From an uncultured Fusobacteriaceae bacterium (GTDB lineage Bacteria > Fusobacteriota > Fusobacteriia > Fusobacteriales > Fusobacteriaceae), in contig CAMTIW010000003.1 of NCBI GenBank assembly GCA_947072665.1, positions 1 to 52,985 of the forward strand: a stretch of 52,985 nt of DNA, in the 5' to 3' direction. The position numbers were made by a program, and so were the translations under genes. The notes under the pieces were generated by a model. That model was not told the DNA's origin, ran no database searches, and was given only the letters and a program-made list of their open reading frames with translations. Shown piece by piece: positions 1-52,985 of this stretch (position 1 is the first letter of the stretch; each line of letters opens with the position of its first letter).

Positions 1-30
1 CCCCATGCTTGGGGGCAGGGGGTTGGAAAT

Positions 31-50
31 AGGCTTTAGCCTTTTTTTAT
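31..50 (+). terminator. Short intrinsic terminator-like hairpin
   Basis: AGGCTTTAGCCT forms a 5-bp stem with a 2-nt loop and runs straight into a T-run. It would end a plus-strand transcript entering from left of the window. Upstream, CCCCATGCTTGGGG (1-14) is a second small GC-rich inverted repeat, unlike the AT-rich surroundings. Confidence 0.4.
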
Positions 51-228
51 TTTTTGTTAATTTAAGAGAAAAAAGGATTTATGATTCCCTTAATTTGACA
101 ATTAAAAAAAATAAGTTAGAATAAAAAAATGGATAAACTCAAACTAGTTAAATTTTACCCATTTTTATATAAAATTTTTATGTTAATTTTTTAGTGTTTA
201 CACAAAATTTGAAACAGCCTCTTTTCTC
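51..228. other. Intergenic stretch, no gene seen; possible IS end
   Basis: No reading frame with a ribosome binding site is visible. On the minus strand, positions 222-195 read as GAGGCTGTTTCAAATTTTGTG followed by TAAACA. From memory this resembles terminal inverted repeats of IS256-type elements. No transposase is present, so at most it is a solo end or a chance match. Confidence 0.25.
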
Positions 229-1200
229 TTATACTTTGTTTAATAATTCTTTAAAATACTCTTTTATATCAGAATCTAAAATGAATTCTTGACAGCTCTC
301 TTTCTCTCTGACTCCAGCACGTTCTCTTGCTTTTTTCCATGGGGCTTCTCTGAGTGTCATTTTTTCAAGTTCTCTTGCATTATATTTTCCATAGCCTTCG
401 GATATTTTTAGAACTAATTTTTCTAGATTACTATCATGTAATAACATATTTGTATTGTCTTCTGGAATATCTATATTTTTATAACCATACGACGAATACA
501 TCTCATAAACACTTCTAAATACTGGACCATGAACCCAAGCTTCAGGACTCTCTTCAAATATTTTATAATTCCATAATGTTAAGCAATAACTATAGATATA
601 GTTTAATAATTTTTGAAGTTTTAAATGTGAAATCATTTCACCCATTTTATCATAATTATATTTTTTTAATATACAATATGAAATTTGTACAGGAGTATAT
701 ATTCCATTCTTATTTATAGTATAATCTTCTTCTCTTAAATTAAGACTGAAGTGAGTCATTAATTCTACTTTATTACTTACTTTAGAAAAAAGTTCATTGA
801 AGGCTTGAGTAGAAATACTTTCTTTAAGTTTTTGAGAACTCCTAAGCATATTTAAAAAATATACTGGATTTTTTTCACAAACTTTTATTAAATTATTTTG
901 AGCCATCTCTTGTAATGAACCATTTTCATATCTGGTTATAGTCTTATCGCCTAATCCTAATATTCTGGAAAACTCTACTTGAGTAACTCCAAATTTTAAT
1001 CTTATTTCCTTAATTTTTTCAGGAAAAAGTAATCCATTTAATTTTCTATATTCATTAAATAATTTCAAATCATTTTCTTGCTCTAAATTTTCATCAAAAA
1101 TTTCTTCACCAGTAATTTCATCGATTATTATTTTCTCTAAAAAAGTTACAGAAATCCCTTTTACTTTATAACTATTTGGTTTCTCAATAATTTTTACCAT
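229..1200 (-). CDS. HTH-Panacea (SocA-like) antitoxin
   Basis: Predicted antitoxin of a type II toxin-antitoxin pair, 323 residues. A helix-turn-helix around residues 58-105 (GVTQVEFSRILGLGDKTITR) has the pattern of MqsA/YgiT-type antitoxin repressors. Residues about 165-310 match the Panacea/SocA (DUF4065) domain, with the typical LKLQKLLNYIYSYCL and EAWVHGPVFRSVYE motifs. The family binds and neutralises a partner toxin; the HTH presumably binds the palindrome at 1632-1651 to repress the operon. It starts 16 bp after the toxin stop, with GGAG seven bases before its ATG. Normal MqsA has an N-terminal zinc domain, which is missing here; a Panacea module sits on the other side of the HTH instead. 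The domain call is firm, the antitoxin role inferred from family and context. Confidence 0.8.
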   Translation of the reverse strand: MVKIIEKPNSYKVKGISVTFLEKIIIDEITGEEIFDENLEQENDLKLFNEYRKLNGLLFPEKIKEIRLKFGVTQVEFSRILGLGDKTITRYENGSLQEMAQNNLIKVCEKNPVYFLNMLRSSQKLKESISTQAFNELFSKVSNKVELMTHFSLNLREEDYTINKNGIYTPVQISYCILKKYNYDKMGEMISHLKLQKLLNYIYSYCLTLWNYKIFEESPEAWVHGPVFRSVYEMYSSYGYKNIDIPEDNTNMLLHDSNLEKLVLKISEGYGKYNARELEKMTLREAPWKKARERAGVREKESCQEFILDSDIKEYFKELLNKV

Positions 1201-1216
1201 TTTATTCTCCTTTTAA

Positions 1217-1606
1217 CTATTTGATCAATGGATATTCAGGTATATGATATGACCAAAGTACAACTTTTTTTTCATTTTCTTCTCTTATATCCAATTTTAA
1301 ATAAATTTCAATTTGAAAAATTATTATTTTAAATATCCAAAATATAAGATCTCTTTCAGGATTTTTATCTAATTCAGGGCCTTTTAAATAGTTTTCTATT
1401 TCTAATTTTTTGATAGTATCTAAAATTTCTAGCTTAAAATCATTATAAGTTATTCCCAGTTCTCTTCTTAATATTCTGAAAGTTTCCATATTTTTAGTTG
1501 TTGGTTGAAATTCTACTTTATTTTCATTTACTAATTTCTTTATTTTTTCTAATGTATTTAAAATAATTTTATTCAGGTAATCACTATCACAAATATTATT
1601 TTTCAA
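1217..1606 (-). CDS. MqsR-like mRNA interferase toxin
   Basis: Probable toxin of the pair, 129 residues. The C-terminal half fits MqsR-type toxins: a helix reading IKKLVNENKV, then LGIT, and the end pattern DLIFWIFKI...IYLKLDI...KKVVLWSYH, which parallels IYIKLKI...VVVISFHE in that family of RelE-fold ribonucleases. A longer frame opens at a TTG at 1684, but that TTG is the -35 box of the promoter, and the operator palindrome would lie inside the coding region. The TTG at 1604-1606 sits 9 nt after a perfect GGGAGG and is the better start. The toxin-first order with an overlapping operator is typical of mqsRA-like operons. The assignment rests on pattern recognition; similarity is weak. Confidence 0.6.
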   Translation of the reverse strand: MKNNICDSDYLNKIILNTLEKIKKLVNENKVEFQPTTKNMETFRILRRELGITYNDFKLEILDTIKKLEIENYLKGPELDKNPERDLIFWIFKIIIFQIEIYLKLDIREENEKKVVLWSYHIPEYPLIK

Positions 1607-1631
1607 AATAAAAGACCTCCCAACGCATAAA

Positions 1632-1684
1632 AAAGTATCATATGATACTTTAACTATCTTAACATTTTTTTTAAAACATGTCAA
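1632..1684 (-). promoter_or_regulatory. Toxin-antitoxin promoter and operator palindrome
   Basis: On the minus strand TTGACA (1684-1679), a 17-nt spacer and TAAGAT (1661-1656) form a near-consensus sigma-70 promoter. Directly downstream, over the expected start of transcription, lies the perfect 20-bp palindrome AAAGTATCATATGATACTTT (1632-1651). Its position suits an autoregulatory operator for the HTH antitoxin. Confidence 0.75.
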
Positions 1685-1801
1685 TTGATATTGATTTTAG
1701 ATTTATAAAGATTGGTTTTTAATTTTTTGATTATTTATAATATTAATCACTATACTCTATTCAAACTCTAAAATCTATAAATAATAACTGAAAAAATAGA
1801 A

Positions 1802-1966
1802 ATACTTAAAATGATGAGAACTGAAATTAATAAGTATATTTATGAGATGACGAATTATTTTCAAGATTATATAGGGAATATTTTTTCAGAGAGTATTAAG
1901 AATATAAAGTATGTGAAATATTTAAAGATTATAAAAAAATTAATAAAAAAAATTAATAAAATATGA
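1802..1966 (+). pseudogene. Decayed N-terminal fragment of ABC-2 permease
   Basis: Translated from 1802 this reads ILKMMRTEINKYIYEMTNY and then FQDYIGNIF. It aligns without gaps to the start of the intact permease at 4581 (MLKVMRAEINKYIHEMMNY, PDYIGNIF). I count about 76 of 85 identical bases between 1802-1886 and the minus strand of 4581-4497. The original ATG has become ATA (an in-frame ATG remains at 1811), similarity stops after about 28 codons, and a TGA closes the frame at 1966. The two copies are inverted relative to each other and flank clcA, so this is a remnant of a duplicated or rearranged export locus. Confidence 0.8.
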
Positions 1967-2063
1967 TACAATAAGTATATATTAAAAATAAAAAATTAAG
2001 AATAATTTTTGTAGTTATTAAGATATTTATAGCTATTTTTTTTTTTTGGAGGGGTTAATTTTT

Positions 2064-3650
2064 ATGAATCGCAATTTAGGCTCAGAGGGTAATATTAAAT
2101 TTTTACAAAAAGAAAATAGTAGTCTGTATTTTCTTTGTTTACTAATTGGACTTGCCACAGGGCTCACGGTCTCACTCTACAGGTATGGCTTACAATATGC
2201 TGAACATTTGAGAAATATATTTTTTTCTCATAATGAACTGAAAAATCCGCAATTTTTATTAAAACTTTGGTTAGTTTTTATAACTATTGGACTGATTACA
2301 GATTTTTTAGCTAAAAAATTCCCAACAACGTCTGGAAGTGGAATTCCCCAAGTAAAAGCTATTATTCTTAAGAGATTAAAATATAATTCTTGGTTTAAAG
2401 AATTTTTAGCAAAATTTACAGGTGGATTATTTGGAATAGGAGCAGGATTATCTTTAGGAAGAGAAGGTCCTTCTGTACAATTAGGTTCTTATATTGCTTA
2501 TGGTATGAGTAATTTTTTCAAAAAAAATGAAATAGAAAAAAAATATTTGATAACAAGTGGTGCTAGTGCAGGTCTTTCAGGAGCTTTTGGAGCACCTCTA
2601 GCTGGAGTTATATTTAGTTTAGAAGAGTTACATAAACATTTTTCTTCGAAATTATTAATATGTACTTTAATTGCAAGTATAGCTTCTGATTTTGTAAGTA
2701 GAAGAATTTTTGGTGTTTCTACTGCTTTTGACTTTACGGTAACCTATCCAGATACAATAGGTCCTTATTCACAATTTATATTATTTATTATATTTGGTAT
2801 AATAATAGCTCTTTGTGGAAAGTTATTTACGGTAGTTCTTATAAATACTCAAAATATGTATAAAAAATGTATTCTACCTAGATGGGTTAAAGTTTGTTCT
2901 GTTATGACTCTTTCTTTTGCTCTATGCTTTGCTCTTCCAGAAGTAACTGGTGGAGGACATGAGCTTGTAGAGGGACTTGCTAAGGTACATTCTACAATTA
3001 TATTTTTAATAATTTTATTTGTAGTAAAGCTTCTCTTTACTGCACTTTCATATTCTACAAGCTTTCCAGGAGGAATATTTCTTCCAATGTTAGTACTAGG
3101 AGCGATATTAGGGAAAATATATGCACTTTTTTTGATAAATATACTAGGTGTAGGGTCAGACTTTATACCTCACTATATGGTTTTGGGAATGGCAGCATAT
3201 TTTGTAGCTGTTGTTAGAGCACCTATAACAGGTATTATATTAATTTTGGAAATGACAGGAAGCTTTGAACATCTTTTAGCGTTAGCAACTGTTTCATTAG
3301 TTGCCTACTATATTACTGAAATATTAAAATTAGAACCTATTTATGATATTCTGTATAAAAGAATGGAAAAAGATGGAAAAATAGAAATAGATGAAGATAT
3401 AACTAAAAAAACAGTAGTTTTAATTCCTGTTATTTCTGAATCTTATTTAGATAATAAAAAAATATCTGAAGTTTCTTGGCCTTTAGAGACTCTTGTAGTA
3501 GGAATTCAAAATGATGGAGTTGAAAAAATACCCAACGGTTCTACAGTAATTACAGCTGGGGATAAATTAGTTATATTAATGAGTGAAAATAAAGCTAGAT
3601 TACTAACAGAAACTCTTAATGAAATGGGAACAGAAAATCATATAGTATAA
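2064..3650 (+). CDS. clcA: ClC-family Cl-/H+ antiporter with TrkA-C domain
   Basis: Inner-membrane chloride/proton exchanger, 528 residues. All signature ClC motifs are present: GSGIP near residues 91-95, GREGP near 132-136 with the gating glutamate, and GGIFLP in the second half. The SLEEL segment (about 185-189) has acidic residues where exchangers carry their proton-pathway glutamate, so an antiporter is more likely than a channel. The last 80 or so residues form a cytosolic RCK_C/TrkA-C regulatory domain (VVGIQNDGVEKIPNGSTVITAGDKLVIL). A frame opens at a TTG at 2046, but the ATG at 2064 follows GGAGGGG and is preferred. A single gene ending at the palindromic terminator 3664-3713; a role in acid resistance or chloride balance is inferred. 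Confidence 0.95.
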   Translation: MNRNLGSEGNIKFLQKENSSLYFLCLLIGLATGLTVSLYRYGLQYAEHLRNIFFSHNELKNPQFLLKLWLVFITIGLITDFLAKKFPTTSGSGIPQVKAIILKRLKYNSWFKEFLAKFTGGLFGIGAGLSLGREGPSVQLGSYIAYGMSNFFKKNEIEKKYLITSGASAGLSGAFGAPLAGVIFSLEELHKHFSSKLLICTLIASIASDFVSRRIFGVSTAFDFTVTYPDTIGPYSQFILFIIFGIIIALCGKLFTVVLINTQNMYKKCILPRWVKVCSVMTLSFALCFALPEVTGGGHELVEGLAKVHSTIIFLIILFVVKLLFTALSYSTSFPGGIFLPMLVLGAILGKIYALFLINILGVGSDFIPHYMVLGMAAYFVAVVRAPITGIILILEMTGSFEHLLALATVSLVAYYITEILKLEPIYDILYKRMEKDGKIEIDEDITKKTVVLIPVISESYLDNKKISEVSWPLETLVVGIQNDGVEKIPNGSTVITAGDKLVILMSENKARLLTETLNEMGTENHIV

Positions 3651-3663
3651 CTGAATTAGGTGA

Positions 3664-3713
3664 AAACAAAAAAGTAACTACTATCTTATAAGATAGTAGT
3701 TACTTTTTTGTTT
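3664..3713. terminator. Bidirectional terminator, 50-bp perfect palindrome
   Basis: The arm AAGTAACTACTATCTTA is followed by its exact complement, flanked by A- and T-runs on both sides, so it works in both directions. It ends clcA on the plus strand and the ABC/peptide operon on the minus strand. Confidence 0.92.
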
Positions 3714-3721
3714 AAAGTTTA

Positions 3722-3790
3722 TTATCTTTGTTTTTTAGAGCAGTGTTCTGTTTGCATAAATGATTTAGTAGGGATTTTTATAATTTTCAT
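3722..3790 (-). CDS. Unannotated 22-residue peptide, possible RiPP precursor
   Basis: This 22-codon frame starts 20 nt after the permease stop and has an ideal AGGAGG eight bases before its ATG. The peptide begins MKIIKIPTKSFMQTEHC and ends with a short SKKQR tail. It has one cysteine and is basic overall. It is the last gene before the terminator, on the same strand as an ABC exporter and a SPASM-domain remnant, which fits a peptide substrate of that locus. The M-K-x-I-x-x-P-x-K-x-F...C pattern recalls leaders of small Cys-containing clostridial peptides (Clo7bot type), but that is from memory and unverified. It could be a truncated precursor with its core lost. Confidence 0.5.
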   Translation of the reverse strand: MKIIKIPTKSFMQTEHCSKKQR

Positions 3791-3810
3791 TATCTTAACC
3801 TCCTTTTAAT

Positions 3811-4581
3811 TTAATATTTAGAATTTAGTCCATGTATAAAAGATTTCTTTTTAAAATATTTAAAAAAGAGGATTCCTAGAAAAAAATATGTCATACATAG
3901 GATTGAAAAATTAATTACATGATTTAAGTTGATTTTTTTCTTCAAAATAATTTGAGTTATTATATCTACTGTATAAGAAAGAGGCGTTATTTTAGATAGA
4001 TATTTAAACAAATTATTGAAAGAATCAACAGGAACGATTATACCAGATATAAACAATAAAAAATATTCAATAATTGAAGTAAAAGATGCTGTTTTAGTAT
4101 ATATAATGGTAAAAGATGCTAAAAAATAAGCAATTCCTATAAAGCTGATTAAACTCATTATATAAACATATACTAATAACAATAGATTAATATTTAACGT
4201 TATATTAATTTTAAAGAAAATAAAAAATATACAATAAATAATTGCTATTATGAGTAAACTAATAAGATTCCAACATATTGTTCTAATCAGTAAAATTTTT
4301 TCTATGGAAACAGGTCTTAATAATAATTGTTCAAATGTTCCTACTTGCTTCTCTTGAGAAATACTAATTGACATTTGTGATATTGAATTTGATAGAAAAA
4401 ACCAAAATATAAAACCTACAACTAAAGTTATTCCTTCCTCGCTATTTAAATCAAAATTAATTTTAGAAAAAAAAAGAAAAAAGAAAAACAGAGTTAAAAA
4501 AATATTGCCTATATAATCTGGATAATAATTCATCATTTCATGAATATACTTATTAATTTCAGCTCTCATCACTTTAAGCAT
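3811..4581 (-). CDS. ABC-2 type exporter permease
   Basis: Membrane subunit of an ABC exporter, 256 residues with about six hydrophobic segments starting near residue 22. Its organisation (cytosolic N-terminus EINKYIHEMMNYYPDYIGN, then QEKQVGTFEQLLLRPVS after the second helix) is that of ABC-2/DrrB/NodJ-like permeases. The ATG follows AAGGAGGAAAAATAAAA and overlaps the end of the ATPase gene region by spacing alone (2 bp gap), so the two are co-translated. The substrate is unknown; a neighbouring SPASM remnant and the small peptide gene suggest peptide export. Confidence 0.85.
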   Translation of the reverse strand: MLKVMRAEINKYIHEMMNYYPDYIGNIFLTLFFFFLFFSKINFDLNSEEGITLVVGFIFWFFLSNSISQMSISISQEKQVGTFEQLLLRPVSIEKILLIRTICWNLISLLIIAIIYCIFFIFFKINITLNINLLLLVYVYIMSLISFIGIAYFLASFTIIYTKTASFTSIIEYFLLFISGIIVPVDSFNNLFKYLSKITPLSYTVDIITQIILKKKINLNHVINFSILCMTYFFLGILFFKYFKKKSFIHGLNSKY

Positions 4582-4583
4582 TT

Positions 4584-5432
4584 TTATTTTTCCTCCTTAT
4601 ATATTTCTAAAAATACTTCTTCAAGAGTTTTATTTCTTTTGTTAATAAATTCTATTTTTTCACCATTACTAAGTAAATATAATATTAATTCGTTTACATA
4701 ATTACCATTTACAATATTTAAATCGCATCTATTTTTTAAAGAAATTTTTATAAGAGATTCATTTAAAGTAGAGATTATTCTTTTGTTTTTCGATGTTATT
4801 AATTCACCTTTTTTTAAAAAAAATATTTCATCTGCTATTTTATCCACAATTTCTAATTGGTGAGTTGTTAAGATAATAGTTGTACCGTTATTTTTTACTT
4901 CTAATAAACATTTTATTAGCTTATTTTTAGTTACAACATCTAAACCTAATGTTGGTTCATCTAAAAATAGAATTTTGGGATTGTTTAATAATGCAATTAT
5001 TATTGCTACTTTTTGTTGCATACCTCTTGAAAAAGTGTCTACTTTATTATCAGCAACCTCTATTAAATCGAATAATTTTAATAATTTATTACCTCTTTTT
5101 TTTATTTGAATTTCTGACATTCCTGACAGTCTCCCAAAATACTTTAAATTTTCCCATGCAGATAAATAAGAGTATATATTTCTATTTCCTTCTAAAACAG
5201 CACCTATTAAATTTAAATATTTATTTTTTATTTTCTCTATATTTTGTTCTTCATAGGAAATAAATCCCTTAGTTGGAATAAGTAGTCCCAACATTATTTT
5301 AATAAGGGTTGTTTTTCCTGCTCCATTATTTCCTAATATAGCAATTGATGTTCCTTCTGAAATAGATATATTTATATTTTTGAGAACTGTTTTTGTTTTA
5401 AATGTTTTTGTTATAGTATTTACTTTTAACAT
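4584..5432 (-). CDS. ABC exporter ATP-binding subunit
   Basis: Cytosolic ATPase partner of the permease at 3811-4581, 282 residues. Walker A is GNNGAGKTT near residue 35, the ABC signature is FSRGMQQKV, and Walker B with its catalytic glutamate is ILFLDEPTLGLD, followed by the H-loop in TTHQ. The last 70 residues form the usual accessory tail of DrrA/CcmA-type exporters. The ATG overlaps the last codons of the SPASM fragment (5426-5602), so the ancestral operon ran maturase, ATPase, permease, peptide. The system looks intact even though its maturase is not. Confidence 0.93.
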   Translation of the reverse strand: MLKVNTITKTFKTKTVLKNINISISEGTSIAILGNNGAGKTTLIKIMLGLLIPTKGFISYEEQNIEKIKNKYLNLIGAVLEGNRNIYSYLSAWENLKYFGRLSGMSEIQIKKRGNKLLKLFDLIEVADNKVDTFSRGMQQKVAIIIALLNNPKILFLDEPTLGLDVVTKNKLIKCLLEVKNNGTTIILTTHQLEIVDKIADEIFFLKKGELITSKNKRIISTLNESLIKISLKNRCDLNIVNGNYVNELILYLLSNGEKIEFINKRNKTLEEVFLEIYKEEK

Positions 5433-5602
5433 AATAATTTCTCCCTTTTTATTAATTCTACTAAAAGAGGTAATTCATATTTAAAAAAACCATTTTTCAT
5501 ACATCGTTTATTTTCCAAATGACAACCACCATTACATATTGGAAGTATTTCACAATCAATGCATTTTTTCGTTAAATAATCTTTTTCAATAATTTGGCTC
5601 AT
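5426..5602 (-). pseudogene. SPASM-domain stump of a radical-SAM peptide maturase
   Basis: A 58-codon frame reading CIDCEILPICNGGC then HLENKRC, the CxxCx5CxxxC...C cluster motif of SPASM domains at the C-terminus of radical-SAM peptide-modifying enzymes. A full maturase is 400 or more residues and has a CxxxCxxC radical-SAM core; none of that is present. Reading upstream in frame, a TGA lies nine bases before the ATG and a short open stretch (MCYSIYLKR) precedes it, so the body of the enzyme appears deleted. The end overlaps the ATPase start by a few bases. If translated, it could only bind one auxiliary Fe-S cluster. Confidence 0.75.
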
Positions 5603-5656
5603 ATTTTTTCATCTTTTTAAATATATAGAATAGCACATTAAAAATTTCTAAACAAT

Positions 5657-5735
5657 AAGTATTTTTTTAGTACGTTAAATACTTAATTTTGTACTTTGTA
5701 TTCTTATTGTAACCTTATTTTTATGAAAATGTCAA
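5657..5735 (-). promoter_or_regulatory. Promoter of the SPASM-stump/ABC operon with inverted repeat
   Basis: On the minus strand TTGACA (5735-5730), 18 nt, then TACAAT (5711-5706) form a good promoter. Downstream, AAGTATTT (5657-5664) and AAATACTT (5677-5684) are an 8-bp inverted repeat in the 5' leader, a candidate operator. This shows that the promoter survived the loss of most of the maturase gene. Confidence 0.5.
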
Positions 5736-5893
5736 TTTAAAAATTATAATATAATGGCAAATGTTTGTAGAAATATATATATTTAATTGTGTGGAGTATC
5801 AATTTTTTAAAATTAATAATTTGAAATAAATATGATATAATTATTATAATAGATTATAGTAGAGTAAAATTAAGTATTAATTAAGGGAGGAAA

Positions 5894-6436
5894 ATGAAGT
5901 TTTATTTAGAATTTTTTATGATATTTTTCAAGATTGGTATGTTTACCATTGGTGGTGGATATGCAATGGTTCCTTTAATTAAAGAACAAATTGTAGATAA
6001 AAAAAGATGGATGGAAGAACTTGAATTTATAGATGTGTTAGGAGTGGCTCAGAGTTGTCCTGGAGCTTTGGTTGTCAATGTGGCTATATTTGTAGGTATG
6101 AAGTTGAGGAAACGTATTGGAATAACTGTAGCTGTTTTAGGAGTAGTGCTACCATCAGTTATTATTATATTGATAATAGCTATTTTTTTTAAAGACTTGG
6201 AAAATAATTCCTTATTTATTTCAATATTTAAAGGAATAAAACCTGCAATAGTTGCACTTATTCTAGCACCAGCTATTGGGATGGGAAAATCTGTGAAATT
6301 AAGTTCAAAAAAATGGATAGTTTCTATAGCTGTAGGTCTTATTGTTGCATTTACAAAAATATCACCGATTATATTTATAGTGGCAAGTATGATATTGGGA
6401 AATATTATATATAGAGAAAAGGAGAGAAAGGTATGA
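5894..6436 (+). CDS. CHR-family (chromate transporter-like) half-protein 1
   Basis: A 180-residue membrane protein with the CHR signature FFKIGMFTIGGGYAMVPLI at its N-terminus and AQSCPGALVVNVAIFVG further on. Full-length ChrA is a tandem duplication of this domain; here, as in many Firmicutes and Fusobacteria, two short proteins replace it. The ATG follows GGGAGG. It overlaps the next gene by the ATGA motif, so the pair is co-translated and probably forms a heterodimer. Chromate efflux is the named activity of the family, but the physiological substrate is unproven for short CHR pairs. Confidence 0.9.
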   Translation: MKFYLEFFMIFFKIGMFTIGGGYAMVPLIKEQIVDKKRWMEELEFIDVLGVAQSCPGALVVNVAIFVGMKLRKRIGITVAVLGVVLPSVIIILIIAIFFKDLENNSLFISIFKGIKPAIVALILAPAIGMGKSVKLSSKKWIVSIAVGLIVAFTKISPIIFIVASMILGNIIYREKERKV

Positions 6437-6957
6437 TTTATTGGGAACTATTTATAACATTTTTTAAAATAGGATTATTTAGTTTTGGCGGTGGATATGC
6501 CATGCTTTCTATGATAGAGCAAGAGATTGTTAGAAATCATAGTTGGATAACAATAAGTCAATTTACAGATATAATAGCTATATCTCAAATAACACCAGGA
6601 CCCATAGCTATAAATTCAGCAACCTATATAGGTTATACAGCAACTAACTCAATTTTAGGTTCTATTTGCTCAACTTTTGGAGTGATACTACCTTCTGTTA
6701 TAGTAATGAGTATTTTAATTCATTTTATAAAAATATTTAAAAAATCCAAATATGTAGAAAGAGCTTTTATGGGACTTAGACCTGCAGTTATAGGATTAAT
6801 ATTAGGAGCAGGATTTGCACTTATGAGACCTGCTATATTTATTGATTATTTTAGTTATATAATTTTTTTTATGGCATTAGTTGCTATTTTAAAGTATAAG
6901 ATTGGAGTTATAAAAATTATAGTTGCTTCTGCAATTTTAGGACTTTTATTATACTAA
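6433..6957 (+). CDS. CHR-family (chromate transporter-like) half-protein 2
   Basis: A 174-residue partner of the preceding gene, with a 4-bp ATGA overlap. It has the same layout: FFKIGLFSFGGGYAMLSMI near residues 9-27 and the second CHR motif AISQITPGPIAINSATYIGY near 50. About five or six membrane segments. The two proteins share the family motifs but are clearly diverged, as expected if they take opposite orientations in the membrane. No terminator is obvious after it; a TATAAT lies at 6993-6998 before the next gene. Confidence 0.9.
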   Translation: MIYWELFITFFKIGLFSFGGGYAMLSMIEQEIVRNHSWITISQFTDIIAISQITPGPIAINSATYIGYTATNSILGSICSTFGVILPSVIVMSILIHFIKIFKKSKYVERAFMGLRPAVIGLILGAGFALMRPAIFIDYFSYIIFFMALVAILKYKIGVIKIIVASAILGLLLY

Positions 6958-7036
6958 AATTAAAAATACTGTATGTTTTCTTGTATATGTTGTATAATAG
7001 TAAAGTTAAAGATAAAAAAGATAATAGGAGATAAAT

Positions 7037-7450
7037 ATGAATGTAATTAGTAAAGATAAAGAAAAAGGTAAAGCTTATGGAACAATGAAAAAAATTAAGA
7101 AAAAGAAAAGATTAACTGAAAAAAAAGAATTAGCTATAAGAGTTGAGCATAAAAGAGTTAATGCTGAGGGAAGAAAAGCTAGAAATGAAAGAAATGAAGA
7201 ACTTGAAAAAGTATCAGATGTTAAAATATTAGATTTTATAAAAAAAATGCTAATAGTTGAAGTTGAAGGTAAGCAAGAAAAAAGAGCACTTTTATATGAT
7301 AAAAGAAGAATTACTAAAGAAAATTTTACAGAAAAATTTGGAACTTTTGAAATACAATTATATGGGGAAAATTGGAAAGTTTCAAAGTTAAAAAATTATA
7401 AAGAGTTATTATCAGATTTACTTTGGAAAGTTGAAGATATATTTAATTAA
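7037..7450 (+). CDS. Lysine-rich hypothetical protein
   Basis: I do not recognise this 137-residue protein. The first 50 residues are extremely basic (KKIKKKKRLTEKKELAIRVEHKR), probably helical, and suggest nucleic-acid or ribosome binding. The rest (ILDFIKKMLIVEVEGKQ... to the end) looks like a small alpha/beta domain with mixed charge. No signal peptide or membrane segment. AGGAG precedes the ATG by seven bases, so it is a real gene. It stands between the CHR pair and the LysO pair, neither of which suggests a job for it. Confidence 0.7.
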   Translation: MNVISKDKEKGKAYGTMKKIKKKKRLTEKKELAIRVEHKRVNAEGRKARNERNEELEKVSDVKILDFIKKMLIVEVEGKQEKRALLYDKRRITKENFTEKFGTFEIQLYGENWKVSKLKNYKELLSDLLWKVEDIFN

Positions 7451-7481
7451 AAATTAAATTAATAAAAGGGGAGTGGGGGAA

Positions 7482-7769
7482 ATGTTAAGAATACTATTAT
7501 ATGTGGGTATAATTTTAATTGGTGCATATCTTTCTAAAAAAGGAGTTATTCCAAAAAGGATAGATAAAAGTGTAGGAAAATTACAGACTTTATCATTGTT
7601 TTTTTTGTTAGGTACTATGGGTTATAAAATAGGAACGGATGATGAGATTATATCAAATCTCCATAGAATAGGGATTGAAAGTTTTATAATTGCATTTTTT
7701 AGTATTGTAGGCAGTGTGGTATGTACTAAAGTAATATTTAAAATTATTGCTAAAAAAGAGGTGAGATAG
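7482..7769 (+). CDS. LysO-type exporter, N-terminal half-protein
   Basis: A 95-residue membrane protein with three hydrophobic segments and the DUF340/LysO pattern LGTMGYKIGTDDEIISNLHRIG. In Escherichia coli lysine exporter LysO (YbjE) is one chain of about 299 residues; here the first third is a separate gene, directly followed by the rest. A GTG at 7473 is possible, but the ATG at 7482 has the better-placed GGGGAG region. The two genes abut at TAG-ATG, so they are translated together and likely assemble into one exporter. Lysine as substrate follows from the family only. Confidence 0.8.
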   Translation: MLRILLYVGIILIGAYLSKKGVIPKRIDKSVGKLQTLSLFFLLGTMGYKIGTDDEIISNLHRIGIESFIIAFFSIVGSVVCTKVIFKIIAKKEVR

Positions 7770-8375
7770 ATGCTTGGAATTTCTCTTTCGGTTATAACTG
7801 GTGTTATCTTAGGTCTTCTTCACAAAAGTGATTTTATTCTTAAAAATATAGATTCTTTTATAGATTTAGGACTATGTTTACTTTTATTTTTTGTAGGAAT
7901 TGATATAGGGAAAAATAGTACTATATTTTCAAGCTTGAAAAAGTATGGAAAAAGAATATGGTTTCTACCTCTTTCAGTTGTAATTGGTACTCTTTTAGGT
8001 GGTGGAATATCTTCATTACTTACAACTTTGAATTGGGGTGAATCAGTTACAGTTGGAGCAGGACTGGGATGGTACTCTCTTTCTGCTATTGAGATATCTA
8101 AAGTTAGTCCTTCTCTTGGTAGTGTGGCATTTTTAACCAATGTATTTAGAGAATTAATGGCCATATTTTTAATTCCATTTATAGCGAAAAGAATAGGGTA
8201 TTTTGAAGCTGTATCTTCAGCAGGAGCACCAGCAATGGATACAGTACTCCCAATAATAAATAAATATACAAGCCCTGATACAGCTGTAATTTCTTTTTTT
8301 ACTGGAGTAATATTATCTGGATTAGTTCCAATTTTAGTGCCTTTATTTATTTCATTGTATAATATTGGTGGGTAA
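7770..8375 (+). CDS. LysO-type exporter, C-terminal half-protein
   Basis: A 201-residue protein with about six membrane segments, corresponding to the C-terminal two-thirds of LysO. Characteristic stretches are LLLFFVGIDIGKN, GAGLGWYSLSAIEISK and SSAGAPAMDTVLPII. The ATG directly follows the stop of the upstream half, with GAGGTGAG as ribosome binding site. The combined length of the two halves is about 296 residues, the same as the single-chain protein, so this is a clean gene split and not decay. The transcript ends at the hairpin 8374-8425. Confidence 0.85.
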   Translation: MLGISLSVITGVILGLLHKSDFILKNIDSFIDLGLCLLLFFVGIDIGKNSTIFSSLKKYGKRIWFLPLSVVIGTLLGGGISSLLTTLNWGESVTVGAGLGWYSLSAIEISKVSPSLGSVAFLTNVFRELMAIFLIPFIAKRIGYFEAVSSAGAPAMDTVLPIINKYTSPDTAVISFFTGVILSGLVPILVPLFISLYNIGG

Positions 8376-8425
8376 AAAAAAGACTCTACGTAACCTTTGA
8401 AAATAGGTAGTAGAGTCTTTTTTTT
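8374..8425. terminator. Bidirectional terminator between lysO pair and mgtE
   Basis: AAAGACTCTAC (ending 8389) pairs with GTAGAGTCTTT (from 8410), with A- and T-runs outside and a small inner ACCT/AGGT stem. It serves the converging exporter and mgtE transcripts; the mgtE stop codon overlaps its edge. Confidence 0.92.
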
Positions 8426-9755
8426 ATAGATGCAGAATTAGTTTAGCTAGGTAAAAATAAATGAAAAGAGCTAAGGCGTCCACAACAGTGGTAACAAGAG
8501 GTCCTGCCATAATAGCTGGGTCTAAATTTAGTTTCTTAGCTCCTAAAGGGAGAAGACCTCCAACTAATTTAGCTGCTATAATTGTAAAAAATAAAGTTAT
8601 TGAAACTACAAGAGAAACATGAATACTAGCTTTTATAAGGTAAACCATTCTTAAAAAATTAAGAGAACCTAATCCAATTCCTACAATTAAACTTACTCGG
8701 AATTCTTTCCAAACAACTAATAAGTAATCTTTTATTTCTATTTCTCCAAGAGCCATTCCTCTTATAATGAGAGTTGAAGATTGAGAACCAGCATTTCCAC
8801 CAGTATCCATAAGCATAGGAATGGAAGCTGCGAGAATAACCATAGACTGTAAAACATCTTCATATTTACTTATAATACTCCCTGTAAAAGTAGCTGAAAC
8901 CATTAAGACTAATAACCAAAGTAATCTGTTTTTGGCTAGGGAAAAAACACTACTGTCCAAATATTCTTCTTTAGATGGTGTCATAGCAGCCATTTTTTGA
9001 AAATCTTCAGTATTTTCTTCTTCAATAGCATCTATAACATCATCTATAGTAATAATTCCTAAAAGTTTATTTTCATTATCTACAACTGGTAGAACTAAAA
9101 AATCATATTTTTTGAATAATTCAATACTTATTTCACGATCAGCCAAAGTATTTACTGAAATAGCATCATCCATGATATTAATAATTTGATCGCTATCTTT
9201 AGAAAATAATAATGATTTTAAAGTAACTATTCCAATAAGTTCTTTTTTTTCATTTATTACATAGGAAGTTTCTACAGTTTCACTATGGGAACCATGAGTT
9301 CTTATATAGCTTAAGGTTTCTTTAACACTCCATTCCTTTTTTACAGCTAAATATTCAGTAGTCATAAGACTTCCCGCTGAATCTTTAGGATAAGAAAGGA
9401 ACTGATTTATTAAAATTCTATTTTTATTAGTAGAATTTTTAAGGACTCTTTTTACTATGGTAGAAGGCATTTCTTCGATAAAATCAATCATGTCATCAAA
9501 AAATAGTTCATCTAGAATTTCTTGTAAATTTTTATCAGAAATAGCATCTACAATTTGAATTTGTTCATCAGATGAAAGGTAAGAAAAAACTTCTGCAGCA
9601 AATTCTTTTTTAAGCATTCTAAATAGTATTAAAATATTAGTTTTGTTATTTTCTAGAATTTCAGCCACATCAACTGGTGTCATTTCATGAAGTAATGTTT
9701 TTAATTGAATATAGTTTTTATTTTCTAAAAGTTTTTTTATTTCTAAAGTTATCAT
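8424..9755 (-). CDS. mgtE: Mg2+ channel/transporter MgtE
   Basis: Mg2+ influx channel, 443 residues, in the usual order: N-terminal helical superhelix domain (about 5-125), paired CBS domains (about 130-250, with LLGIITIDDVIDAIEEE at the end), then five membrane helices (about 275-443). The signature SIPMLMDTGGNAGSQSSTLIIRGMALGE of the pore helix is present, as is LDPAIMAGPLVTTVVDALAL with the Mg2+-selectivity aspartate. The family closes when its cytosolic domains bind Mg2+. The start has GGAGG seven bases upstream. The leader carries a small peptide gene (9772-9855) and competing hairpins, pointing to translational control by Mg2+; no M-box riboswitch is recognisable. Confidence 0.96.
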   Translation of the reverse strand: MITLEIKKLLENKNYIQLKTLLHEMTPVDVAEILENNKTNILILFRMLKKEFAAEVFSYLSSDEQIQIVDAISDKNLQEILDELFFDDMIDFIEEMPSTIVKRVLKNSTNKNRILINQFLSYPKDSAGSLMTTEYLAVKKEWSVKETLSYIRTHGSHSETVETSYVINEKKELIGIVTLKSLLFSKDSDQIINIMDDAISVNTLADREISIELFKKYDFLVLPVVDNENKLLGIITIDDVIDAIEEENTEDFQKMAAMTPSKEEYLDSSVFSLAKNRLLWLLVLMVSATFTGSIISKYEDVLQSMVILAASIPMLMDTGGNAGSQSSTLIIRGMALGEIEIKDYLLVVWKEFRVSLIVGIGLGSLNFLRMVYLIKASIHVSLVVSITLFFTIIAAKLVGGLLPLGAKKLNLDPAIMAGPLVTTVVDALALFIYFYLAKLILHL

Positions 9756-9762
9756 ATAGTTA

Positions 9763-9804
9763 CCTCCGAGTTTAAATTGGGAGGTTCCTAATTACCCCCT
9801 CCCA
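9763..9804 (-). promoter_or_regulatory. Competing hairpins over the mgtE ribosome binding site
   Basis: On the minus strand TGGGAGG (9804-9798) can pair with CCTCCCA (9784-9778) inside the leader reading frame. The same CCTCC can instead pair with the mgtE Shine-Dalgarno GGAGG (9767-9763) across a 12-nt loop. The two pairings exclude each other, so ribosome position on the leader peptide could decide whether the Shine-Dalgarno is free. The pairings are visible in the sequence; the switch is inferred. Confidence 0.5.
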
Positions 9805-9855
9805 TAAAAAAATATTATTAATTAAAAATATAAATTGTTTGGGATCGGGCCCCAT
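9772..9855 (-). CDS. MgtL-like leader peptide upstream of mgtE
   Basis: A 27-codon frame with GGAG nine bases before its ATG, ending 16 nt before the mgtE start. It begins MGPDPKQFIFLINN and ends WEGVIRNLPI. The first five residues match the MEPDP start of MgtL, the leader peptide of enterobacterial mgtA, whose Asp/Pro-rich nascent chain destabilises the ribosome at low Mg2+ and makes translation abort. The rest differs from MgtL. The codons for W-E-G supply one strand of the hairpin at 9798-9804. The peptide itself probably has no function beyond its translation. The similarity is short, but it occurs exactly upstream of a Mg2+ transporter gene. Confidence 0.6.
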   Translation of the reverse strand: MGPDPKQFIFLINNIFLWEGVIRNLPI

Positions 9856-9899
9856 GTGTCTCAACTCCTTTTATTATTTATTTTATTAATATTGAATAT

Positions 9900-9928
9900 A
9901 TTATATTATTATTTTAAGAAAAAATCAA
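9900..9928 (-). promoter_or_regulatory. Promoter of the leader peptide-mgtE transcript
   Basis: On the minus strand TTGATT (9928-9923), a 17-nt spacer, then TATAAT (9905-9900). Transcription would begin near 9893, giving a leader of about 38 nt before the small peptide gene and about 140 nt before mgtE. Confidence 0.6.
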
Positions 9929-9937
9929 ATAAGTATT

Positions 9938-10855
9938 TTATAGGGAGATATATTTTTTCTTGAATTTTTTTAATAAGGATTTGATATCTAACTTTGTTAT
10001 ATAAATACCTATTAAAACCATAGCTATACCTAAAAATTTATAGACGTTAAAGTTTTCATTGAGTAAAAAAATCCCAATTACTGCTGTGGTAGGGACTTCT
10101 ACCATAGAGATAATACTTGCTTTAGAAGCAGAAGTATAGCTAAGAGCTTTAACAAATAAAAGATAAGCTATAAAAGTAGGAAATAATCCAAATCCTGCTG
10201 CTAATAAGAAAGCACGAGGTGAAAAAACTTTAGTAATGATAGCACTAGTATTAAGAAATGGTATTAAAAAAATAGAAGCTACTAAAAAACTATAAATAGT
10301 TATAAGTAAAGGATTCTTACTTTTTTCAACTCGTTTACCCAATACAGGATAAAAACCATAAAGAAAACCAGCTATAGCACCACAGAGAACACCAATAAAA
10401 TCAAACTTTATATTTGAAATATGTCCTTCTGTAATGACTAAAATTGCTCCTAAAATAGCAAAACTAAGAGCTACATATTTTTCTAAAGTCATTTTCTCTT
10501 TGAGTATAAAAGCCGAAAGAAAAACAGTGAAAATTGGACCTGAACAAAGGAGCATAGTAGCTGTTATTGTCCCCACACGGATAATTGAAATAAAGAGAAA
10601 TATATTCATAAAACCTTGTGTTACTATTCCAATAAGAAAAACATCTTTTATCAATTTTTGTGGAATAATGAAGGTCGAGAGTTTTTTTTGAGTAAAACCA
10701 ATATATAAGAGGCCAAAAATACCAGCAAATAATAGTCTTAAAAAAGCAATCTCATTTCCATTGAATCCAACTTGATTAAGCTTAGTTCCAAAAATTCCGA
10801 TTGATCCCCAAATAAGACCAGCTAATAGAGCAAATAAATAACCTTTAAATTCCAT
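9938..10855 (-). CDS. EamA-family drug/metabolite transporter
   Basis: A 305-residue inner-membrane permease with ten predicted helices in two homologous EamA halves. The first half shows GLIWGSIGIFGTKLNQVGFNG and FLRLLFAG, the second SIISMVEVPTTAVIGIFLLNE. Members export amino acids or other small metabolites; the substrate cannot be read from sequence. A frame extends 11 codons further upstream, but the ATG at 10855 follows GGAGAG with six-base spacing and starts at the usual family N-terminus. A single-gene unit lying upstream of the mgtE promoter. Confidence 0.88.
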   Translation of the reverse strand: MEFKGYLFALLAGLIWGSIGIFGTKLNQVGFNGNEIAFLRLLFAGIFGLLYIGFTQKKLSTFIIPQKLIKDVFLIGIVTQGFMNIFLFISIIRVGTITATMLLCSGPIFTVFLSAFILKEKMTLEKYVALSFAILGAILVITEGHISNIKFDFIGVLCGAIAGFLYGFYPVLGKRVEKSKNPLLITIYSFLVASIFLIPFLNTSAIITKVFSPRAFLLAAGFGLFPTFIAYLLFVKALSYTSASKASIISMVEVPTTAVIGIFLLNENFNVYKFLGIAMVLIGIYITKLDIKSLLKKFKKKYISL

Positions 10856-10945
10856 AACACACTCTCCATAAATAAAATTAAAATTCAAAATAAATGAACC
10901 TTCTCAAAGTGTATTATAGCATAATAAAACATATAAAAATATTTT

Positions 10946-11404
10946 TTATTTTGTATTTTTGGTGAAATCATTTGTACCGTATAGAGTTCCATTTTTATTA
11001 TAAAATTTCCATTTTCCTGAAGGTTTTCCGTTATTAAATTCCCCTACAATATATGGCTTTTGATTGTCGTGATAGATTATATATTTTCCGTGATCTTTGC
11101 CGTTGAGATAATATTGTTCAATAATTTTTATTCTGTTTTTTTTATAAAGAATATATTTTCCATTTAAAAGTCCATTTTCCCAATTCTCTATGGATTTTAA
11201 GTCTCCATTCTCATAAAAAGAAATCCATTTACCCGTGGCTTTTCCATCTTTGTAAAACGAGCGGTCTCTATCAAAGGAAACCATTCCAGTAAAAAGTTTA
11301 TCTTTAGTTTTAAAAACATAATTTATATCTTCATTAGCAAAAGAAATAGTTGTTGCAGAAATAAAAAAAATAGAAAATAAATATTTACGAATTATTTTAA
11401 TCAT
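10946..11404 (-). CDS. Exported MORN-repeat (YwqK-type) protein
   Basis: A 152-residue protein with a Sec signal peptide (KIIRKYLFSIFFISATTISFA, cleavage around residue 23). After it come about five MORN_2-type repeats of the pattern G-K-W-x-x-Y-x-x-N-G, for example GKWISFYENGDLKS, GKYILYKKN, GKYIIYHDN and GKWKFYNKNGTLYG. Databases often label such proteins 'YwqK family antitoxin', but no toxin is nearby and the signal peptide argues for a periplasmic or surface location. Function unknown. GGAG precedes the ATG. Confidence 0.8.
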   Translation of the reverse strand: MIKIIRKYLFSIFFISATTISFANEDINYVFKTKDKLFTGMVSFDRDRSFYKDGKATGKWISFYENGDLKSIENWENGLLNGKYILYKKNRIKIIEQYYLNGKDHGKYIIYHDNQKPYIVGEFNNGKPSGKWKFYNKNGTLYGTNDFTKNTK

Positions 11405-11433
11405 AAAAACTCCTTTTTAAGAAAAAATTAAAG

Positions 11434-11461
11434 AAAAAAAGAGTATCAGAATGATACTCTT
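11434..11461 (-). terminator. Intrinsic terminator after rpsT
   Basis: GAGTATCA and TGATACTC form an 8-bp stem with a 3-nt loop; on the minus strand a run of seven T follows. It lies directly after the rpsT stop. Confidence 0.9.
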
Positions 11462-11482
11462 CTATATCCTAAGTAAGACAAA

Positions 11483-11743
11483 TTAAAGTGCGTTAACTTT
11501 AGCAGCTAGTCTAGCTTTTTTTCTTGAAGCTGTATTAGCTTTTAATACACCTTTAGAAACTGCTTTATCTAACTCTTTGTAAGCAACAGATAAAGCTGCT
11601 TTAGCTGTTTCAATCTCTTTGTTCTCAACTGTAACTAAAACTTTTTTAGTCATAGTTTTAACTCTTGATTTAACTGCTTGATTTCTCTCTCTGTTTCTTT
11701 CTGCCGTTAATATTCTTTTCTTTGCTGATACTGAATGTGCCAT
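11483..11743 (-). CDS. rpsT: 30S ribosomal protein S20
   Basis: An 86-residue basic protein with the S20 signature: MAHSVSAKKRILTAERNRERN at the start, the SRVKTMTKKV helix, and the closing KGVLKANTASRKKARLAAKVNAL. It binds 16S rRNA in the small subunit. A single gene with its own promoter (11784-11812), GGAGG ten bases before the ATG, and its own terminator. Family-typical length; no anomaly. Confidence 0.98.
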   Translation of the reverse strand: MAHSVSAKKRILTAERNRERNQAVKSRVKTMTKKVLVTVENKEIETAKAALSVAYKELDKAVSKGVLKANTASRKKARLAAKVNAL

Positions 11744-11783
11744 TCTAAAAAACCTCCATAAAATTTAAATTTACATAATAAGC

Positions 11784-11812
11784 ATAATAACATAATAGAC
11801 ACAAAATGTCAA
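11784..11812 (-). promoter_or_regulatory. rpsT promoter
   Basis: On the minus strand TTGACA (11812-11807), 17-nt spacer, TATTAT (11789-11784), about 40 bp before the gene. Confidence 0.7.
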
Positions 11813-11959
11813 TATGATCGTTCAATGAGAAGTATTATAGAAACACTTTTTAATATTTAACAATGGACCGTTTATATTATATCATAAAAGAATGAGAAAT
11901 CAAAATAAAATATCAAGAATATAATTTTTTAAAATTGCTTATTTTTATTAATGTTTATA

Positions 11960-13390
<1,431 letters not shown>

Positions 13391-13396
13391 TTATTA

Positions 13397-13510
13397 AAGT
13401 TTAAACTTACTTATGATAAACTATACCACCTAATTAATAGATATATCAATACTGTTGATGTAAAAGTGTCTATTAACAGTCTATAATGGAATGTAAATAT
13501 TGTATTGATA
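13397..13510. promoter_or_regulatory. tpl promoter with inverted repeats in the tpl-mocR gap
   Basis: On the minus strand TTGATA (13449-13444), 18 nt, TATAGT (13425-13420) make the tpl promoter. TATCAATAC (13444-13452), which contains the -35 box, is repeated in inverse as GTATTGATA (13502-13510). A perfect palindrome AAGTTTAAACTT (13397-13408) lies in the 5' leader. These are candidate operators for the divergent regulator. Confidence 0.5.
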
Positions 13511-13580
13511 GTTTTTTAGAACATTTTTAAATGACAAATATTTTTATTTATGTGAAAATGAAATATAAATTTAAAATAAC

Positions 13581-13609
13581 TTGTAAATATATATTGTATT
13601 ATTTATAAT
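13581..13609 (+). promoter_or_regulatory. Promoter of the MocR-type regulator gene
   Basis: TTGTAA (13581-13586), 17-nt spacer and TATAAT (13604-13609), about 90 bp before the start codon. The rest of the 334-bp divergent gap shows nothing else I can name. Confidence 0.5.
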
Positions 13610-13697
13610 ATATATGGAGTTTTTGATTTGCATACTATTTAAGTAGTGGAAGGCTATATATTATTTGAGTCCTAAAATATTAAAGGAGTGATATATA

Positions 13698-15086
13698 ATG
13701 ATAGAAAAAATTCAAAAGAATAAAATTTTATATTTAAAATTATATGAAATACTTAAATTAGAGATAATAAAAAAAATGATAAATTCAAAATATTACTCCA
13801 TAAGACAGGTAGTAATAAAATATGATACAAATATAAATACAGCTTTAAAAGTCTTTAAAATGTTGGAAAATGATGGATATATATATTTGAAAAAAGGTGT
13901 AGGTTATTTTATAAAAGAGAAATCAAATTTTTACGTAGAAAAAGAAATTCTTCCCATAATGGAAAGTTTTCATTTTAGAGACAATGATATTGAAAAAATA
14001 AATTTTTCCAATGGAAGTCCTTCAAGTGAATATTTTCCTTTTGAAATATACAAAAAATTAATTGAGAGGGCTTTGAAAAATTACGGAGCATCACTTTTAG
14101 GTTATCAAGATATACAAGGATTATACAGTCTTAGAAAAACTTTAGCTGATAATCTTGAAAAAAAAGGTTTGTTTGTTAAGAAAGAGGATATAATGATAAC
14201 AGCAGGGACCCAACAATCATTAAGTATTATTTTAAATACATTTAGAGATTCGTCACCTAAAACAATTGCTATTTCTAATCCTACGTATCCCAATGCATTA
14301 AATCTTTTTAAAAATATGTTAAAAATAAAAACTTTTGACTTAAAAAAAGATGGCTGGGATCTGATAAAATTTGAAGAAGAATTAAGAAAAGAAAGAATTC
14401 ATTTTGTCTATATTATGACTAATTTTCAGAATCCAACTGGAATAAGCTGGTCTTTAGAAAAGAAAAAAAAGCTTTTAATACTTGGACATAAATATAATTT
14501 TTATATCATAGAAGATGATTGTTTTTCAGAATTTTACTATACCAAAAAAGTAGAACCAATTAAAGCATTGGATCAACTAGGGAAAGAAAAAGTTATATAC
14601 ATAAAGACATATTCTAAAATACTCGCCCCAGGAATTGGTATTGCCGCCATAATTATGCCACCAACTATAATGAAAAAAGCTATTTTAGTTAAATATACAT
14701 TGGACCATGGACCTTCTGGTCTTAATCAAAAAGTGTTAGAATATTTCATATGTGACAAATATTTTGATAAACATTTAAAAAAATTGAATAAAATTTTTAA
14801 AGCTAAATATCATAAAATATTTGAACTATTATCTACTATTCAGCATATTTCTATTGTGAATAAACCTAAAGGTGGATTTTTTATTTGGTTGCAGTTAGAT
14901 GAGGGTATAGACGAAGAAATTTTTTATAAAAAATGTAAAAAAAATGGTGTTTCTCTTTTACCTGGAAATATTTTTTATAGTGATAGAAGGAATTCTGGGA
15001 AATTAAGATTAAGTTTTATTCATCCAACTTTAGAAAAGATTGAGGAAGCAGTAAAAATAATAGATAATATTTTAAAAAATTATTAA
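13698..15086 (+). CDS. MocR-family (GntR HTH + aminotransferase) regulator
   Basis: A 462-residue fusion of an N-terminal winged HTH (about 10-75, ending DGYIYLKKGVGYFI) and a class I aminotransferase-like domain (about 95-460). PLP-site residues are intact: ITAGTQQSL, NFQNPTG, IEDDCFSEFYY with Asp273/274, and TYSKILAPG with the lysine at 307. In MocR regulators the aminotransferase domain senses an amino compound or PLP and the HTH controls neighbouring genes. Divergence from tyrosine phenol-lyase suggests it controls that PLP enzyme, possibly in response to tyrosine or PLP; this is inference. A true aminotransferase with an accessory HTH is the alternative. AAAGGAGTG precedes the ATG. Confidence 0.88.
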   Translation: MIEKIQKNKILYLKLYEILKLEIIKKMINSKYYSIRQVVIKYDTNINTALKVFKMLENDGYIYLKKGVGYFIKEKSNFYVEKEILPIMESFHFRDNDIEKINFSNGSPSSEYFPFEIYKKLIERALKNYGASLLGYQDIQGLYSLRKTLADNLEKKGLFVKKEDIMITAGTQQSLSIILNTFRDSSPKTIAISNPTYPNALNLFKNMLKIKTFDLKKDGWDLIKFEEELRKERIHFVYIMTNFQNPTGISWSLEKKKKLLILGHKYNFYIIEDDCFSEFYYTKKVEPIKALDQLGKEKVIYIKTYSKILAPGIGIAAIIMPPTIMKKAILVKYTLDHGPSGLNQKVLEYFICDKYFDKHLKKLNKIFKAKYHKIFELLSTIQHISIVNKPKGGFFIWLQLDEGIDEEIFYKKCKKNGVSLLPGNIFYSDRRNSGKLRLSFIHPTLEKIEEAVKIIDNILKNY

Positions 15087-15138
15087 CCATAAAATAAGAT
15101 AATATATCGATAAAAGTCATATAATATATAAAATAAAA

Positions 15139-15167
15139 TTGACTAATATCAGTTTATAGTTTAAAAT
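15139..15167 (+). promoter_or_regulatory. Promoter of the cobalamin operon
   Basis: TTGACT (15139-15144), 17-nt spacer, TAAAAT (15162-15167). Predicted transcription starts within a few bases of the first riboswitch helix, so the aptamer forms the very 5' end of the transcript. Confidence 0.65.
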
Positions 15168-15170
15168 TAA

Positions 15171-15332
15171 ACATATGGTTCAAGATTAGTTGATTAAAAG
15201 AGAAATGGGTGAAATTCCCATGCGGTCCCGCCACTGTAAAGATGATGAAACTAGAATATACCACTGATAATGTTGTGTTATTGGGAAGGTCTAGAAGTAA
15301 AAAGAATCTAAGCCAGGAGAACTACCATATGT
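15171..15332 (+). ncRNA. Cobalamin riboswitch aptamer
   Basis: Conserved adenosylcobalamin aptamer elements appear in order: GGGTGAAATTCCCATGCGGT, then CCCGCCACTGTAAA, and the B12 box AGCCAGGAGAACTACC. The closing helix is ACATATGG (15171-15178) with CCATATGT (15325-15332). High cobalamin should switch off the downstream cobalt transport and B12 synthesis operon. Confidence 0.95.
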
Positions 15333-15418
15333 GTTTTATTATTCTGCGTGGACGGAAGGTATAAAAGAATATAATTCTCATAGTATTAAAATCTATAAGT
15401 TGTATTTTTTTTACTTTT

Positions 15419-15436
15419 CTCCTAAATTTTAAGGAG
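15419..15436 (+). promoter_or_regulatory. Shine-Dalgarno sequestering hairpin of cbiM
   Basis: CTCCT (15419-15423) is complementary to AGGAG (15432-15436), the cbiM ribosome binding site, across an 8-nt loop. This would be the expression platform of the riboswitch, acting on translation. No U-tract terminator lies between aptamer and cbiM. The 15333-15418 spacer holds no gene. Confidence 0.55.
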
Positions 15437-15442
15437 GAAGAA

Positions 15443-16153
15443 ATGAAGAAATCTTTTAGTTTACTTATTTTTTTATTCGTTTTATTTACTGTACCTACTT
15501 ATAGTATGCACATTGCTGAGGGTTATTTAACTTTCAACTGGAGTGTATTTTGGTGGGTTTTTTATTTACCATTTTTTTTCTATGGTTTAAAAAAATTAAA
15601 AGCGTCAGCAAAAACTTTGGAAAAGAAGCAAGTAATCGCTTTGGTAGGTGCTTTTATCTTTGTTGTTTCAGCAATTAAGCTTCCTTCTGTAACTGGAAGT
15701 TCATCTCATGCCACTGGAATTGCATTAGGAGCAATTTTATTAGGACCAGCTGAAATTTTTGTAATAGGTGCTATTGTTTTATTTTTCCAAGCTACTTTTT
15801 TAGCTCATGGTGGTTATACCACTCTAGGTGCCAATGCAATGTCCATGGCAGTAGTAGGTGCTATTGTAGCGTATTTTATTTATAAATTTTTTAAAAATAG
15901 AGGAAAAGAGAAGACAGGAGTATTTCTAGCTGCTTTTATAGGGAATTTAGCTACCTATAGCTGTACTGCTTTACAATTAGCTCTTTCTCACGGTGGAACA
16001 AATTTTGGTGAAAGTTTAATAAAATTTATGTCTCTATTTGCAGTTACTCAAATTCCACTTGGAATTGTAGAAGGTATAGTAAGTATAATACTAGTTTCAA
16101 TCTTACAAAAAGAGGAATTTATGAAAAGCCAAGAGGTGATGGAAAATGTCTAG
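15443..16153 (+). CDS. cbiM: Cobalt ECF transporter S component CbiM
   Basis: Substrate-specific membrane subunit of the cobalt importer, 236 residues. A cleavable signal (KKSFSLLIFLFVLFTVPTYS) is followed by MHIAEGYL; in CbiM/NikM the mature N-terminus Met-His-Ile places a histidine at the metal site. Further family motifs are SVTGSSSHATGIALGAILLGP and TTLGANAMSMAVVGA. First gene of the B12 operon; overlaps cbiN by 8 bp. Cobalt, not nickel, is inferred from the operon and riboswitch. Confidence 0.97.
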   Translation: MKKSFSLLIFLFVLFTVPTYSMHIAEGYLTFNWSVFWWVFYLPFFFYGLKKLKASAKTLEKKQVIALVGAFIFVVSAIKLPSVTGSSSHATGIALGAILLGPAEIFVIGAIVLFFQATFLAHGGYTTLGANAMSMAVVGAIVAYFIYKFFKNRGKEKTGVFLAAFIGNLATYSCTALQLALSHGGTNFGESLIKFMSLFAVTQIPLGIVEGIVSIILVSILQKEEFMKSQEVMENV

Positions 16154-16430
16154 AAAAAATATGTTTTGGTTAATTTTGGCAATTATACTTATAGTTTTTA
16201 TTCCATTAGTAGTAATAGGTGGAGATTTTGCAGGTTCTGATGCCCAAGCTGAAGATTTAATAATGGCAATAGATCCAACATATCAACCATGGTTTGAAAA
16301 TGTATTCCCACCTTTAGGAGGAGAAATGGAAACTTTCTTATTCTCACTTCAAGCTGCGATTGGTGCTGGGATTGTTGGTTATATAATTGGAAATATAAAA
16401 GGAAAAAGATATGCAAAAAATATTAAATAA
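16146..16430 (+). CDS. cbiN: Cobalt ECF transporter component CbiN
   Basis: A 94-residue protein with two membrane helices and an extracytoplasmic loop containing AQAEDLIMAIDPTYQPWFENVF, the conserved CbiN segment (DxxAE...I...PW). It interacts with CbiM and is needed for cobalt loading. Overlaps cbiM and cbiQ at its ends, so production of the four transport proteins is coupled. Confidence 0.95.
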   Translation: MSRKNMFWLILAIILIVFIPLVVIGGDFAGSDAQAEDLIMAIDPTYQPWFENVFPPLGGEMETFLFSLQAAIGAGIVGYIIGNIKGKRYAKNIK

Positions 16431-17106
16431 TCCCTTAAAAAAAGGACTTTTTTGCTTTTTGAATATTATTCTAATAGGAATAAATAATAATATTTTATCT
16501 CAATTATTAATATTTCTATGGACTTTAATTCTATTGGTGTTAAAAAAAGTGCCTGTTAGAAAAAAAATGTTATTTTTTTTACCAGCTTTAATATTTGTTG
16601 TTCCAACATTATTGGTTCAAGGAATAACTTTTCAGGGGGGGAATTTTATACTTAAAATAGATTATAATACTGCTGTAAGGGTTATTGCAACCCTTACAAC
16701 TGTTTCATTATTTGCTTTGGATATAACAATAAAAGAATTATACTATATATTTAGAGCAATAAAAATTCCAGATTTTTTATGTGAAATTATTATCTATATG
16801 TTTAAATTTTTAACTATAATGTTAAAAAATTACAGAGAAGTAAGGTTGGCTTTAATAAATAGAGGTGCTTTTAATTCATTTAAAAAATCATTTCGAGATA
16901 CAGGTTACTTATTTAATGGGATGTTTAAAAAAGTTTATTCAGATATGGAGAATTTTAATATAGCTCTTTATTGTAGAGGTTATAAGAATAAATTTAATAT
17001 TTATAATGTGAATTATACTTTGAAAATAACTGATTATATTTTAGCCAGTTCATATTTATTAATAGTGACATTACTTTTAAAGGAGATAGATAGATGTTTA
17101 GCTTAA
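16411..17106 (+). CDS. cbiQ: Cobalt ECF transporter T component CbiQ
   Basis: Energy-coupling membrane subunit, 231 residues. It carries the membrane segments and the cytosolic coupling helices of EcfT proteins (FRAIKIPDFLCEIIIYMFKF and later ALYCRGY, the second corresponding to the A-R-G type coupling motif). It links CbiMN to the ATPase CbiO. Overlaps cbiN by 20 bp and cbiO by 13 bp. Divergent in sequence, as is usual for this component. Confidence 0.92.
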   Translation: MQKILNNPLKKGLFCFLNIILIGINNNILSQLLIFLWTLILLVLKKVPVRKKMLFFLPALIFVVPTLLVQGITFQGGNFILKIDYNTAVRVIATLTTVSLFALDITIKELYYIFRAIKIPDFLCEIIIYMFKFLTIMLKNYREVRLALINRGAFNSFKKSFRDTGYLFNGMFKKVYSDMENFNIALYCRGYKNKFNIYNVNYTLKITDYILASSYLLIVTLLLKEIDRCLA

Positions 17107-17804
17107 AAAATGTTGAGTTTTGGTACGAAAAAAACATACCGATTTTGAAAGATATAAATTTAAATATAAAAGAAAAAGAAATATCTATAATCATGGGAGA
17201 AAATGGTTGTGGAAAATCAACTTTACTTATGCTATTAAAAGGAATAAATAAAGTTTCCAAAGGTGAGTTTTTTTTTAAAAATAAAAATATATGTTATAAA
17301 AAAAATGAAAAAAGAAAATTAATAGAAAGTGTGGGATATATATTTCAAGACCCAGATATTCAATTAATTGGACCAGATGTAGAGAGTGATATAGAGTTTG
17401 GACCACTTAATATGGAGTGGAGTGACGAGAAAGTAAAGGCTAAAAGTCAAGAAGCTATGGAGATGTGTGACATATTACATTTGAAAAGTAAAATACCACA
17501 GATGTTGAGTTATGGGGAAAAAAGAAGAGTTGCAATAGCAGGAGTTTTAGCAATGGACCCAGAAGCAATAATTTTTGACGAACCTACGACTTGGTTAGAT
17601 CCATATCAGCAAAAGAAGTTAAAAAATATGTTAATAGAATTAAAAAATACAGGTAGAACAATAGTTTTAAGTACTCATGATGTAAATTTTGCCAAAGAAT
17701 TAAATGGGACTTATATATTTATAAAGAGAGGAGAAATAGTAAAAGAGGGTGGTATTGAGCTATTTCAAGATGAAGAGTTATTAGATTATTGTAGATTAAG
17801 ATAG
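17094..17804 (+). CDS. cbiO: Cobalt ECF transporter ATPase CbiO
   Basis: ATP-binding subunit, 236 residues. Walker A GENGCGKSTL near residue 35, Q-loop FQDPDIQLIGPDVESDIEFGP (the QDPD..L motif of ECF ATPases), signature LSYGEKRRVAIAG, Walker B AIIFDEPTTWLDP and H-loop STHD. It powers cobalt uptake with CbiMNQ. Its start overlaps cbiQ and the GGAG site lies within cbiQ. Confidence 0.96.
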   Translation: MFSLKNVEFWYEKNIPILKDINLNIKEKEISIIMGENGCGKSTLLMLLKGINKVSKGEFFFKNKNICYKKNEKRKLIESVGYIFQDPDIQLIGPDVESDIEFGPLNMEWSDEKVKAKSQEAMEMCDILHLKSKIPQMLSYGEKRRVAIAGVLAMDPEAIIFDEPTTWLDPYQQKKLKNMLIELKNTGRTIVLSTHDVNFAKELNGTYIFIKRGEIVKEGGIELFQDEELLDYCRLR

Positions 17805-17816
17805 AGGGAGAAAATA

Positions 17817-19292
17817 ATGAGAGAACACAAAAATTTGATGATAGTTGGAACTTCTTCAGGTGCTGGAAAAAGCATAACAGTTGCAGGTCTGTGCAGAATA
17901 TTTTATAGAGATGGCTATAAAACCGTACCCTTTAAATCTCAAAACATGGCATTAAATTCTTTTATAACAAAAGAAGGATATGAAATGGGAAGAGCACAAG
18001 TTGTTCAAGCCATGGCTTGTTTTACAGAACCAAAGTCATTTATGAACCCTATATTATTGAAACCAACTGGGGAGAAAAAAAGTCAAGTTATTGTGAATGG
18101 GAAATCTATTGGGAATATGGAGTGGATGGAATATTCTAAATATAAAAAGAAATTAAAAAATGACGTTTTAGCAATATACAATGAAAATATTCGTGCTAAC
18201 TATGAAGTTTGTATTTTAGAAGGGGCAGGAAGCCCAGTAGAAATAAATTTAGTAGATGACGATATTGTAAATATGGGTATGGCAGAAATGGTGGGAGCAC
18301 CAGTGTTACTAGTTGCAGATATAGATCGTGGTGGAGTTTTTGCTTCTATATTGGGCACTGTTATGTTACTTAGCGAAAAAGAACGTGAAAATTTAAAAGG
18401 AATAATAATTAATAAGTTTCGTGGTGACATAAATGTTTTAATTCCAGGATTAAAAAAAATAGAGGATATGATAAATATTCCAATAGTTGGAGTTGTTCCC
18501 TTTGCAGATATAGATATTGAAGATGAGGATGGACTCAGTGCTAAATTTCAACAGAAGAAAAAAAATAAAGGACTGAAAATTTCCATTATAAAAAATAAAA
18601 GAATATCAAATTTCACAGATTTCGATCCCTTTAATATATATGATGATGTAACTGTAAATTATATTACTAGCTCTGGAGAATTAGGTGATGAAGACCTAAT
18701 TATTATACCAGGTTCTAAAAATACCATAGAAGATTTGAAAGATTTACATGAAAAAGGGATAGGGGAAGAAATAATAAGAGCTTCTAGAAAGGGGATACCT
18801 ATAATAGGGATTTGTGGTGGATTACAAATGTTAGGAAATAGAATAAAAGACCCACATGGAATTGAATCGAATATATTAGAAATCCCAGGACTAGGTCTTT
18901 TAGATATAGAAACTACAATGGAGAAAGAAAAAAATACTACTCAATACAGTGGAATATTAGAGCGTTGTAAAGGTTTTTTTCATAAATTGGAAGGGATTCA
19001 AGTTAAAGGATACGAGATTCATCAAGGTGTATCTTTTACATCTAATAATAAAAAAATAACGTCCTTATCCCATAGTAATATTTTTGCAACATATATCCAT
19101 GGTATTTTCGATAATAAAGAATTTATCGATACTGTTTTAAACACACTGAGAGAAAAAAAAGGAATGAGTGCAATAACAGAAGGGCTTTCTTTTGATGAAT
19201 ATAGACAAAGAGAATTTGATAAGTTAGAAAAAGTTTTAAGAGATAGTCTAGATATGGATAAAATTTATGAAATTATGGAGATGAAAAAATGA
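17817..19292 (+). CDS. cbiP: Cobyric acid synthase (amidotransferase)
   Basis: Catalyses the four glutamine-dependent amidations of adenosyl-cobyrinate a,c-diamide at b, d, e and g, 491 residues. The N-terminal dethiobiotin-synthetase-like ATPase domain opens with GTSSGAGKS and continues VPFKSQNMALNSF. The C-terminal class I glutaminase-like domain contains GICGGLQMLG with the nucleophilic cysteine and the histidine in YIHGIFDN. Both halves are complete. It is the first biosynthetic gene after cbiO and overlaps cbiB by 4 bp. Confidence 0.96.
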   Translation: MREHKNLMIVGTSSGAGKSITVAGLCRIFYRDGYKTVPFKSQNMALNSFITKEGYEMGRAQVVQAMACFTEPKSFMNPILLKPTGEKKSQVIVNGKSIGNMEWMEYSKYKKKLKNDVLAIYNENIRANYEVCILEGAGSPVEINLVDDDIVNMGMAEMVGAPVLLVADIDRGGVFASILGTVMLLSEKERENLKGIIINKFRGDINVLIPGLKKIEDMINIPIVGVVPFADIDIEDEDGLSAKFQQKKKNKGLKISIIKNKRISNFTDFDPFNIYDDVTVNYITSSGELGDEDLIIIPGSKNTIEDLKDLHEKGIGEEIIRASRKGIPIIGICGGLQMLGNRIKDPHGIESNILEIPGLGLLDIETTMEKEKNTTQYSGILERCKGFFHKLEGIQVKGYEIHQGVSFTSNNKKITSLSHSNIFATYIHGIFDNKEFIDTVLNTLREKKGMSAITEGLSFDEYRQREFDKLEKVLRDSLDMDKIYEIMEMKK

Positions 19293-20245
19293 GTTTTATA
19301 TTAATTTACTCTTTGGCATATATTTTAGATTTATGTCTAGGAGATCCGAATTATTTTTTTCATCCAATTAGATTAATAGGGCTTCTTATAAACGGGTTTG
19401 AAAAATTTTTGTACAGATTCAAAAATAAAAAAATAAGTGGTGGTTTACTCACACTGTCAGTACTTATATTGACTTTTATAATATCATTTTTAGTAGCTAG
19501 AATATCCATAGTTTTAGAAATATTTTTAATATATACAACTTTAGCAACTAGATGTTTAGGTAATGAGGGTCAAAAAGTTTTTAATATACTTAAAAAAGGT
19601 GATATGGAAAAAGCGAGAGAAGAGATTGGATATCTAGTTAGCAGAGATACAAATGAGATGGATGAGATACAGATAATTAGAAGTACAATAGAAACTGTAA
19701 GTGAAAATCTTGTAGATGGTGTTATTGCCCCAATGTTTTTTGCTTTTTTAGGAAGTTTTATTTACTTACAAGGTCATTCATTAGCTTTGCCCTTTGCCAT
19801 GACATATAAAGCAATTAATACATTGGATTCCATGGTGGGCTATAAAAATGAAAAATATATAAATTTTGGAATGGTTTCTGCAAAATTAGATGACTTTGTT
19901 AACCTAATACCAGCAAGATTAACAGGTGGTTTTATAATCCCTTTATCTGCTATGATACTGGGATTAGATTGGAGAAATTCATGGAAAATATACTTTAGAG
20001 ATAGATTGAAACACGCTAGTCCAAATTCTGGTAATCCAGAATCAGCTTTTGCTGGAGCATTAGGCTTGCAATTTGGAGGGAAAACTAGTTATTTTGGAAA
20101 GTTTCAAAATAAACCTACAATTGGTGATAAAATAAAAGAATTTAATGTGGAAGATATAAAAAAATCTTGTCAACTACTCTATGTTTCATCTTTTATAGGG
20201 TTATTTCTATTAATTATATTAAAATTACTAATAGAGGAGTTATAA
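19289..20245 (+). CDS. cbiB: Adenosylcobinamide-phosphate synthase
   Basis: Membrane enzyme joining the aminopropanol (phosphate) arm to adenosylcobyric acid, 318 residues. Motifs: LAYILDLCLGDPNYFFHPIRLIG at the start, REEIGYLVSRDTNEMDE, and AINTLDSMVGYKNEKYINFG, then HASPNSGNPESAFAGALGLQ. About five membrane segments. It uses the (R)-1-amino-2-propanol phosphate made by the CobD half of the next gene, with which it abuts (stop then ATG). Confidence 0.96.
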   Translation: MSFILIYSLAYILDLCLGDPNYFFHPIRLIGLLINGFEKFLYRFKNKKISGGLLTLSVLILTFIISFLVARISIVLEIFLIYTTLATRCLGNEGQKVFNILKKGDMEKAREEIGYLVSRDTNEMDEIQIIRSTIETVSENLVDGVIAPMFFAFLGSFIYLQGHSLALPFAMTYKAINTLDSMVGYKNEKYINFGMVSAKLDDFVNLIPARLTGGFIIPLSAMILGLDWRNSWKIYFRDRLKHASPNSGNPESAFAGALGLQFGGKTSYFGKFQNKPTIGDKIKEFNVEDIKKSCQLLYVSSFIGLFLLIILKLLIEEL

Positions 20246-22639
20246 ATGGATTTACATGGTGGAAATATATTTAATTATAGTGATGAACGAAGAAAAAAAA
20301 TAATTGATTACAGTTCTAATATAAATCCTTTGGGAGTAAGTAGTTTATTGAAGAGTGAAATCAGTAATAATTTCTCACTTTTAGAAAAATATCCAGACCC
20401 TCATTATAGAGAATTAAGAGAAAGTATTGGGGTTTTTAATGATTTAAAAAAAGAAAATATAGTTGTTGGAAATGGCGCGGTGGAAGTTTTATTTATATAT
20501 TTAAAAGTTGAGAATCCCAAAAAAACAATGATAGTTTCGCCTACATTTGCTGAATATGAAAGAGGATTAAAAAATATTCAAAGTGAACTAACTTATTTTG
20601 AACTATTAGAAGAGGACGATTTTAATATTGACTCAAAAAAACTTATAGAAAGTTTAGATGGGGAAGAGTTAGTTGTTCTTTGCAATCCCAATAATCCAAC
20701 TGGTAAATTCATAGAACTAGAAAAAATAAAATTTTTGAATAATGAACTTGAAAAGAGAGGGATAAAACTCTTTATAGATGAATGTTTTATAGAATTTGTA
20801 GAGGGGTGGGAAGATAAAACAGCTGCTTTATTAAAAAGTGAGAATATATTCATACTTAGAGCTCTTACAAAATTTTTTGCCATACCTGGTCTGAGATTGG
20901 GGTATGGAATAACTTTTAATGGAAAAATAATAAAAGATATGGAGAAGGTGAGAGAACCTTGGAGTGTAAATGCTTTTGCTGAATTGGGTGGAAGAGTTTT
21001 ATTAAATGATATTGAATATATAGACAGAACATATAAATGGATTTTAGAAGAAAAAAAATGGTTCTATCAAGAGCTTAAAAAAAATAAAAATATCAAACCC
21101 TACGAAACTTCTACAAATTTTATCTTGGTAAATTTAAAAAATATAGATGTAGATGAATTAAAAGAAGAACTACTAAAAAAAGATTTTTTAGTGAGAGATG
21201 CTTCAAACTTTAAATTTTTAAATAAATATTTTGTAAGATTAGCTATAAAAGATAGGGTTAATAATAAAAAAATAATAGAGGCCATAGAGTTAATAACTTT
21301 AAAAAATGAAAAAATTAAAAGCAGAGGATTTATTCTCAGTGGTGTAAGTAGTGGGATAGGAAAAACAACTATATCCATAGGACTTATGAATATTTTTAAA
21401 AATGTTTCTGCATTTAAATCTGGACCAGATTTCATAGACCCTACATTTCATAGTTTTGTAACCAAAAATAATAGTTATAATTTGGACTTATTTTTAATGG
21501 GGGAAGATGGTGTTAAATACAGTTTTTATAATCATTTAAAGGATTTTAATATTATTGAAGGGGCAATGGGTCTCTATGATGGAATAGATAATTCTTTGGA
21601 TAATTATAGTGCTGCACATCTATCAAGAGTTCTTAAAATGCCCGTGATATTAGTGGTAGATGGTGGAGGGAAAGGAACTAGTATAGCCAGTCAGATTTTA
21701 GGTTATAAAGTATTTGATCCTAGAGTAAATATTATAGGTATTATAATTAATAAGGTGAGCAGTTCAAAAACATATAATTTATATAGAGAAGCTATTGAAA
21801 AATATACAGGAATTAAGTGTCTTGGTTATTTGAGTAAAAATGAAGAGTTTAATATAGAAAGTCGTCATTTAGGACTACTTAGAGCAAATGAAGTGGACGA
21901 GTTAGAAAGTAAAATTCAAAAGATATCTGAAGAATTGAAACAGAATGTGGATATAGATTATATTGAAAACAAATGTTATTTTGAGAGTGAGAATACTGAT
22001 GATATTTTTAAGAGTTATAATGATAAATATAAAGGAATAAAGATGGGTGTAGCCAGAGATAAAGCTTTCTCTTTTTATTATAAAGATAACTTAGAACTGT
22101 TGGAAAAAATGGGTATAGAACTTAAATATTTTTCACCTCTAACAGATGAAAAAATACCAGAAGTTGATTTTTTATATTTTGGTGGTGGCTACCCTGAAAA
22201 TTACTTAGAAGAATTGAGTTTTAATAAAAATATGATACAATCTATTCAAGAGTTTCAAAAAGATAATAAAGTAATTTTAGGTGAATGTGGAGGATTTATG
22301 TATCTGACACAGGGAATAGAGGATTTAAATGGTAAATTTTTTAAATTGTGCTCCCTTGTAGATTGCGAGATTAAAATGAATAATCGTTTGGATATATCAA
22401 GATTTGGCTATATAAATATTGATTATAATGGTCTCAAAGGAAAAGGACACGAATTTCATTATTCAAAAATATCAAAATTAGGAAATATGGATAAAAAATA
22501 CGAAGTTTCAAAAATAGATGGGAGAAGTTGGTCATGTGGTTATAATACCAAGAATTTATTGGCAGGATATCCACATTTGCATTTTTTTAAAAGTATAGAT
22601 ATTTTAGAAGAACTATTAAGAGGAGTTGAGAAAAATTAG
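20246..22639 (+). CDS. CobD-CbiA fusion: threonine-P decarboxylase + a,c-diamide synthase
   Basis: A 797-residue bifunctional protein. Residues 1-350 are a complete CobD-type PLP enzyme (LHGGNIFNYSDE, CNPNNPTG, IDECFIEF, and the PLP lysine 209 in RALTKFFAIPGLRLGYG), which makes aminopropanol phosphate from threonine phosphate. From about 355 to the end lies a complete CbiA (GVSSGIGKTTISIG, SGPDFIDPTFH, EGAMGLYDG; glutaminase cysteine in GECGGFMYL), which amidates cobyrinate at a and c. The junction is a short lysine-rich linker with no stop or frameshift. The two activities serve different branches of the pathway, so channelling is not obvious; co-expression is. Confidence 0.95.
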   Translation: MDLHGGNIFNYSDERRKKIIDYSSNINPLGVSSLLKSEISNNFSLLEKYPDPHYRELRESIGVFNDLKKENIVVGNGAVEVLFIYLKVENPKKTMIVSPTFAEYERGLKNIQSELTYFELLEEDDFNIDSKKLIESLDGEELVVLCNPNNPTGKFIELEKIKFLNNELEKRGIKLFIDECFIEFVEGWEDKTAALLKSENIFILRALTKFFAIPGLRLGYGITFNGKIIKDMEKVREPWSVNAFAELGGRVLLNDIEYIDRTYKWILEEKKWFYQELKKNKNIKPYETSTNFILVNLKNIDVDELKEELLKKDFLVRDASNFKFLNKYFVRLAIKDRVNNKKIIEAIELITLKNEKIKSRGFILSGVSSGIGKTTISIGLMNIFKNVSAFKSGPDFIDPTFHSFVTKNNSYNLDLFLMGEDGVKYSFYNHLKDFNIIEGAMGLYDGIDNSLDNYSAAHLSRVLKMPVILVVDGGGKGTSIASQILGYKVFDPRVNIIGIIINKVSSSKTYNLYREAIEKYTGIKCLGYLSKNEEFNIESRHLGLLRANEVDELESKIQKISEELKQNVDIDYIENKCYFESENTDDIFKSYNDKYKGIKMGVARDKAFSFYYKDNLELLEKMGIELKYFSPLTDEKIPEVDFLYFGGGYPENYLEELSFNKNMIQSIQEFQKDNKVILGECGGFMYLTQGIEDLNGKFFKLCSLVDCEIKMNNRLDISRFGYINIDYNGLKGKGHEFHYSKISKLGNMDKKYEVSKIDGRSWSCGYNTKNLLAGYPHLHFFKSIDILEELLRGVEKN

Positions 22640-23279
22640 TTATATAAAAGTGCCTGAAAATATTGAAAAAAGAAGTTTTGAAATAATAACAGAAGAGATG
22701 GGAGATTCAGTTTTAAAGTATGAAGAAAACCAATTACCAGTAATAAAAAGAGTAATACATACCACTGGAGATTTTGAATATGCTGACTTGATGGAATTTA
22801 AGAACAATGCAATAGAATCAGGAAAAGAAGCATTGAGAAAAGGTTTTGATATATATTGTGATACTCAAATGATAGCTAATGGATTAAGTAAAAAAACATT
22901 GGAAAAATTTGGAATAAAAGCATACTCTCTTGTTTCAGATGATGAGGTTGCTAAAATAGCAAAGGAAAGAAAAGTAACTAGATCAATTGTAGGGATAGAA
23001 AAAGCGGCAAAAGACAAAAATACCAAGATATTTTTAATTGGGAACGCTCCTACAGCTCTCTTTAGGTTAAAGGAATTAATAGATAGTGGTGAGATTGAAA
23101 AACCAGCTCTTATAGTAGGTGTTCCAGTTGGTTTTGTAGGTGCTGCAGAATCTAAAACAATCTTTGAAAATAGTGATATACCATATATAACAGTTAGGGG
23201 AAGAAAAGGTGGAAGTACCATAGCTGTTGGGATATTACACGGTATTCTATATCAAATTTTCACAAGAGATGGATTTTAA
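22626..23279 (+). CDS. cbiC: Cobalt-precorrin-8 methylmutase
   Basis: Moves the C11 methyl to C12 to give cobyrinate, 217 residues. VIHTTGDFEYADLMEF contains the catalytic histidine, and SIVGIEKAAKD, IFLIGNAPTALFRL and GVPVGFVGAAESK are family motifs. No ATG is available. The TTG at 22626 lies immediately after GGAG, too close for normal use. An ATT at 22635 is nine bases from it and gives the family-like start (M)SYIKVP. The start therefore remains open. Overlaps the fusion gene end. Confidence 0.94.
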   Translation: MRKISYIKVPENIEKRSFEIITEEMGDSVLKYEENQLPVIKRVIHTTGDFEYADLMEFKNNAIESGKEALRKGFDIYCDTQMIANGLSKKTLEKFGIKAYSLVSDDEVAKIAKERKVTRSIVGIEKAAKDKNTKIFLIGNAPTALFRLKELIDSGEIEKPALIVGVPVGFVGAAESKTIFENSDIPYITVRGRKGGSTIAVGILHGILYQIFTRDGF

Positions 23280-24416
23280 TTGGATAAAGAATTAAGGGCA
23301 GGATATACAACGGGAAGTTGTTCTGCAGCAGCAACTAAAGTTGCCCTGGAAAAACTTTTGAAAAATATAGAATATCCATATGTAGATATAATGGCTTTGA
23401 ATGGGAAAAAATTAACTATACCTGTGGATAGTATTAAAATATTCTCTAATAAAAGTAGTAGAGCTTCAATAATAAAAGATGCAGGAGATGATCCCGATGC
23501 AACAAATGGTATTCAGATTTGTTCTAGGGTTAGAATAGTTGAAAATTTTAAAAAGACAGAAAAAGGATTTTTAGATAATAATATTTATATTCGTGGTGGA
23601 AGAGGAGTGGGAATTGTAACAAAAAAAGGACTTCTAGCACCAATAGGTAAATATGCAATAAATCCAGGACCTTTAAAAATGATATTTCAGGTTACAAAGG
23701 AAATCTTAGAGAAATTAAAACTTGAAACTATTAAAATAGAAATAACAATTTTCATTCCAGAAGGGAAAAAGAAATCTCTAGAAACTTTAAATTATAAATT
23801 AGGGGTAATAGGTGGTATATCAATTTTAGGTTCCACTGGAATTGTAAAACCCATGAGTGAAGAAGCCCTTAAATCATCACTTTTTACTGAATTAAAAGTA
23901 ATAAAAGAAAATAATAAAAAAGAATGGGCAATATTTGTATTTGGAAATCATGGTGAAAACTTTTGTAAATCCATGGGTTTAGATACTTCTCAGATAGTTA
24001 TAATAAGCAACTATATAGGATTTATGCTGGAATCAGCTATAAAATTAGGATTCAAAAAAATAATTTTAGTAGGTCATATTGGGAAAGCTGTGAAAATAGC
24101 TGGTGGAATTTTCAATACACATAGTAGGGTGGCAGATGCTCGGTTAGAGATTTTATCGGCAAATGCAGTTTTACTAGACGAACCTTTAGAAAATATAAAA
24201 AAAATAATGAATTCTAATACAGTGGATGAAGCTTCTGAATATGTGGAGAAGAGAGAGCTATTTAATTTGATATCCAATAAAGTGGCTATAAAATCTCAAG
24301 AGTATATGAAGAATAAATTAGTTTGTGAAGCATTGATATTTTCATTTAGTGGTGAAATATTAGGTTTTAGTGATAATTTTTATAATTTAGTAGGTGAATG
24401 TATTGAAAAAAATTAA
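23280..24416 (+). CDS. cbiD: Cobalt-precorrin-5B C1-methyltransferase
   Basis: Methylates C1 in the anaerobic pathway, 378 residues. It opens with the CbiD signature LRAGYTTGSCSAAATKVALE and continues with DAGDDPDATNGIQI, GGRGVGIVTKKGL and GHIGKAVKIAGGIFNTHSR. It starts with TTG directly after the cbiC stop and has only a weak GGA upstream, which suggests translational coupling. CbiD together with CbiG marks the oxygen-independent route. Confidence 0.95.
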   Translation: MDKELRAGYTTGSCSAAATKVALEKLLKNIEYPYVDIMALNGKKLTIPVDSIKIFSNKSSRASIIKDAGDDPDATNGIQICSRVRIVENFKKTEKGFLDNNIYIRGGRGVGIVTKKGLLAPIGKYAINPGPLKMIFQVTKEILEKLKLETIKIEITIFIPEGKKKSLETLNYKLGVIGGISILGSTGIVKPMSEEALKSSLFTELKVIKENNKKEWAIFVFGNHGENFCKSMGLDTSQIVIISNYIGFMLESAIKLGFKKIILVGHIGKAVKIAGGIFNTHSRVADARLEILSANAVLLDEPLENIKKIMNSNTVDEASEYVEKRELFNLISNKVAIKSQEYMKNKLVCEALIFSFSGEILGFSDNFYNLVGECIEKN

Positions 24417-25050
24417 TGTAATAGGGCTTGGACCTGGGAAAAGTAACTTCTTAACACTTGAAGGAATAGAACTTATAAAAAAAAGTGCTGTTTTAGTAGG
24501 TGATGAAAGGCAGATTGAATCTGTACGAGATTTTATACAAAATCAAAAAATTTTTATTCTGAAAAAATTCACTGACCTGATATTGTTCTTAGAAGAGCAA
24601 AAAGAAATTGAATTAGCAGTGATAGTATCTGGAGATACAGGTTTTTATAGTTTACTTAATTATTTACAACAAAATGTAAGTAAATCCAGATTAGGAGAAA
24701 ATTCTGAATATCTAAATGTTGTTCCAGGAATATCTTCTTATCAATATTTATTTAGTAAATTAAAAAAATGTTGGCATGATTATTTACTAATGAGTATACA
24801 TGGAAGAGATGTTAATTATGTAGAGCTTTTAAAAATAAGTAATAAAGGATTGGTATTACTTACAGATAATATAAATACACCTAGAACAATAGGTGAAAAA
24901 TTAACTGAAAATAATATGGGGAATATAAAAATTATAGTGGGAGAGAATTTATCCTATGAAAATGAAAAAATTTATTCTTTTTTAGCTAAAGATTATGAGA
25001 ATTATAGTGATTTTTCATTGAATATAGTTATACTGGAAAAAGGGGATTAA
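24403..25050 (+). CDS. cbiE: Cobalt-precorrin-7 C5-methyltransferase
   Basis: SAM-dependent methyltransferase of the precorrin methylase fold, about 215 residues. Start VIGLGPGKSNFLTLEGIELI, then SGDTGFYSLL and VVPGISSYQYLFSKL. It adds the C5 methyl; the C15 methylation and decarboxylation are done by CbiT, encoded next. The frame could open at a GTG at 24394, but AGGTG is spaced seven bases from the TTG at 24403, and this start overlaps cbiD by 14 bp. CbiE and CbiT are separate here, unlike the fused CobL. Confidence 0.92.
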   Translation: MKKINVIGLGPGKSNFLTLEGIELIKKSAVLVGDERQIESVRDFIQNQKIFILKKFTDLILFLEEQKEIELAVIVSGDTGFYSLLNYLQQNVSKSRLGENSEYLNVVPGISSYQYLFSKLKKCWHDYLLMSIHGRDVNYVELLKISNKGLVLLTDNINTPRTIGEKLTENNMGNIKIIVGENLSYENEKIYSFLAKDYENYSDFSLNIVILEKGD

Positions 25051-25052
25051 AG

Positions 25053-25631
25053 ATGGGACACATATATGATAAAGATTTTATAGTGGGAGCAGTTCCACTT
25101 ACCAAACAAGAAGTAAGAGCAGTTTCAATATCTAAATTAGATTTAAAAGATGATACTATTTTAATAGATGTAGGAGCTGGAACAGGTTCAATAGGGATAG
25201 AAGGTTCTACGTATATAAAAACAGGTAAGGTATATGCCATAGAGAAAGAGAGTAAAGGTTGTGAGCTAATAAGAGCTAACAAAGAAAAGTTTTCATGTGA
25301 TAATTTAGTAGTTGTAGAGGGGCGAGCTCCTGAAAATATACCTAAAATTGCCTATGATAGAATGTTTATAGGTGGTTCAACAGGGTCGTTAAAAGATATT
25401 TTAGAGCATTTTATAGAGTATTCCAGTACTCATGCTAAATTAGTAATAAATATAATAGCTCTTGAAACATTATCAGAGGCAACAACTTATTTAAAAGAGT
25501 TAAAATTTAAAGATATTGAAATTTGTAATATAAGTGTAGGACGAGGAAGAAAAGTAGGAAGTTATACTATGATGTATGGAGAAAATCCAATATATATAAT
25601 AACTGCCATGAAGGGGGATAGTAATGAATAA
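25053..25631 (+). CDS. cbiT: Cobalt-precorrin-6B C15-methyltransferase (decarboxylating)
   Basis: Rossmann-fold methyltransferase, 192 residues, adding the C15 methyl and removing the C12 acetate carboxyl. Motifs: DFIVGAVPLTKQEVRAVSISKL, the SAM site IDVGAGTGSIGIEGS, VYAIEKE, and FIGGSTGSLKDILE. It starts 2 bp after cbiE and overlaps cbiL by 8 bp. Family-typical length. Confidence 0.95.
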   Translation: MGHIYDKDFIVGAVPLTKQEVRAVSISKLDLKDDTILIDVGAGTGSIGIEGSTYIKTGKVYAIEKESKGCELIRANKEKFSCDNLVVVEGRAPENIPKIAYDRMFIGGSTGSLKDILEHFIEYSSTHAKLVINIIALETLSEATTYLKELKFKDIEICNISVGRGRKVGSYTMMYGENPIYIITAMKGDSNE

Positions 25632-26343
25632 GTTTTACGGCATAGGTGTTGGAGTAGGAGATTCTTCAATGCTAACTTTAAAAGCTATAGATACTTTGAA
25701 AAAGTTAGATGTAGTTATACTACCAGAAGCAAAAATAGGCGAGGGAAGTACAGCATACACAATTGCTTCTAAATATTTAAAGGAAAATGTAGCCAGAGTT
25801 TTTTTAGAATTTACAATGGCAAAGAATGAAGAAACGAGAAAAATATCTAGAGAGAAAAATACAACTATAATAGAAGAATATCTAAAAGATGGAAAGAATG
25901 TTGGGTTTTTAACAATTGGAGACCCTATGGTGTATAGTACTTATTCATATATATTACAGCATTTAAATGAAAAATATACCGTGGAGACAGTTTGTGGTAT
26001 TCCTACATTTATAGATATGGCTTCCATGTTAAATATTCCTTTAACTCTTGGAAATGAATCACTTAAAATAATATCTTTAAATAAAAATATAGATATAGAG
26101 AAAGAAATAAAAAATTCAGATAATATAGTTTTTATGAAAGTATCGAGAAATTTTAATGAACTAAAGAGAGCTTTAGAAACAACTAATAATATGAATAATA
26201 TAGTTATGGTTTCAAATTGTGGTAAAGAAAATCAAAAAATTTATTGGGATATAGAAGATATTCAAGAGGAAGATGTGGAATATTTCACAACACTAATACT
26301 AAAAACAAGGGGGATTTCAGAGTGGAAAAAGTTTTCTTTATAG
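25624..26343 (+). CDS. cbiL: Cobalt-factor II C20-methyltransferase
   Basis: Precorrin methylase-fold enzyme of 239 residues (FYGIGVGVGDSSMLTLKAIDTL, then GFLTIGDPMVYSTYSYI, TVCGIPTFIDMASMLNIPL). It methylates C20 of cobalt-factor II. Somewhat divergent: the usual GVGPGD is GVGVGD. GAAGGGGG lies before the ATG. Its 3' end overlaps the start of cbiF by 22 bp. Confidence 0.93.
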   Translation: MNKFYGIGVGVGDSSMLTLKAIDTLKKLDVVILPEAKIGEGSTAYTIASKYLKENVARVFLEFTMAKNEETRKISREKNTTIIEEYLKDGKNVGFLTIGDPMVYSTYSYILQHLNEKYTVETVCGIPTFIDMASMLNIPLTLGNESLKIISLNKNIDIEKEIKNSDNIVFMKVSRNFNELKRALETTNNMNNIVMVSNCGKENQKIYWDIEDIQEEDVEYFTTLILKTRGISEWKKFSL

Positions 26344-27077
26344 GTGCAGGACCAGGAGATCCAGATTTAATAACAGTAAAAGGGAAAAAAATAGTAGAGA
26401 GAGCAGATATAATAATTTATGCTGGTTCTTTAGTTAATCCAGAGATAATAGCTTGTCATAAAGAGGGTGCAGAGATTTTCAACAGTGCTTCAATGACTCT
26501 TGAAGAGGTAGTAGAAACTATTAGAAGAGGAGTGAGAGAAGGGAAATTAGTAGCTAGAGTACATACAGGAGACCCATCTATATATGGAGCAATAAGAGAG
26601 CAGATGGATATGCTAGATGAAACTGAAATTGAATATGAAGTTATACCAGGTGTATCATCTTTTGTAGCTTCGGCAGCTGCTATAAAAAAGGAATTCACAC
26701 TACCAGGTGTATCTCAAACTGTTATATGTACTAGGTTGGAAGGGAGAACTCCTGTTCCAGAGGAAGAGTCTTTGGATAAATTAGCATCTCATAGAGCTTC
26801 CATGGCAATTTTTTTATCTGTTCACATGATAGGAGATGTAGTTGAAAAACTTACAAAACACTATCCTAGATCTACACCAGTTGCCATAGTAGAAAAAGCG
26901 ACTTGGGCAGACCAAAGTATTCTATATGCAACTTTAGATACTGTGGAAGAACTTGTTAAAAAAGCTGGAATTAAGAAAACAGCTCAAATTTTAGTAGGGG
27001 ATTTTATTGGTAATAAATATGAAAAATCTAAACTTTACGATAAGCATTTTACTCATGAGTATAGAAAAGGAATCTAA
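26322..27077 (+). CDS. cbiF: Cobalt-precorrin-4 C11-methyltransferase
   Basis: A 251-residue methylase with [20 protein letters not shown] at the start, [16 protein letters not shown] and [21 protein letters not shown], the strongly conserved CbiF/CobM pattern. A longer frame opens at 26244, but AGGGGG spaced eight bases from the GTG at 26322 and the family N-terminus set the start there. Next in the pathway after CbiH. Confidence 0.95.
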
Positions 27078-27080
27078 AAT

Positions 27081-28061
27081 ATGAAAATAGCAGTTTGGAC
27101 AGTGACTAGAGGTGCTGGAGAAAATAGTAAAAAAATAAGTGACGTTATTCCAGTTGATATTTTTACATTGAAAAAATTTAATGTGGATAAAACTTTTAAA
27201 ATAGATGATTTTACCCAAGAGTTAGAAACTAAATTTAATGAATATGATGCTCATATTTTTGTTATGGCAACAGGGATAGTTGTTAGAAAGATAGCGCATA
27301 TGCTAAAAAATAAAGATATTGATCCTGGAGTAATAGTTATAGATGAAAATATAAATTTTGCTATTTCATTAGTATCTGGGCATTTAGGTGGTGCTAATGA
27401 GCTAACTAAAAAATTGAGTGAAAAATTAGGAATAACACCAATTATAACAACTTCAACAGATATAACAGGAAAAATTGCTGTGGATACCTTGGCACAAAAA
27501 CTAAACGGACAGCTGAAATCTTTAGAAACAGCAAAAGAAGTTACAAGTTATATAGTGGATGGGAAAAAAGTATCTATACTTCTCCCTAAAAATATTGTAA
27601 AAAGAGGCTCTGTTGATGGGGTGATATTAGTCTCTAACCGTGCTGAAATAAAAATAACACAAATTTATCCTAAGAATATAGTATTGGGAGTAGGGTGTAA
27701 AAGGGGAACAACTAAAGAAATTATACTGGGTAGTATCCATGAAATTCTAAAGATGAATAATATTTCAGTGAAAAGTTTAAAACATATTGCAACAGTAGAT
27801 GTAAAAAAAGATGAAATTGGTCTTTTAGAAGTTGCAAAAATTTTAAATTTGGAACTGATTATAGTGGATAGAGAGAAAATAAAAACTGTAGATTTTAAAT
27901 TTGTAGGGTCGGATTTTGTGAGAAAAACCATAGGAGTGGGAAGCGTATCAGAGCCTTGTGCACTTTTATCTTCAAATCAAGATGGGGAATTTATAGTTCA
28001 AAAATATATAAAAAATGGTGTTACAATTTCAATATATGAGGAGAAAATTAATGAGGAATGA
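27081..28061 (+). CDS. cbiG: Cobalt-precorrin-5A hydrolase
   Basis: Opens the delta-lactone of cobalt-precorrin-5A and releases acetaldehyde, a step found only in the anaerobic route; 326 residues. N-terminal domain: HIFVMATGIVVRKIAHMLKNK and SLVSGHLGGANELT. C-terminal domain: VLGVGCKRGTTKEII and VGSVSEPCAL. Both CbiG domains are complete. Its end overlaps cbiH by 11 bp. Confidence 0.95.
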   Translation: MKIAVWTVTRGAGENSKKISDVIPVDIFTLKKFNVDKTFKIDDFTQELETKFNEYDAHIFVMATGIVVRKIAHMLKNKDIDPGVIVIDENINFAISLVSGHLGGANELTKKLSEKLGITPIITTSTDITGKIAVDTLAQKLNGQLKSLETAKEVTSYIVDGKKVSILLPKNIVKRGSVDGVILVSNRAEIKITQIYPKNIVLGVGCKRGTTKEIILGSIHEILKMNNISVKSLKHIATVDVKKDEIGLLEVAKILNLELIIVDREKIKTVDFKFVGSDFVRKTIGVGSVSEPCALLSSNQDGEFIVQKYIKNGVTISIYEEKINEE

Positions 28062-28785
28062 AAAAAAGATATACGTAATAGGAATAGGACCAGGTAGTAT
28101 AGAAGATATGTCTAGAAGAGCATATAAAATTTTAGAAAATGTAGATGTAATTGCAGGGTATTCTACGTATATTGACTTGGTTAGAGATGAGTTTAAAGAG
28201 AAGGAGTTTTATTCTTCTGGAATGAAAAAAGAAATTGAAAGATGTGAGAAGGTTTTAGAGATAGCAAAAACAGGGAAAAGTATAGCTTTAATAAGTAGTG
28301 GAGATGCTGGTATTTATGGAATGGCAGGTATAATGTTAGAAGTGGCAAAAGAGAGTGGATTCCAAGTGGAAATCATACCTGGAATAACATCTTCAGTAGC
28401 AGGAGCAGCTTTGGTCGGAGCACCTCTTATGCATGATTCAGCAACTATAAGTTTAAGTGACCTTATGACTGATTGGGATGTAATTTTAAAAAGATTGGAT
28501 AGAGCTAGTGAAGCTGATTTTGTAATCTCTCTTTATAATCCTAAAAGTAGAGGAAGAGTAGAGCAAATAGTAGAGGCAAGAGATGTTATGTTAAGACATA
28601 AATCACCCAAAACTCCAGTGGCACTTTTGAGACATGTAGGAAGAAAAGAAGAAAATTATACACTAACAAATCTAGATGAGTTCTTAACTCATGAAATAGA
28701 TATGTTTACTGTTATTATTATAGGAAATTCAAAAACATATATATATGAAAATAAAATGATAACACCTAGGGGCTATAAAATATGA
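28051..28785 (+). CDS. cbiH: Cobalt-factor III C17-methyltransferase
   Basis: Ring-contracting methylase of 244 residues: YVIGIGPGSIEDMSRRAYKI, ISSGDAGIYGMAGIMLE, and IPGITSSVAGAALVGAPLMHD followed by SLSDLMTDWDVI, the CbiH/CobJ signature. The chosen ATG follows GAGGAG with eight-base spacing; an earlier in-frame ATG (28015) lies inside cbiG without a ribosome binding site. Overlaps cbiJ by the ATGA motif. Confidence 0.95.
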   Translation: MRNEKKIYVIGIGPGSIEDMSRRAYKILENVDVIAGYSTYIDLVRDEFKEKEFYSSGMKKEIERCEKVLEIAKTGKSIALISSGDAGIYGMAGIMLEVAKESGFQVEIIPGITSSVAGAALVGAPLMHDSATISLSDLMTDWDVILKRLDRASEADFVISLYNPKSRGRVEQIVEARDVMLRHKSPKTPVALLRHVGRKEENYTLTNLDEFLTHEIDMFTVIIIGNSKTYIYENKMITPRGYKI

Positions 28786-29534
28786 TTTGGATTATAGGTG
28801 GTACCAAAGATTCTAGAGATTTTATAGAGCTTTTGGAAAGAGAGTTATTAGATAAAATTATAGTAACTGTTGCTACTGAATATGGTGGAAAACTTTTGGA
28901 AGAATATGGTGTTAATATTCTAGTTGGAAAAATGACCTTGGAAGAGATGAAATTATTTGTTAATGATAATGGAATAAAAAAAATACTAGATTTCAGTCAT
29001 CCATATGCTATTGAAGTGACAAAAAATGCAGTGGATATAGCAAAAGAAAAAAATATACCTTATATGAGATACGAAAGAAAAAATATATATGAAAATGATG
29101 AAAATCATATTAATTTTACAGATATAGAGTCACTTATAGAATTTTTAGGAACACTAGAGGAGAAAATATTAGTTACATTGGGTGGGAACTCTGTAGATAA
29201 GTTTAAAAATCTAAAAAATCTAAAAAATATCTATTTTAGAATACTTCCAGACGTAGAGGTATTGAAAAAATGTAAGGAATCTAATATTTTAGCTAAAAAT
29301 ATTTTAGCTATTCAAGGACCATTTTCAAAAAAAATGAATATGACAATAATAGAAGAATACAATATAAAATATTTTGTGACCAAACATTCAGGGGCAACAG
29401 GTGGAGAGAAAGAAAAAATAGATGCTTGTAATGAAGCTGGGAGTAAAATGGTTTTTTTAGATAGACCTAATGGAAATAATTATGGTTATACTTTTGATTC
29501 TGTGATAGAATTATACGAGAAAATAAAAAATTAG
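28782..29534 (+). CDS. cbiJ: Cobalt-precorrin-6A reductase
   Basis: NAD(P)H-dependent reductase of the corrin ring, 250 residues. Start IWIIGGTKDSRDFIELLE, then DFSHPYAIEVTKNAVDIAKE, MRYERK, and LVTLGGNSVDKF, IQGPFSKKMN and TKHSGATGGEKEKIDAC, all typical of CbiJ/CobK. 4-bp overlap with cbiH. With it the route from precorrin-2 to cobyrinate is complete except for cobalt insertion. Confidence 0.94.
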   Translation: MIWIIGGTKDSRDFIELLERELLDKIIVTVATEYGGKLLEEYGVNILVGKMTLEEMKLFVNDNGIKKILDFSHPYAIEVTKNAVDIAKEKNIPYMRYERKNIYENDENHINFTDIESLIEFLGTLEEKILVTLGGNSVDKFKNLKNLKNIYFRILPDVEVLKKCKESNILAKNILAIQGPFSKKMNMTIIEEYNIKYFVTKHSGATGGEKEKIDACNEAGSKMVFLDRPNGNNYGYTFDSVIELYEKIKN

Positions 29535-29580
29535 TTTAGGAATAATGGTAGAGATAGTAAAGAATAAGAGAGGTATAAAA

Positions 29581-30573
29581 GTGCAATTAAATAGATTTAT
29601 TGTTTTAGGAGTAACTCATAAAGAATTGAACATAGAAGAAAGAGAGAGTTTTATAAAAGAAAATCCAGAAAAAATTATTCAAGATTTATATGATAGAAAA
29701 AAAATAAAAGGTTATATAAATCTTTCAACATGCTTAAGAATAGAGTTTTATATTGAATTACAAGATAAAAATGATTTGTCAGCTCTTGTTGAATATTTTT
29801 CAGGGACAGAAAATATTTTTTATAAAAAAGGTAGTGAAGCAGTTTATTATTTATTTAAAGTTGTCTGTGGATTTCATTCTGTAATAAAAGGTGAGGACCA
29901 AATTTTAGCTCAAACTAAAAAGGCACTTTTTAATTCTCAGGAAAAAAAATGTAGTTCAAAAATACTTAATATAGTTTTTAATAAATCTATCGCTCTTGGA
30001 AAAATGTTTAGAACAGAGAGTAATATTTGTAGTAATGCTCTCTCTTTAGAGGCTATTTCAGTAAATTTTTTAAAATATTTAGTTGGAGATATAAAAGAAA
30101 AAAAAATTCTTATATTAGGTGTTGGGGATTTAGCACAAGGTATTTTAAAAATACTTACTAAAATGGGTCATGAACACTTATCTATAACAAACAGAACAAC
30201 TCATAAAACCATGGAAATAACTGAAAAATATAATAGTAAGTTCATAGATTTTGCAGATAAAGAAAAAGAAATAGTTGAAAATGATATAGTGATAAGCATA
30301 ACATCTGCTCCACACTATGTAATAAAAAATAAAGAAATGGAAATTCTGGAAAAAGATAAAAAATATTTATTTTTAGATTTAGCAGTACCTAGAGATATTG
30401 AATCTGAAATTGGAAAAAGAGAAAATGTAACTCTTTATAATTTAAACGATATTTGGAATATATATAATGAGAATATAGAAAATAGAGAGTGTTTATTAGA
30501 AGAGTATTCATATTTATTAGATGCTCAAATGGAAAATGTAAATAAGTCATTAAATTATATAGAGGGTAAATAA
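29581..30573 (+). CDS. hemA: Glutamyl-tRNA reductase
   Basis: First committed enzyme of C5-route tetrapyrrole synthesis, about 330 residues: glutamyl-tRNA to glutamate-1-semialdehyde. NLSTCLRIEFYIE carries the catalytic cysteine (the usual 'STCNR' reads STCLR), GFHSVIKGEDQILAQTKKA, and an NADPH domain starting LILGVGDLAQGI. The ATG at 29545 would add 12 residues; the GTG at 29581 has GAGAGG with good spacing and the family-like N-terminus QLNRFIVLGVTHKELN. Shorter than the roughly 420 residues common elsewhere, owing to a reduced C-terminal dimerisation domain, as in other Clostridia and Fusobacteria. Confidence 0.92.
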   Translation: MQLNRFIVLGVTHKELNIEERESFIKENPEKIIQDLYDRKKIKGYINLSTCLRIEFYIELQDKNDLSALVEYFSGTENIFYKKGSEAVYYLFKVVCGFHSVIKGEDQILAQTKKALFNSQEKKCSSKILNIVFNKSIALGKMFRTESNICSNALSLEAISVNFLKYLVGDIKEKKILILGVGDLAQGILKILTKMGHEHLSITNRTTHKTMEITEKYNSKFIDFADKEKEIVENDIVISITSAPHYVIKNKEMEILEKDKKYLFLDLAVPRDIESEIGKRENVTLYNLNDIWNIYNENIENRECLLEEYSYLLDAQMENVNKSLNYIEGK

Positions 30574-31469
30574 TGAGAAAATTAATAATAGGAACAAGGG
30601 GAAGTTTATTAGCAGTAGCGCAAAGCGAATATATAAAAAGAGAACTAGAGGAAAAAAATGAAAATTTATATTGTGAAATAAAAATTATTGTTACAAGTGG
30701 AGATAAGGATTTGGTATCTAATTGGAATAATAGTGATAAATCTCTTAAAAGTTTTTTTACTAAAGAAATAGAACAGGAGTTATTGGACGGAACAATTGAT
30801 ATAGCAGTTCATTCCATGAAGGATATGCCAAGCATTTCTCCAAAAGGTCTTGTCTGTGGAGCAATTCCAGTAAGAGAAGATAACAGAGATGTATTGGTTA
30901 CTAGAAAAAATATAAAATTTAATGAACTTCCAGCTGGTTCTATAATTGGAACAAGTTCATTGAGAAGAACTATGGGGATAAAAAATTTAAGAATGGATTT
31001 GGAAATAAAACAAATACGTGGAAATATCCATACAAGAATTAAAAAACTTGAAAATGGAGAATATGATGCCATAGTATTAGCAGCAGCAGGACTTAAAAGA
31101 GTAGGACTTGAAAGTTATATAACTGAATATTTTCAACCAGATATTTTTATACCAGCACCAGCACAAGGAGCACTATATATTCAATGCAGAGAAAATGATG
31201 AAGAGATTATGAATATTTTAGGAACTATCCATGATGAAAAAATTGCGAATCTTGTTTCTGTAGAGAGAGAGTTTTCAAGAATATTTGATGGTGGCTGTCA
31301 TACACCTATGGGCTGTAGTGCAAAGGAAAAAAATGGTGAGATTATCCTAATAGGAAATTATTTTCATGAAAATAAAGAATATAAAGATTGTCTAGTGGGA
31401 AAAATAAATGAAGGAATGAAAATAGCTAGTGAATTAGCTCAGAAAATAAGGGAGAAAATAAATGCATAA
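30573..31469 (+). CDS. hemC: Hydroxymethylbilane synthase
   Basis: Joins four porphobilinogens, 298 residues. Motifs: IGTRGSLLAVAQSEYIK, AVHSMKDMPS, GTSSLRR, QIRGNIHTRI, and the dipyrromethane-attaching cysteine in GGCHTPMGCSA. Overlaps the hemA stop by one base and cobA by 8 bp. Its product needs uroporphyrinogen III synthase (HemD), which is not encoded here. Confidence 0.97.
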   Translation: MRKLIIGTRGSLLAVAQSEYIKRELEEKNENLYCEIKIIVTSGDKDLVSNWNNSDKSLKSFFTKEIEQELLDGTIDIAVHSMKDMPSISPKGLVCGAIPVREDNRDVLVTRKNIKFNELPAGSIIGTSSLRRTMGIKNLRMDLEIKQIRGNIHTRIKKLENGEYDAIVLAAAGLKRVGLESYITEYFQPDIFIPAPAQGALYIQCRENDEEIMNILGTIHDEKIANLVSVEREFSRIFDGGCHTPMGCSAKEKNGEIILIGNYFHENKEYKDCLVGKINEGMKIASELAQKIREKINA

Positions 31470-32208
31470 AGGGAAGGTATATTTTATTGGAGCTGGTCCT
31501 AGTAATATTGGACTTTTAACGCTTAGGGGGAAAGAATTAATAGAAGAAGCAGATTGTATTGTTTATGATAGATTAATAGATAATAGAATACTTGATTTTG
31601 CCAAATCAACAGCTGAACTAGTATATCTAGGGAAAGAGAATATTGGTGGTGGACTTCTTCAAAAAGAAATAAACGAAACAATAGTGAAAAAAGCTTTGGA
31701 AGGGAAAAATGTAGCTAGAGTGAAAGGTGGAGATTCATTTGTTTTTGGCCGTGGTGGAGAAGAAATTCAAGCACTAAACGAGCATGGGATTCTTTTTGAA
31801 ATGGTACCAGGGGTTAGTTCATGTATTGCTGTTCCACAATATGCTGGAATTCCAGTTACTCACAGAGGAGTATCAAATTCATTTCATGTTTTTACAGGGC
31901 ATTTAGCAGACGATAGAAAAGAGCTAGATTTTGAAGTTATTGCTAAATTAGATGGAACAATAATATTTTTAATGGGAATAAAAAATGTGAAAAGTATTAT
32001 GGCTAATCTGATTAAATTTGGGAAAAGTGAAGATACGCCAGTTGCAATAATTGAAAAAGGTGCTACTGAAAATCAAAGAGTAAGTGTAGGGACAGTAGCA
32101 ACTATTGCTGAGATAGCCAAGAAAGAAAAAATAGTTCCTCCTGCAATAATAATCATAGGTGATGTTGTAAATTTAAGAGAAGAGTTCAAGTTTTTAGGGA
32201 TGATTTAA
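31462..32208 (+). CDS. cobA: Uroporphyrinogen-III C-methyltransferase (SUMT)
   Basis: Methylates C2 and C7 of uroporphyrinogen III to precorrin-2, 248 residues. Motifs: FIGAGPSNIGLLTLRGKELI, DCIVYDRLI, VARVKGGDSFVFGRGGEE, VPGVSSCIAVPQYAGIPVTHRG. The HemD domain often fused to this protein in Firmicutes is absent. Last gene of the operon; its stop lies in the 5' arm of the terminator. Confidence 0.96.
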   Translation: MHKGKVYFIGAGPSNIGLLTLRGKELIEEADCIVYDRLIDNRILDFAKSTAELVYLGKENIGGGLLQKEINETIVKKALEGKNVARVKGGDSFVFGRGGEEIQALNEHGILFEMVPGVSSCIAVPQYAGIPVTHRGVSNSFHVFTGHLADDRKELDFEVIAKLDGTIIFLMGIKNVKSIMANLIKFGKSEDTPVAIIEKGATENQRVSVGTVATIAEIAKKEKIVPPAIIIIGDVVNLREEFKFLGMI

Positions 32209-32251
32209 AATATAAAAAATGAAAGGCATATGTCTTTCATTTTTTATATTT
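32208..32251 (+). terminator. Terminator of the cobalamin operon
   Basis: AAATATAAAAAATGAAAG pairs with CTTTCATTTTTTATATTT around the short loop GCATATGT. It closes a transcript of roughly 17 kb. The palindrome could also act on minus-strand transcripts. Confidence 0.85.
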
Positions 32252-32362
32252 AATGATAAATAAAATATATAGAACAACAACTTTTATTATATAGTATGAC
32301 TTGAATTTAACCGTTTTCAATTAAAATCAAAACAATTCATATTGAAAAAGGTTAAAACTGGT

Positions 32363-32391
32363 TGACTTTTTAAATTACATATGGTTAAATA
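32363..32391 (+). promoter_or_regulatory. Possible promoter of the acyl-CoA block
   Basis: TTGACT near 32363 followed by a 17-nt spacer and TTAAAT. Nearby TTTAACC (about 32307) and GGTTAAA (about 32350) are inverse copies that could be an operator. Weak evidence, from sequence only. Confidence 0.35.
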
Positions 32392-32449
32392 AAAGTGTAC
32401 AAGATATAAATTAATTTATTTTATTATATATATAATGAGGAGGAAAATT

Positions 32450-32857
32450 ATGAAATTTTTAGATTTAAAAATAGGTATGAGTGATTCTATAACGAAAACT
32501 ATTACAGCTAGAGATGTTGATTTATTTGCTGAAATCAGTATGGACAGAAATCCTGTTCATATAGATGAAGAGTATGCCTCAAAAACAATGTTTAAAAAAA
32601 GAATAGCTCATGGAATATTGGTGACAGGATTAATATCTGCTGTTTTAGGAACTAAGATTCCAGGAGAGGGAGCAATATATATGGCTCAAGAATTAAAATT
32701 TATGGCTCCTGTATTTTTAGATGATACCATTACAGCTAAAGTTGAAGTAATCGAATTAATTCCAGAAAAAAATAGAGTTATTGTTAGTACAATTTGTACA
32801 AATCAAGATGGGAAAATTGTGATTTCAGGAAAAGCTACACTTTTACAAAAAAATTAA
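32450..32857 (+). CDS. MaoC-type (R)-specific enoyl-CoA hydratase
   Basis: A 135-residue hotdog-fold hydratase. The MaoC/PhaJ catalytic motif is clear: DLFAEISMDRNPVHIDEEYA, with Asp and His, then FKKRIAHGILVTGLISAVLG. It interconverts 3-hydroxyacyl-CoA and enoyl-CoA with (R) stereochemistry in characterised relatives. It precedes acyl-CoA dehydrogenase, so crotonyl-CoA is the likely compound. AGGAGG precedes the ATG at 32450; a frame beginning at 32435 starts upstream of that site. Crotonase (Crt) and Hbd, the usual clostridial partners, are not in this cluster. Confidence 0.88.
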   Translation: MKFLDLKIGMSDSITKTITARDVDLFAEISMDRNPVHIDEEYASKTMFKKRIAHGILVTGLISAVLGTKIPGEGAIYMAQELKFMAPVFLDDTITAKVEVIELIPEKNRVIVSTICTNQDGKIVISGKATLLQKN

Positions 32858-32912
32858 AATAAATAATGGTTCCAGGAAAAGAATTTAGAAATTAAATATT
32901 TAGGAGGAAAAA

Positions 32913-34058
32913 ATGGATTTTACATTAACAAAATCTCAAGAGTTATTCAAACAGATGATAACTACATTTGCTGAAAAGGAAGTAAAACCTCTTGCTGCAG
33001 AGATTGATGAAGAAGAAAGATTTCCAACAGAAACTGTTGAAAAAATGGCAAGAACAGGATTGTTTGGAATAAATATTCCAACTCAGTATGGTGGTTCAGG
33101 TGGGGACCAAATAATGTATACAATGGCTGTGGAAGAATTATCAAAAGTGTGTGGAACAACAGGTGTTATTTTATCAGCTCATGCTTCACTGGGTGTTTCT
33201 CCAATTTTAGAATTTGGAACTGAAGAGCAAAAGCAAAAATATCTTCCTAAAATGGCTAGTGGGGAGTGGTTAGGAGCTTTTGGTTTAACAGAAGCAGGAG
33301 CAGGAACAGATGCTGCAGGGCAACAAACCTTTGCAACATTTGATGAAAAAACTAATGAATGGGTATTAAATGGTGCTAAAATATTTATAACAAACGCAGG
33401 CTATGCTCATGTTTATATTATATTTGCTATGACAGATAAATCACAGGGGTTAAAAGGTATATCTGCTTTTATAGTAGAAGATGGAACTAAAGGATTCTCA
33501 ATTGGGAAAAAAGAAAAAAAATTAGGAATAAGAGGATCATCAACATGTGAGTTAATTTTTGAAGATTGTAGAATTCCAAAAGAAAATCTTTTAGGGGCAA
33601 TAGGAAGAGGATTTAAAATTGCAATGATGACTCTTGATGGTGGAAGAATAGGAATAGCAGCTCAAGCCTTGGGAATAGCAGGTGGAGCATTAGATGAAAC
33701 AATAAAATATGTAGGAGAAAGAAAGCAATTTGGAAAACCTATTGGAAAATTCCAAAATACTCAATTCCAAATAGCAGATATGTTTGCTAAAGTAGACGCT
33801 TCAAAATTATTAGTATATAGAGCAGCATGGAAAAAAATGACAAAGCAACCTTATTCTCTAGAAGCAGCTACAGCTAAACTTTTTGCAGCAGAAGCTGCTA
33901 TGGATGTAACTGTAAAAGCAGTTCAACTGCATGGTGGATATGGATACACAAGAGAATATCCAGTGGAAAGAATGATGAGAGATGCTAAAATAACTGAAAT
34001 TTACGAAGGAACTTCTGAAGTTCAAAGAATGGTAATTTCAGCAAATATAATGAAATAA
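32913..34058 (+). CDS. bcd: Acyl-CoA (butyryl-CoA) dehydrogenase
   Basis: FAD enzyme reducing crotonyl-CoA to butyryl-CoA, 381 residues. FGLTEAGAGTDAAGQQT and GAKIFITNAGYA form the flavin/substrate region, QLHGGYGYTREYPVERMMRDAK leads to the active-site glutamate in EIYEGTSEVQR. Immediately followed by etfB and etfA, the arrangement of the clostridial Bcd-EtfAB complex that couples crotonyl-CoA reduction to ferredoxin reduction. Short-chain specificity is inferred from this setting. AGGAGG precedes the ATG. Confidence 0.94.
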   Translation: MDFTLTKSQELFKQMITTFAEKEVKPLAAEIDEEERFPTETVEKMARTGLFGINIPTQYGGSGGDQIMYTMAVEELSKVCGTTGVILSAHASLGVSPILEFGTEEQKQKYLPKMASGEWLGAFGLTEAGAGTDAAGQQTFATFDEKTNEWVLNGAKIFITNAGYAHVYIIFAMTDKSQGLKGISAFIVEDGTKGFSIGKKEKKLGIRGSSTCELIFEDCRIPKENLLGAIGRGFKIAMMTLDGGRIGIAAQALGIAGGALDETIKYVGERKQFGKPIGKFQNTQFQIADMFAKVDASKLLVYRAAWKKMTKQPYSLEAATAKLFAAEAAMDVTVKAVQLHGGYGYTREYPVERMMRDAKITEIYEGTSEVQRMVISANIMK

Positions 34059-34087
34059 AAACTGGAATCTATTAGGAGGAGTATAAT

Positions 34088-34870
34088 ATGAACATAGTAG
34101 TGTGTATGAAACAAGTTCCAGATACAACGGAAATAAGATTAGACCCAAAAACAGGAACTTTAATTAGAGAAGGTGTACCAAGTATAATTAATCCAGATGA
34201 TAAAGGTGGATTAGAAGAAGCATTAAAGTTAAAAGAACAATATGGAGCACATGTTACAGTTATTACAATGGGTCCACCACAAGCTGATATAGCACTTAGA
34301 GAAGCTATAGCCATGGGAGCAGATAGAGCAATACTACTTACTGATAGAAAATTTGCAGGGGCAGATACATTAGCTACATCTCATGCATTATCAGCAGCAA
34401 TTGCTGAATTAGATTTTGATTTAGTTATTGCTGGAAGACAAGCTATTGACGGTGACACAGCACAAGTAGGACCTCAAATTGCAGAATTTTTAGATATACC
34501 TCAAGTTTCTTATGCAAAAGAAATAGTTTATAACGGGAAGGATGCTTTTACAGTAAAAAGAGCAGTTGAGGATGGATATTATTTATTAGAAATGCCAATA
34601 CCTGGATTAATAACAGTCTTAGCAGAAGCTAATAAACCAAGATATATGCATGTTTCTGGAATTGTCAGTGCTTTTTCAAGAGAAGTTGAAATTTGGGATA
34701 CAACAAAAATAAAAGTAGATGAGACGAAGTTAGGATTAAAAGGATCTCCAACAAAAGTAAGAAAATCTTTCACCAAGGGTGCTAAACAAGCAGGAAAAAT
34801 TCATGAAGCAGATCCAAAAGAAGCAGCAAGATTAATAGTGGATAAACTTAAAGAAAAATTTATTATTTAA
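34088..34870 (+). CDS. etfB: Electron transfer flavoprotein beta subunit
   Basis: A 260-residue EtfB: IVVCMKQVPDTTEIRLDPKTG at the start, then DLVIAGRQAIDGDTAQVGPQ and the family region VKRAVEDGYYLLEMPIPGLIT. Forms a heterodimer with EtfA and, in bifurcating complexes, binds the FAD that splits electrons from NADH. 29 bp after bcd with AGGAGG before the ATG. Confidence 0.95.
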   Translation: MNIVVCMKQVPDTTEIRLDPKTGTLIREGVPSIINPDDKGGLEEALKLKEQYGAHVTVITMGPPQADIALREAIAMGADRAILLTDRKFAGADTLATSHALSAAIAELDFDLVIAGRQAIDGDTAQVGPQIAEFLDIPQVSYAKEIVYNGKDAFTVKRAVEDGYYLLEMPIPGLITVLAEANKPRYMHVSGIVSAFSREVEIWDTTKIKVDETKLGLKGSPTKVRKSFTKGAKQAGKIHEADPKEAARLIVDKLKEKFII

Positions 34871-34897
34871 AAATCTTAAAACAGGGAGATAGATACC

Positions 34898-35905
34898 ATG
34901 AACTTAAATGATTATAAAGGAGTATTGGTTTTTGCTGAACAAAGAGAGCGAAAAATAGAAAATGTAGCTTTTGAATTAATTGGAAAAGCTTCAGAATTAG
35001 CAAAATCATTAAATGAAAAAGTTACAGCTGTACTTTTAGGTCATAATATAAAAGAGTTAGCAAAAGAATTAATAGAAAATGGTGCAGATAAAGTTATTAT
35101 GATAGATGCACCAGAACTTGAGAACTATGATACAGAGGCTTATACTCAAGCTTTTTCAGCTATAATAAAATCAAATAAGCCAGAAATAGTTTTAATAGGA
35201 GCTACTACTTTAGGAAGAGACTTAGGACCAAGAATTTCATCTAGAATAGAAACAGGATTGACAGCTGACTGTACTTCTCTTGAAATAGGCGAAGAAAAAG
35301 AACTTTTAATGACAAGACCAGCTTTTGGTGGAAACTTAATGGCTACAATAATTTGTCCAGATCATAGACCACAGATGTCAACGGTAAGACCTGGAGTTAT
35401 GAAAAGATTAGAAAAAGAAGAAGGTAGAATAGGGGAAATAGAGAATTTTGATTTGATTTTTGATAAATCAAAGTTTAAAGTTAAACTTTTGAAAATAGTA
35501 AAAGAAGAGAAAAAGAAAGTTGATATAACTGAGTCTAGTATTTTAGTTTCTGGAGGAAGAGGTTTAGGAACTGAAGAACATTTCATGAAGTTAGAAGAGT
35601 TAGCATCAGAAATAAAAGCAATCGTTTCTGCATCCAGAGCTGTTGTTGATGCTGGTTGGATTACACATGATAGACAAGTTGGACAGACTGGAAAAACAGT
35701 AAGACCAGAAGTTTATTTTGCATTTGGAATTTCAGGAGCTATTCAACATTTGGCTGGAATGGAGGAATCTGATTTTATAATAGCTGTTAATAAAGATAAA
35801 TTTGCTCCAATATTCTCAACTGCAGATTTAGGGATTGTAGCTGATGCCAATAAAGTTATTCCTGAAATTATTCAAGAATTAAGAAGAGTAAGATTGGAAA
35901 AATAA
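34898..35905 (+). CDS. etfA: Electron transfer flavoprotein alpha subunit
   Basis: A 335-residue EtfA. The C-terminal FAD domain shows SGGRGLGTEEHF, VDAGWITHDRQVGQTGKTVRPEVYFAFGIS (in two steps) and GISGAIQHLAGM, then AVNKDKFAPIF and ADLGIVADA. N-terminal half: TLGRDLGPRISSRIETGLTADC. No ferredoxin-like N-terminal extension. Last gene before the hairpin at 35912-35970. Confidence 0.95.
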   Translation: MNLNDYKGVLVFAEQRERKIENVAFELIGKASELAKSLNEKVTAVLLGHNIKELAKELIENGADKVIMIDAPELENYDTEAYTQAFSAIIKSNKPEIVLIGATTLGRDLGPRISSRIETGLTADCTSLEIGEEKELLMTRPAFGGNLMATIICPDHRPQMSTVRPGVMKRLEKEEGRIGEIENFDLIFDKSKFKVKLLKIVKEEKKKVDITESSILVSGGRGLGTEEHFMKLEELASEIKAIVSASRAVVDAGWITHDRQVGQTGKTVRPEVYFAFGISGAIQHLAGMEESDFIIAVNKDKFAPIFSTADLGIVADANKVIPEIIQELRRVRLEK

Positions 35906-35911
35906 GAGTAT

Positions 35912-35970
35912 AACCTCGTGAGAAAAACTTACTCATTTATATGACTAAGATTATAATCATGAGGTTTTTT
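35912..35970 (+). terminator. Terminator/attenuator between etfA and ctfA
   Basis: AACCTCGTGA (35912-35921) pairs with TCATGAGGTT (35957-35966) including one G-U pair, followed by a short T-run. The loop contains a second hairpin (TTACTCAT with ATGACTAA). It separates the dehydrogenase genes from the CoA transferase genes and may only reduce readthrough. Confidence 0.6.
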
Positions 35971-35996
35971 GATAAATATTTGTAGGAGGGGAATAA

Positions 35997-36650
35997 GTGG
36001 AAAAAGTTATATCATTAGAAGAAGCTGGTAAACATATAAAAAGTGGAATGTCAATTATGATGGGTGGATTCATGCAAACTGGAGGTCCTAAAAGCATAGT
36101 TGAGGAAATATTAAGAAGTGAAATTAAAGATATAACTTTAATTGCTAATGATACAAGTTTTATGGATAGAGACAAAGGGAAACTAATAGTAAATAAAAGA
36201 GTGAAAAAAGCAATTGTTTCCCATATTGGATTAAATCCAGAAACAGGTAGACAAATGCGGGAAGGAGAAATTGAAGTGATATTGACTCCTCAAGGAACTT
36301 TAGTAGAAAAAATAAGAGCTGGTGGAGCGGGACTAGGTGGAATTTTAACTCCAACAGGAATAGGGACTGTAGTTGAGGAAGGGAAACAAATAATAGAAAT
36401 TGAAGGAAATAGATTTATATTGGAGACAGCACTAAAAGCAGATTTAGCAATTATTTATGCTACAAAAGCTGATAGATACGGAAATTTATCTTTTGAGGGA
36501 TCTACAAGAAATTTTAATACAGTAATGGCAACTGCTGCAGATATTGTAATCGTTGAAGCGGATGAGATTATAGATGGAGCATTAAATCCTAATGAAATTG
36601 TGATACCGGGAATTTTTGTGGACTATATAGTTCAAGGGGGGGAGATTTAA
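35997..36650 (+). CDS. ctfA: Acetoacetate/butyrate CoA-transferase subunit A
   Basis: A 217-residue class I CoA transferase alpha subunit. Motifs: [35 protein letters not shown], and [10 protein letters not shown] with [19 protein letters not shown], as in AtoD/CtfA. GTG start behind GGAGGGG. Pairs with the next gene (1 bp apart). It likely exchanges CoA between acetoacetyl-CoA or butyryl-CoA and acetate. Confidence 0.92.
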
Positions 36651-36651
36651 T

Positions 36652-37317
36652 ATGGAATTAACTAAAGAAGAAATAAGAGAAATAATATCTAAAAGAGTTG
36701 CAAAAGAATTTAAAGATGGGGATGTAGTTAATTTAGGAATAGGTCTTCCAACAGAAGTAGCAGCTTATATCCCAAAAGATATAAATGTAATTTTACAATC
36801 TGAAAATGGACTTTTAGGAATGGGACCATCACCTGCTGAAGGTGAAGAGAGTGATAAAGTAACAAATGCTGGTGGCGGATACGTAACTATATTAGAAGGA
36901 GGTTATTTTTTTGACACAGCTACTTCATTTGGTATAATTAGAGGAGGGCATGTAGATGCTACAGTTTTAGGAGCTCTCCAAGTGGATGAAAAAGGAAACC
37001 TTGCAAACTGGATGGTTCCTGGAAAAATGATTCCTGGAATGGGGGGAGCAATGGATCTTGTAGTGGGAGCTAAGAAAGTTATTGTAGCTATGGAACATAC
37101 AATGAAAGGTCAAATAAAAATATTAAAAAATTGTACTCTTCCACTTACAGCCAAAGCACAGGTAAATATGATTGTTACTGAAAAAGGAGTTATGGAAGTA
37201 ACAGCAGATGGACTTCTTTTAACAGAAATAAGTCCTCATTCTTCTGTATTAGAAATAGAACAATTTACAGAAGCAAAACTTATAATTTCTAAAAATTTAA
37301 AAATTATGGGCGAGTAA
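36652..37317 (+). CDS. ctfB: Acetoacetate/butyrate CoA-transferase subunit B
   Basis: A 221-residue beta subunit. [17 protein letters not shown], then the catalytic glutamate in [14 protein letters not shown], and [22 protein letters not shown] followed by [10 protein letters not shown] are diagnostic of AtoA/CtfB. Active with CtfA as a heteromer. Whether the donor is acetoacetyl-CoA or butyryl-CoA cannot be decided from sequence. Confidence 0.93.
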
Positions 37318-37361
37318 TACATTATTTATTATAATTTTTATTTGTTATCATGGAGGTAAAA

Positions 37362-38567
37362 ATGAAAAAAGTCTATATTGTATCAGCTAAAAGAACAGCA
37401 GTAGGAACATTTTTAGGAAGTTTAAGTAAAATTTCTCCTGTGGATATGGGAACTGCTGTTGTTAAAAATATTTTTGAAGAAACAGGAATTAGTCCAACTG
37501 TAATTGATGAAGTTATAGTTGGAAATGTATTAAGTGCAGGACAAAAACAAGGTGTAGGGAGACAAGTCTCTGTTAATTCTGGTATTCCTATTGAAGTTCC
37601 AGGATACTCTGTAAATATTCTTTGTGGGAGTGGGATGAAGTCTGTAATGATAGCTGCCAATGATATTAAGCTAGGAGAGGCAGAATTAGTTATAGCAGGT
37701 GGAATTGAATCAATGTCTTTAGCACCCTATCTTCAGCATAATATAAGAACTGGAAATAAAATGGGAGAAGTATCTTTAAAAGATCATGTTATTGTAGATG
37801 GTTTAACAGATGCTTTTACAGGAACTCATATGGGAATTACTGCTGAAAATATAGCTACTAAACATAATATTTCAAGAGAATCACAGGATAAATTTGCTAT
37901 TTATTCTCAGAAAAAAGCAATAGAAGCTATTGATTCAGGAAGATTTAAAGATGAAATAGTTCCTTTAGAAGTAAAAATTGGGAAAGAAACAGTTCTATTT
38001 GCACAAGATGAACATCCTAATAGAAAAACAAATTTAGAAAAATTAGCAGGACTTAGACCAGCATTTAAAAAAGATGGTTCTGTTACTGCAGGAAATGCTT
38101 CTGGGGTAAATGATGGTGCCGCTATGGTTTTATTAGCTTCAGAAGAAGCAATAAAAAAATATAATTTAAAACCACTTGCAGAAATAATAGGATATGATCA
38201 AGCAGGAGTTGGACCAGAAGTAATGGGACTTGGACCAGTTCCAGCTATTAATAAAGTTTTAAAAAGAACAGGAATGACTTTAAATGATATGGATTTAATT
38301 GAATTAAATGAAGCTTTTGCAGCACAAAGCTTAGGAGTAGTAAAGGAACTATCTGAAACTAATAACGTTACAGAAGAATCAATTTTAGAGAAAACTAATG
38401 TAAATGGTGGAGCAATAGCTTTAGGACACCCTATCGGTGCTTCAGGTGCAAGAATAATTGTTACGCTTATCCATGAGATGAAGAAAAGAAACTCTAATTA
38501 TGGATTAGCTTCTCTTTGCATAGGTGGAGGAATGGGTACTTCTATTATTCTTAAAAATATAAAATAA
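37362..38567 (+). CDS. thlA: Acetyl-CoA acetyltransferase (thiolase)
   Basis: Condenses two acetyl-CoA, or cleaves acetoacetyl-CoA, 401 residues. Catalytic residues are visible: Cys in [12 protein letters not shown] (about 88), His in [18 protein letters not shown], Cys in LCIGGGMG near the end. GGAGG lies before the ATG at 37362; a start four codons earlier is less likely. Together with CtfAB it links acetyl-CoA to acetoacetate. The 3-hydroxybutyryl-CoA dehydrogenase step is missing here. Confidence 0.95.
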
Positions 38568-38586
38568 TAATAATGAAATATTGAAG

Positions 38587-38628
38587 AATAGACTCTAAAA
38601 GTAGTAAAAATTTTAGAGTCTATTTTTA
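38587..38628 (+). terminator. Terminator after thiolase gene
   Basis: AATAGACTCTAAAA pairs with TTTTAGAGTCTATT, 10-nt loop, then T-rich. It ends the acyl-CoA block. Confidence 0.9.
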
Positions 38629-38691
38629 TATTATATTTATGAAAATATAATTTCAATTTTGTCGAAACAGGAAAAAAATTTTCAAAAATGA

Positions 38692-38720
38692 TTGACAGAG
38701 TAAAAAAAAAATGTTAATTT
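38692..38720 (+). promoter_or_regulatory. Promoter of the HPrK/PEPCK-like gene
   Basis: Consensus TTGACA (38692-38697), 17-nt spacer with a long A-run, TAATTT (38715-38720), about 60 bp before the gene. Confidence 0.5.
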
Positions 38721-38779
38721 ATATGCATGTAATCTTAAATTCTTTATAAATAATAAATGGATATTTCAGGAGGATAAAA

Positions 38780-40507
38780 ATGAGTTTAGAAACAACTATT
38801 AATAGAAATAGTATTACTATGAATTTCACAGTAAAATATTGTAATAATTCAATATCATTACTTGACAGTAGTGGATTTAAAAAAGTTATAACAGCATTTT
38901 TAGAAGAACTAGAAAGAAAAGAAGTCCCAGTTTATATATATTTGAAAGAGAGAAATAATGAAGATAAAGAATTAAATGAGGTTATGACAGATTTTTTTAA
39001 ACTTCTCATGGTATTAAAAGTAGATAAAATATCTATGTTAGGTGAAAAATATCTGAAATTTTTAGATGACAGAGATATTTTAATAGAATTTATAGAAAGA
39101 CTTTATAATTTTTGGAGAAAATTTGAGAGATATGCAATAGTTAAAAATTCAAAAAGAGGTGAAGGACTTCAGAATGTAAATTTTATTGAAGCTATAAATA
39201 ATTTTAAAAATCTTATACTTAAAACATATAGGGAGATAGAGGAGTCTATTTTAGGTTATAAGTATAGAGTTTATAGACAATTAAGTGCAGGAATAAATGC
39301 AGGAATAATATTAAATAGTACTAAGAGAAATTGTCCAGCTGAATATTCATTTTTAGAAAAAATTCCATTTATAGAAACTATTATTTTACAACCACCATTT
39401 ATAACCTATCCTAAGAGAAATACAAGAACTGGAACATTTCAAGAAGTAAAAGAAAATCCTTTTAAAGATATAACTATAAGTAAAGAAAATTGGCTTTGTT
39501 ATCCTGCAAAAGTAGGAGATTCATTGGCATTTATTTATTTTAATAGAGATTTTATGTCACAAGGAGTTGCTTTATGTAATCTTTTTGAGTTGGCAAGAGA
39601 AGAGGAATATATAAATAGAAGACCTGATATACTTTATATTTATGGAGTAAAAGATTTTGAACAAGAAATGAAAACAGTATTCTACAACGATAAAGAAAAT
39701 AATATGATGATAGGATATGCAAATTATAGTGAAGATATAGATTATTTTGGTTATATGAAAAAAATGATATTAACACTTCATAATATAAGAATGATAGAAA
39801 AAGGAAATCTTCCAATACATGGTGCTATGGTGAATATTATTATGAAAAATGGAAAAAAAATTAATGTAGTAATTATGGGAGATAGTGGAGCAGGGAAATC
39901 AGAGAGTTTAGAGGCATTTAGAAATCTTAGTGAAAAATATGTAAAAGATATGAAGATAATATTCGATGATATGGGAACTCTAACAATAGAAGAAAAAGGA
40001 AGTCCTAAAGGGTATGGAACAGAGATAGGAGCTTTTGTAAGATTAGATGATCTTGATATTGGATATGCCTATAAAGAGATTGATAGAAGTATATTTATGA
40101 ATCCAGATAAAATAAATTCAAGAATAATAATACCTGTAGCTTCCTATAATGATATTATGAAAGGATATCCAATAGATATATTCCTTTATGCTAATAATTA
40201 TGAAGTTGGAGAAGAGATAGAGTTTTTTAATTCAATGGAAGAAGCTATTCCTATTTTTAAAGCTGGAAAAAGAATGGCAAAAGGAACTACTAGTGAAAAG
40301 GGATTGGTAGATTCTTATTTTGCTAACCCATTTGGACCAGTACAGAATATAGAAAAAACAGATATACTTATAGATAAATTTTTTATAGAGATGTTTAAGA
40401 AAGGTGTGAAAGTTGGTCAAATAAGAACCCAATTAGGAATAAGTGGAAATGAAAAAGAAGGTCCTAAAAGAGCAGCAGAAAAACTATTTGATTTTATAAA
40501 AAGATAA
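38780..40507 (+). CDS. HPr kinase/PEPCK-superfamily protein of unknown role
   Basis: A 575-residue cytosolic protein. Residues about 340-510 form an HPrK/PEPCK-like nucleotide domain: GNLPIHGAMVNI, the P-loop GDSGAGKS (367-374) followed by ESLEAFR, then IIFDDMGTL, which has the acidic residues that bind metal in this fold. The first 330 residues have no domain I recognise. Firmicute relatives are sometimes labelled PEP carboxykinase, but the P-loop is of the HPr-kinase kind (GxSGxGKSE). It stands alone, with its own promoter and terminator. The substrate (protein serine, sugar or oxaloacetate) is open. Confidence 0.75.
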   Translation: MSLETTINRNSITMNFTVKYCNNSISLLDSSGFKKVITAFLEELERKEVPVYIYLKERNNEDKELNEVMTDFFKLLMVLKVDKISMLGEKYLKFLDDRDILIEFIERLYNFWRKFERYAIVKNSKRGEGLQNVNFIEAINNFKNLILKTYREIEESILGYKYRVYRQLSAGINAGIILNSTKRNCPAEYSFLEKIPFIETIILQPPFITYPKRNTRTGTFQEVKENPFKDITISKENWLCYPAKVGDSLAFIYFNRDFMSQGVALCNLFELAREEEYINRRPDILYIYGVKDFEQEMKTVFYNDKENNMMIGYANYSEDIDYFGYMKKMILTLHNIRMIEKGNLPIHGAMVNIIMKNGKKINVVIMGDSGAGKSESLEAFRNLSEKYVKDMKIIFDDMGTLTIEEKGSPKGYGTEIGAFVRLDDLDIGYAYKEIDRSIFMNPDKINSRIIIPVASYNDIMKGYPIDIFLYANNYEVGEEIEFFNSMEEAIPIFKAGKRMAKGTTSEKGLVDSYFANPFGPVQNIEKTDILIDKFFIEMFKKGVKVGQIRTQLGISGNEKEGPKRAAEKLFDFIKR

Positions 40508-40513
40508 AAAGAT

Positions 40514-40552
40514 AAAAAGATACTAGCGATAGCAGTTTGTTAGTATCTTTTT
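40514..40552. terminator. Bidirectional terminator
   Basis: AAAAAGATACTA pairs with TAGTATCTTTTT around a loop of about 15 nt. It serves the HPrK/PEPCK-like gene and, on the minus strand, the asparaginase gene. Confidence 0.85.
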
Positions 40553-40560
40553 AGAATAAT

Positions 40561-41979
40561 TTAAATTTTTTCACTAAAAATAGAGAATACAATTTTACTA
40601 AAACATATTTTTCGAGAAGATTCTAGATGTATATTGATATTATTAGATTCTTTTATAATAGATTTAATGGCACTATTAAAACTAAAATGAACATCATCAT
40701 CCAATGTAAAATTATTTTTTATAATTGTTTTTAAATAATTAGTTCTAAAAAATCCTTTGGTTGGAGTATCTCCAGAGAGTTTAACTGTTATTTCAAAGTC
40801 ATCTTTTAATTTAGTATCGCACTGAATATCTGTTATTCTTACTATTGATTTTACAATATCTTCTTTATCTAAATTCTGCGGTACAGGAATAGAAAAAGAA
40901 AATTTTTCTTTTAAATTATTATTTTCATGAAAAATCCAATCGTATTGATTTATTGTTTGTTCACCAGCAATATCAAGTTGCATATTGATTTTAATTTGTT
41001 CATAGGAAAGGTTTTTTCCAAGGAGATACATAAGTTTAACAATAGCTGCTTCTGGCGTAAGGTCAGAGCCACTAATAACTCCTAAATCAACTAGTTTAGC
41101 ACTAGCTTCATAGAGTCCCATTTTAACAAACCCTTTTGTACATTGTGTGATATTTACAAGAATAATTTTTTTTAGAGTAATGTAGCTAATTACATCTAAG
41201 AATTCTTTGTTGGTAGGAGCATTTCCATTCCCAAAAGTTTTTAAAATAACTCCTTTTATACTGGGATTAGAATCTATTATATTTTTTATGAATTTTGCTT
41301 GGAGTCCAGGAAAAATATCTATTACAATAATATCCTCATTGAAAAAGGGGTCTATTAAAAATTTTTTATGTGATTTTTTTAAAATTCGGTCTTTAATAAC
41401 TCTAATATCACCGCCTACTTCTGCAAGGGGTGAGTAATTAGGAGATGAAAATCCAAAATAATTTGATGCATCAAGTTTTCTAGATCTGTTACCTCTAAGT
41501 AGGGTATCACGAAAAAAGATAGAGACTTCAGGGATAAGTGTTACTCCATAAAGATCATTTCCAGCTATTTTTATAGATGTTATAAGATTTTGTAAAGCAT
41601 CACTTCTAGGTGTTTGAAGTGGAACTTGTGAACCTGTAAAAACAATCGGTTTAGACAAATTTTTACAAATAAAAGATATAGCAGAAGCTGAAAAAGCCAT
41701 GGTATCCGTCCCATGTAAGATGACAAAACCGAGATAATGGTCATAGTTTTTTTCTATTATCTCACTTAATTCTATCCAAATTTTAGGATTCATATCTGAA
41801 GAGTCAATGAGTTGTGAAAGTTGACAATAATCTGTATCAAAATGTTTAAGTATTGGATGTTCATCTGTAATTTCATTCCAATTTTTAGCAGGTCTTAGGG
41901 GAGAGAAAGAATTATTTTTTTCAGAATAGACCATTGCAATAGTTCCGCCAGTATTAATTACAAGTACTTTATCCACCAT
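40561..41979 (-). CDS. Asparaginase with long C-terminal extension
   Basis: Residues 1-340 form a type I (cytoplasmic AnsA-like) asparaginase: the first catalytic threonine in INTGGTIAMV, SSDMNP, and the second in ILHGTDTMAFSASA; VFTGSQVPL follows. It would hydrolyse asparagine to aspartate and ammonia. No signal peptide. Ordinary family members end near residue 340; here about 130 more residues follow (from WIFHENNNLKEKF on), of mixed beta/alpha character and unlike a domain I know. AAGGAG precedes the ATG. A GatD-like or peptide-hydrolase activity cannot be excluded. Confidence 0.85.
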   Translation of the reverse strand: MVDKVLVINTGGTIAMVYSEKNNSFSPLRPAKNWNEITDEHPILKHFDTDYCQLSQLIDSSDMNPKIWIELSEIIEKNYDHYLGFVILHGTDTMAFSASAISFICKNLSKPIVFTGSQVPLQTPRSDALQNLITSIKIAGNDLYGVTLIPEVSIFFRDTLLRGNRSRKLDASNYFGFSSPNYSPLAEVGGDIRVIKDRILKKSHKKFLIDPFFNEDIIVIDIFPGLQAKFIKNIIDSNPSIKGVILKTFGNGNAPTNKEFLDVISYITLKKIILVNITQCTKGFVKMGLYEASAKLVDLGVISGSDLTPEAAIVKLMYLLGKNLSYEQIKINMQLDIAGEQTINQYDWIFHENNNLKEKFSFSIPVPQNLDKEDIVKSIVRITDIQCDTKLKDDFEITVKLSGDTPTKGFFRTNYLKTIIKNNFTLDDDVHFSFNSAIKSIIKESNNINIHLESSRKICFSKIVFSIFSEKI

Positions 41980-42127
41980 TATATTAACTCCTTAAAATTT
42001 TATATAGTTCAATTATAAACTGAAAAAGTTAAATATTCAACCTAATTAATAGATGGAATTAAATTATATTTTTGAAGCACAAATTAAATATTTTATGGTA
42101 TAATTTCAGTAAGAGGTGAATTTTATA

Positions 42128-42646
42128 ATGAAGGAAAATATTGCTCTAATTGGTTTTATGGGGAGTGGGAAAACAACAATTGGAAGGCATCTTGCAAAAG
42201 AATTAGAAATGAAATTTATTGATACAGATAAAATGATATCTATGCATGAGAAAAAAACTATTTCAGAAATATTTCAAGAACATGGTGAAAGATATTTTCG
42301 AGATTTAGAAAGAAAAATAATAGCAGAAGAATCTAGAGAAAATAATATAGTTATCTCTACTGGTGGTGGAGCTATTGTGGATAATGAGAATATAAAAAAT
42401 TTAAAAAAAACTTCTTTTGTAGTATATTTAGATAGTAGTTTAGAGTGTATTCATGAAAGGGTAAAAAATGGTAAAAATAGACCTTTATTAAATGAGGTTA
42501 TAGATTTATTTGCCACAATAAAAGAATTGCATGAAAAAAGAGATTGGTTATATAGAGTATCTAGTGATTTTTTTGTAAAAATAGATGTTAATTCAAATAT
42601 TCATGATACGGTTAATTTAATAAAAGAGGCATATATTAAAAGTTAA
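42128..42646 (+). CDS. aroK: Shikimate kinase
   Basis: Phosphorylates shikimate in chorismate synthesis, 172 residues. P-loop GFMGSGKTTIGRHLA, the shikimate-binding DTDKMISMHEKKTISEIF and RDLER, then ISTGGGAIVD, and the lid region NGKNRPLL. AGAGGTG precedes the ATG at 42128; a GTG at 42116 overlaps that binding site. It is separate from any other aro gene and lies 42 bp before the SDR gene. Confidence 0.94.
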   Translation: MKENIALIGFMGSGKTTIGRHLAKELEMKFIDTDKMISMHEKKTISEIFQEHGERYFRDLERKIIAEESRENNIVISTGGGAIVDNENIKNLKKTSFVVYLDSSLECIHERVKNGKNRPLLNEVIDLFATIKELHEKRDWLYRVSSDFFVKIDVNSNIHDTVNLIKEAYIKS

Positions 42647-42688
42647 ATATAATGTAACTTGTAACTAATTTTTTTAGGAGGGAATATT

Positions 42689-43462
42689 ATGAATAATTTA
42701 AAAGGTAAACTAGTATTAATTACAGGTGCAAGTAATGGAATTGGGAAAGCAATAGCTATTAAATATGGAGAATTAGGTGCTAACTTGATATTAATGGGAA
42801 GAAATGAAGAAGCCTTAACAGAATTAAAAGAGAAAATTGAAAAAACTTCTTTTGTAAATGCTACTATTTGTGTATGTGATATTAGAAATTTTAAACTCTT
42901 AAAGGAAAAAATAGAAAAATTACCTGAAGAATTGAAAAAAATAGATATTTTGATAAATAATGCTGGTCTTGCTATTGGATTAGAAAAATTATATTTAAAT
43001 GAAGAGGAAGATATAGACACTGTTGTTGATACCAACGTAAAAGGTATTTTATATATGATTAAGCTTGTTGTTCCTTTAATGATAGGCTATAAAATAGCTG
43101 GTCATATTATAAACATGGGTTCTATAGCTGGAAATTATGCCTATGCAGGTGGTGGTGTTTATTGTGCTTCTAAAGCTGCAGTTAAAACTATAAGTGACGG
43201 ATTAAGAGTGGAGTTAGTAGATACAAAAATTAGAGTTACAACAATATTGCCAGGTATAGTAGAAACTGATTTTAGTTTGATAAGATTTAAAGGTGATGAT
43301 GAACGAGCTAAGAATGTTTATAAAGGAATAGAAGCTTTAACTCCTGAAGATGTTGCTGGAACAGTTATATATGTTAGTAATTTACCAGGAAATATTCAAA
43401 TAACTGACTTAACATTAACTCCAGTAAATCAAGCTAATGGAATGGTTTCATTTAAAAAATAA
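42689..43462 (+). CDS. Short-chain dehydrogenase/reductase (YdfG-like)
   Basis: A 257-residue classical SDR: nucleotide site GASNGIGKAIA, LINNAGLA, catalytic Ser in INMGSIAGNYAYAGGGVYCASKAA, which also carries the Tyr-x-x-x-Lys pair, and LPGIVETDFS. The C-terminal part resembles YdfG/serine-3-dehydrogenase enzymes acting on 3-hydroxy acids. NADP preference is suggested by the arginine in MGRNEE after the second strand. Substrate unknown. GGAGGG precedes the ATG. Confidence 0.88.
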   Translation: MNNLKGKLVLITGASNGIGKAIAIKYGELGANLILMGRNEEALTELKEKIEKTSFVNATICVCDIRNFKLLKEKIEKLPEELKKIDILINNAGLAIGLEKLYLNEEEDIDTVVDTNVKGILYMIKLVVPLMIGYKIAGHIINMGSIAGNYAYAGGGVYCASKAAVKTISDGLRVELVDTKIRVTTILPGIVETDFSLIRFKGDDERAKNVYKGIEALTPEDVAGTVIYVSNLPGNIQITDLTLTPVNQANGMVSFKK

Positions 43463-43492
43463 TAAGAATGATAAAAATTTATAGAAATAAAA

Positions 43493-43527
43493 AAGACGAA
43501 AATTTAATAATTTTAAATTTTCGTCTT
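43493..43527. terminator. Bidirectional terminator between SDR and rubrerythrin
   Basis: AAGACGAAAATTTA and TAAATTTTCGTCTT form a long stem with a short loop; the minus-strand side is followed by a T-run, so it mainly serves rubrerythrin. Confidence 0.85.
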
Positions 43528-43535
43528 AATATTAT

Positions 43536-44075
43536 TTAAAAATTTGTAGGTTGAATCATAAAGTATGATCTTGGGTGTTTACAGACAGGACAAACTAGTG
43601 GTGCATCTTTTGTTGAATGAATATGACCACAGTTCATACATTCCCAATGTTCTTCATCTGCTCTTGAGAAAGTTTCACCAGTATTAATTCCTTCTAATAA
43701 TTTTCTATATCTAGCTTCATGCACTTTTTCAATTTTTCCAACAGCTTCAAAAAGAGCTGCAATTTCTTCTAAATTATCTTCTCTAGCTTGTTTAGCATAG
43801 CTAGCATACATATCAGTCCACTCATGATTTTCATTATTAGCTGCGATTTCTAAATTTTCTTTAGTAGAACCGATTCCATTATTTAATAATTTAAACCAAA
43901 CTTCTCCATGTTCTTGTTCATTATGAGCAGTTTCTTCAAATATTTGTGCAATTTGCATATAACCATCTTTTCTAGCTTGACCAGCAAAACATGTGTATTT
44001 AGCTCTAGCCATAGATTCATCGGCAAAAGCTTTTAATAAATTTTGTTCTGTAATAGTTCCTTTAAAATCTTTCAT
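43536..44075 (-). CDS. rbr: Rubrerythrin
   Basis: Peroxide-reducing di-iron protein, 179 residues. The ferritin-like domain (1-140) shows ADESMARAKYTCFAGQARKDG, FEETAHNEQEHGEVWF and the second pair around AVGKIEKVHEARY. The C-terminal rubredoxin centre is WECMNCGHIH...LVCPVCKHPRSYF, with both CxxC pairs. Protects an anaerobe from hydrogen peroxide. Own terminator; the next gene upstream on this strand is 44 bp away. Confidence 0.96.
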   Translation of the reverse strand: MKDFKGTITEQNLLKAFADESMARAKYTCFAGQARKDGYMQIAQIFEETAHNEQEHGEVWFKLLNNGIGSTKENLEIAANNENHEWTDMYASYAKQAREDNLEEIAALFEAVGKIEKVHEARYRKLLEGINTGETFSRADEEHWECMNCGHIHSTKDAPLVCPVCKHPRSYFMIQPTNF

Positions 44076-44118
44076 TTTTATAGCTCCTCTATATTAAAAT
44101 TAATATTTGTGTATATAG

Positions 44119-44454
44119 TTATCTTGAAATATCTTCTAAATTTGAAATTAATTTAAGAAATTCACTTTTAATAGTGATGTTAGATATAAAAAATACTATT
44201 CTACGTGAACCCTCATGTATATAAGCAACTCTACATTCCGTATCTTCATTTAGTATAATTTTGTATTCATAAATTGTTTTTTCTCTATATTTGTATGGGT
44301 CTGCAGTTGAAATTTTATAAGGTTTATCGTCGATAAGAATAGGTAAAATATTAGCTATATTATCTCTTATTAATGTTTCAAATTCTTTATTTTTACCAAA
44401 AAATTTTTTTATTGTGATAGAATCCTCAATTATAGTAGTTTCTGTTTTTTTCAT
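44119..44454 (-). CDS. Hypothetical small cytosolic protein
   Basis: I do not recognise this 111-residue protein. It begins MKKTETTIIEDSITIKKFFG and is mainly beta strands with a final helix (KSEFLKLISNLEDIS). The middle, EYKIILNEDTECRVAYIHEGS then RRIVFFISNI, has a faint look of a RelE-type fold, but no antitoxin gene is next to it, so I do not call it a toxin. A longer frame to 44520 lacks a ribosome binding site; AAGGTGG sits before the ATG at 44454. It is 44 bp upstream of rubrerythrin on the same strand and may share its transcript. Confidence 0.65.
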   Translation of the reverse strand: MKKTETTIIEDSITIKKFFGKNKEFETLIRDNIANILPILIDDKPYKISTADPYKYREKTIYEYKIILNEDTECRVAYIHEGSRRIVFFISNITIKSEFLKLISNLEDISR

Positions 44455-44895
44455 ATAAATCCACCTTTTTAATTTTATTGTTTTATAAGAATAATTAATA
44501 ATAACAAAAAAAAATAACAAATGTCAAGTTATTATTTTTATCTTAAATGGAATTATATGTTATTTTATTCTTTGAAAACTTCCTCTAACTATATATGAAT
44601 ATTAAGGAAAAGATAGATTTAATTTTGATAAAAAATAAATTGAAATAGAAGAAAATATAAGATAGGAATAAAAACTAATAGAAAACAAATCAAGAAAATA
44701 AAACGAGAAAAACAATTTCGAAAAAATTATTAAATTAAATAATTTTATGTTAAAATAGAAAAGGGTATAAAATAAGAGTAAATATATGGATAGAAGAATA
44801 AAAGAAACCTCAAGTTAAAAATTTGGGGATTAAATTATTATAGAGTTTGATGTTATAATTTTTTTTATAAAAAAGGATGTTAGGGAGGGTAAAAA
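44455..44895. other. Divergent intergenic region, 441 bp
   Basis: No reading frame above 12 codons with a binding site. A TATAAT at 44854-44859 may belong to the glyoxalase promoter. CCTCAAGTTAAAAATTTGGGG near 44808 can form a weak wobble hairpin without a T-run. I see nothing else. Confidence 0.5.
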
Positions 44896-45267
44896 ATGAA
44901 ATTTATTTTTAATCATTTCAATATTAATGTTTTAAATCTTGAAAAAAGTATAAGTTTCTATGAAAATGCATTGGGGCTTAAAGAGATAAAAAGAAAAAAA
45001 GCAGATGATGGAAGTTATATTTTAGTTTATATGGGAGATGGTGAAACTGGATTTTCTATTGAACTGACATGGCTAAGAGATAGAAAAGAACCTTATGATC
45101 TAGGTGATGAAGAGTTTCACTTAGCTTTTATAACAGATGATTATGAATCAGCACATAAGAAACATAGTGAATTAGGATGTATTTGTTATGAAAATCTAGA
45201 TATGGGTATTTATTTTATAAATGATCCAGATGGATATTGGCTAGAAGTTATACCACCTAGAAAATAA
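44896..45267 (+). CDS. gloA: Glyoxalase I (lactoylglutathione lyase-like)
   Basis: A 123-residue VOC-fold metalloenzyme. The four expected metal ligands are visible: His7 in FNHFNINV, Glu in FSIELTWLRDR, His in EFHLAFI and Glu in YWLEVIPP. INDPDGYWLEVI is the family end motif. It likely detoxifies methylglyoxal; glutathione may be replaced by another thiol in this organism. GGGAGGG precedes the ATG. A small gene follows after 23 bp. Confidence 0.9.
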   Translation: MKFIFNHFNINVLNLEKSISFYENALGLKEIKRKKADDGSYILVYMGDGETGFSIELTWLRDRKEPYDLGDEEFHLAFITDDYESAHKKHSELGCICYENLDMGIYFINDPDGYWLEVIPPRK

Positions 45268-45290
45268 TTGTGAATTAAACGGAGATATTT

Positions 45291-45428
45291 ATGAATGAGA
45301 AAGAAGTTAATTTGATTAAAGAGATTTATAATTTTTTATCTGAAAATTATTTTAACTTACTTAACAAAAAAAATTGGAAATATTTTCAAAATCTTTATAA
45401 AAAATGTGATATATATGAGATTCTTTGA
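45291..45428 (+). CDS. Unannotated 45-residue small protein
   Basis: A 45-codon frame beginning MNEKEVNLIKEIYNFLSENY and ending NLYKKCDIYEIL. GGAG lies six bases before the ATG, the gene follows gloA by 23 bp on the same strand, and a terminator follows it, so expression with gloA is likely. It is rich in Asn, Lys and aromatic residues, amphipathic helical in appearance, with no membrane segment. No function can be named. It could also be the start of a truncated longer gene. Confidence 0.5.
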   Translation: MNEKEVNLIKEIYNFLSENYFNLLNKKNWKYFQNLYKKCDIYEIL

Positions 45429-45446
45429 AATTTTGAATAAAAATAG

Positions 45447-45484
45447 AATAGAGAAAATCCTAGAATGGGTTTTCTCTATTTTAA
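45447..45484 (+). terminator. Terminator after gloA and the small gene
   Basis: AATAGAGAAAA(TCC) pairs with (GGG)TTTTCTCTATT and is followed by T residues. Confidence 0.85.
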
Positions 45485-45529
45485 TATATTTTGATATTTT
45501 TTAATTTATCTCTTTAATTTCAAATTATC

Positions 45530-46699
45530 TTAAAGAGACTTTAGATAAATTTCTTTAGCAATATCAGGTGTTAAATCACTAGTTTCAGAAATAGCTGTGA
45601 ATTTATGTCTTTTTAATCCTTCAATAACTTCATCTAGTTGATTTTCAGTGACACCGTAATCACTAAGTTTTGTAGTTATTCCTAAACTTTGGAAAAACTC
45701 TTCAGTTTTTTGGATAGCTTTAAGGGCTTTTTCTCTTGTTGTTCCTGTTGTAATATGCCAGACTCTCTGAGCATATTGAGCTAATTTTTCTTCTTTTTTA
45801 TCTATTCTAATCTTCCATAAGGCTGGTAGAATAACTGCAAGAGTTTTAGCGTGATCTATTCCAAAAATAGCAGTAAGTTCATGTCCAAGTATATGAATAC
45901 TCCAATCTTGAGGGACTCCAGCACCAATAAGTCCATTCAGTGCCATTGTAGAATTCCATACAAGATTAGCTCTTAAATCATAATTTGTTGGATCATCAAT
46001 AGTTTTTTTACCTATTTCTAGCATACTTTTAAGAATACCTTCAGAAGTTCTATCTTGAAATGTTGCATTTATAGGATAAGTTAAATATTGTTCAATTGTA
46101 TGTACAAAAGTATCTACAACGCCATTTGCCACCTGAGTAGCTGGTAAGGTATAGGTTAAAGTAGGGTCTAATATGGAGAATTGTGGAAATGTTAAAATAT
46201 TATTAAATGAAAGTTTATCTTTGCCTAATGTAATAACTCCACCACTGTTCATTTCTGAACCTGTAGCAGGAAGAGTAACAACAGTACCAATTGGTAATGC
46301 TGATTTAAGTGAAACTCCACGACCACTATAAACTAAATCTTTTTCTCTGCCAAAATAATCACTTGCTGATACTGCCAGGGATATAAATTTTGTTCCATCC
46401 ATTACAGAGCCACCACCAACAGCTAAAAGAAAATCAATTTTTTCTTTTCTACAAATTTCAATAGCTTTCATAAGAGTTTCGAATTTAGGATTAGGTTCGA
46501 TTCCACCGAATTCAAATAATTCTCTCTTAGATTTTTTTAGTTCGTTAAGAACAATGTCCAGCGTTCCAAATTTTTTGACAGAGCCACCACCATAAAGAAC
46601 TAAGACTCTAGATTCTTTAGGTACTAAATCATCAAGTTGTTTTAATTCTCCTTTTCCAAAAATAATTTTTGTTGGGTTATAAAATGTAAAATTATTCAT
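45530..46699 (-). CDS. Iron-containing (NADPH) alcohol dehydrogenase, YqhD/BdhA type
   Basis: A 389-residue group III alcohol dehydrogenase. FTFYNPTKIIFGKGELKQL is the usual start; GGGSVMDGTKFIS binds the cofactor; the metal ligands lie in NGVVDTFVHTIEQYL (Asp and His), HILGHELTAIFGIDHAKTLA (two His). The family reduces aldehydes such as butyraldehyde or methylglyoxal, usually with NADPH. The start at 46699 follows GGAGGT; a start five codons earlier lacks a site. It stands next to the glyoxalase gene in converging orientation, consistent with but not proving a shared carbonyl-detoxification role. Confidence 0.93.
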   Translation of the reverse strand: MNNFTFYNPTKIIFGKGELKQLDDLVPKESRVLVLYGGGSVKKFGTLDIVLNELKKSKRELFEFGGIEPNPKFETLMKAIEICRKEKIDFLLAVGGGSVMDGTKFISLAVSASDYFGREKDLVYSGRGVSLKSALPIGTVVTLPATGSEMNSGGVITLGKDKLSFNNILTFPQFSILDPTLTYTLPATQVANGVVDTFVHTIEQYLTYPINATFQDRTSEGILKSMLEIGKKTIDDPTNYDLRANLVWNSTMALNGLIGAGVPQDWSIHILGHELTAIFGIDHAKTLAVILPALWKIRIDKKEEKLAQYAQRVWHITTGTTREKALKAIQKTEEFFQSLGITTKLSDYGVTENQLDEVIEGLKRHKFTAISETSDLTPDIAKEIYLKSL

Positions 46700-46960
46700 T
46701 ATCTTTACCTCCAATATTGAAATTTAAGATTATTATTATGTGCACAATCCATATTTAGATTGTATTATATAGAGGTATAGAATGCAACTAATTAATTTTA
46801 TTATATAATATGGTTATATTTAAGTATGTTTTTTTTGAATATTATTCTTGAATAATGGATATGGTAATTTATATATGTAGTAATATGAAATCATCAAAAA
46901 AAATTTTTTTAATTTTTATGTTCTTTAATAGTTTTTTATGGTCTTAAAATGAAAAAAAGA
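46700..46960. other. Intergenic region between alcohol dehydrogenase and tryptophanase
   Basis: Strongly AT-rich divergent gap with no reading frame. It must hold the alcohol dehydrogenase promoter, which I cannot place with confidence. Confidence 0.4.
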
Positions 46961-46989
46961 TTGACTATTAGCATATATAGGAATATATT
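46961..46989 (+). promoter_or_regulatory. Promoter of the tryptophanase gene
   Basis: TTGACT (46961-46966), 17-nt spacer, TATATT (46984-46989). Transcription from about 46996 gives an 85-nt leader. Confidence 0.65.
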
Positions 46990-47017
46990 AGACATAGGTT
47001 TAAAAATAAAAGAGATA

Positions 47018-47058
47018 CTGTCCGCCTATCTATAAATATTATAGATGACCGGGGTAGA
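47018..47058 (+). promoter_or_regulatory. Structured leader hairpin before tryptophanase gene
   Basis: TCTATAA and TTATAGA form the top of a hairpin with loop ATA. GTCCGCC below pairs in part with CGGGGTAGAC, so the stem continues with mismatches. Its GC content stands out from the AT-rich surroundings. A regulatory RNA element is inferred; no TnaC-like peptide with tryptophan is present. Confidence 0.4.
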
Positions 47059-47080
47059 CTAAAAACGGAGGTATGACGTT

Positions 47081-48478
47081 ATGGCTATCAAGTATGTTCC
47101 AGAACCATTTAGAATTAAAATGGTAGAAGTTATTAAAATGACAACAAAAGAGGAAAGAGAAGAGAAAATTAAAGAGGCTAATTACAATCTTTTTAATTTA
47201 AAAGGGCAAGATGTCTATATTGATCTTTTAACAGATTCAGGTACTAACGCCATGAGCCAAGAACAATGGGCAGGTGTTATCAGAGGTGATGAAGCTTATG
47301 CTGGAGCTTCGAGTTATTTTAATTTAGTTAATGCAGCTAAGGATATTTTTGGTTATGATTTTATTCAGCCAGTTCATCAAGGACGTGCAGCGGAGAAAGT
47401 TCTTTTTCCTACAATCTTAAAAAAAGGACAATATGCTATTTCAAATATGTTTTTTGATACAACTAGAGCTCATGTTATTTTAGCAGGAGCAAGACCTTTG
47501 GATTGTGTTGTAGCAGAAGCTAAAGACCCTTCTAAAAGAAGTAAATTCAAAGGTAATATGGATATTGAAAAAATGGAAAGATTAATAGCTGAGCATGGTG
47601 TTGAGAATATAGGGCTAGTAGTAATGACAATAACAAATAATTCAGCAGGAGGTCAACCTGTTTCTTTAAAAAATATTAGAGAAGTTTCAAATATTTGTAA
47701 AAAATATAATATACCACTAGATATAGATGCAGCTCGTTATGCTGAAAATTCTTTCTTTATTAAAAAAGATGAAGATGAATGCAAAGATATGACAATTAAA
47801 GAAATAATAAGAGAAACATTTTCTTATGGAGATTTTTTTACCATGTCAGCAAAAAAAGATACTATAGTTAATATGGGTGGGCTACTAGGAGTAAAAGATG
47901 AAAAAAAATACTCTGACCTTATCTTAAAAATTAAGGCTAACTGTATTAGTTTTGAAGGGTTTACAACTTATGGAGGTCTTTCAGGTCGTGATTTAGAAGC
48001 ATTAGCTATAGGATTATATGAAGGAATTGATGAAGAATTTTTAAAATATAGAATAGGACAGATGGAGTATTTAGCAGCTAAACTTGATGATGCAGGAATA
48101 GCTTATCAAGCTCCAGTTGGAGGTCATGGTGTCTTTGTAGATGCTAAAAAATTATTTCCTCAAATACCATATAATGAATTCCCAGGTCAAGTTTTAGCAA
48201 TTGAACTGTATAAAGAAGCTGGAATAAGAACATGTGATATAGGTTCTTATATGCTAGGGAATGATCCTGATACAAATGAACAGCTTCAAGCTGATTTTGA
48301 ATTTACACGTCTTGCAATTCCAAGAAGGGTATACACTCAAGCACATTTAGACATAATGGCAGATGCTCTAATTGAAATAAAAAATAGAGCTCATGAAATA
48401 AAAAAAGGATACAAAATAACTTGGGAACCACCTATTCTTAGACATTTCCAAGCTTCACTTGAACCAATTCAAGATTAA
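47081..48478 (+). CDS. tnaA: Tryptophanase
   Basis: PLP beta-eliminating lyase, 465 residues: L-tryptophan to indole, pyruvate and ammonia. Shared family core: [52 protein letters not shown] with the PLP lysine (residue 259), and [17 protein letters not shown]. Tryptophanase-type features are [10 protein letters not shown] where tyrosine phenol-lyase has MYFTTTRFH, and [19 protein letters not shown]. Paralogue of the enzyme at 11960. CGGAGG precedes the ATG. Tyrosine phenol-lyase activity is the less likely alternative. Confidence 0.9.
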
Positions 48479-48504
48479 TAGAGTTAAATTTTAAATTTAT
48501 TTTT

Positions 48505-48552
48505 GTAACTACTTAGAAAAGTATTTTACTTTTTTTTAGTAGTTACTTTTTT
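48505..48552 (+). terminator. Terminator after tryptophanase gene
   Basis: GTAACTACT (48505-48513) pairs with AGTAGTTAC (48538-48546), then TTTTTT. Confidence 0.9.
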
Positions 48553-48632
48553 CATATATGAAATATTATATATATAAATAGATTTTTATGTTAAAATAGA
48601 GTATGAAATATAAAAAAAAGGAGCGAGTATTT

Positions 48633-49400
48633 ATGGAAAAACATTTGAAAAAAGCTTTAAAAAAAATTATTTTTATTCCAATATTTATGTTAATGATGAA
48701 TTCATTAACTATGGGACAAGAAAAAAAGGATCTAATAATAAGCTCTGCAATAAGTATGAAAGAAGCCGTTGGTGAAATTATTCAAGAGTATGAAAAAGAA
48801 AATCCTAAGAATAATATTAATTTTTTAACTAATTTTGGTGCCTCAGGTTCTTTAAGAGCCCAGATAGAAAACGGTGCTCCAGTTGATATTGTTATGTTTG
48901 CTGACACTAAAAATATGGATAAATTGGAAGATTTAAAAATTATTGATGCTAAAGATAGGGTACAAATAATATATAATGCAATAATTCTTGTAGGTTATAA
49001 AAATTTGAATAAAATAGAAAACTTAGAAGGTAAAAAAATAAGTATTGGTCAACCAGTGCTAGTTCCTTTGGGAACATATTCAAAAGAATACTTAGATAAT
49101 ATGGGGATATATAATAAAATTGAAAAAGATATTATTTTTGCTAAAGATGCAAAATCAGTCTTTAATTATATAGAAAGAGAAGAAGTGGACTATGCAATTA
49201 TTTATAAAAGTGAACTTAAAAATATAAAAAATAGTAAAATTGTTTTTGAAGTAGATGATTCTAAATATACAAAACCAAATTATAGTTTTGCCATGGTAAA
49301 AGAACGTAAAGATTCTGAAAATGAAAAATTCTTCTTGTTTTTACAGAGTAATACAAGCAAAAATATATTTAAAAAGTATGGATTTAAAATTTCAGAATAA
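48633..49400 (+). CDS. modA: Molybdate-binding protein ModA
   Basis: Periplasmic component of a molybdate (or tungstate) importer, about 255 residues. Signal peptide: lysine-rich start then IIFIPIFMLMMNSLTMG; no lipobox cysteine, so it is soluble in the periplasm. Mature part: LIISSAISMKEAVGEIIQEY with the ligand serines, NFGASGSLRAQIENGAPVDIVMFAD, and the AKDAKSVFNYIEREEVDYAIIY region, all typical of ModA. AAGGAG precedes the ATG at 48633; the frame is open ten codons upstream without a site. modB follows after 15 bp. Confidence 0.93.
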   Translation: MEKHLKKALKKIIFIPIFMLMMNSLTMGQEKKDLIISSAISMKEAVGEIIQEYEKENPKNNINFLTNFGASGSLRAQIENGAPVDIVMFADTKNMDKLEDLKIIDAKDRVQIIYNAIILVGYKNLNKIENLEGKKISIGQPVLVPLGTYSKEYLDNMGIYNKIEKDIIFAKDAKSVFNYIEREEVDYAIIYKSELKNIKNSKIVFEVDDSKYTKPNYSFAMVKERKDSENEKFFLFLQSNTSKNIFKKYGFKISE

Positions 49401-49415
49401 AGGTTGTGAACATTT

Positions 49416-50072
49416 ATGATTTTATCAGCATTACTGATAAGTTTAAAAATATCTTTAATTTCTGTTTTTTTTAGTGTAATTATTGCTATTTTATTAGCAT
49501 GGAAAATAGGAAGAGTTGAAAAAAAATGGAAAAGAATTTTAGAATGGGGAATAACTCTCCCTATATTTTTCCCACCTTCTGCAATAGGTTATGTTCTATT
49601 ATTAGTTTTGGGAAAGAAGGGTTTTATAGGAAGTTATCTCTATAATTTTTTTGATATAAAAATAATTTTCACATGGTGGGCTGGTGTTATAGCAACATCA
49701 GTAGTTATTTTACCTATACTTTATCAAAATATAAAGGGAGGATTACTTGGTATTGAAAAAAGCTATATGGAAGCAGCTAAAGAGTTAGGTGCTTCATCTT
49801 GGATAACTTTAATCTATATTCAATTACCCATGATAAAAAAAAGTATATTTACAGGATTACTTTTAGCTATTGGAAGAGCTATTGGAGAGTTTGGAGCTAC
49901 TTTAATGGTTGCAGGTAATATTCCAGGAAGGACTCAAACTATCCCCATGGCAATCTATTCTGCAGTAGAATTAGGTGATTACAATACTGCAAATATTATT
50001 TTAGTTATAATAAGTTTTATGAGTTTTATAATTTTGGTCTTTTATAACTATAACTTAAAAAAAAATGATTAA
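49416..50072 (+). CDS. modB: Molybdate ABC transporter permease ModB
   Basis: A 218-residue inner-membrane permease with about five helices. The cytosolic coupling loop is conserved: YMEAAKELGASSWITLIYIQLP, followed by GLLLAIGRAIGEFGATLMVAGNIPGRTQT, diagnostic of ModB/CysT-type permeases. It transports the oxyanion delivered by ModA and needs an ATPase, ModC. That gene does not follow; a terminator comes next. Confidence 0.93.
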   Translation: MILSALLISLKISLISVFFSVIIAILLAWKIGRVEKKWKRILEWGITLPIFFPPSAIGYVLLLVLGKKGFIGSYLYNFFDIKIIFTWWAGVIATSVVILPILYQNIKGGLLGIEKSYMEAAKELGASSWITLIYIQLPMIKKSIFTGLLLAIGRAIGEFGATLMVAGNIPGRTQTIPMAIYSAVELGDYNTANIILVIISFMSFIILVFYNYNLKKND

Positions 50073-50080
50073 TAAATTAA

Positions 50081-50119
50081 AAAATAACACTTCTAAAGAA
50101 TAGCTGAAGTGTTATTTTT
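50081..50119. terminator. Terminator after modB
   Basis: AAAATAACACTTC pairs with GAAGTGTTATTTT, 12-nt loop. A- and T-runs on both sides allow it to work in both directions; the converging gene at 50135 ends next to it. Confidence 0.85.
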
Positions 50120-50134
50120 ATTTCTCTATTTTTG

Positions 50135-50689
50135 TTACATACTTTTTTCTTTTTCATCATTAGATTGTGAATCACTTAAATTTAAAGTTATAAAATTTAT
50201 TCCTAAAAATAAAATATACCAACCTAAAACTGGGAAAAGAGCTGAGGAGTTAAAAAATGGAGTGACTATAATTAAAGAACCAAATAGGAAGTGCATAAAT
50301 CCTTTGAAAATAATAGAAATCTTGGTGAAATTCTGAACTCCTTCCCAATTAGTAATATTATGGTCTCGCCCAATAACCATTACAACACCCTTAATACAAA
50401 ATAAAATACCAATGAAAAGATACGGAGTAGTAAAAATATTGAAATAAATAACTAAAAAAGCTATAACTTCAGCTAATCCTTCACTAAATACAACTCCCCA
50501 CTGAAAATAAGGGTTTTTTCTTCGAGTAAAAGAATATACAATATGATTACAACCATTTAGTAATAAAATAATAGCAAGTATTAAATCTACATTGTTATTA
50601 AATAATTTCATATTACTGATTCCTAACGCACCTATAACAACATATAAAACACCTAAAAATAAAAAAAAGTTTTTCATTTTTTTTAACAT
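50135..50689 (-). CDS. DUF308/HdeD-like membrane protein
   Basis: A 184-residue protein with six hydrophobic helices, about 20 residues each, in the two-times-three arrangement of HdeD/DUF308 proteins (FFLFLGVLYVVIGALGISNM..., ILLLNGCNHIVYSF, SIIFKGFMHFLFGSLIIVTP). The charged tail SQSNDEKEKSM is cytosolic or disordered. HdeD takes part in acid resistance in E. coli, but this family is functionally broad and no role can be assigned here. AAGGAG lies before the ATG. Confidence 0.7.
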   Translation of the reverse strand: MLKKMKNFFLFLGVLYVVIGALGISNMKLFNNNVDLILAIILLLNGCNHIVYSFTRRKNPYFQWGVVFSEGLAEVIAFLVIYFNIFTTPYLFIGILFCIKGVVMVIGRDHNITNWEGVQNFTKISIIFKGFMHFLFGSLIIVTPFFNSSALFPVLGWYILFLGINFITLNLSDSQSNDEKEKSM

Positions 50690-50867
50690 ATTTCCTCTCC
50701 TTATAAATTAAAGTTATTAGATAACATATTATAACATAAATTTTAAAAGTAAAATTAATATATTAAAAAAAGGAAAATAAATTGATATTTCGTATATATA
50801 TAAAGATAGTACGATTATAAATATGATATTGTTAAAAATAAAGTTATATAGAAATGTGGAGGGAAAA

Positions 50868-51218
50868 ATGAGAATAAATTATGAGACATTATCACCAAAA
50901 TGTAAAGATGTAGATAAAGCTATAACTAGTTTAATGGAAGAGCTAGAGGCTGTAAATTTTTATAATATGAGAGCTGAGCAAGCAAGTGATCCTGAATTAA
51001 AAGAGCTTCTTTTACATAATAGAAATGAAGAAGTTGAGCATGCTGCCATGCTAACAGAATGGCTACGTAGAAATATGCCTAACTTTGACAAAGAACTAAA
51101 AGATTATCTTTTTACTACGGATTCTTTAACAGCAGTAGAAGCAGTTAATATGGATAGAGGAGCTACTGCAGGGACACAATCAACTGAGACATTAGGAATA
51201 GGAAATTTAAAAAAATAA
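50868..51218 (+). CDS. Encapsulated ferritin (EncFtn) cargo protein
   Basis: A 116-residue ferroxidase that forms its di-iron site between two subunits. Glu25, Glu55 and His58 have exactly the spacing of the EncFtn metal ligands (E...30...E-x-x-H), in EELEAVNFYNMRAEQ and NRNEEVEHAAMLTEWLR. The last residues, ETLGIGNLKK, are a classic encapsulin-targeting peptide. Between 75 and 105 lies a flexible linker. GGAGGG precedes the ATG at 50868; the frame extends 15 codons further up without a site. It oxidises Fe2+ for storage inside the encapsulin shell encoded 12 bp downstream. Confidence 0.95.
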   Translation: MRINYETLSPKCKDVDKAITSLMEELEAVNFYNMRAEQASDPELKELLLHNRNEEVEHAAMLTEWLRRNMPNFDKELKDYLFTTDSLTAVEAVNMDRGATAGTQSTETLGIGNLKK

Positions 51219-51230
51219 GGAGGAACTAAT

Positions 51231-52013
51231 ATGGACTTTTTGAAAAAAAATTTAGCACCTATTACAGAAAAAGGGTGGAATGAAATTGAGAGTAGAGCAA
51301 AAGTAGTGATTGAAAATCATCTTGTAGGTAGAAGATTCTTAAAAGTAGAAGCTCCTAAAGGAAGAAATTTTGAAGGAGTATATACTGGAAGAGTAGAAAT
51401 ACTTGAAAAAAATGGATTAGAATATGGACTATATAAAGTACAACCACTTTTAGAAACAAGAATTTCATTTACTTTAGATAGATGGGAGTTGGATAATATT
51501 GAAAGAGGTGCTAAAGATGTTAATTTTGATAATTTAGATGAAGCAGTGAAAAAAGCTTCTATATTCGAAGAAAATGCTATATTTTACGGTATAGAAGAAG
51601 CTTCAATAGAAGGATTAAGAGCTTCAACTCAACCTATAGTTAATTTTGGAAAAACAGAAGAAGAAACTCTAAAAAGTATTATAGAGTCAATATATAAGTT
51701 AAAAGATTTATGTGCAGAGAAACCTTATGTACTAGTTGTAAGTAAAGAAAAATGGATATATTTAAATACTGTAAGTAAAGATTCTTTATTGGTAAAAAAA
51801 TTAGAGAAAATTTTAGGAACAGAAATATTAGTTAGTAATACAATTAAAGAGGCATTTTTATTACCTTATGACAATGAGAATACTGAATTACATATAGGAC
51901 AAGATTTTTCTATTGGGTACCAAAGTTCAAATGATTCAGAAATAAAAATGTATGTTACTTCTAGTTTCACTTTTAGAATTTTAGATAAAAATTTAGTAAT
52001 AGTTTTTGAGTAA
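51231..52013 (+). CDS. Encapsulin shell protein (family 1)
   Basis: A 260-residue HK97-fold shell protein. It starts MDFLKKNLAPITEKGWNEIE, followed by GRRFLKVEAPKGRNFEGVYTGRVE, the E-loop VQPLLETRISFTLDRWELDNIERGAKDVNFDNLDEA (seen in parts), and the C-terminal CTSSFTF-like IKMYVTSSFTFRILD. Length is normal for this family. Self-assembles into a protein cage around EncFtn, giving an iron-storage and oxidative-stress compartment. AAGGAGG before the ATG; terminator follows. Confidence 0.95.
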   Translation: MDFLKKNLAPITEKGWNEIESRAKVVIENHLVGRRFLKVEAPKGRNFEGVYTGRVEILEKNGLEYGLYKVQPLLETRISFTLDRWELDNIERGAKDVNFDNLDEAVKKASIFEENAIFYGIEEASIEGLRASTQPIVNFGKTEEETLKSIIESIYKLKDLCAEKPYVLVVSKEKWIYLNTVSKDSLLVKKLEKILGTEILVSNTIKEAFLLPYDNENTELHIGQDFSIGYQSSNDSEIKMYVTSSFTFRILDKNLVIVFE

Positions 52014-52045
52014 ATAAAGATAATTGTAAAAAAGTAGAATAATTG

Positions 52046-52083
52046 AAAAAAAGTGAGCTAATTTAATTTTAACTCACTTTTTT
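52046..52083 (+). terminator. Terminator after encapsulin gene
   Basis: AAAAAAGTGAG pairs with CTCACTTTTTT around a 15-nt AT loop. Confidence 0.88.
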
Positions 52084-52193
52084 CTATAGATTATAGAAAA
52101 AAATAAATTGAAGAAGTTAAAAGAATAAATAGCTATAAAAGTTTAAATAGTGTAAAGATAAAAAGAACTTTAAGTTATTGAGGAGGAATATAG

Positions 52194-52589
52194 ATGATTT
52201 TAAAAGAATTTAAAGAATTTGCTATCAAAGGAAATGCTATTAACTTAGCTATTGGGGTTATTATTGGAGGTGCATTTGGTAAGATTGTGACTTCTATTGT
52301 AAATGATATTTTAATGCCCATTATTGGAGTTTTATTAGGTGGAATCAATTTGGGTAATTTAAAATATGTTATAAAATCATCTGAAGGAACGATTCCTGAA
52401 GTAGCCATAAGATATGGGAATTTTATTCAGTCAGTTGTAGATTTTACAATAATTGCTTTTTGTATTTTTTTTATGTTAAGAGCAATTAATAAATTACATA
52501 AAAAAGAAGAAATAAAAAAAGTACCATTAGCTCTCACTAAAGAAGAAACTCTTTTAACAGAAATTAGAGATTTATTAGAAAAAAAATAA
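52194..52589 (+). CDS. mscL: Large-conductance mechanosensitive channel
   Basis: A 131-residue MscL: N-terminal helix MILKEFKEFAIKGNAINLAIG, first membrane helix with GVIIGGAFGKIVTSIVNDILMP, periplasmic loop, second helix around FTIIAFCIFFMLRAINKL, and the charged cytosolic bundle LLTEIRDLLEKK. Opens under membrane tension after osmotic downshock. GAGGAGG precedes the ATG. A single gene. Confidence 0.97.
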   Translation: MILKEFKEFAIKGNAINLAIGVIIGGAFGKIVTSIVNDILMPIIGVLLGGINLGNLKYVIKSSEGTIPEVAIRYGNFIQSVVDFTIIAFCIFFMLRAINKLHKKEEIKKVPLALTKEETLLTEIRDLLEKK

Positions 52590-52727
52590 GTCATAATTAG
52601 AGAGTACCCAACAAGTAAAAAAAGTAAAAAAAACATTGAAATCACTTAATTAATTTCAAAAAAATGCTATATATAGTGCAAATAAAAATGCAAAAAACTT
52701 TTGCAATAGGTTGATAGGAGGCTACGA
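52590..52727. other. Upstream part of a degraded insertion sequence
   Basis: No gene. GCAAAAAACTTTTGC (about 52690) and TTGAAAT...ATTTCAA (about 52637-52660) are inverted repeats ahead of the transposase remnant and may belong to the element end. The exact border is not visible. Confidence 0.35.
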
Positions 52728-52985
52728 ATGTATAAAAAAACAGAAGAGCAATTGACATTAAGAGCAGTTTATTTTCCCATTTGGAAAATTAGATAAAGAA
52801 AATAGATGGGGGCAATTATCCAATTCAATTCCTTGGCGAGAAGATGAAGAAATTTATTCTAAAAAATTTGTAAATAACGGAAATAGAGCTAAAAGTATAA
52901 GAATAACTTTAGGAAGTTTAATCATAAAATAAATTTTAAATTGCTCAGATGAAGAAACTGTTAATCAAGTAAAAGAAAATCCATA
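52728..52985 (+). pseudogene. Broken IS5/IS1182-type transposase, cut by window end
   Basis: Starts MYKKTEEQLTLRAVYFP behind TAGGAGG, then after about 15 codons the frame shifts. In the next frame it reads FPFGKLDKENRWGQLSNSIP, W, then NNGNRAKSIRITLGSLIIK, a TAA stop, and ILNCSDEETVNQVKENP. This is the N-terminal DUF772-like domain of IS1182/IS5 transposases. At least one frameshift and one internal stop show it is dead. The rest lies beyond the window. Confidence 0.85.

Follow-up and report, generated by a model that had tools for sequence, protein, structure and literature searches.

The mgtE locus and its leader

In the window, by which we mean the whole 52,985-nucleotide stretch analyzed here, the gene for the Mg2+ transporter MgtE is preceded by a short open reading frame (ORF), whose start lies 100 nt ahead of the mgtE start. 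The initial annotation had described a 27-codon frame with a proper Shine-Dalgarno sequence in front of mgtE, and both the frame (minus strand, 9855–9772, with AAGGAG) and the identity of the downstream gene (Pfam MgtE, MgtE_N, and CBS) were confirmed. The transporter is nearest to those of Cetobacterium and other Fusobacteriaceae (62–69% identical), and the source genome is a fragmented assembly. The features of the locus are:

8424–9755, minus: mgtE, Mg2+ transporter, 443 amino acids (Pfam MgtE 4.9e-37, MgtE_N 2.4e-23, CBS 1.6e-16)
9762–9767, minus: region 4, GGAGGU, the mgtE Shine-Dalgarno sequence (read from the sequence; accessibility 0.01 without a ribosome on the leader)
9772–9855, minus: leader ORF of 27 codons, MGPDPKQFIFLINNIFLWEGVIRNLPI and a stop, reading MGPDPKQFI... 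(read from the sequence; N-terminus conserved in relatives)
9778–9785, minus: region 3, ACCUCCCA, anti-Shine-Dalgarno, pairing with region 2 (open state) or region 4 (closed state) (pairing energies)
9794–9804, minus: region 2, UGGGAGGGGGU, pairing with region 1 or region 3 (predicted folds)
9840–9850, minus: region 1, leader codons 2–6, GCCC..UCCCA, pairing with region 2 in the closed state (minimum free energy folds)
9841–9852, minus: codons 2–5, GGG CCC GAU CCC (Gly-Pro-Asp-Pro), proposed ribosome-destabilizing stretch (aligns with M-[DE]-x-x-P of relatives)
9865–9870, minus: Shine-Dalgarno sequence of the leader ORF, AAGGAG, 9 nt before the start (anti-Shine-Dalgarno duplex −11.0 kcal/mol)
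9900–9928, minus: promoter-like TTGATT-17-TATAAT (consensus scan, 10 of 12 matches; weak evidence)

Initiation at the promoter-like site (9928–9900) would place about 38 nt of leader ahead of the ORF; in the consensus scan, such sites were not commoner in the mgtE upstream region of the window than in shuffles of that region. Rfam returned nothing credible for the leader of the window at gathering or permissive thresholds, the M-box covariance model (RF00380) had no match in it, and its total folding energy was ordinary (z = −0.76), a measure that is uninformative alone. Elsewhere in the window (15159–15343), a cobalamin riboswitch (RF00174, 108 bits) lies ahead of an apparent cluster for cobalt transport and cobyric acid synthase, which is an ordinary arrangement.

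Conservation of the leader peptide upstream of mgtE

Relatives of mgtE were taken from genome collections, which gave 103 distinct upstream regions, and in each of these the ORF with the best Shine-Dalgarno sequence between −185 and −70 was picked blindly, with its residues ignored. This procedure found a leader ORF in 73 of the 103 regions. Residue 2 was Asp or Glu in 65 of these leaders, residue 5 was Pro in 56, and 53 had both, whereas the same pair occurred in only 2 of 59 ORFs picked in the same way at other genes of the same loci and in 3 of 524 ORFs from dinucleotide shuffles, counts that rule out a chance ORF. A further 12 of the 73 leaders had the acidic residue without Pro5. When 150 genomes were sampled evenly across the clostridial phylum and 40 upstream regions were read, 18 of the 29 ORFs had the acidic residue and only 8 had Pro5 too, which makes the acidic residue the more widespread feature; leaders such as MDPLPR, METDPGR, MESDPGS, and MDGDSG were added in this way. 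Screening 300 genomes of that phylum with a degenerate DNA-level pattern for MDSxPLP plus a ribosome site gave no match, and the pattern was too strict for this to be informative.

The claim of an MgtL-type leader peptide with the N-terminus MGPDP thus stands for the frame and for the character of its N-terminus, which are conserved in two phyla, and not for the exact residues. What is kept among mgtE leaders is the frame, Pro5, and an acidic residue: the closest relatives, in the Fusobacteriaceae, read MDSYPKR, MDSYPQR, MDTYPQC, or MDTYPKR, and those of the Clostridia include MDSGPLP, MDSSPLP, MDPGPLP, MDPIPLP, MDSDPLS, MDTDPEP, MDGDPLS, and MDDIPLE. The peptide of the window keeps Pro5 and has its acidic residue at position 4, with Gly2 in the place of the near-universal acidic residue 2.

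Such a leader is absent ahead of many mgtE genes in Fusobacterium and its relatives. Several of these genes (L094–L103, L123–L128) share a conserved upstream block of approximately TTGCCTTTTTT..AAAATGGTA.TCTATA, which might be a promoter or the site of a regulator, and a leaderless mgtE of Alkaliphilus (L012) has in the leader's place, about 80–150 nt upstream, a long inverted repeat (GGGGTGACAAGGGGACGTTTCGTTTGACACC...) that resembles the insertion of a small mobile element. In a second family of Fusobacteriota, which we read as probably Leptotrichiaceae, TTG-started leaders beginning MNEEVPEE or MNEEVPS precede mgtE, and the mgtE ribosome site at these loci is strongly hidden (L111–L114, L117–L119, L121, L124, L125). 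Ruminant-gut Clostridia (L076, L079, L080) have a common TTG-started leader, MDSKDSIPLCCS, about 180 nt ahead of mgtE.

Association with mgtE and with the M-box

We searched 80 genomes of one order with a covariance model built from the clostridial leaders, ignoring the downstream gene. Matches occurred in 43 of the 80 genomes, and all 30 of the fetched loci directly precede mgtE.

We had expected the leader and the M-box to exclude each other, which was wrong, as they co-occur. The M-box (RF00380) is present at 19 mgtE loci of clostridial relatives, and at all 19 an ORF with Asp or Glu at residue 2 follows it (L007, L009, L011, L015, L016, L022–L025, L027, L030, L034, L038, L048, L049, L057, L060, L074, L081), including MDSGPIP, MDSSPLP, MEPDGTN, MEEGSSA, and MEDGSSP; those that fell outside the range of the blind pick (MEPEG, MEPDG, MEEGS, MEDGS) were recognized by relaxing the ribosome-site rule and by eye. 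Since a terminator-like hairpin sits between the M-box and the leader in several of these loci, the tandem suggests a transcriptional and then a translational control by Mg2+. Leaders of a second style (MEPDG, MEPEG, MEEGSS, METDGSS, MEDGSSP; L022, L023, L048, L056, L081) are acidic and lack Pro5, lie about 260–470 nt ahead of mgtE, and are preceded by an M-box in four of five cases.

Competing RNA folds predicted for relatives and for the window

In the free RNA of most relatives, the predicted folds consist of stem 1:2, between the start of the leader and a downstream segment, and stem 3:4, between the anti-Shine-Dalgarno segment and the mgtE ribosome site; when a ribosome is masked onto codons 1–5, stem 2:3 is predicted to form instead and the mgtE site is freed. 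Averaged over 63 leaders, accessibility at the mgtE Shine-Dalgarno sequence was 0.26 in free RNA and 0.59 with a ribosome on codons 1–5, against shuffle means of 0.43 and 0.41, and neither observed value was reached by any of 40 shuffled sets. With a ribosome slid along the leaders of 49 loci, accessibility was 0.50–0.56 at codons 1–4, 0.48 at codon 5, and 0.35 at codon 7, fell to 0.21–0.25 at codons 13–18, and rose again past codon 23, while the shuffles were flat. By this position profile, the RNA asks whether the ribosome passes approximately codon 6, a limit that coincides with the end of the conserved residues. The claim that alternative hairpins make access to the mgtE ribosome site depend on where the leader ribosome stands is supported in the relatives by these predicted accessibilities and by covariation. 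Among 20 clostridial leaders, 8 of the 12 pairs in stem 1:2 had changed on both sides (31 doubly changed cells, against a mean of 10.5 in shuffles), and stem 2:3 had 7 such cells (shuffle mean 2.0), each matched by 0 of 500 shuffles. The case from covariation rests on the Clostridia because a MAFFT alignment of the Fusobacteriaceae leaders, which form about six sequence groups, gave little of it. In the Clostridia, stem 1:2 also hides the ribosome site of the upstream ORF (uORF) itself in the predicted closed fold. The predicted folds indicate that the output of the leader would be translational, through sequestration of the mgtE Shine-Dalgarno sequence, rather than through Rho-dependent termination.

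Mutually exclusive folds tied to leader translation are likewise predicted for the window, where they are weaker. Both pairings described by the initial annotation exist, namely UGGGAGG/CCUCCCA (stem 2:3, −11.7 kcal/mol) and ACCUCC with GGAGGU of the mgtE Shine-Dalgarno sequence (stem 3:4, −7.2 kcal/mol alone and −11.3 kcal/mol with flanks). It had missed stem 1:2, in which leader codons 2–6 (9850–9840) pair with 9804–9794, and with this pairing the predicted attenuator of the window is complete. In free RNA, the accessibility of the mgtE Shine-Dalgarno sequence was 0.01, a value as low as which was found in 0 of 400 shuffles, and the site was also closed with a ribosome at codons 11–17. The proposal that a ribosome stopped at MGPDP opens mgtE held in part: the site opens partially with a ribosome on codons 1–5 (0.17–0.29; 0.23 at codon 3 and 0.22 at codon 5), but the closed form remains favored (0.82) with these codons occupied. 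Accessibility was 0.45–0.47 with the ribosome at codons 7–8, and the difference between early and late ribosomes was matched by 10 of 400 shuffles. The balance of hairpins in the window is weaker than in most relatives; its local folds are nearly equal in energy (−12.5 kcal/mol for 2:3 and −11.3 kcal/mol for 3:4), and folding during transcription may therefore favor 2:3.

Conservation at the level of the peptide and of the RNA

The covarying stems 1:2 and 2:3 would also fit a switch made of RNA only, in which direct sensing of Mg2+ by the stems, or the alternation between hairpins, does the work and the amino acids are incidental. Leaders of the Fusobacteriaceae invariably write Pro5 as CCC, a codon inside stem 1:2, so that in this family the conservation of Pro5 cannot be assigned to the peptide apart from the RNA, and in the study of Salmonella MgtQ the Pro codon mattered through its stem only (PMC8092293). 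In the Clostridia, however, Pro5 lies outside the stems and the amino acid is invariant while its third base varies: codon usage at Pro5 outside the Fusobacteriaceae was CCT 22, CCC 17, CCG 4, and CCA 1, and codon 5 encoded Pro in every one of the 29 leaders that the covariance model retrieved, with 100% identity at its first two bases and 51% at the third. Residue identity in these 29 leaders was 1.0 at codons 2 and 5, dropped to 0.75 at codon 6 and 0.50 at codon 7, and stayed near 0.1 at codon 8 and beyond. Since leaders of this kind had been used to build the model, these amino-acid values are partly selected, which does not apply to the freedom of the third base or to the collapse after codon 7. 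Ser3 is drawn from both the TCN and the AGT codon families, the start codon varies among ATG, GTG, and TTG, and the pair of acidic residue and Pro5 is almost absent from the shuffled controls, all of which makes a switch of RNA only unlikely. The conserved start and ribosome site could also belong to a small functional protein, a reading that we reject: past approximately residue 7 the identity is about 10%, the length ranges from 14 to more than 40 amino acids, and in Cetobacterium a downstream frameshift separates the leader of L083 from those of L084 and L089, which leaves a functional product a very slight chance.

Conservation of Pro5, and often of Pro7, would also suit an attenuator that reports the supply of proline (or of Asp or Ser) or the level of charged tRNA-Pro, and sensing through proline codons has reportedly been proposed for mgtL and mgtP of Salmonella. 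Yet the leaders contain one or two isolated prolines and no run of regulatory codons of the kind that marks trp- and his-type attenuators, the proline is no better conserved than the acidic residue, and the controlled gene is an Mg2+ transporter with an M-box in tandem at many loci; we regard an amino-acid signal as improbable. Little different in probability is a general sensor of translation status, in which any slowing at early codons (by antibiotics, cold, or loss of bL31 or EF-P) would open mgtE and Mg2+ would be one input among others. The RNA reads only the position of the ribosome, which is compatible with such a sensor and makes drop-off and pausing indistinguishable to the RNA, but the strict acidic and proline N-terminus and the exclusive association with mgtE favor a specific signal.

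Comparison with known leaders

The hallmark of intrinsic ribosome destabilization is that, when Mg2+ is low, the nascent chain destabilizes the ribosome or makes it pause, an effect that bL31 counteracts. To our knowledge, Mg2+ sensing by the nascent chain in this manner is known experimentally solely in enterobacteria. The E. coli MgtL peptide has 17 residues and begins MEPDPTPLP (K-12 record); at low Mg2+ ribosomes leave it at EPDP, which turns mgtA on (PMC11282234, PMC11552253), a destabilization that is credited to Chadani et al. (2017) as described in these two papers. Like MgtL of Escherichia and Salmonella, the mgtE leaders are short ORFs that carry a separate ribosome site and lie in the 5′ leader of an Mg2+ transporter, have one or more acidic residues and Pro5 at the N-terminus (MEPDP in MgtL; MGPDP, MDSGP, or MDPGP here), and are combined with alternative RNA folds in a logic in which poor translation of the leader would turn the transporter on. 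Unlike MgtL, which serves the P-type ATPase MgtA and works by Rho termination, they precede the MgtE channel, occur in Fusobacteriota and Clostridia, differ in the remainder of the peptide, and appear from the modeled folds to act on translation. The likeness is limited to about five residues and may be convergent.

In our comparison, the closest mechanical match is MgtQ of Salmonella, an ORF between mgtC and mgtB with acidic codons 2 and 5, at which stems 1:2 and 3:4 compete with 2:3 and the ribosome site of mgtB is exposed through this competition (PMC8092293). The mgtE leaders share with it this arrangement, in which stem 3:4 contains the ribosome site of the transporter gene, the predicted translational control, and a Pro codon CCC inside stem 1; MgtQ differs in having 8 codons, in being intergenic within an operon, and in controlling mgtB, and sequence likeness is not part of the match. 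The closed folds of the E. coli mgtA and corA leaders, the latter a predicted one, hide the ribosome site of their uORF (PMC11552253), as stem 1:2 is predicted to do in the Clostridia, and translation of CorL in the corA leader of E. coli and Salmonella is likewise inverse to expression of the transporter (PMC11552253). CorL, however, is Rho-dependent, has few acidic or Pro residues, and serves corA. Control of a transporter leader by Mg2+ together with a conserved uORF is also found with the M-box, since in Mycobacterium a conserved uORF with a conserved proline, Rv1805A, follows it and was reported as genus-specific and without known role (PMC12810186); the leader of the window, by contrast, contains neither an M-box nor another Rfam family. 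The "mgtE motif" of Thioalkalivibrio is a riboswitch candidate (PMC11109978) and a different thing from the leader peptide. We found no report of an mgtE leader peptide in Clostridia or Fusobacteriota, outside the enterobacteria, in the open-access literature searched, and as far as that literature goes the attenuator is previously undescribed.

Proposed mechanism and significance

Computation gives good support to the ORF, to the conservation of its N-terminus, to the RNA switch, and to the tie with mgtE, through codon-level conservation, competing and covarying stems, an association exclusive to mgtE in the genomes searched, and the tandem with the M-box. We consider it likely that the element in the window is a leader-peptide translational attenuator of mgtE similar to MgtL and MgtQ, in which the progress of the leader ribosome probably switches the importer on at low Mg2+. 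Without a ribosome on the leader, or once the leader is read through, regions 1 and 2 would pair, as would region 3 with the mgtE Shine-Dalgarno sequence, and mgtE would be off. Ribosomes held or lost within approximately the first five codons (Met-[acid]-x-x-Pro, or Met-Gly-Pro-Asp-Pro in the window) would cover region 1 and leave region 2 untraversed, free to pair with region 3 and so to open the mgtE site. The acidic and proline N-terminus would be the sensor: at low Mg2+ the ribosome would be destabilized or paused while making it, as with MgtL and MgtQ in enterobacteria, and at high Mg2+ it would read on and mgtE would be shut. We infer translation of the ORF in vivo, a response to Mg2+, and drop-off rather than pausing. 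That a nascent Met-Asp-x-x-Pro chain which aborts ribosomes is the Mg2+ sensor for mgtE throughout Clostridia and Fusobacteriota, alone or behind an M-box, seems to us somewhat less certain, though still rather probable.

The same N-terminal logic and a covarying switch before mgtE in two further phyla, often with an M-box, would amount to a widespread mode of Mg2+ homeostasis. Dozens of natural variants (among them MDSGP, MDPGP, MGPDP, MDGDS, and MNEEVP) are at hand for learning which nascent chains destabilize ribosomes, and the tandem loci pose the question of why two Mg2+ sensors, one of RNA and one ribosomal, are placed on one transcript. If the proposed mechanism is true, the use of the ribosome as a gauge of Mg2+ would be a general bacterial strategy, whether inherited or reached independently, rather than an enterobacterial curiosity.
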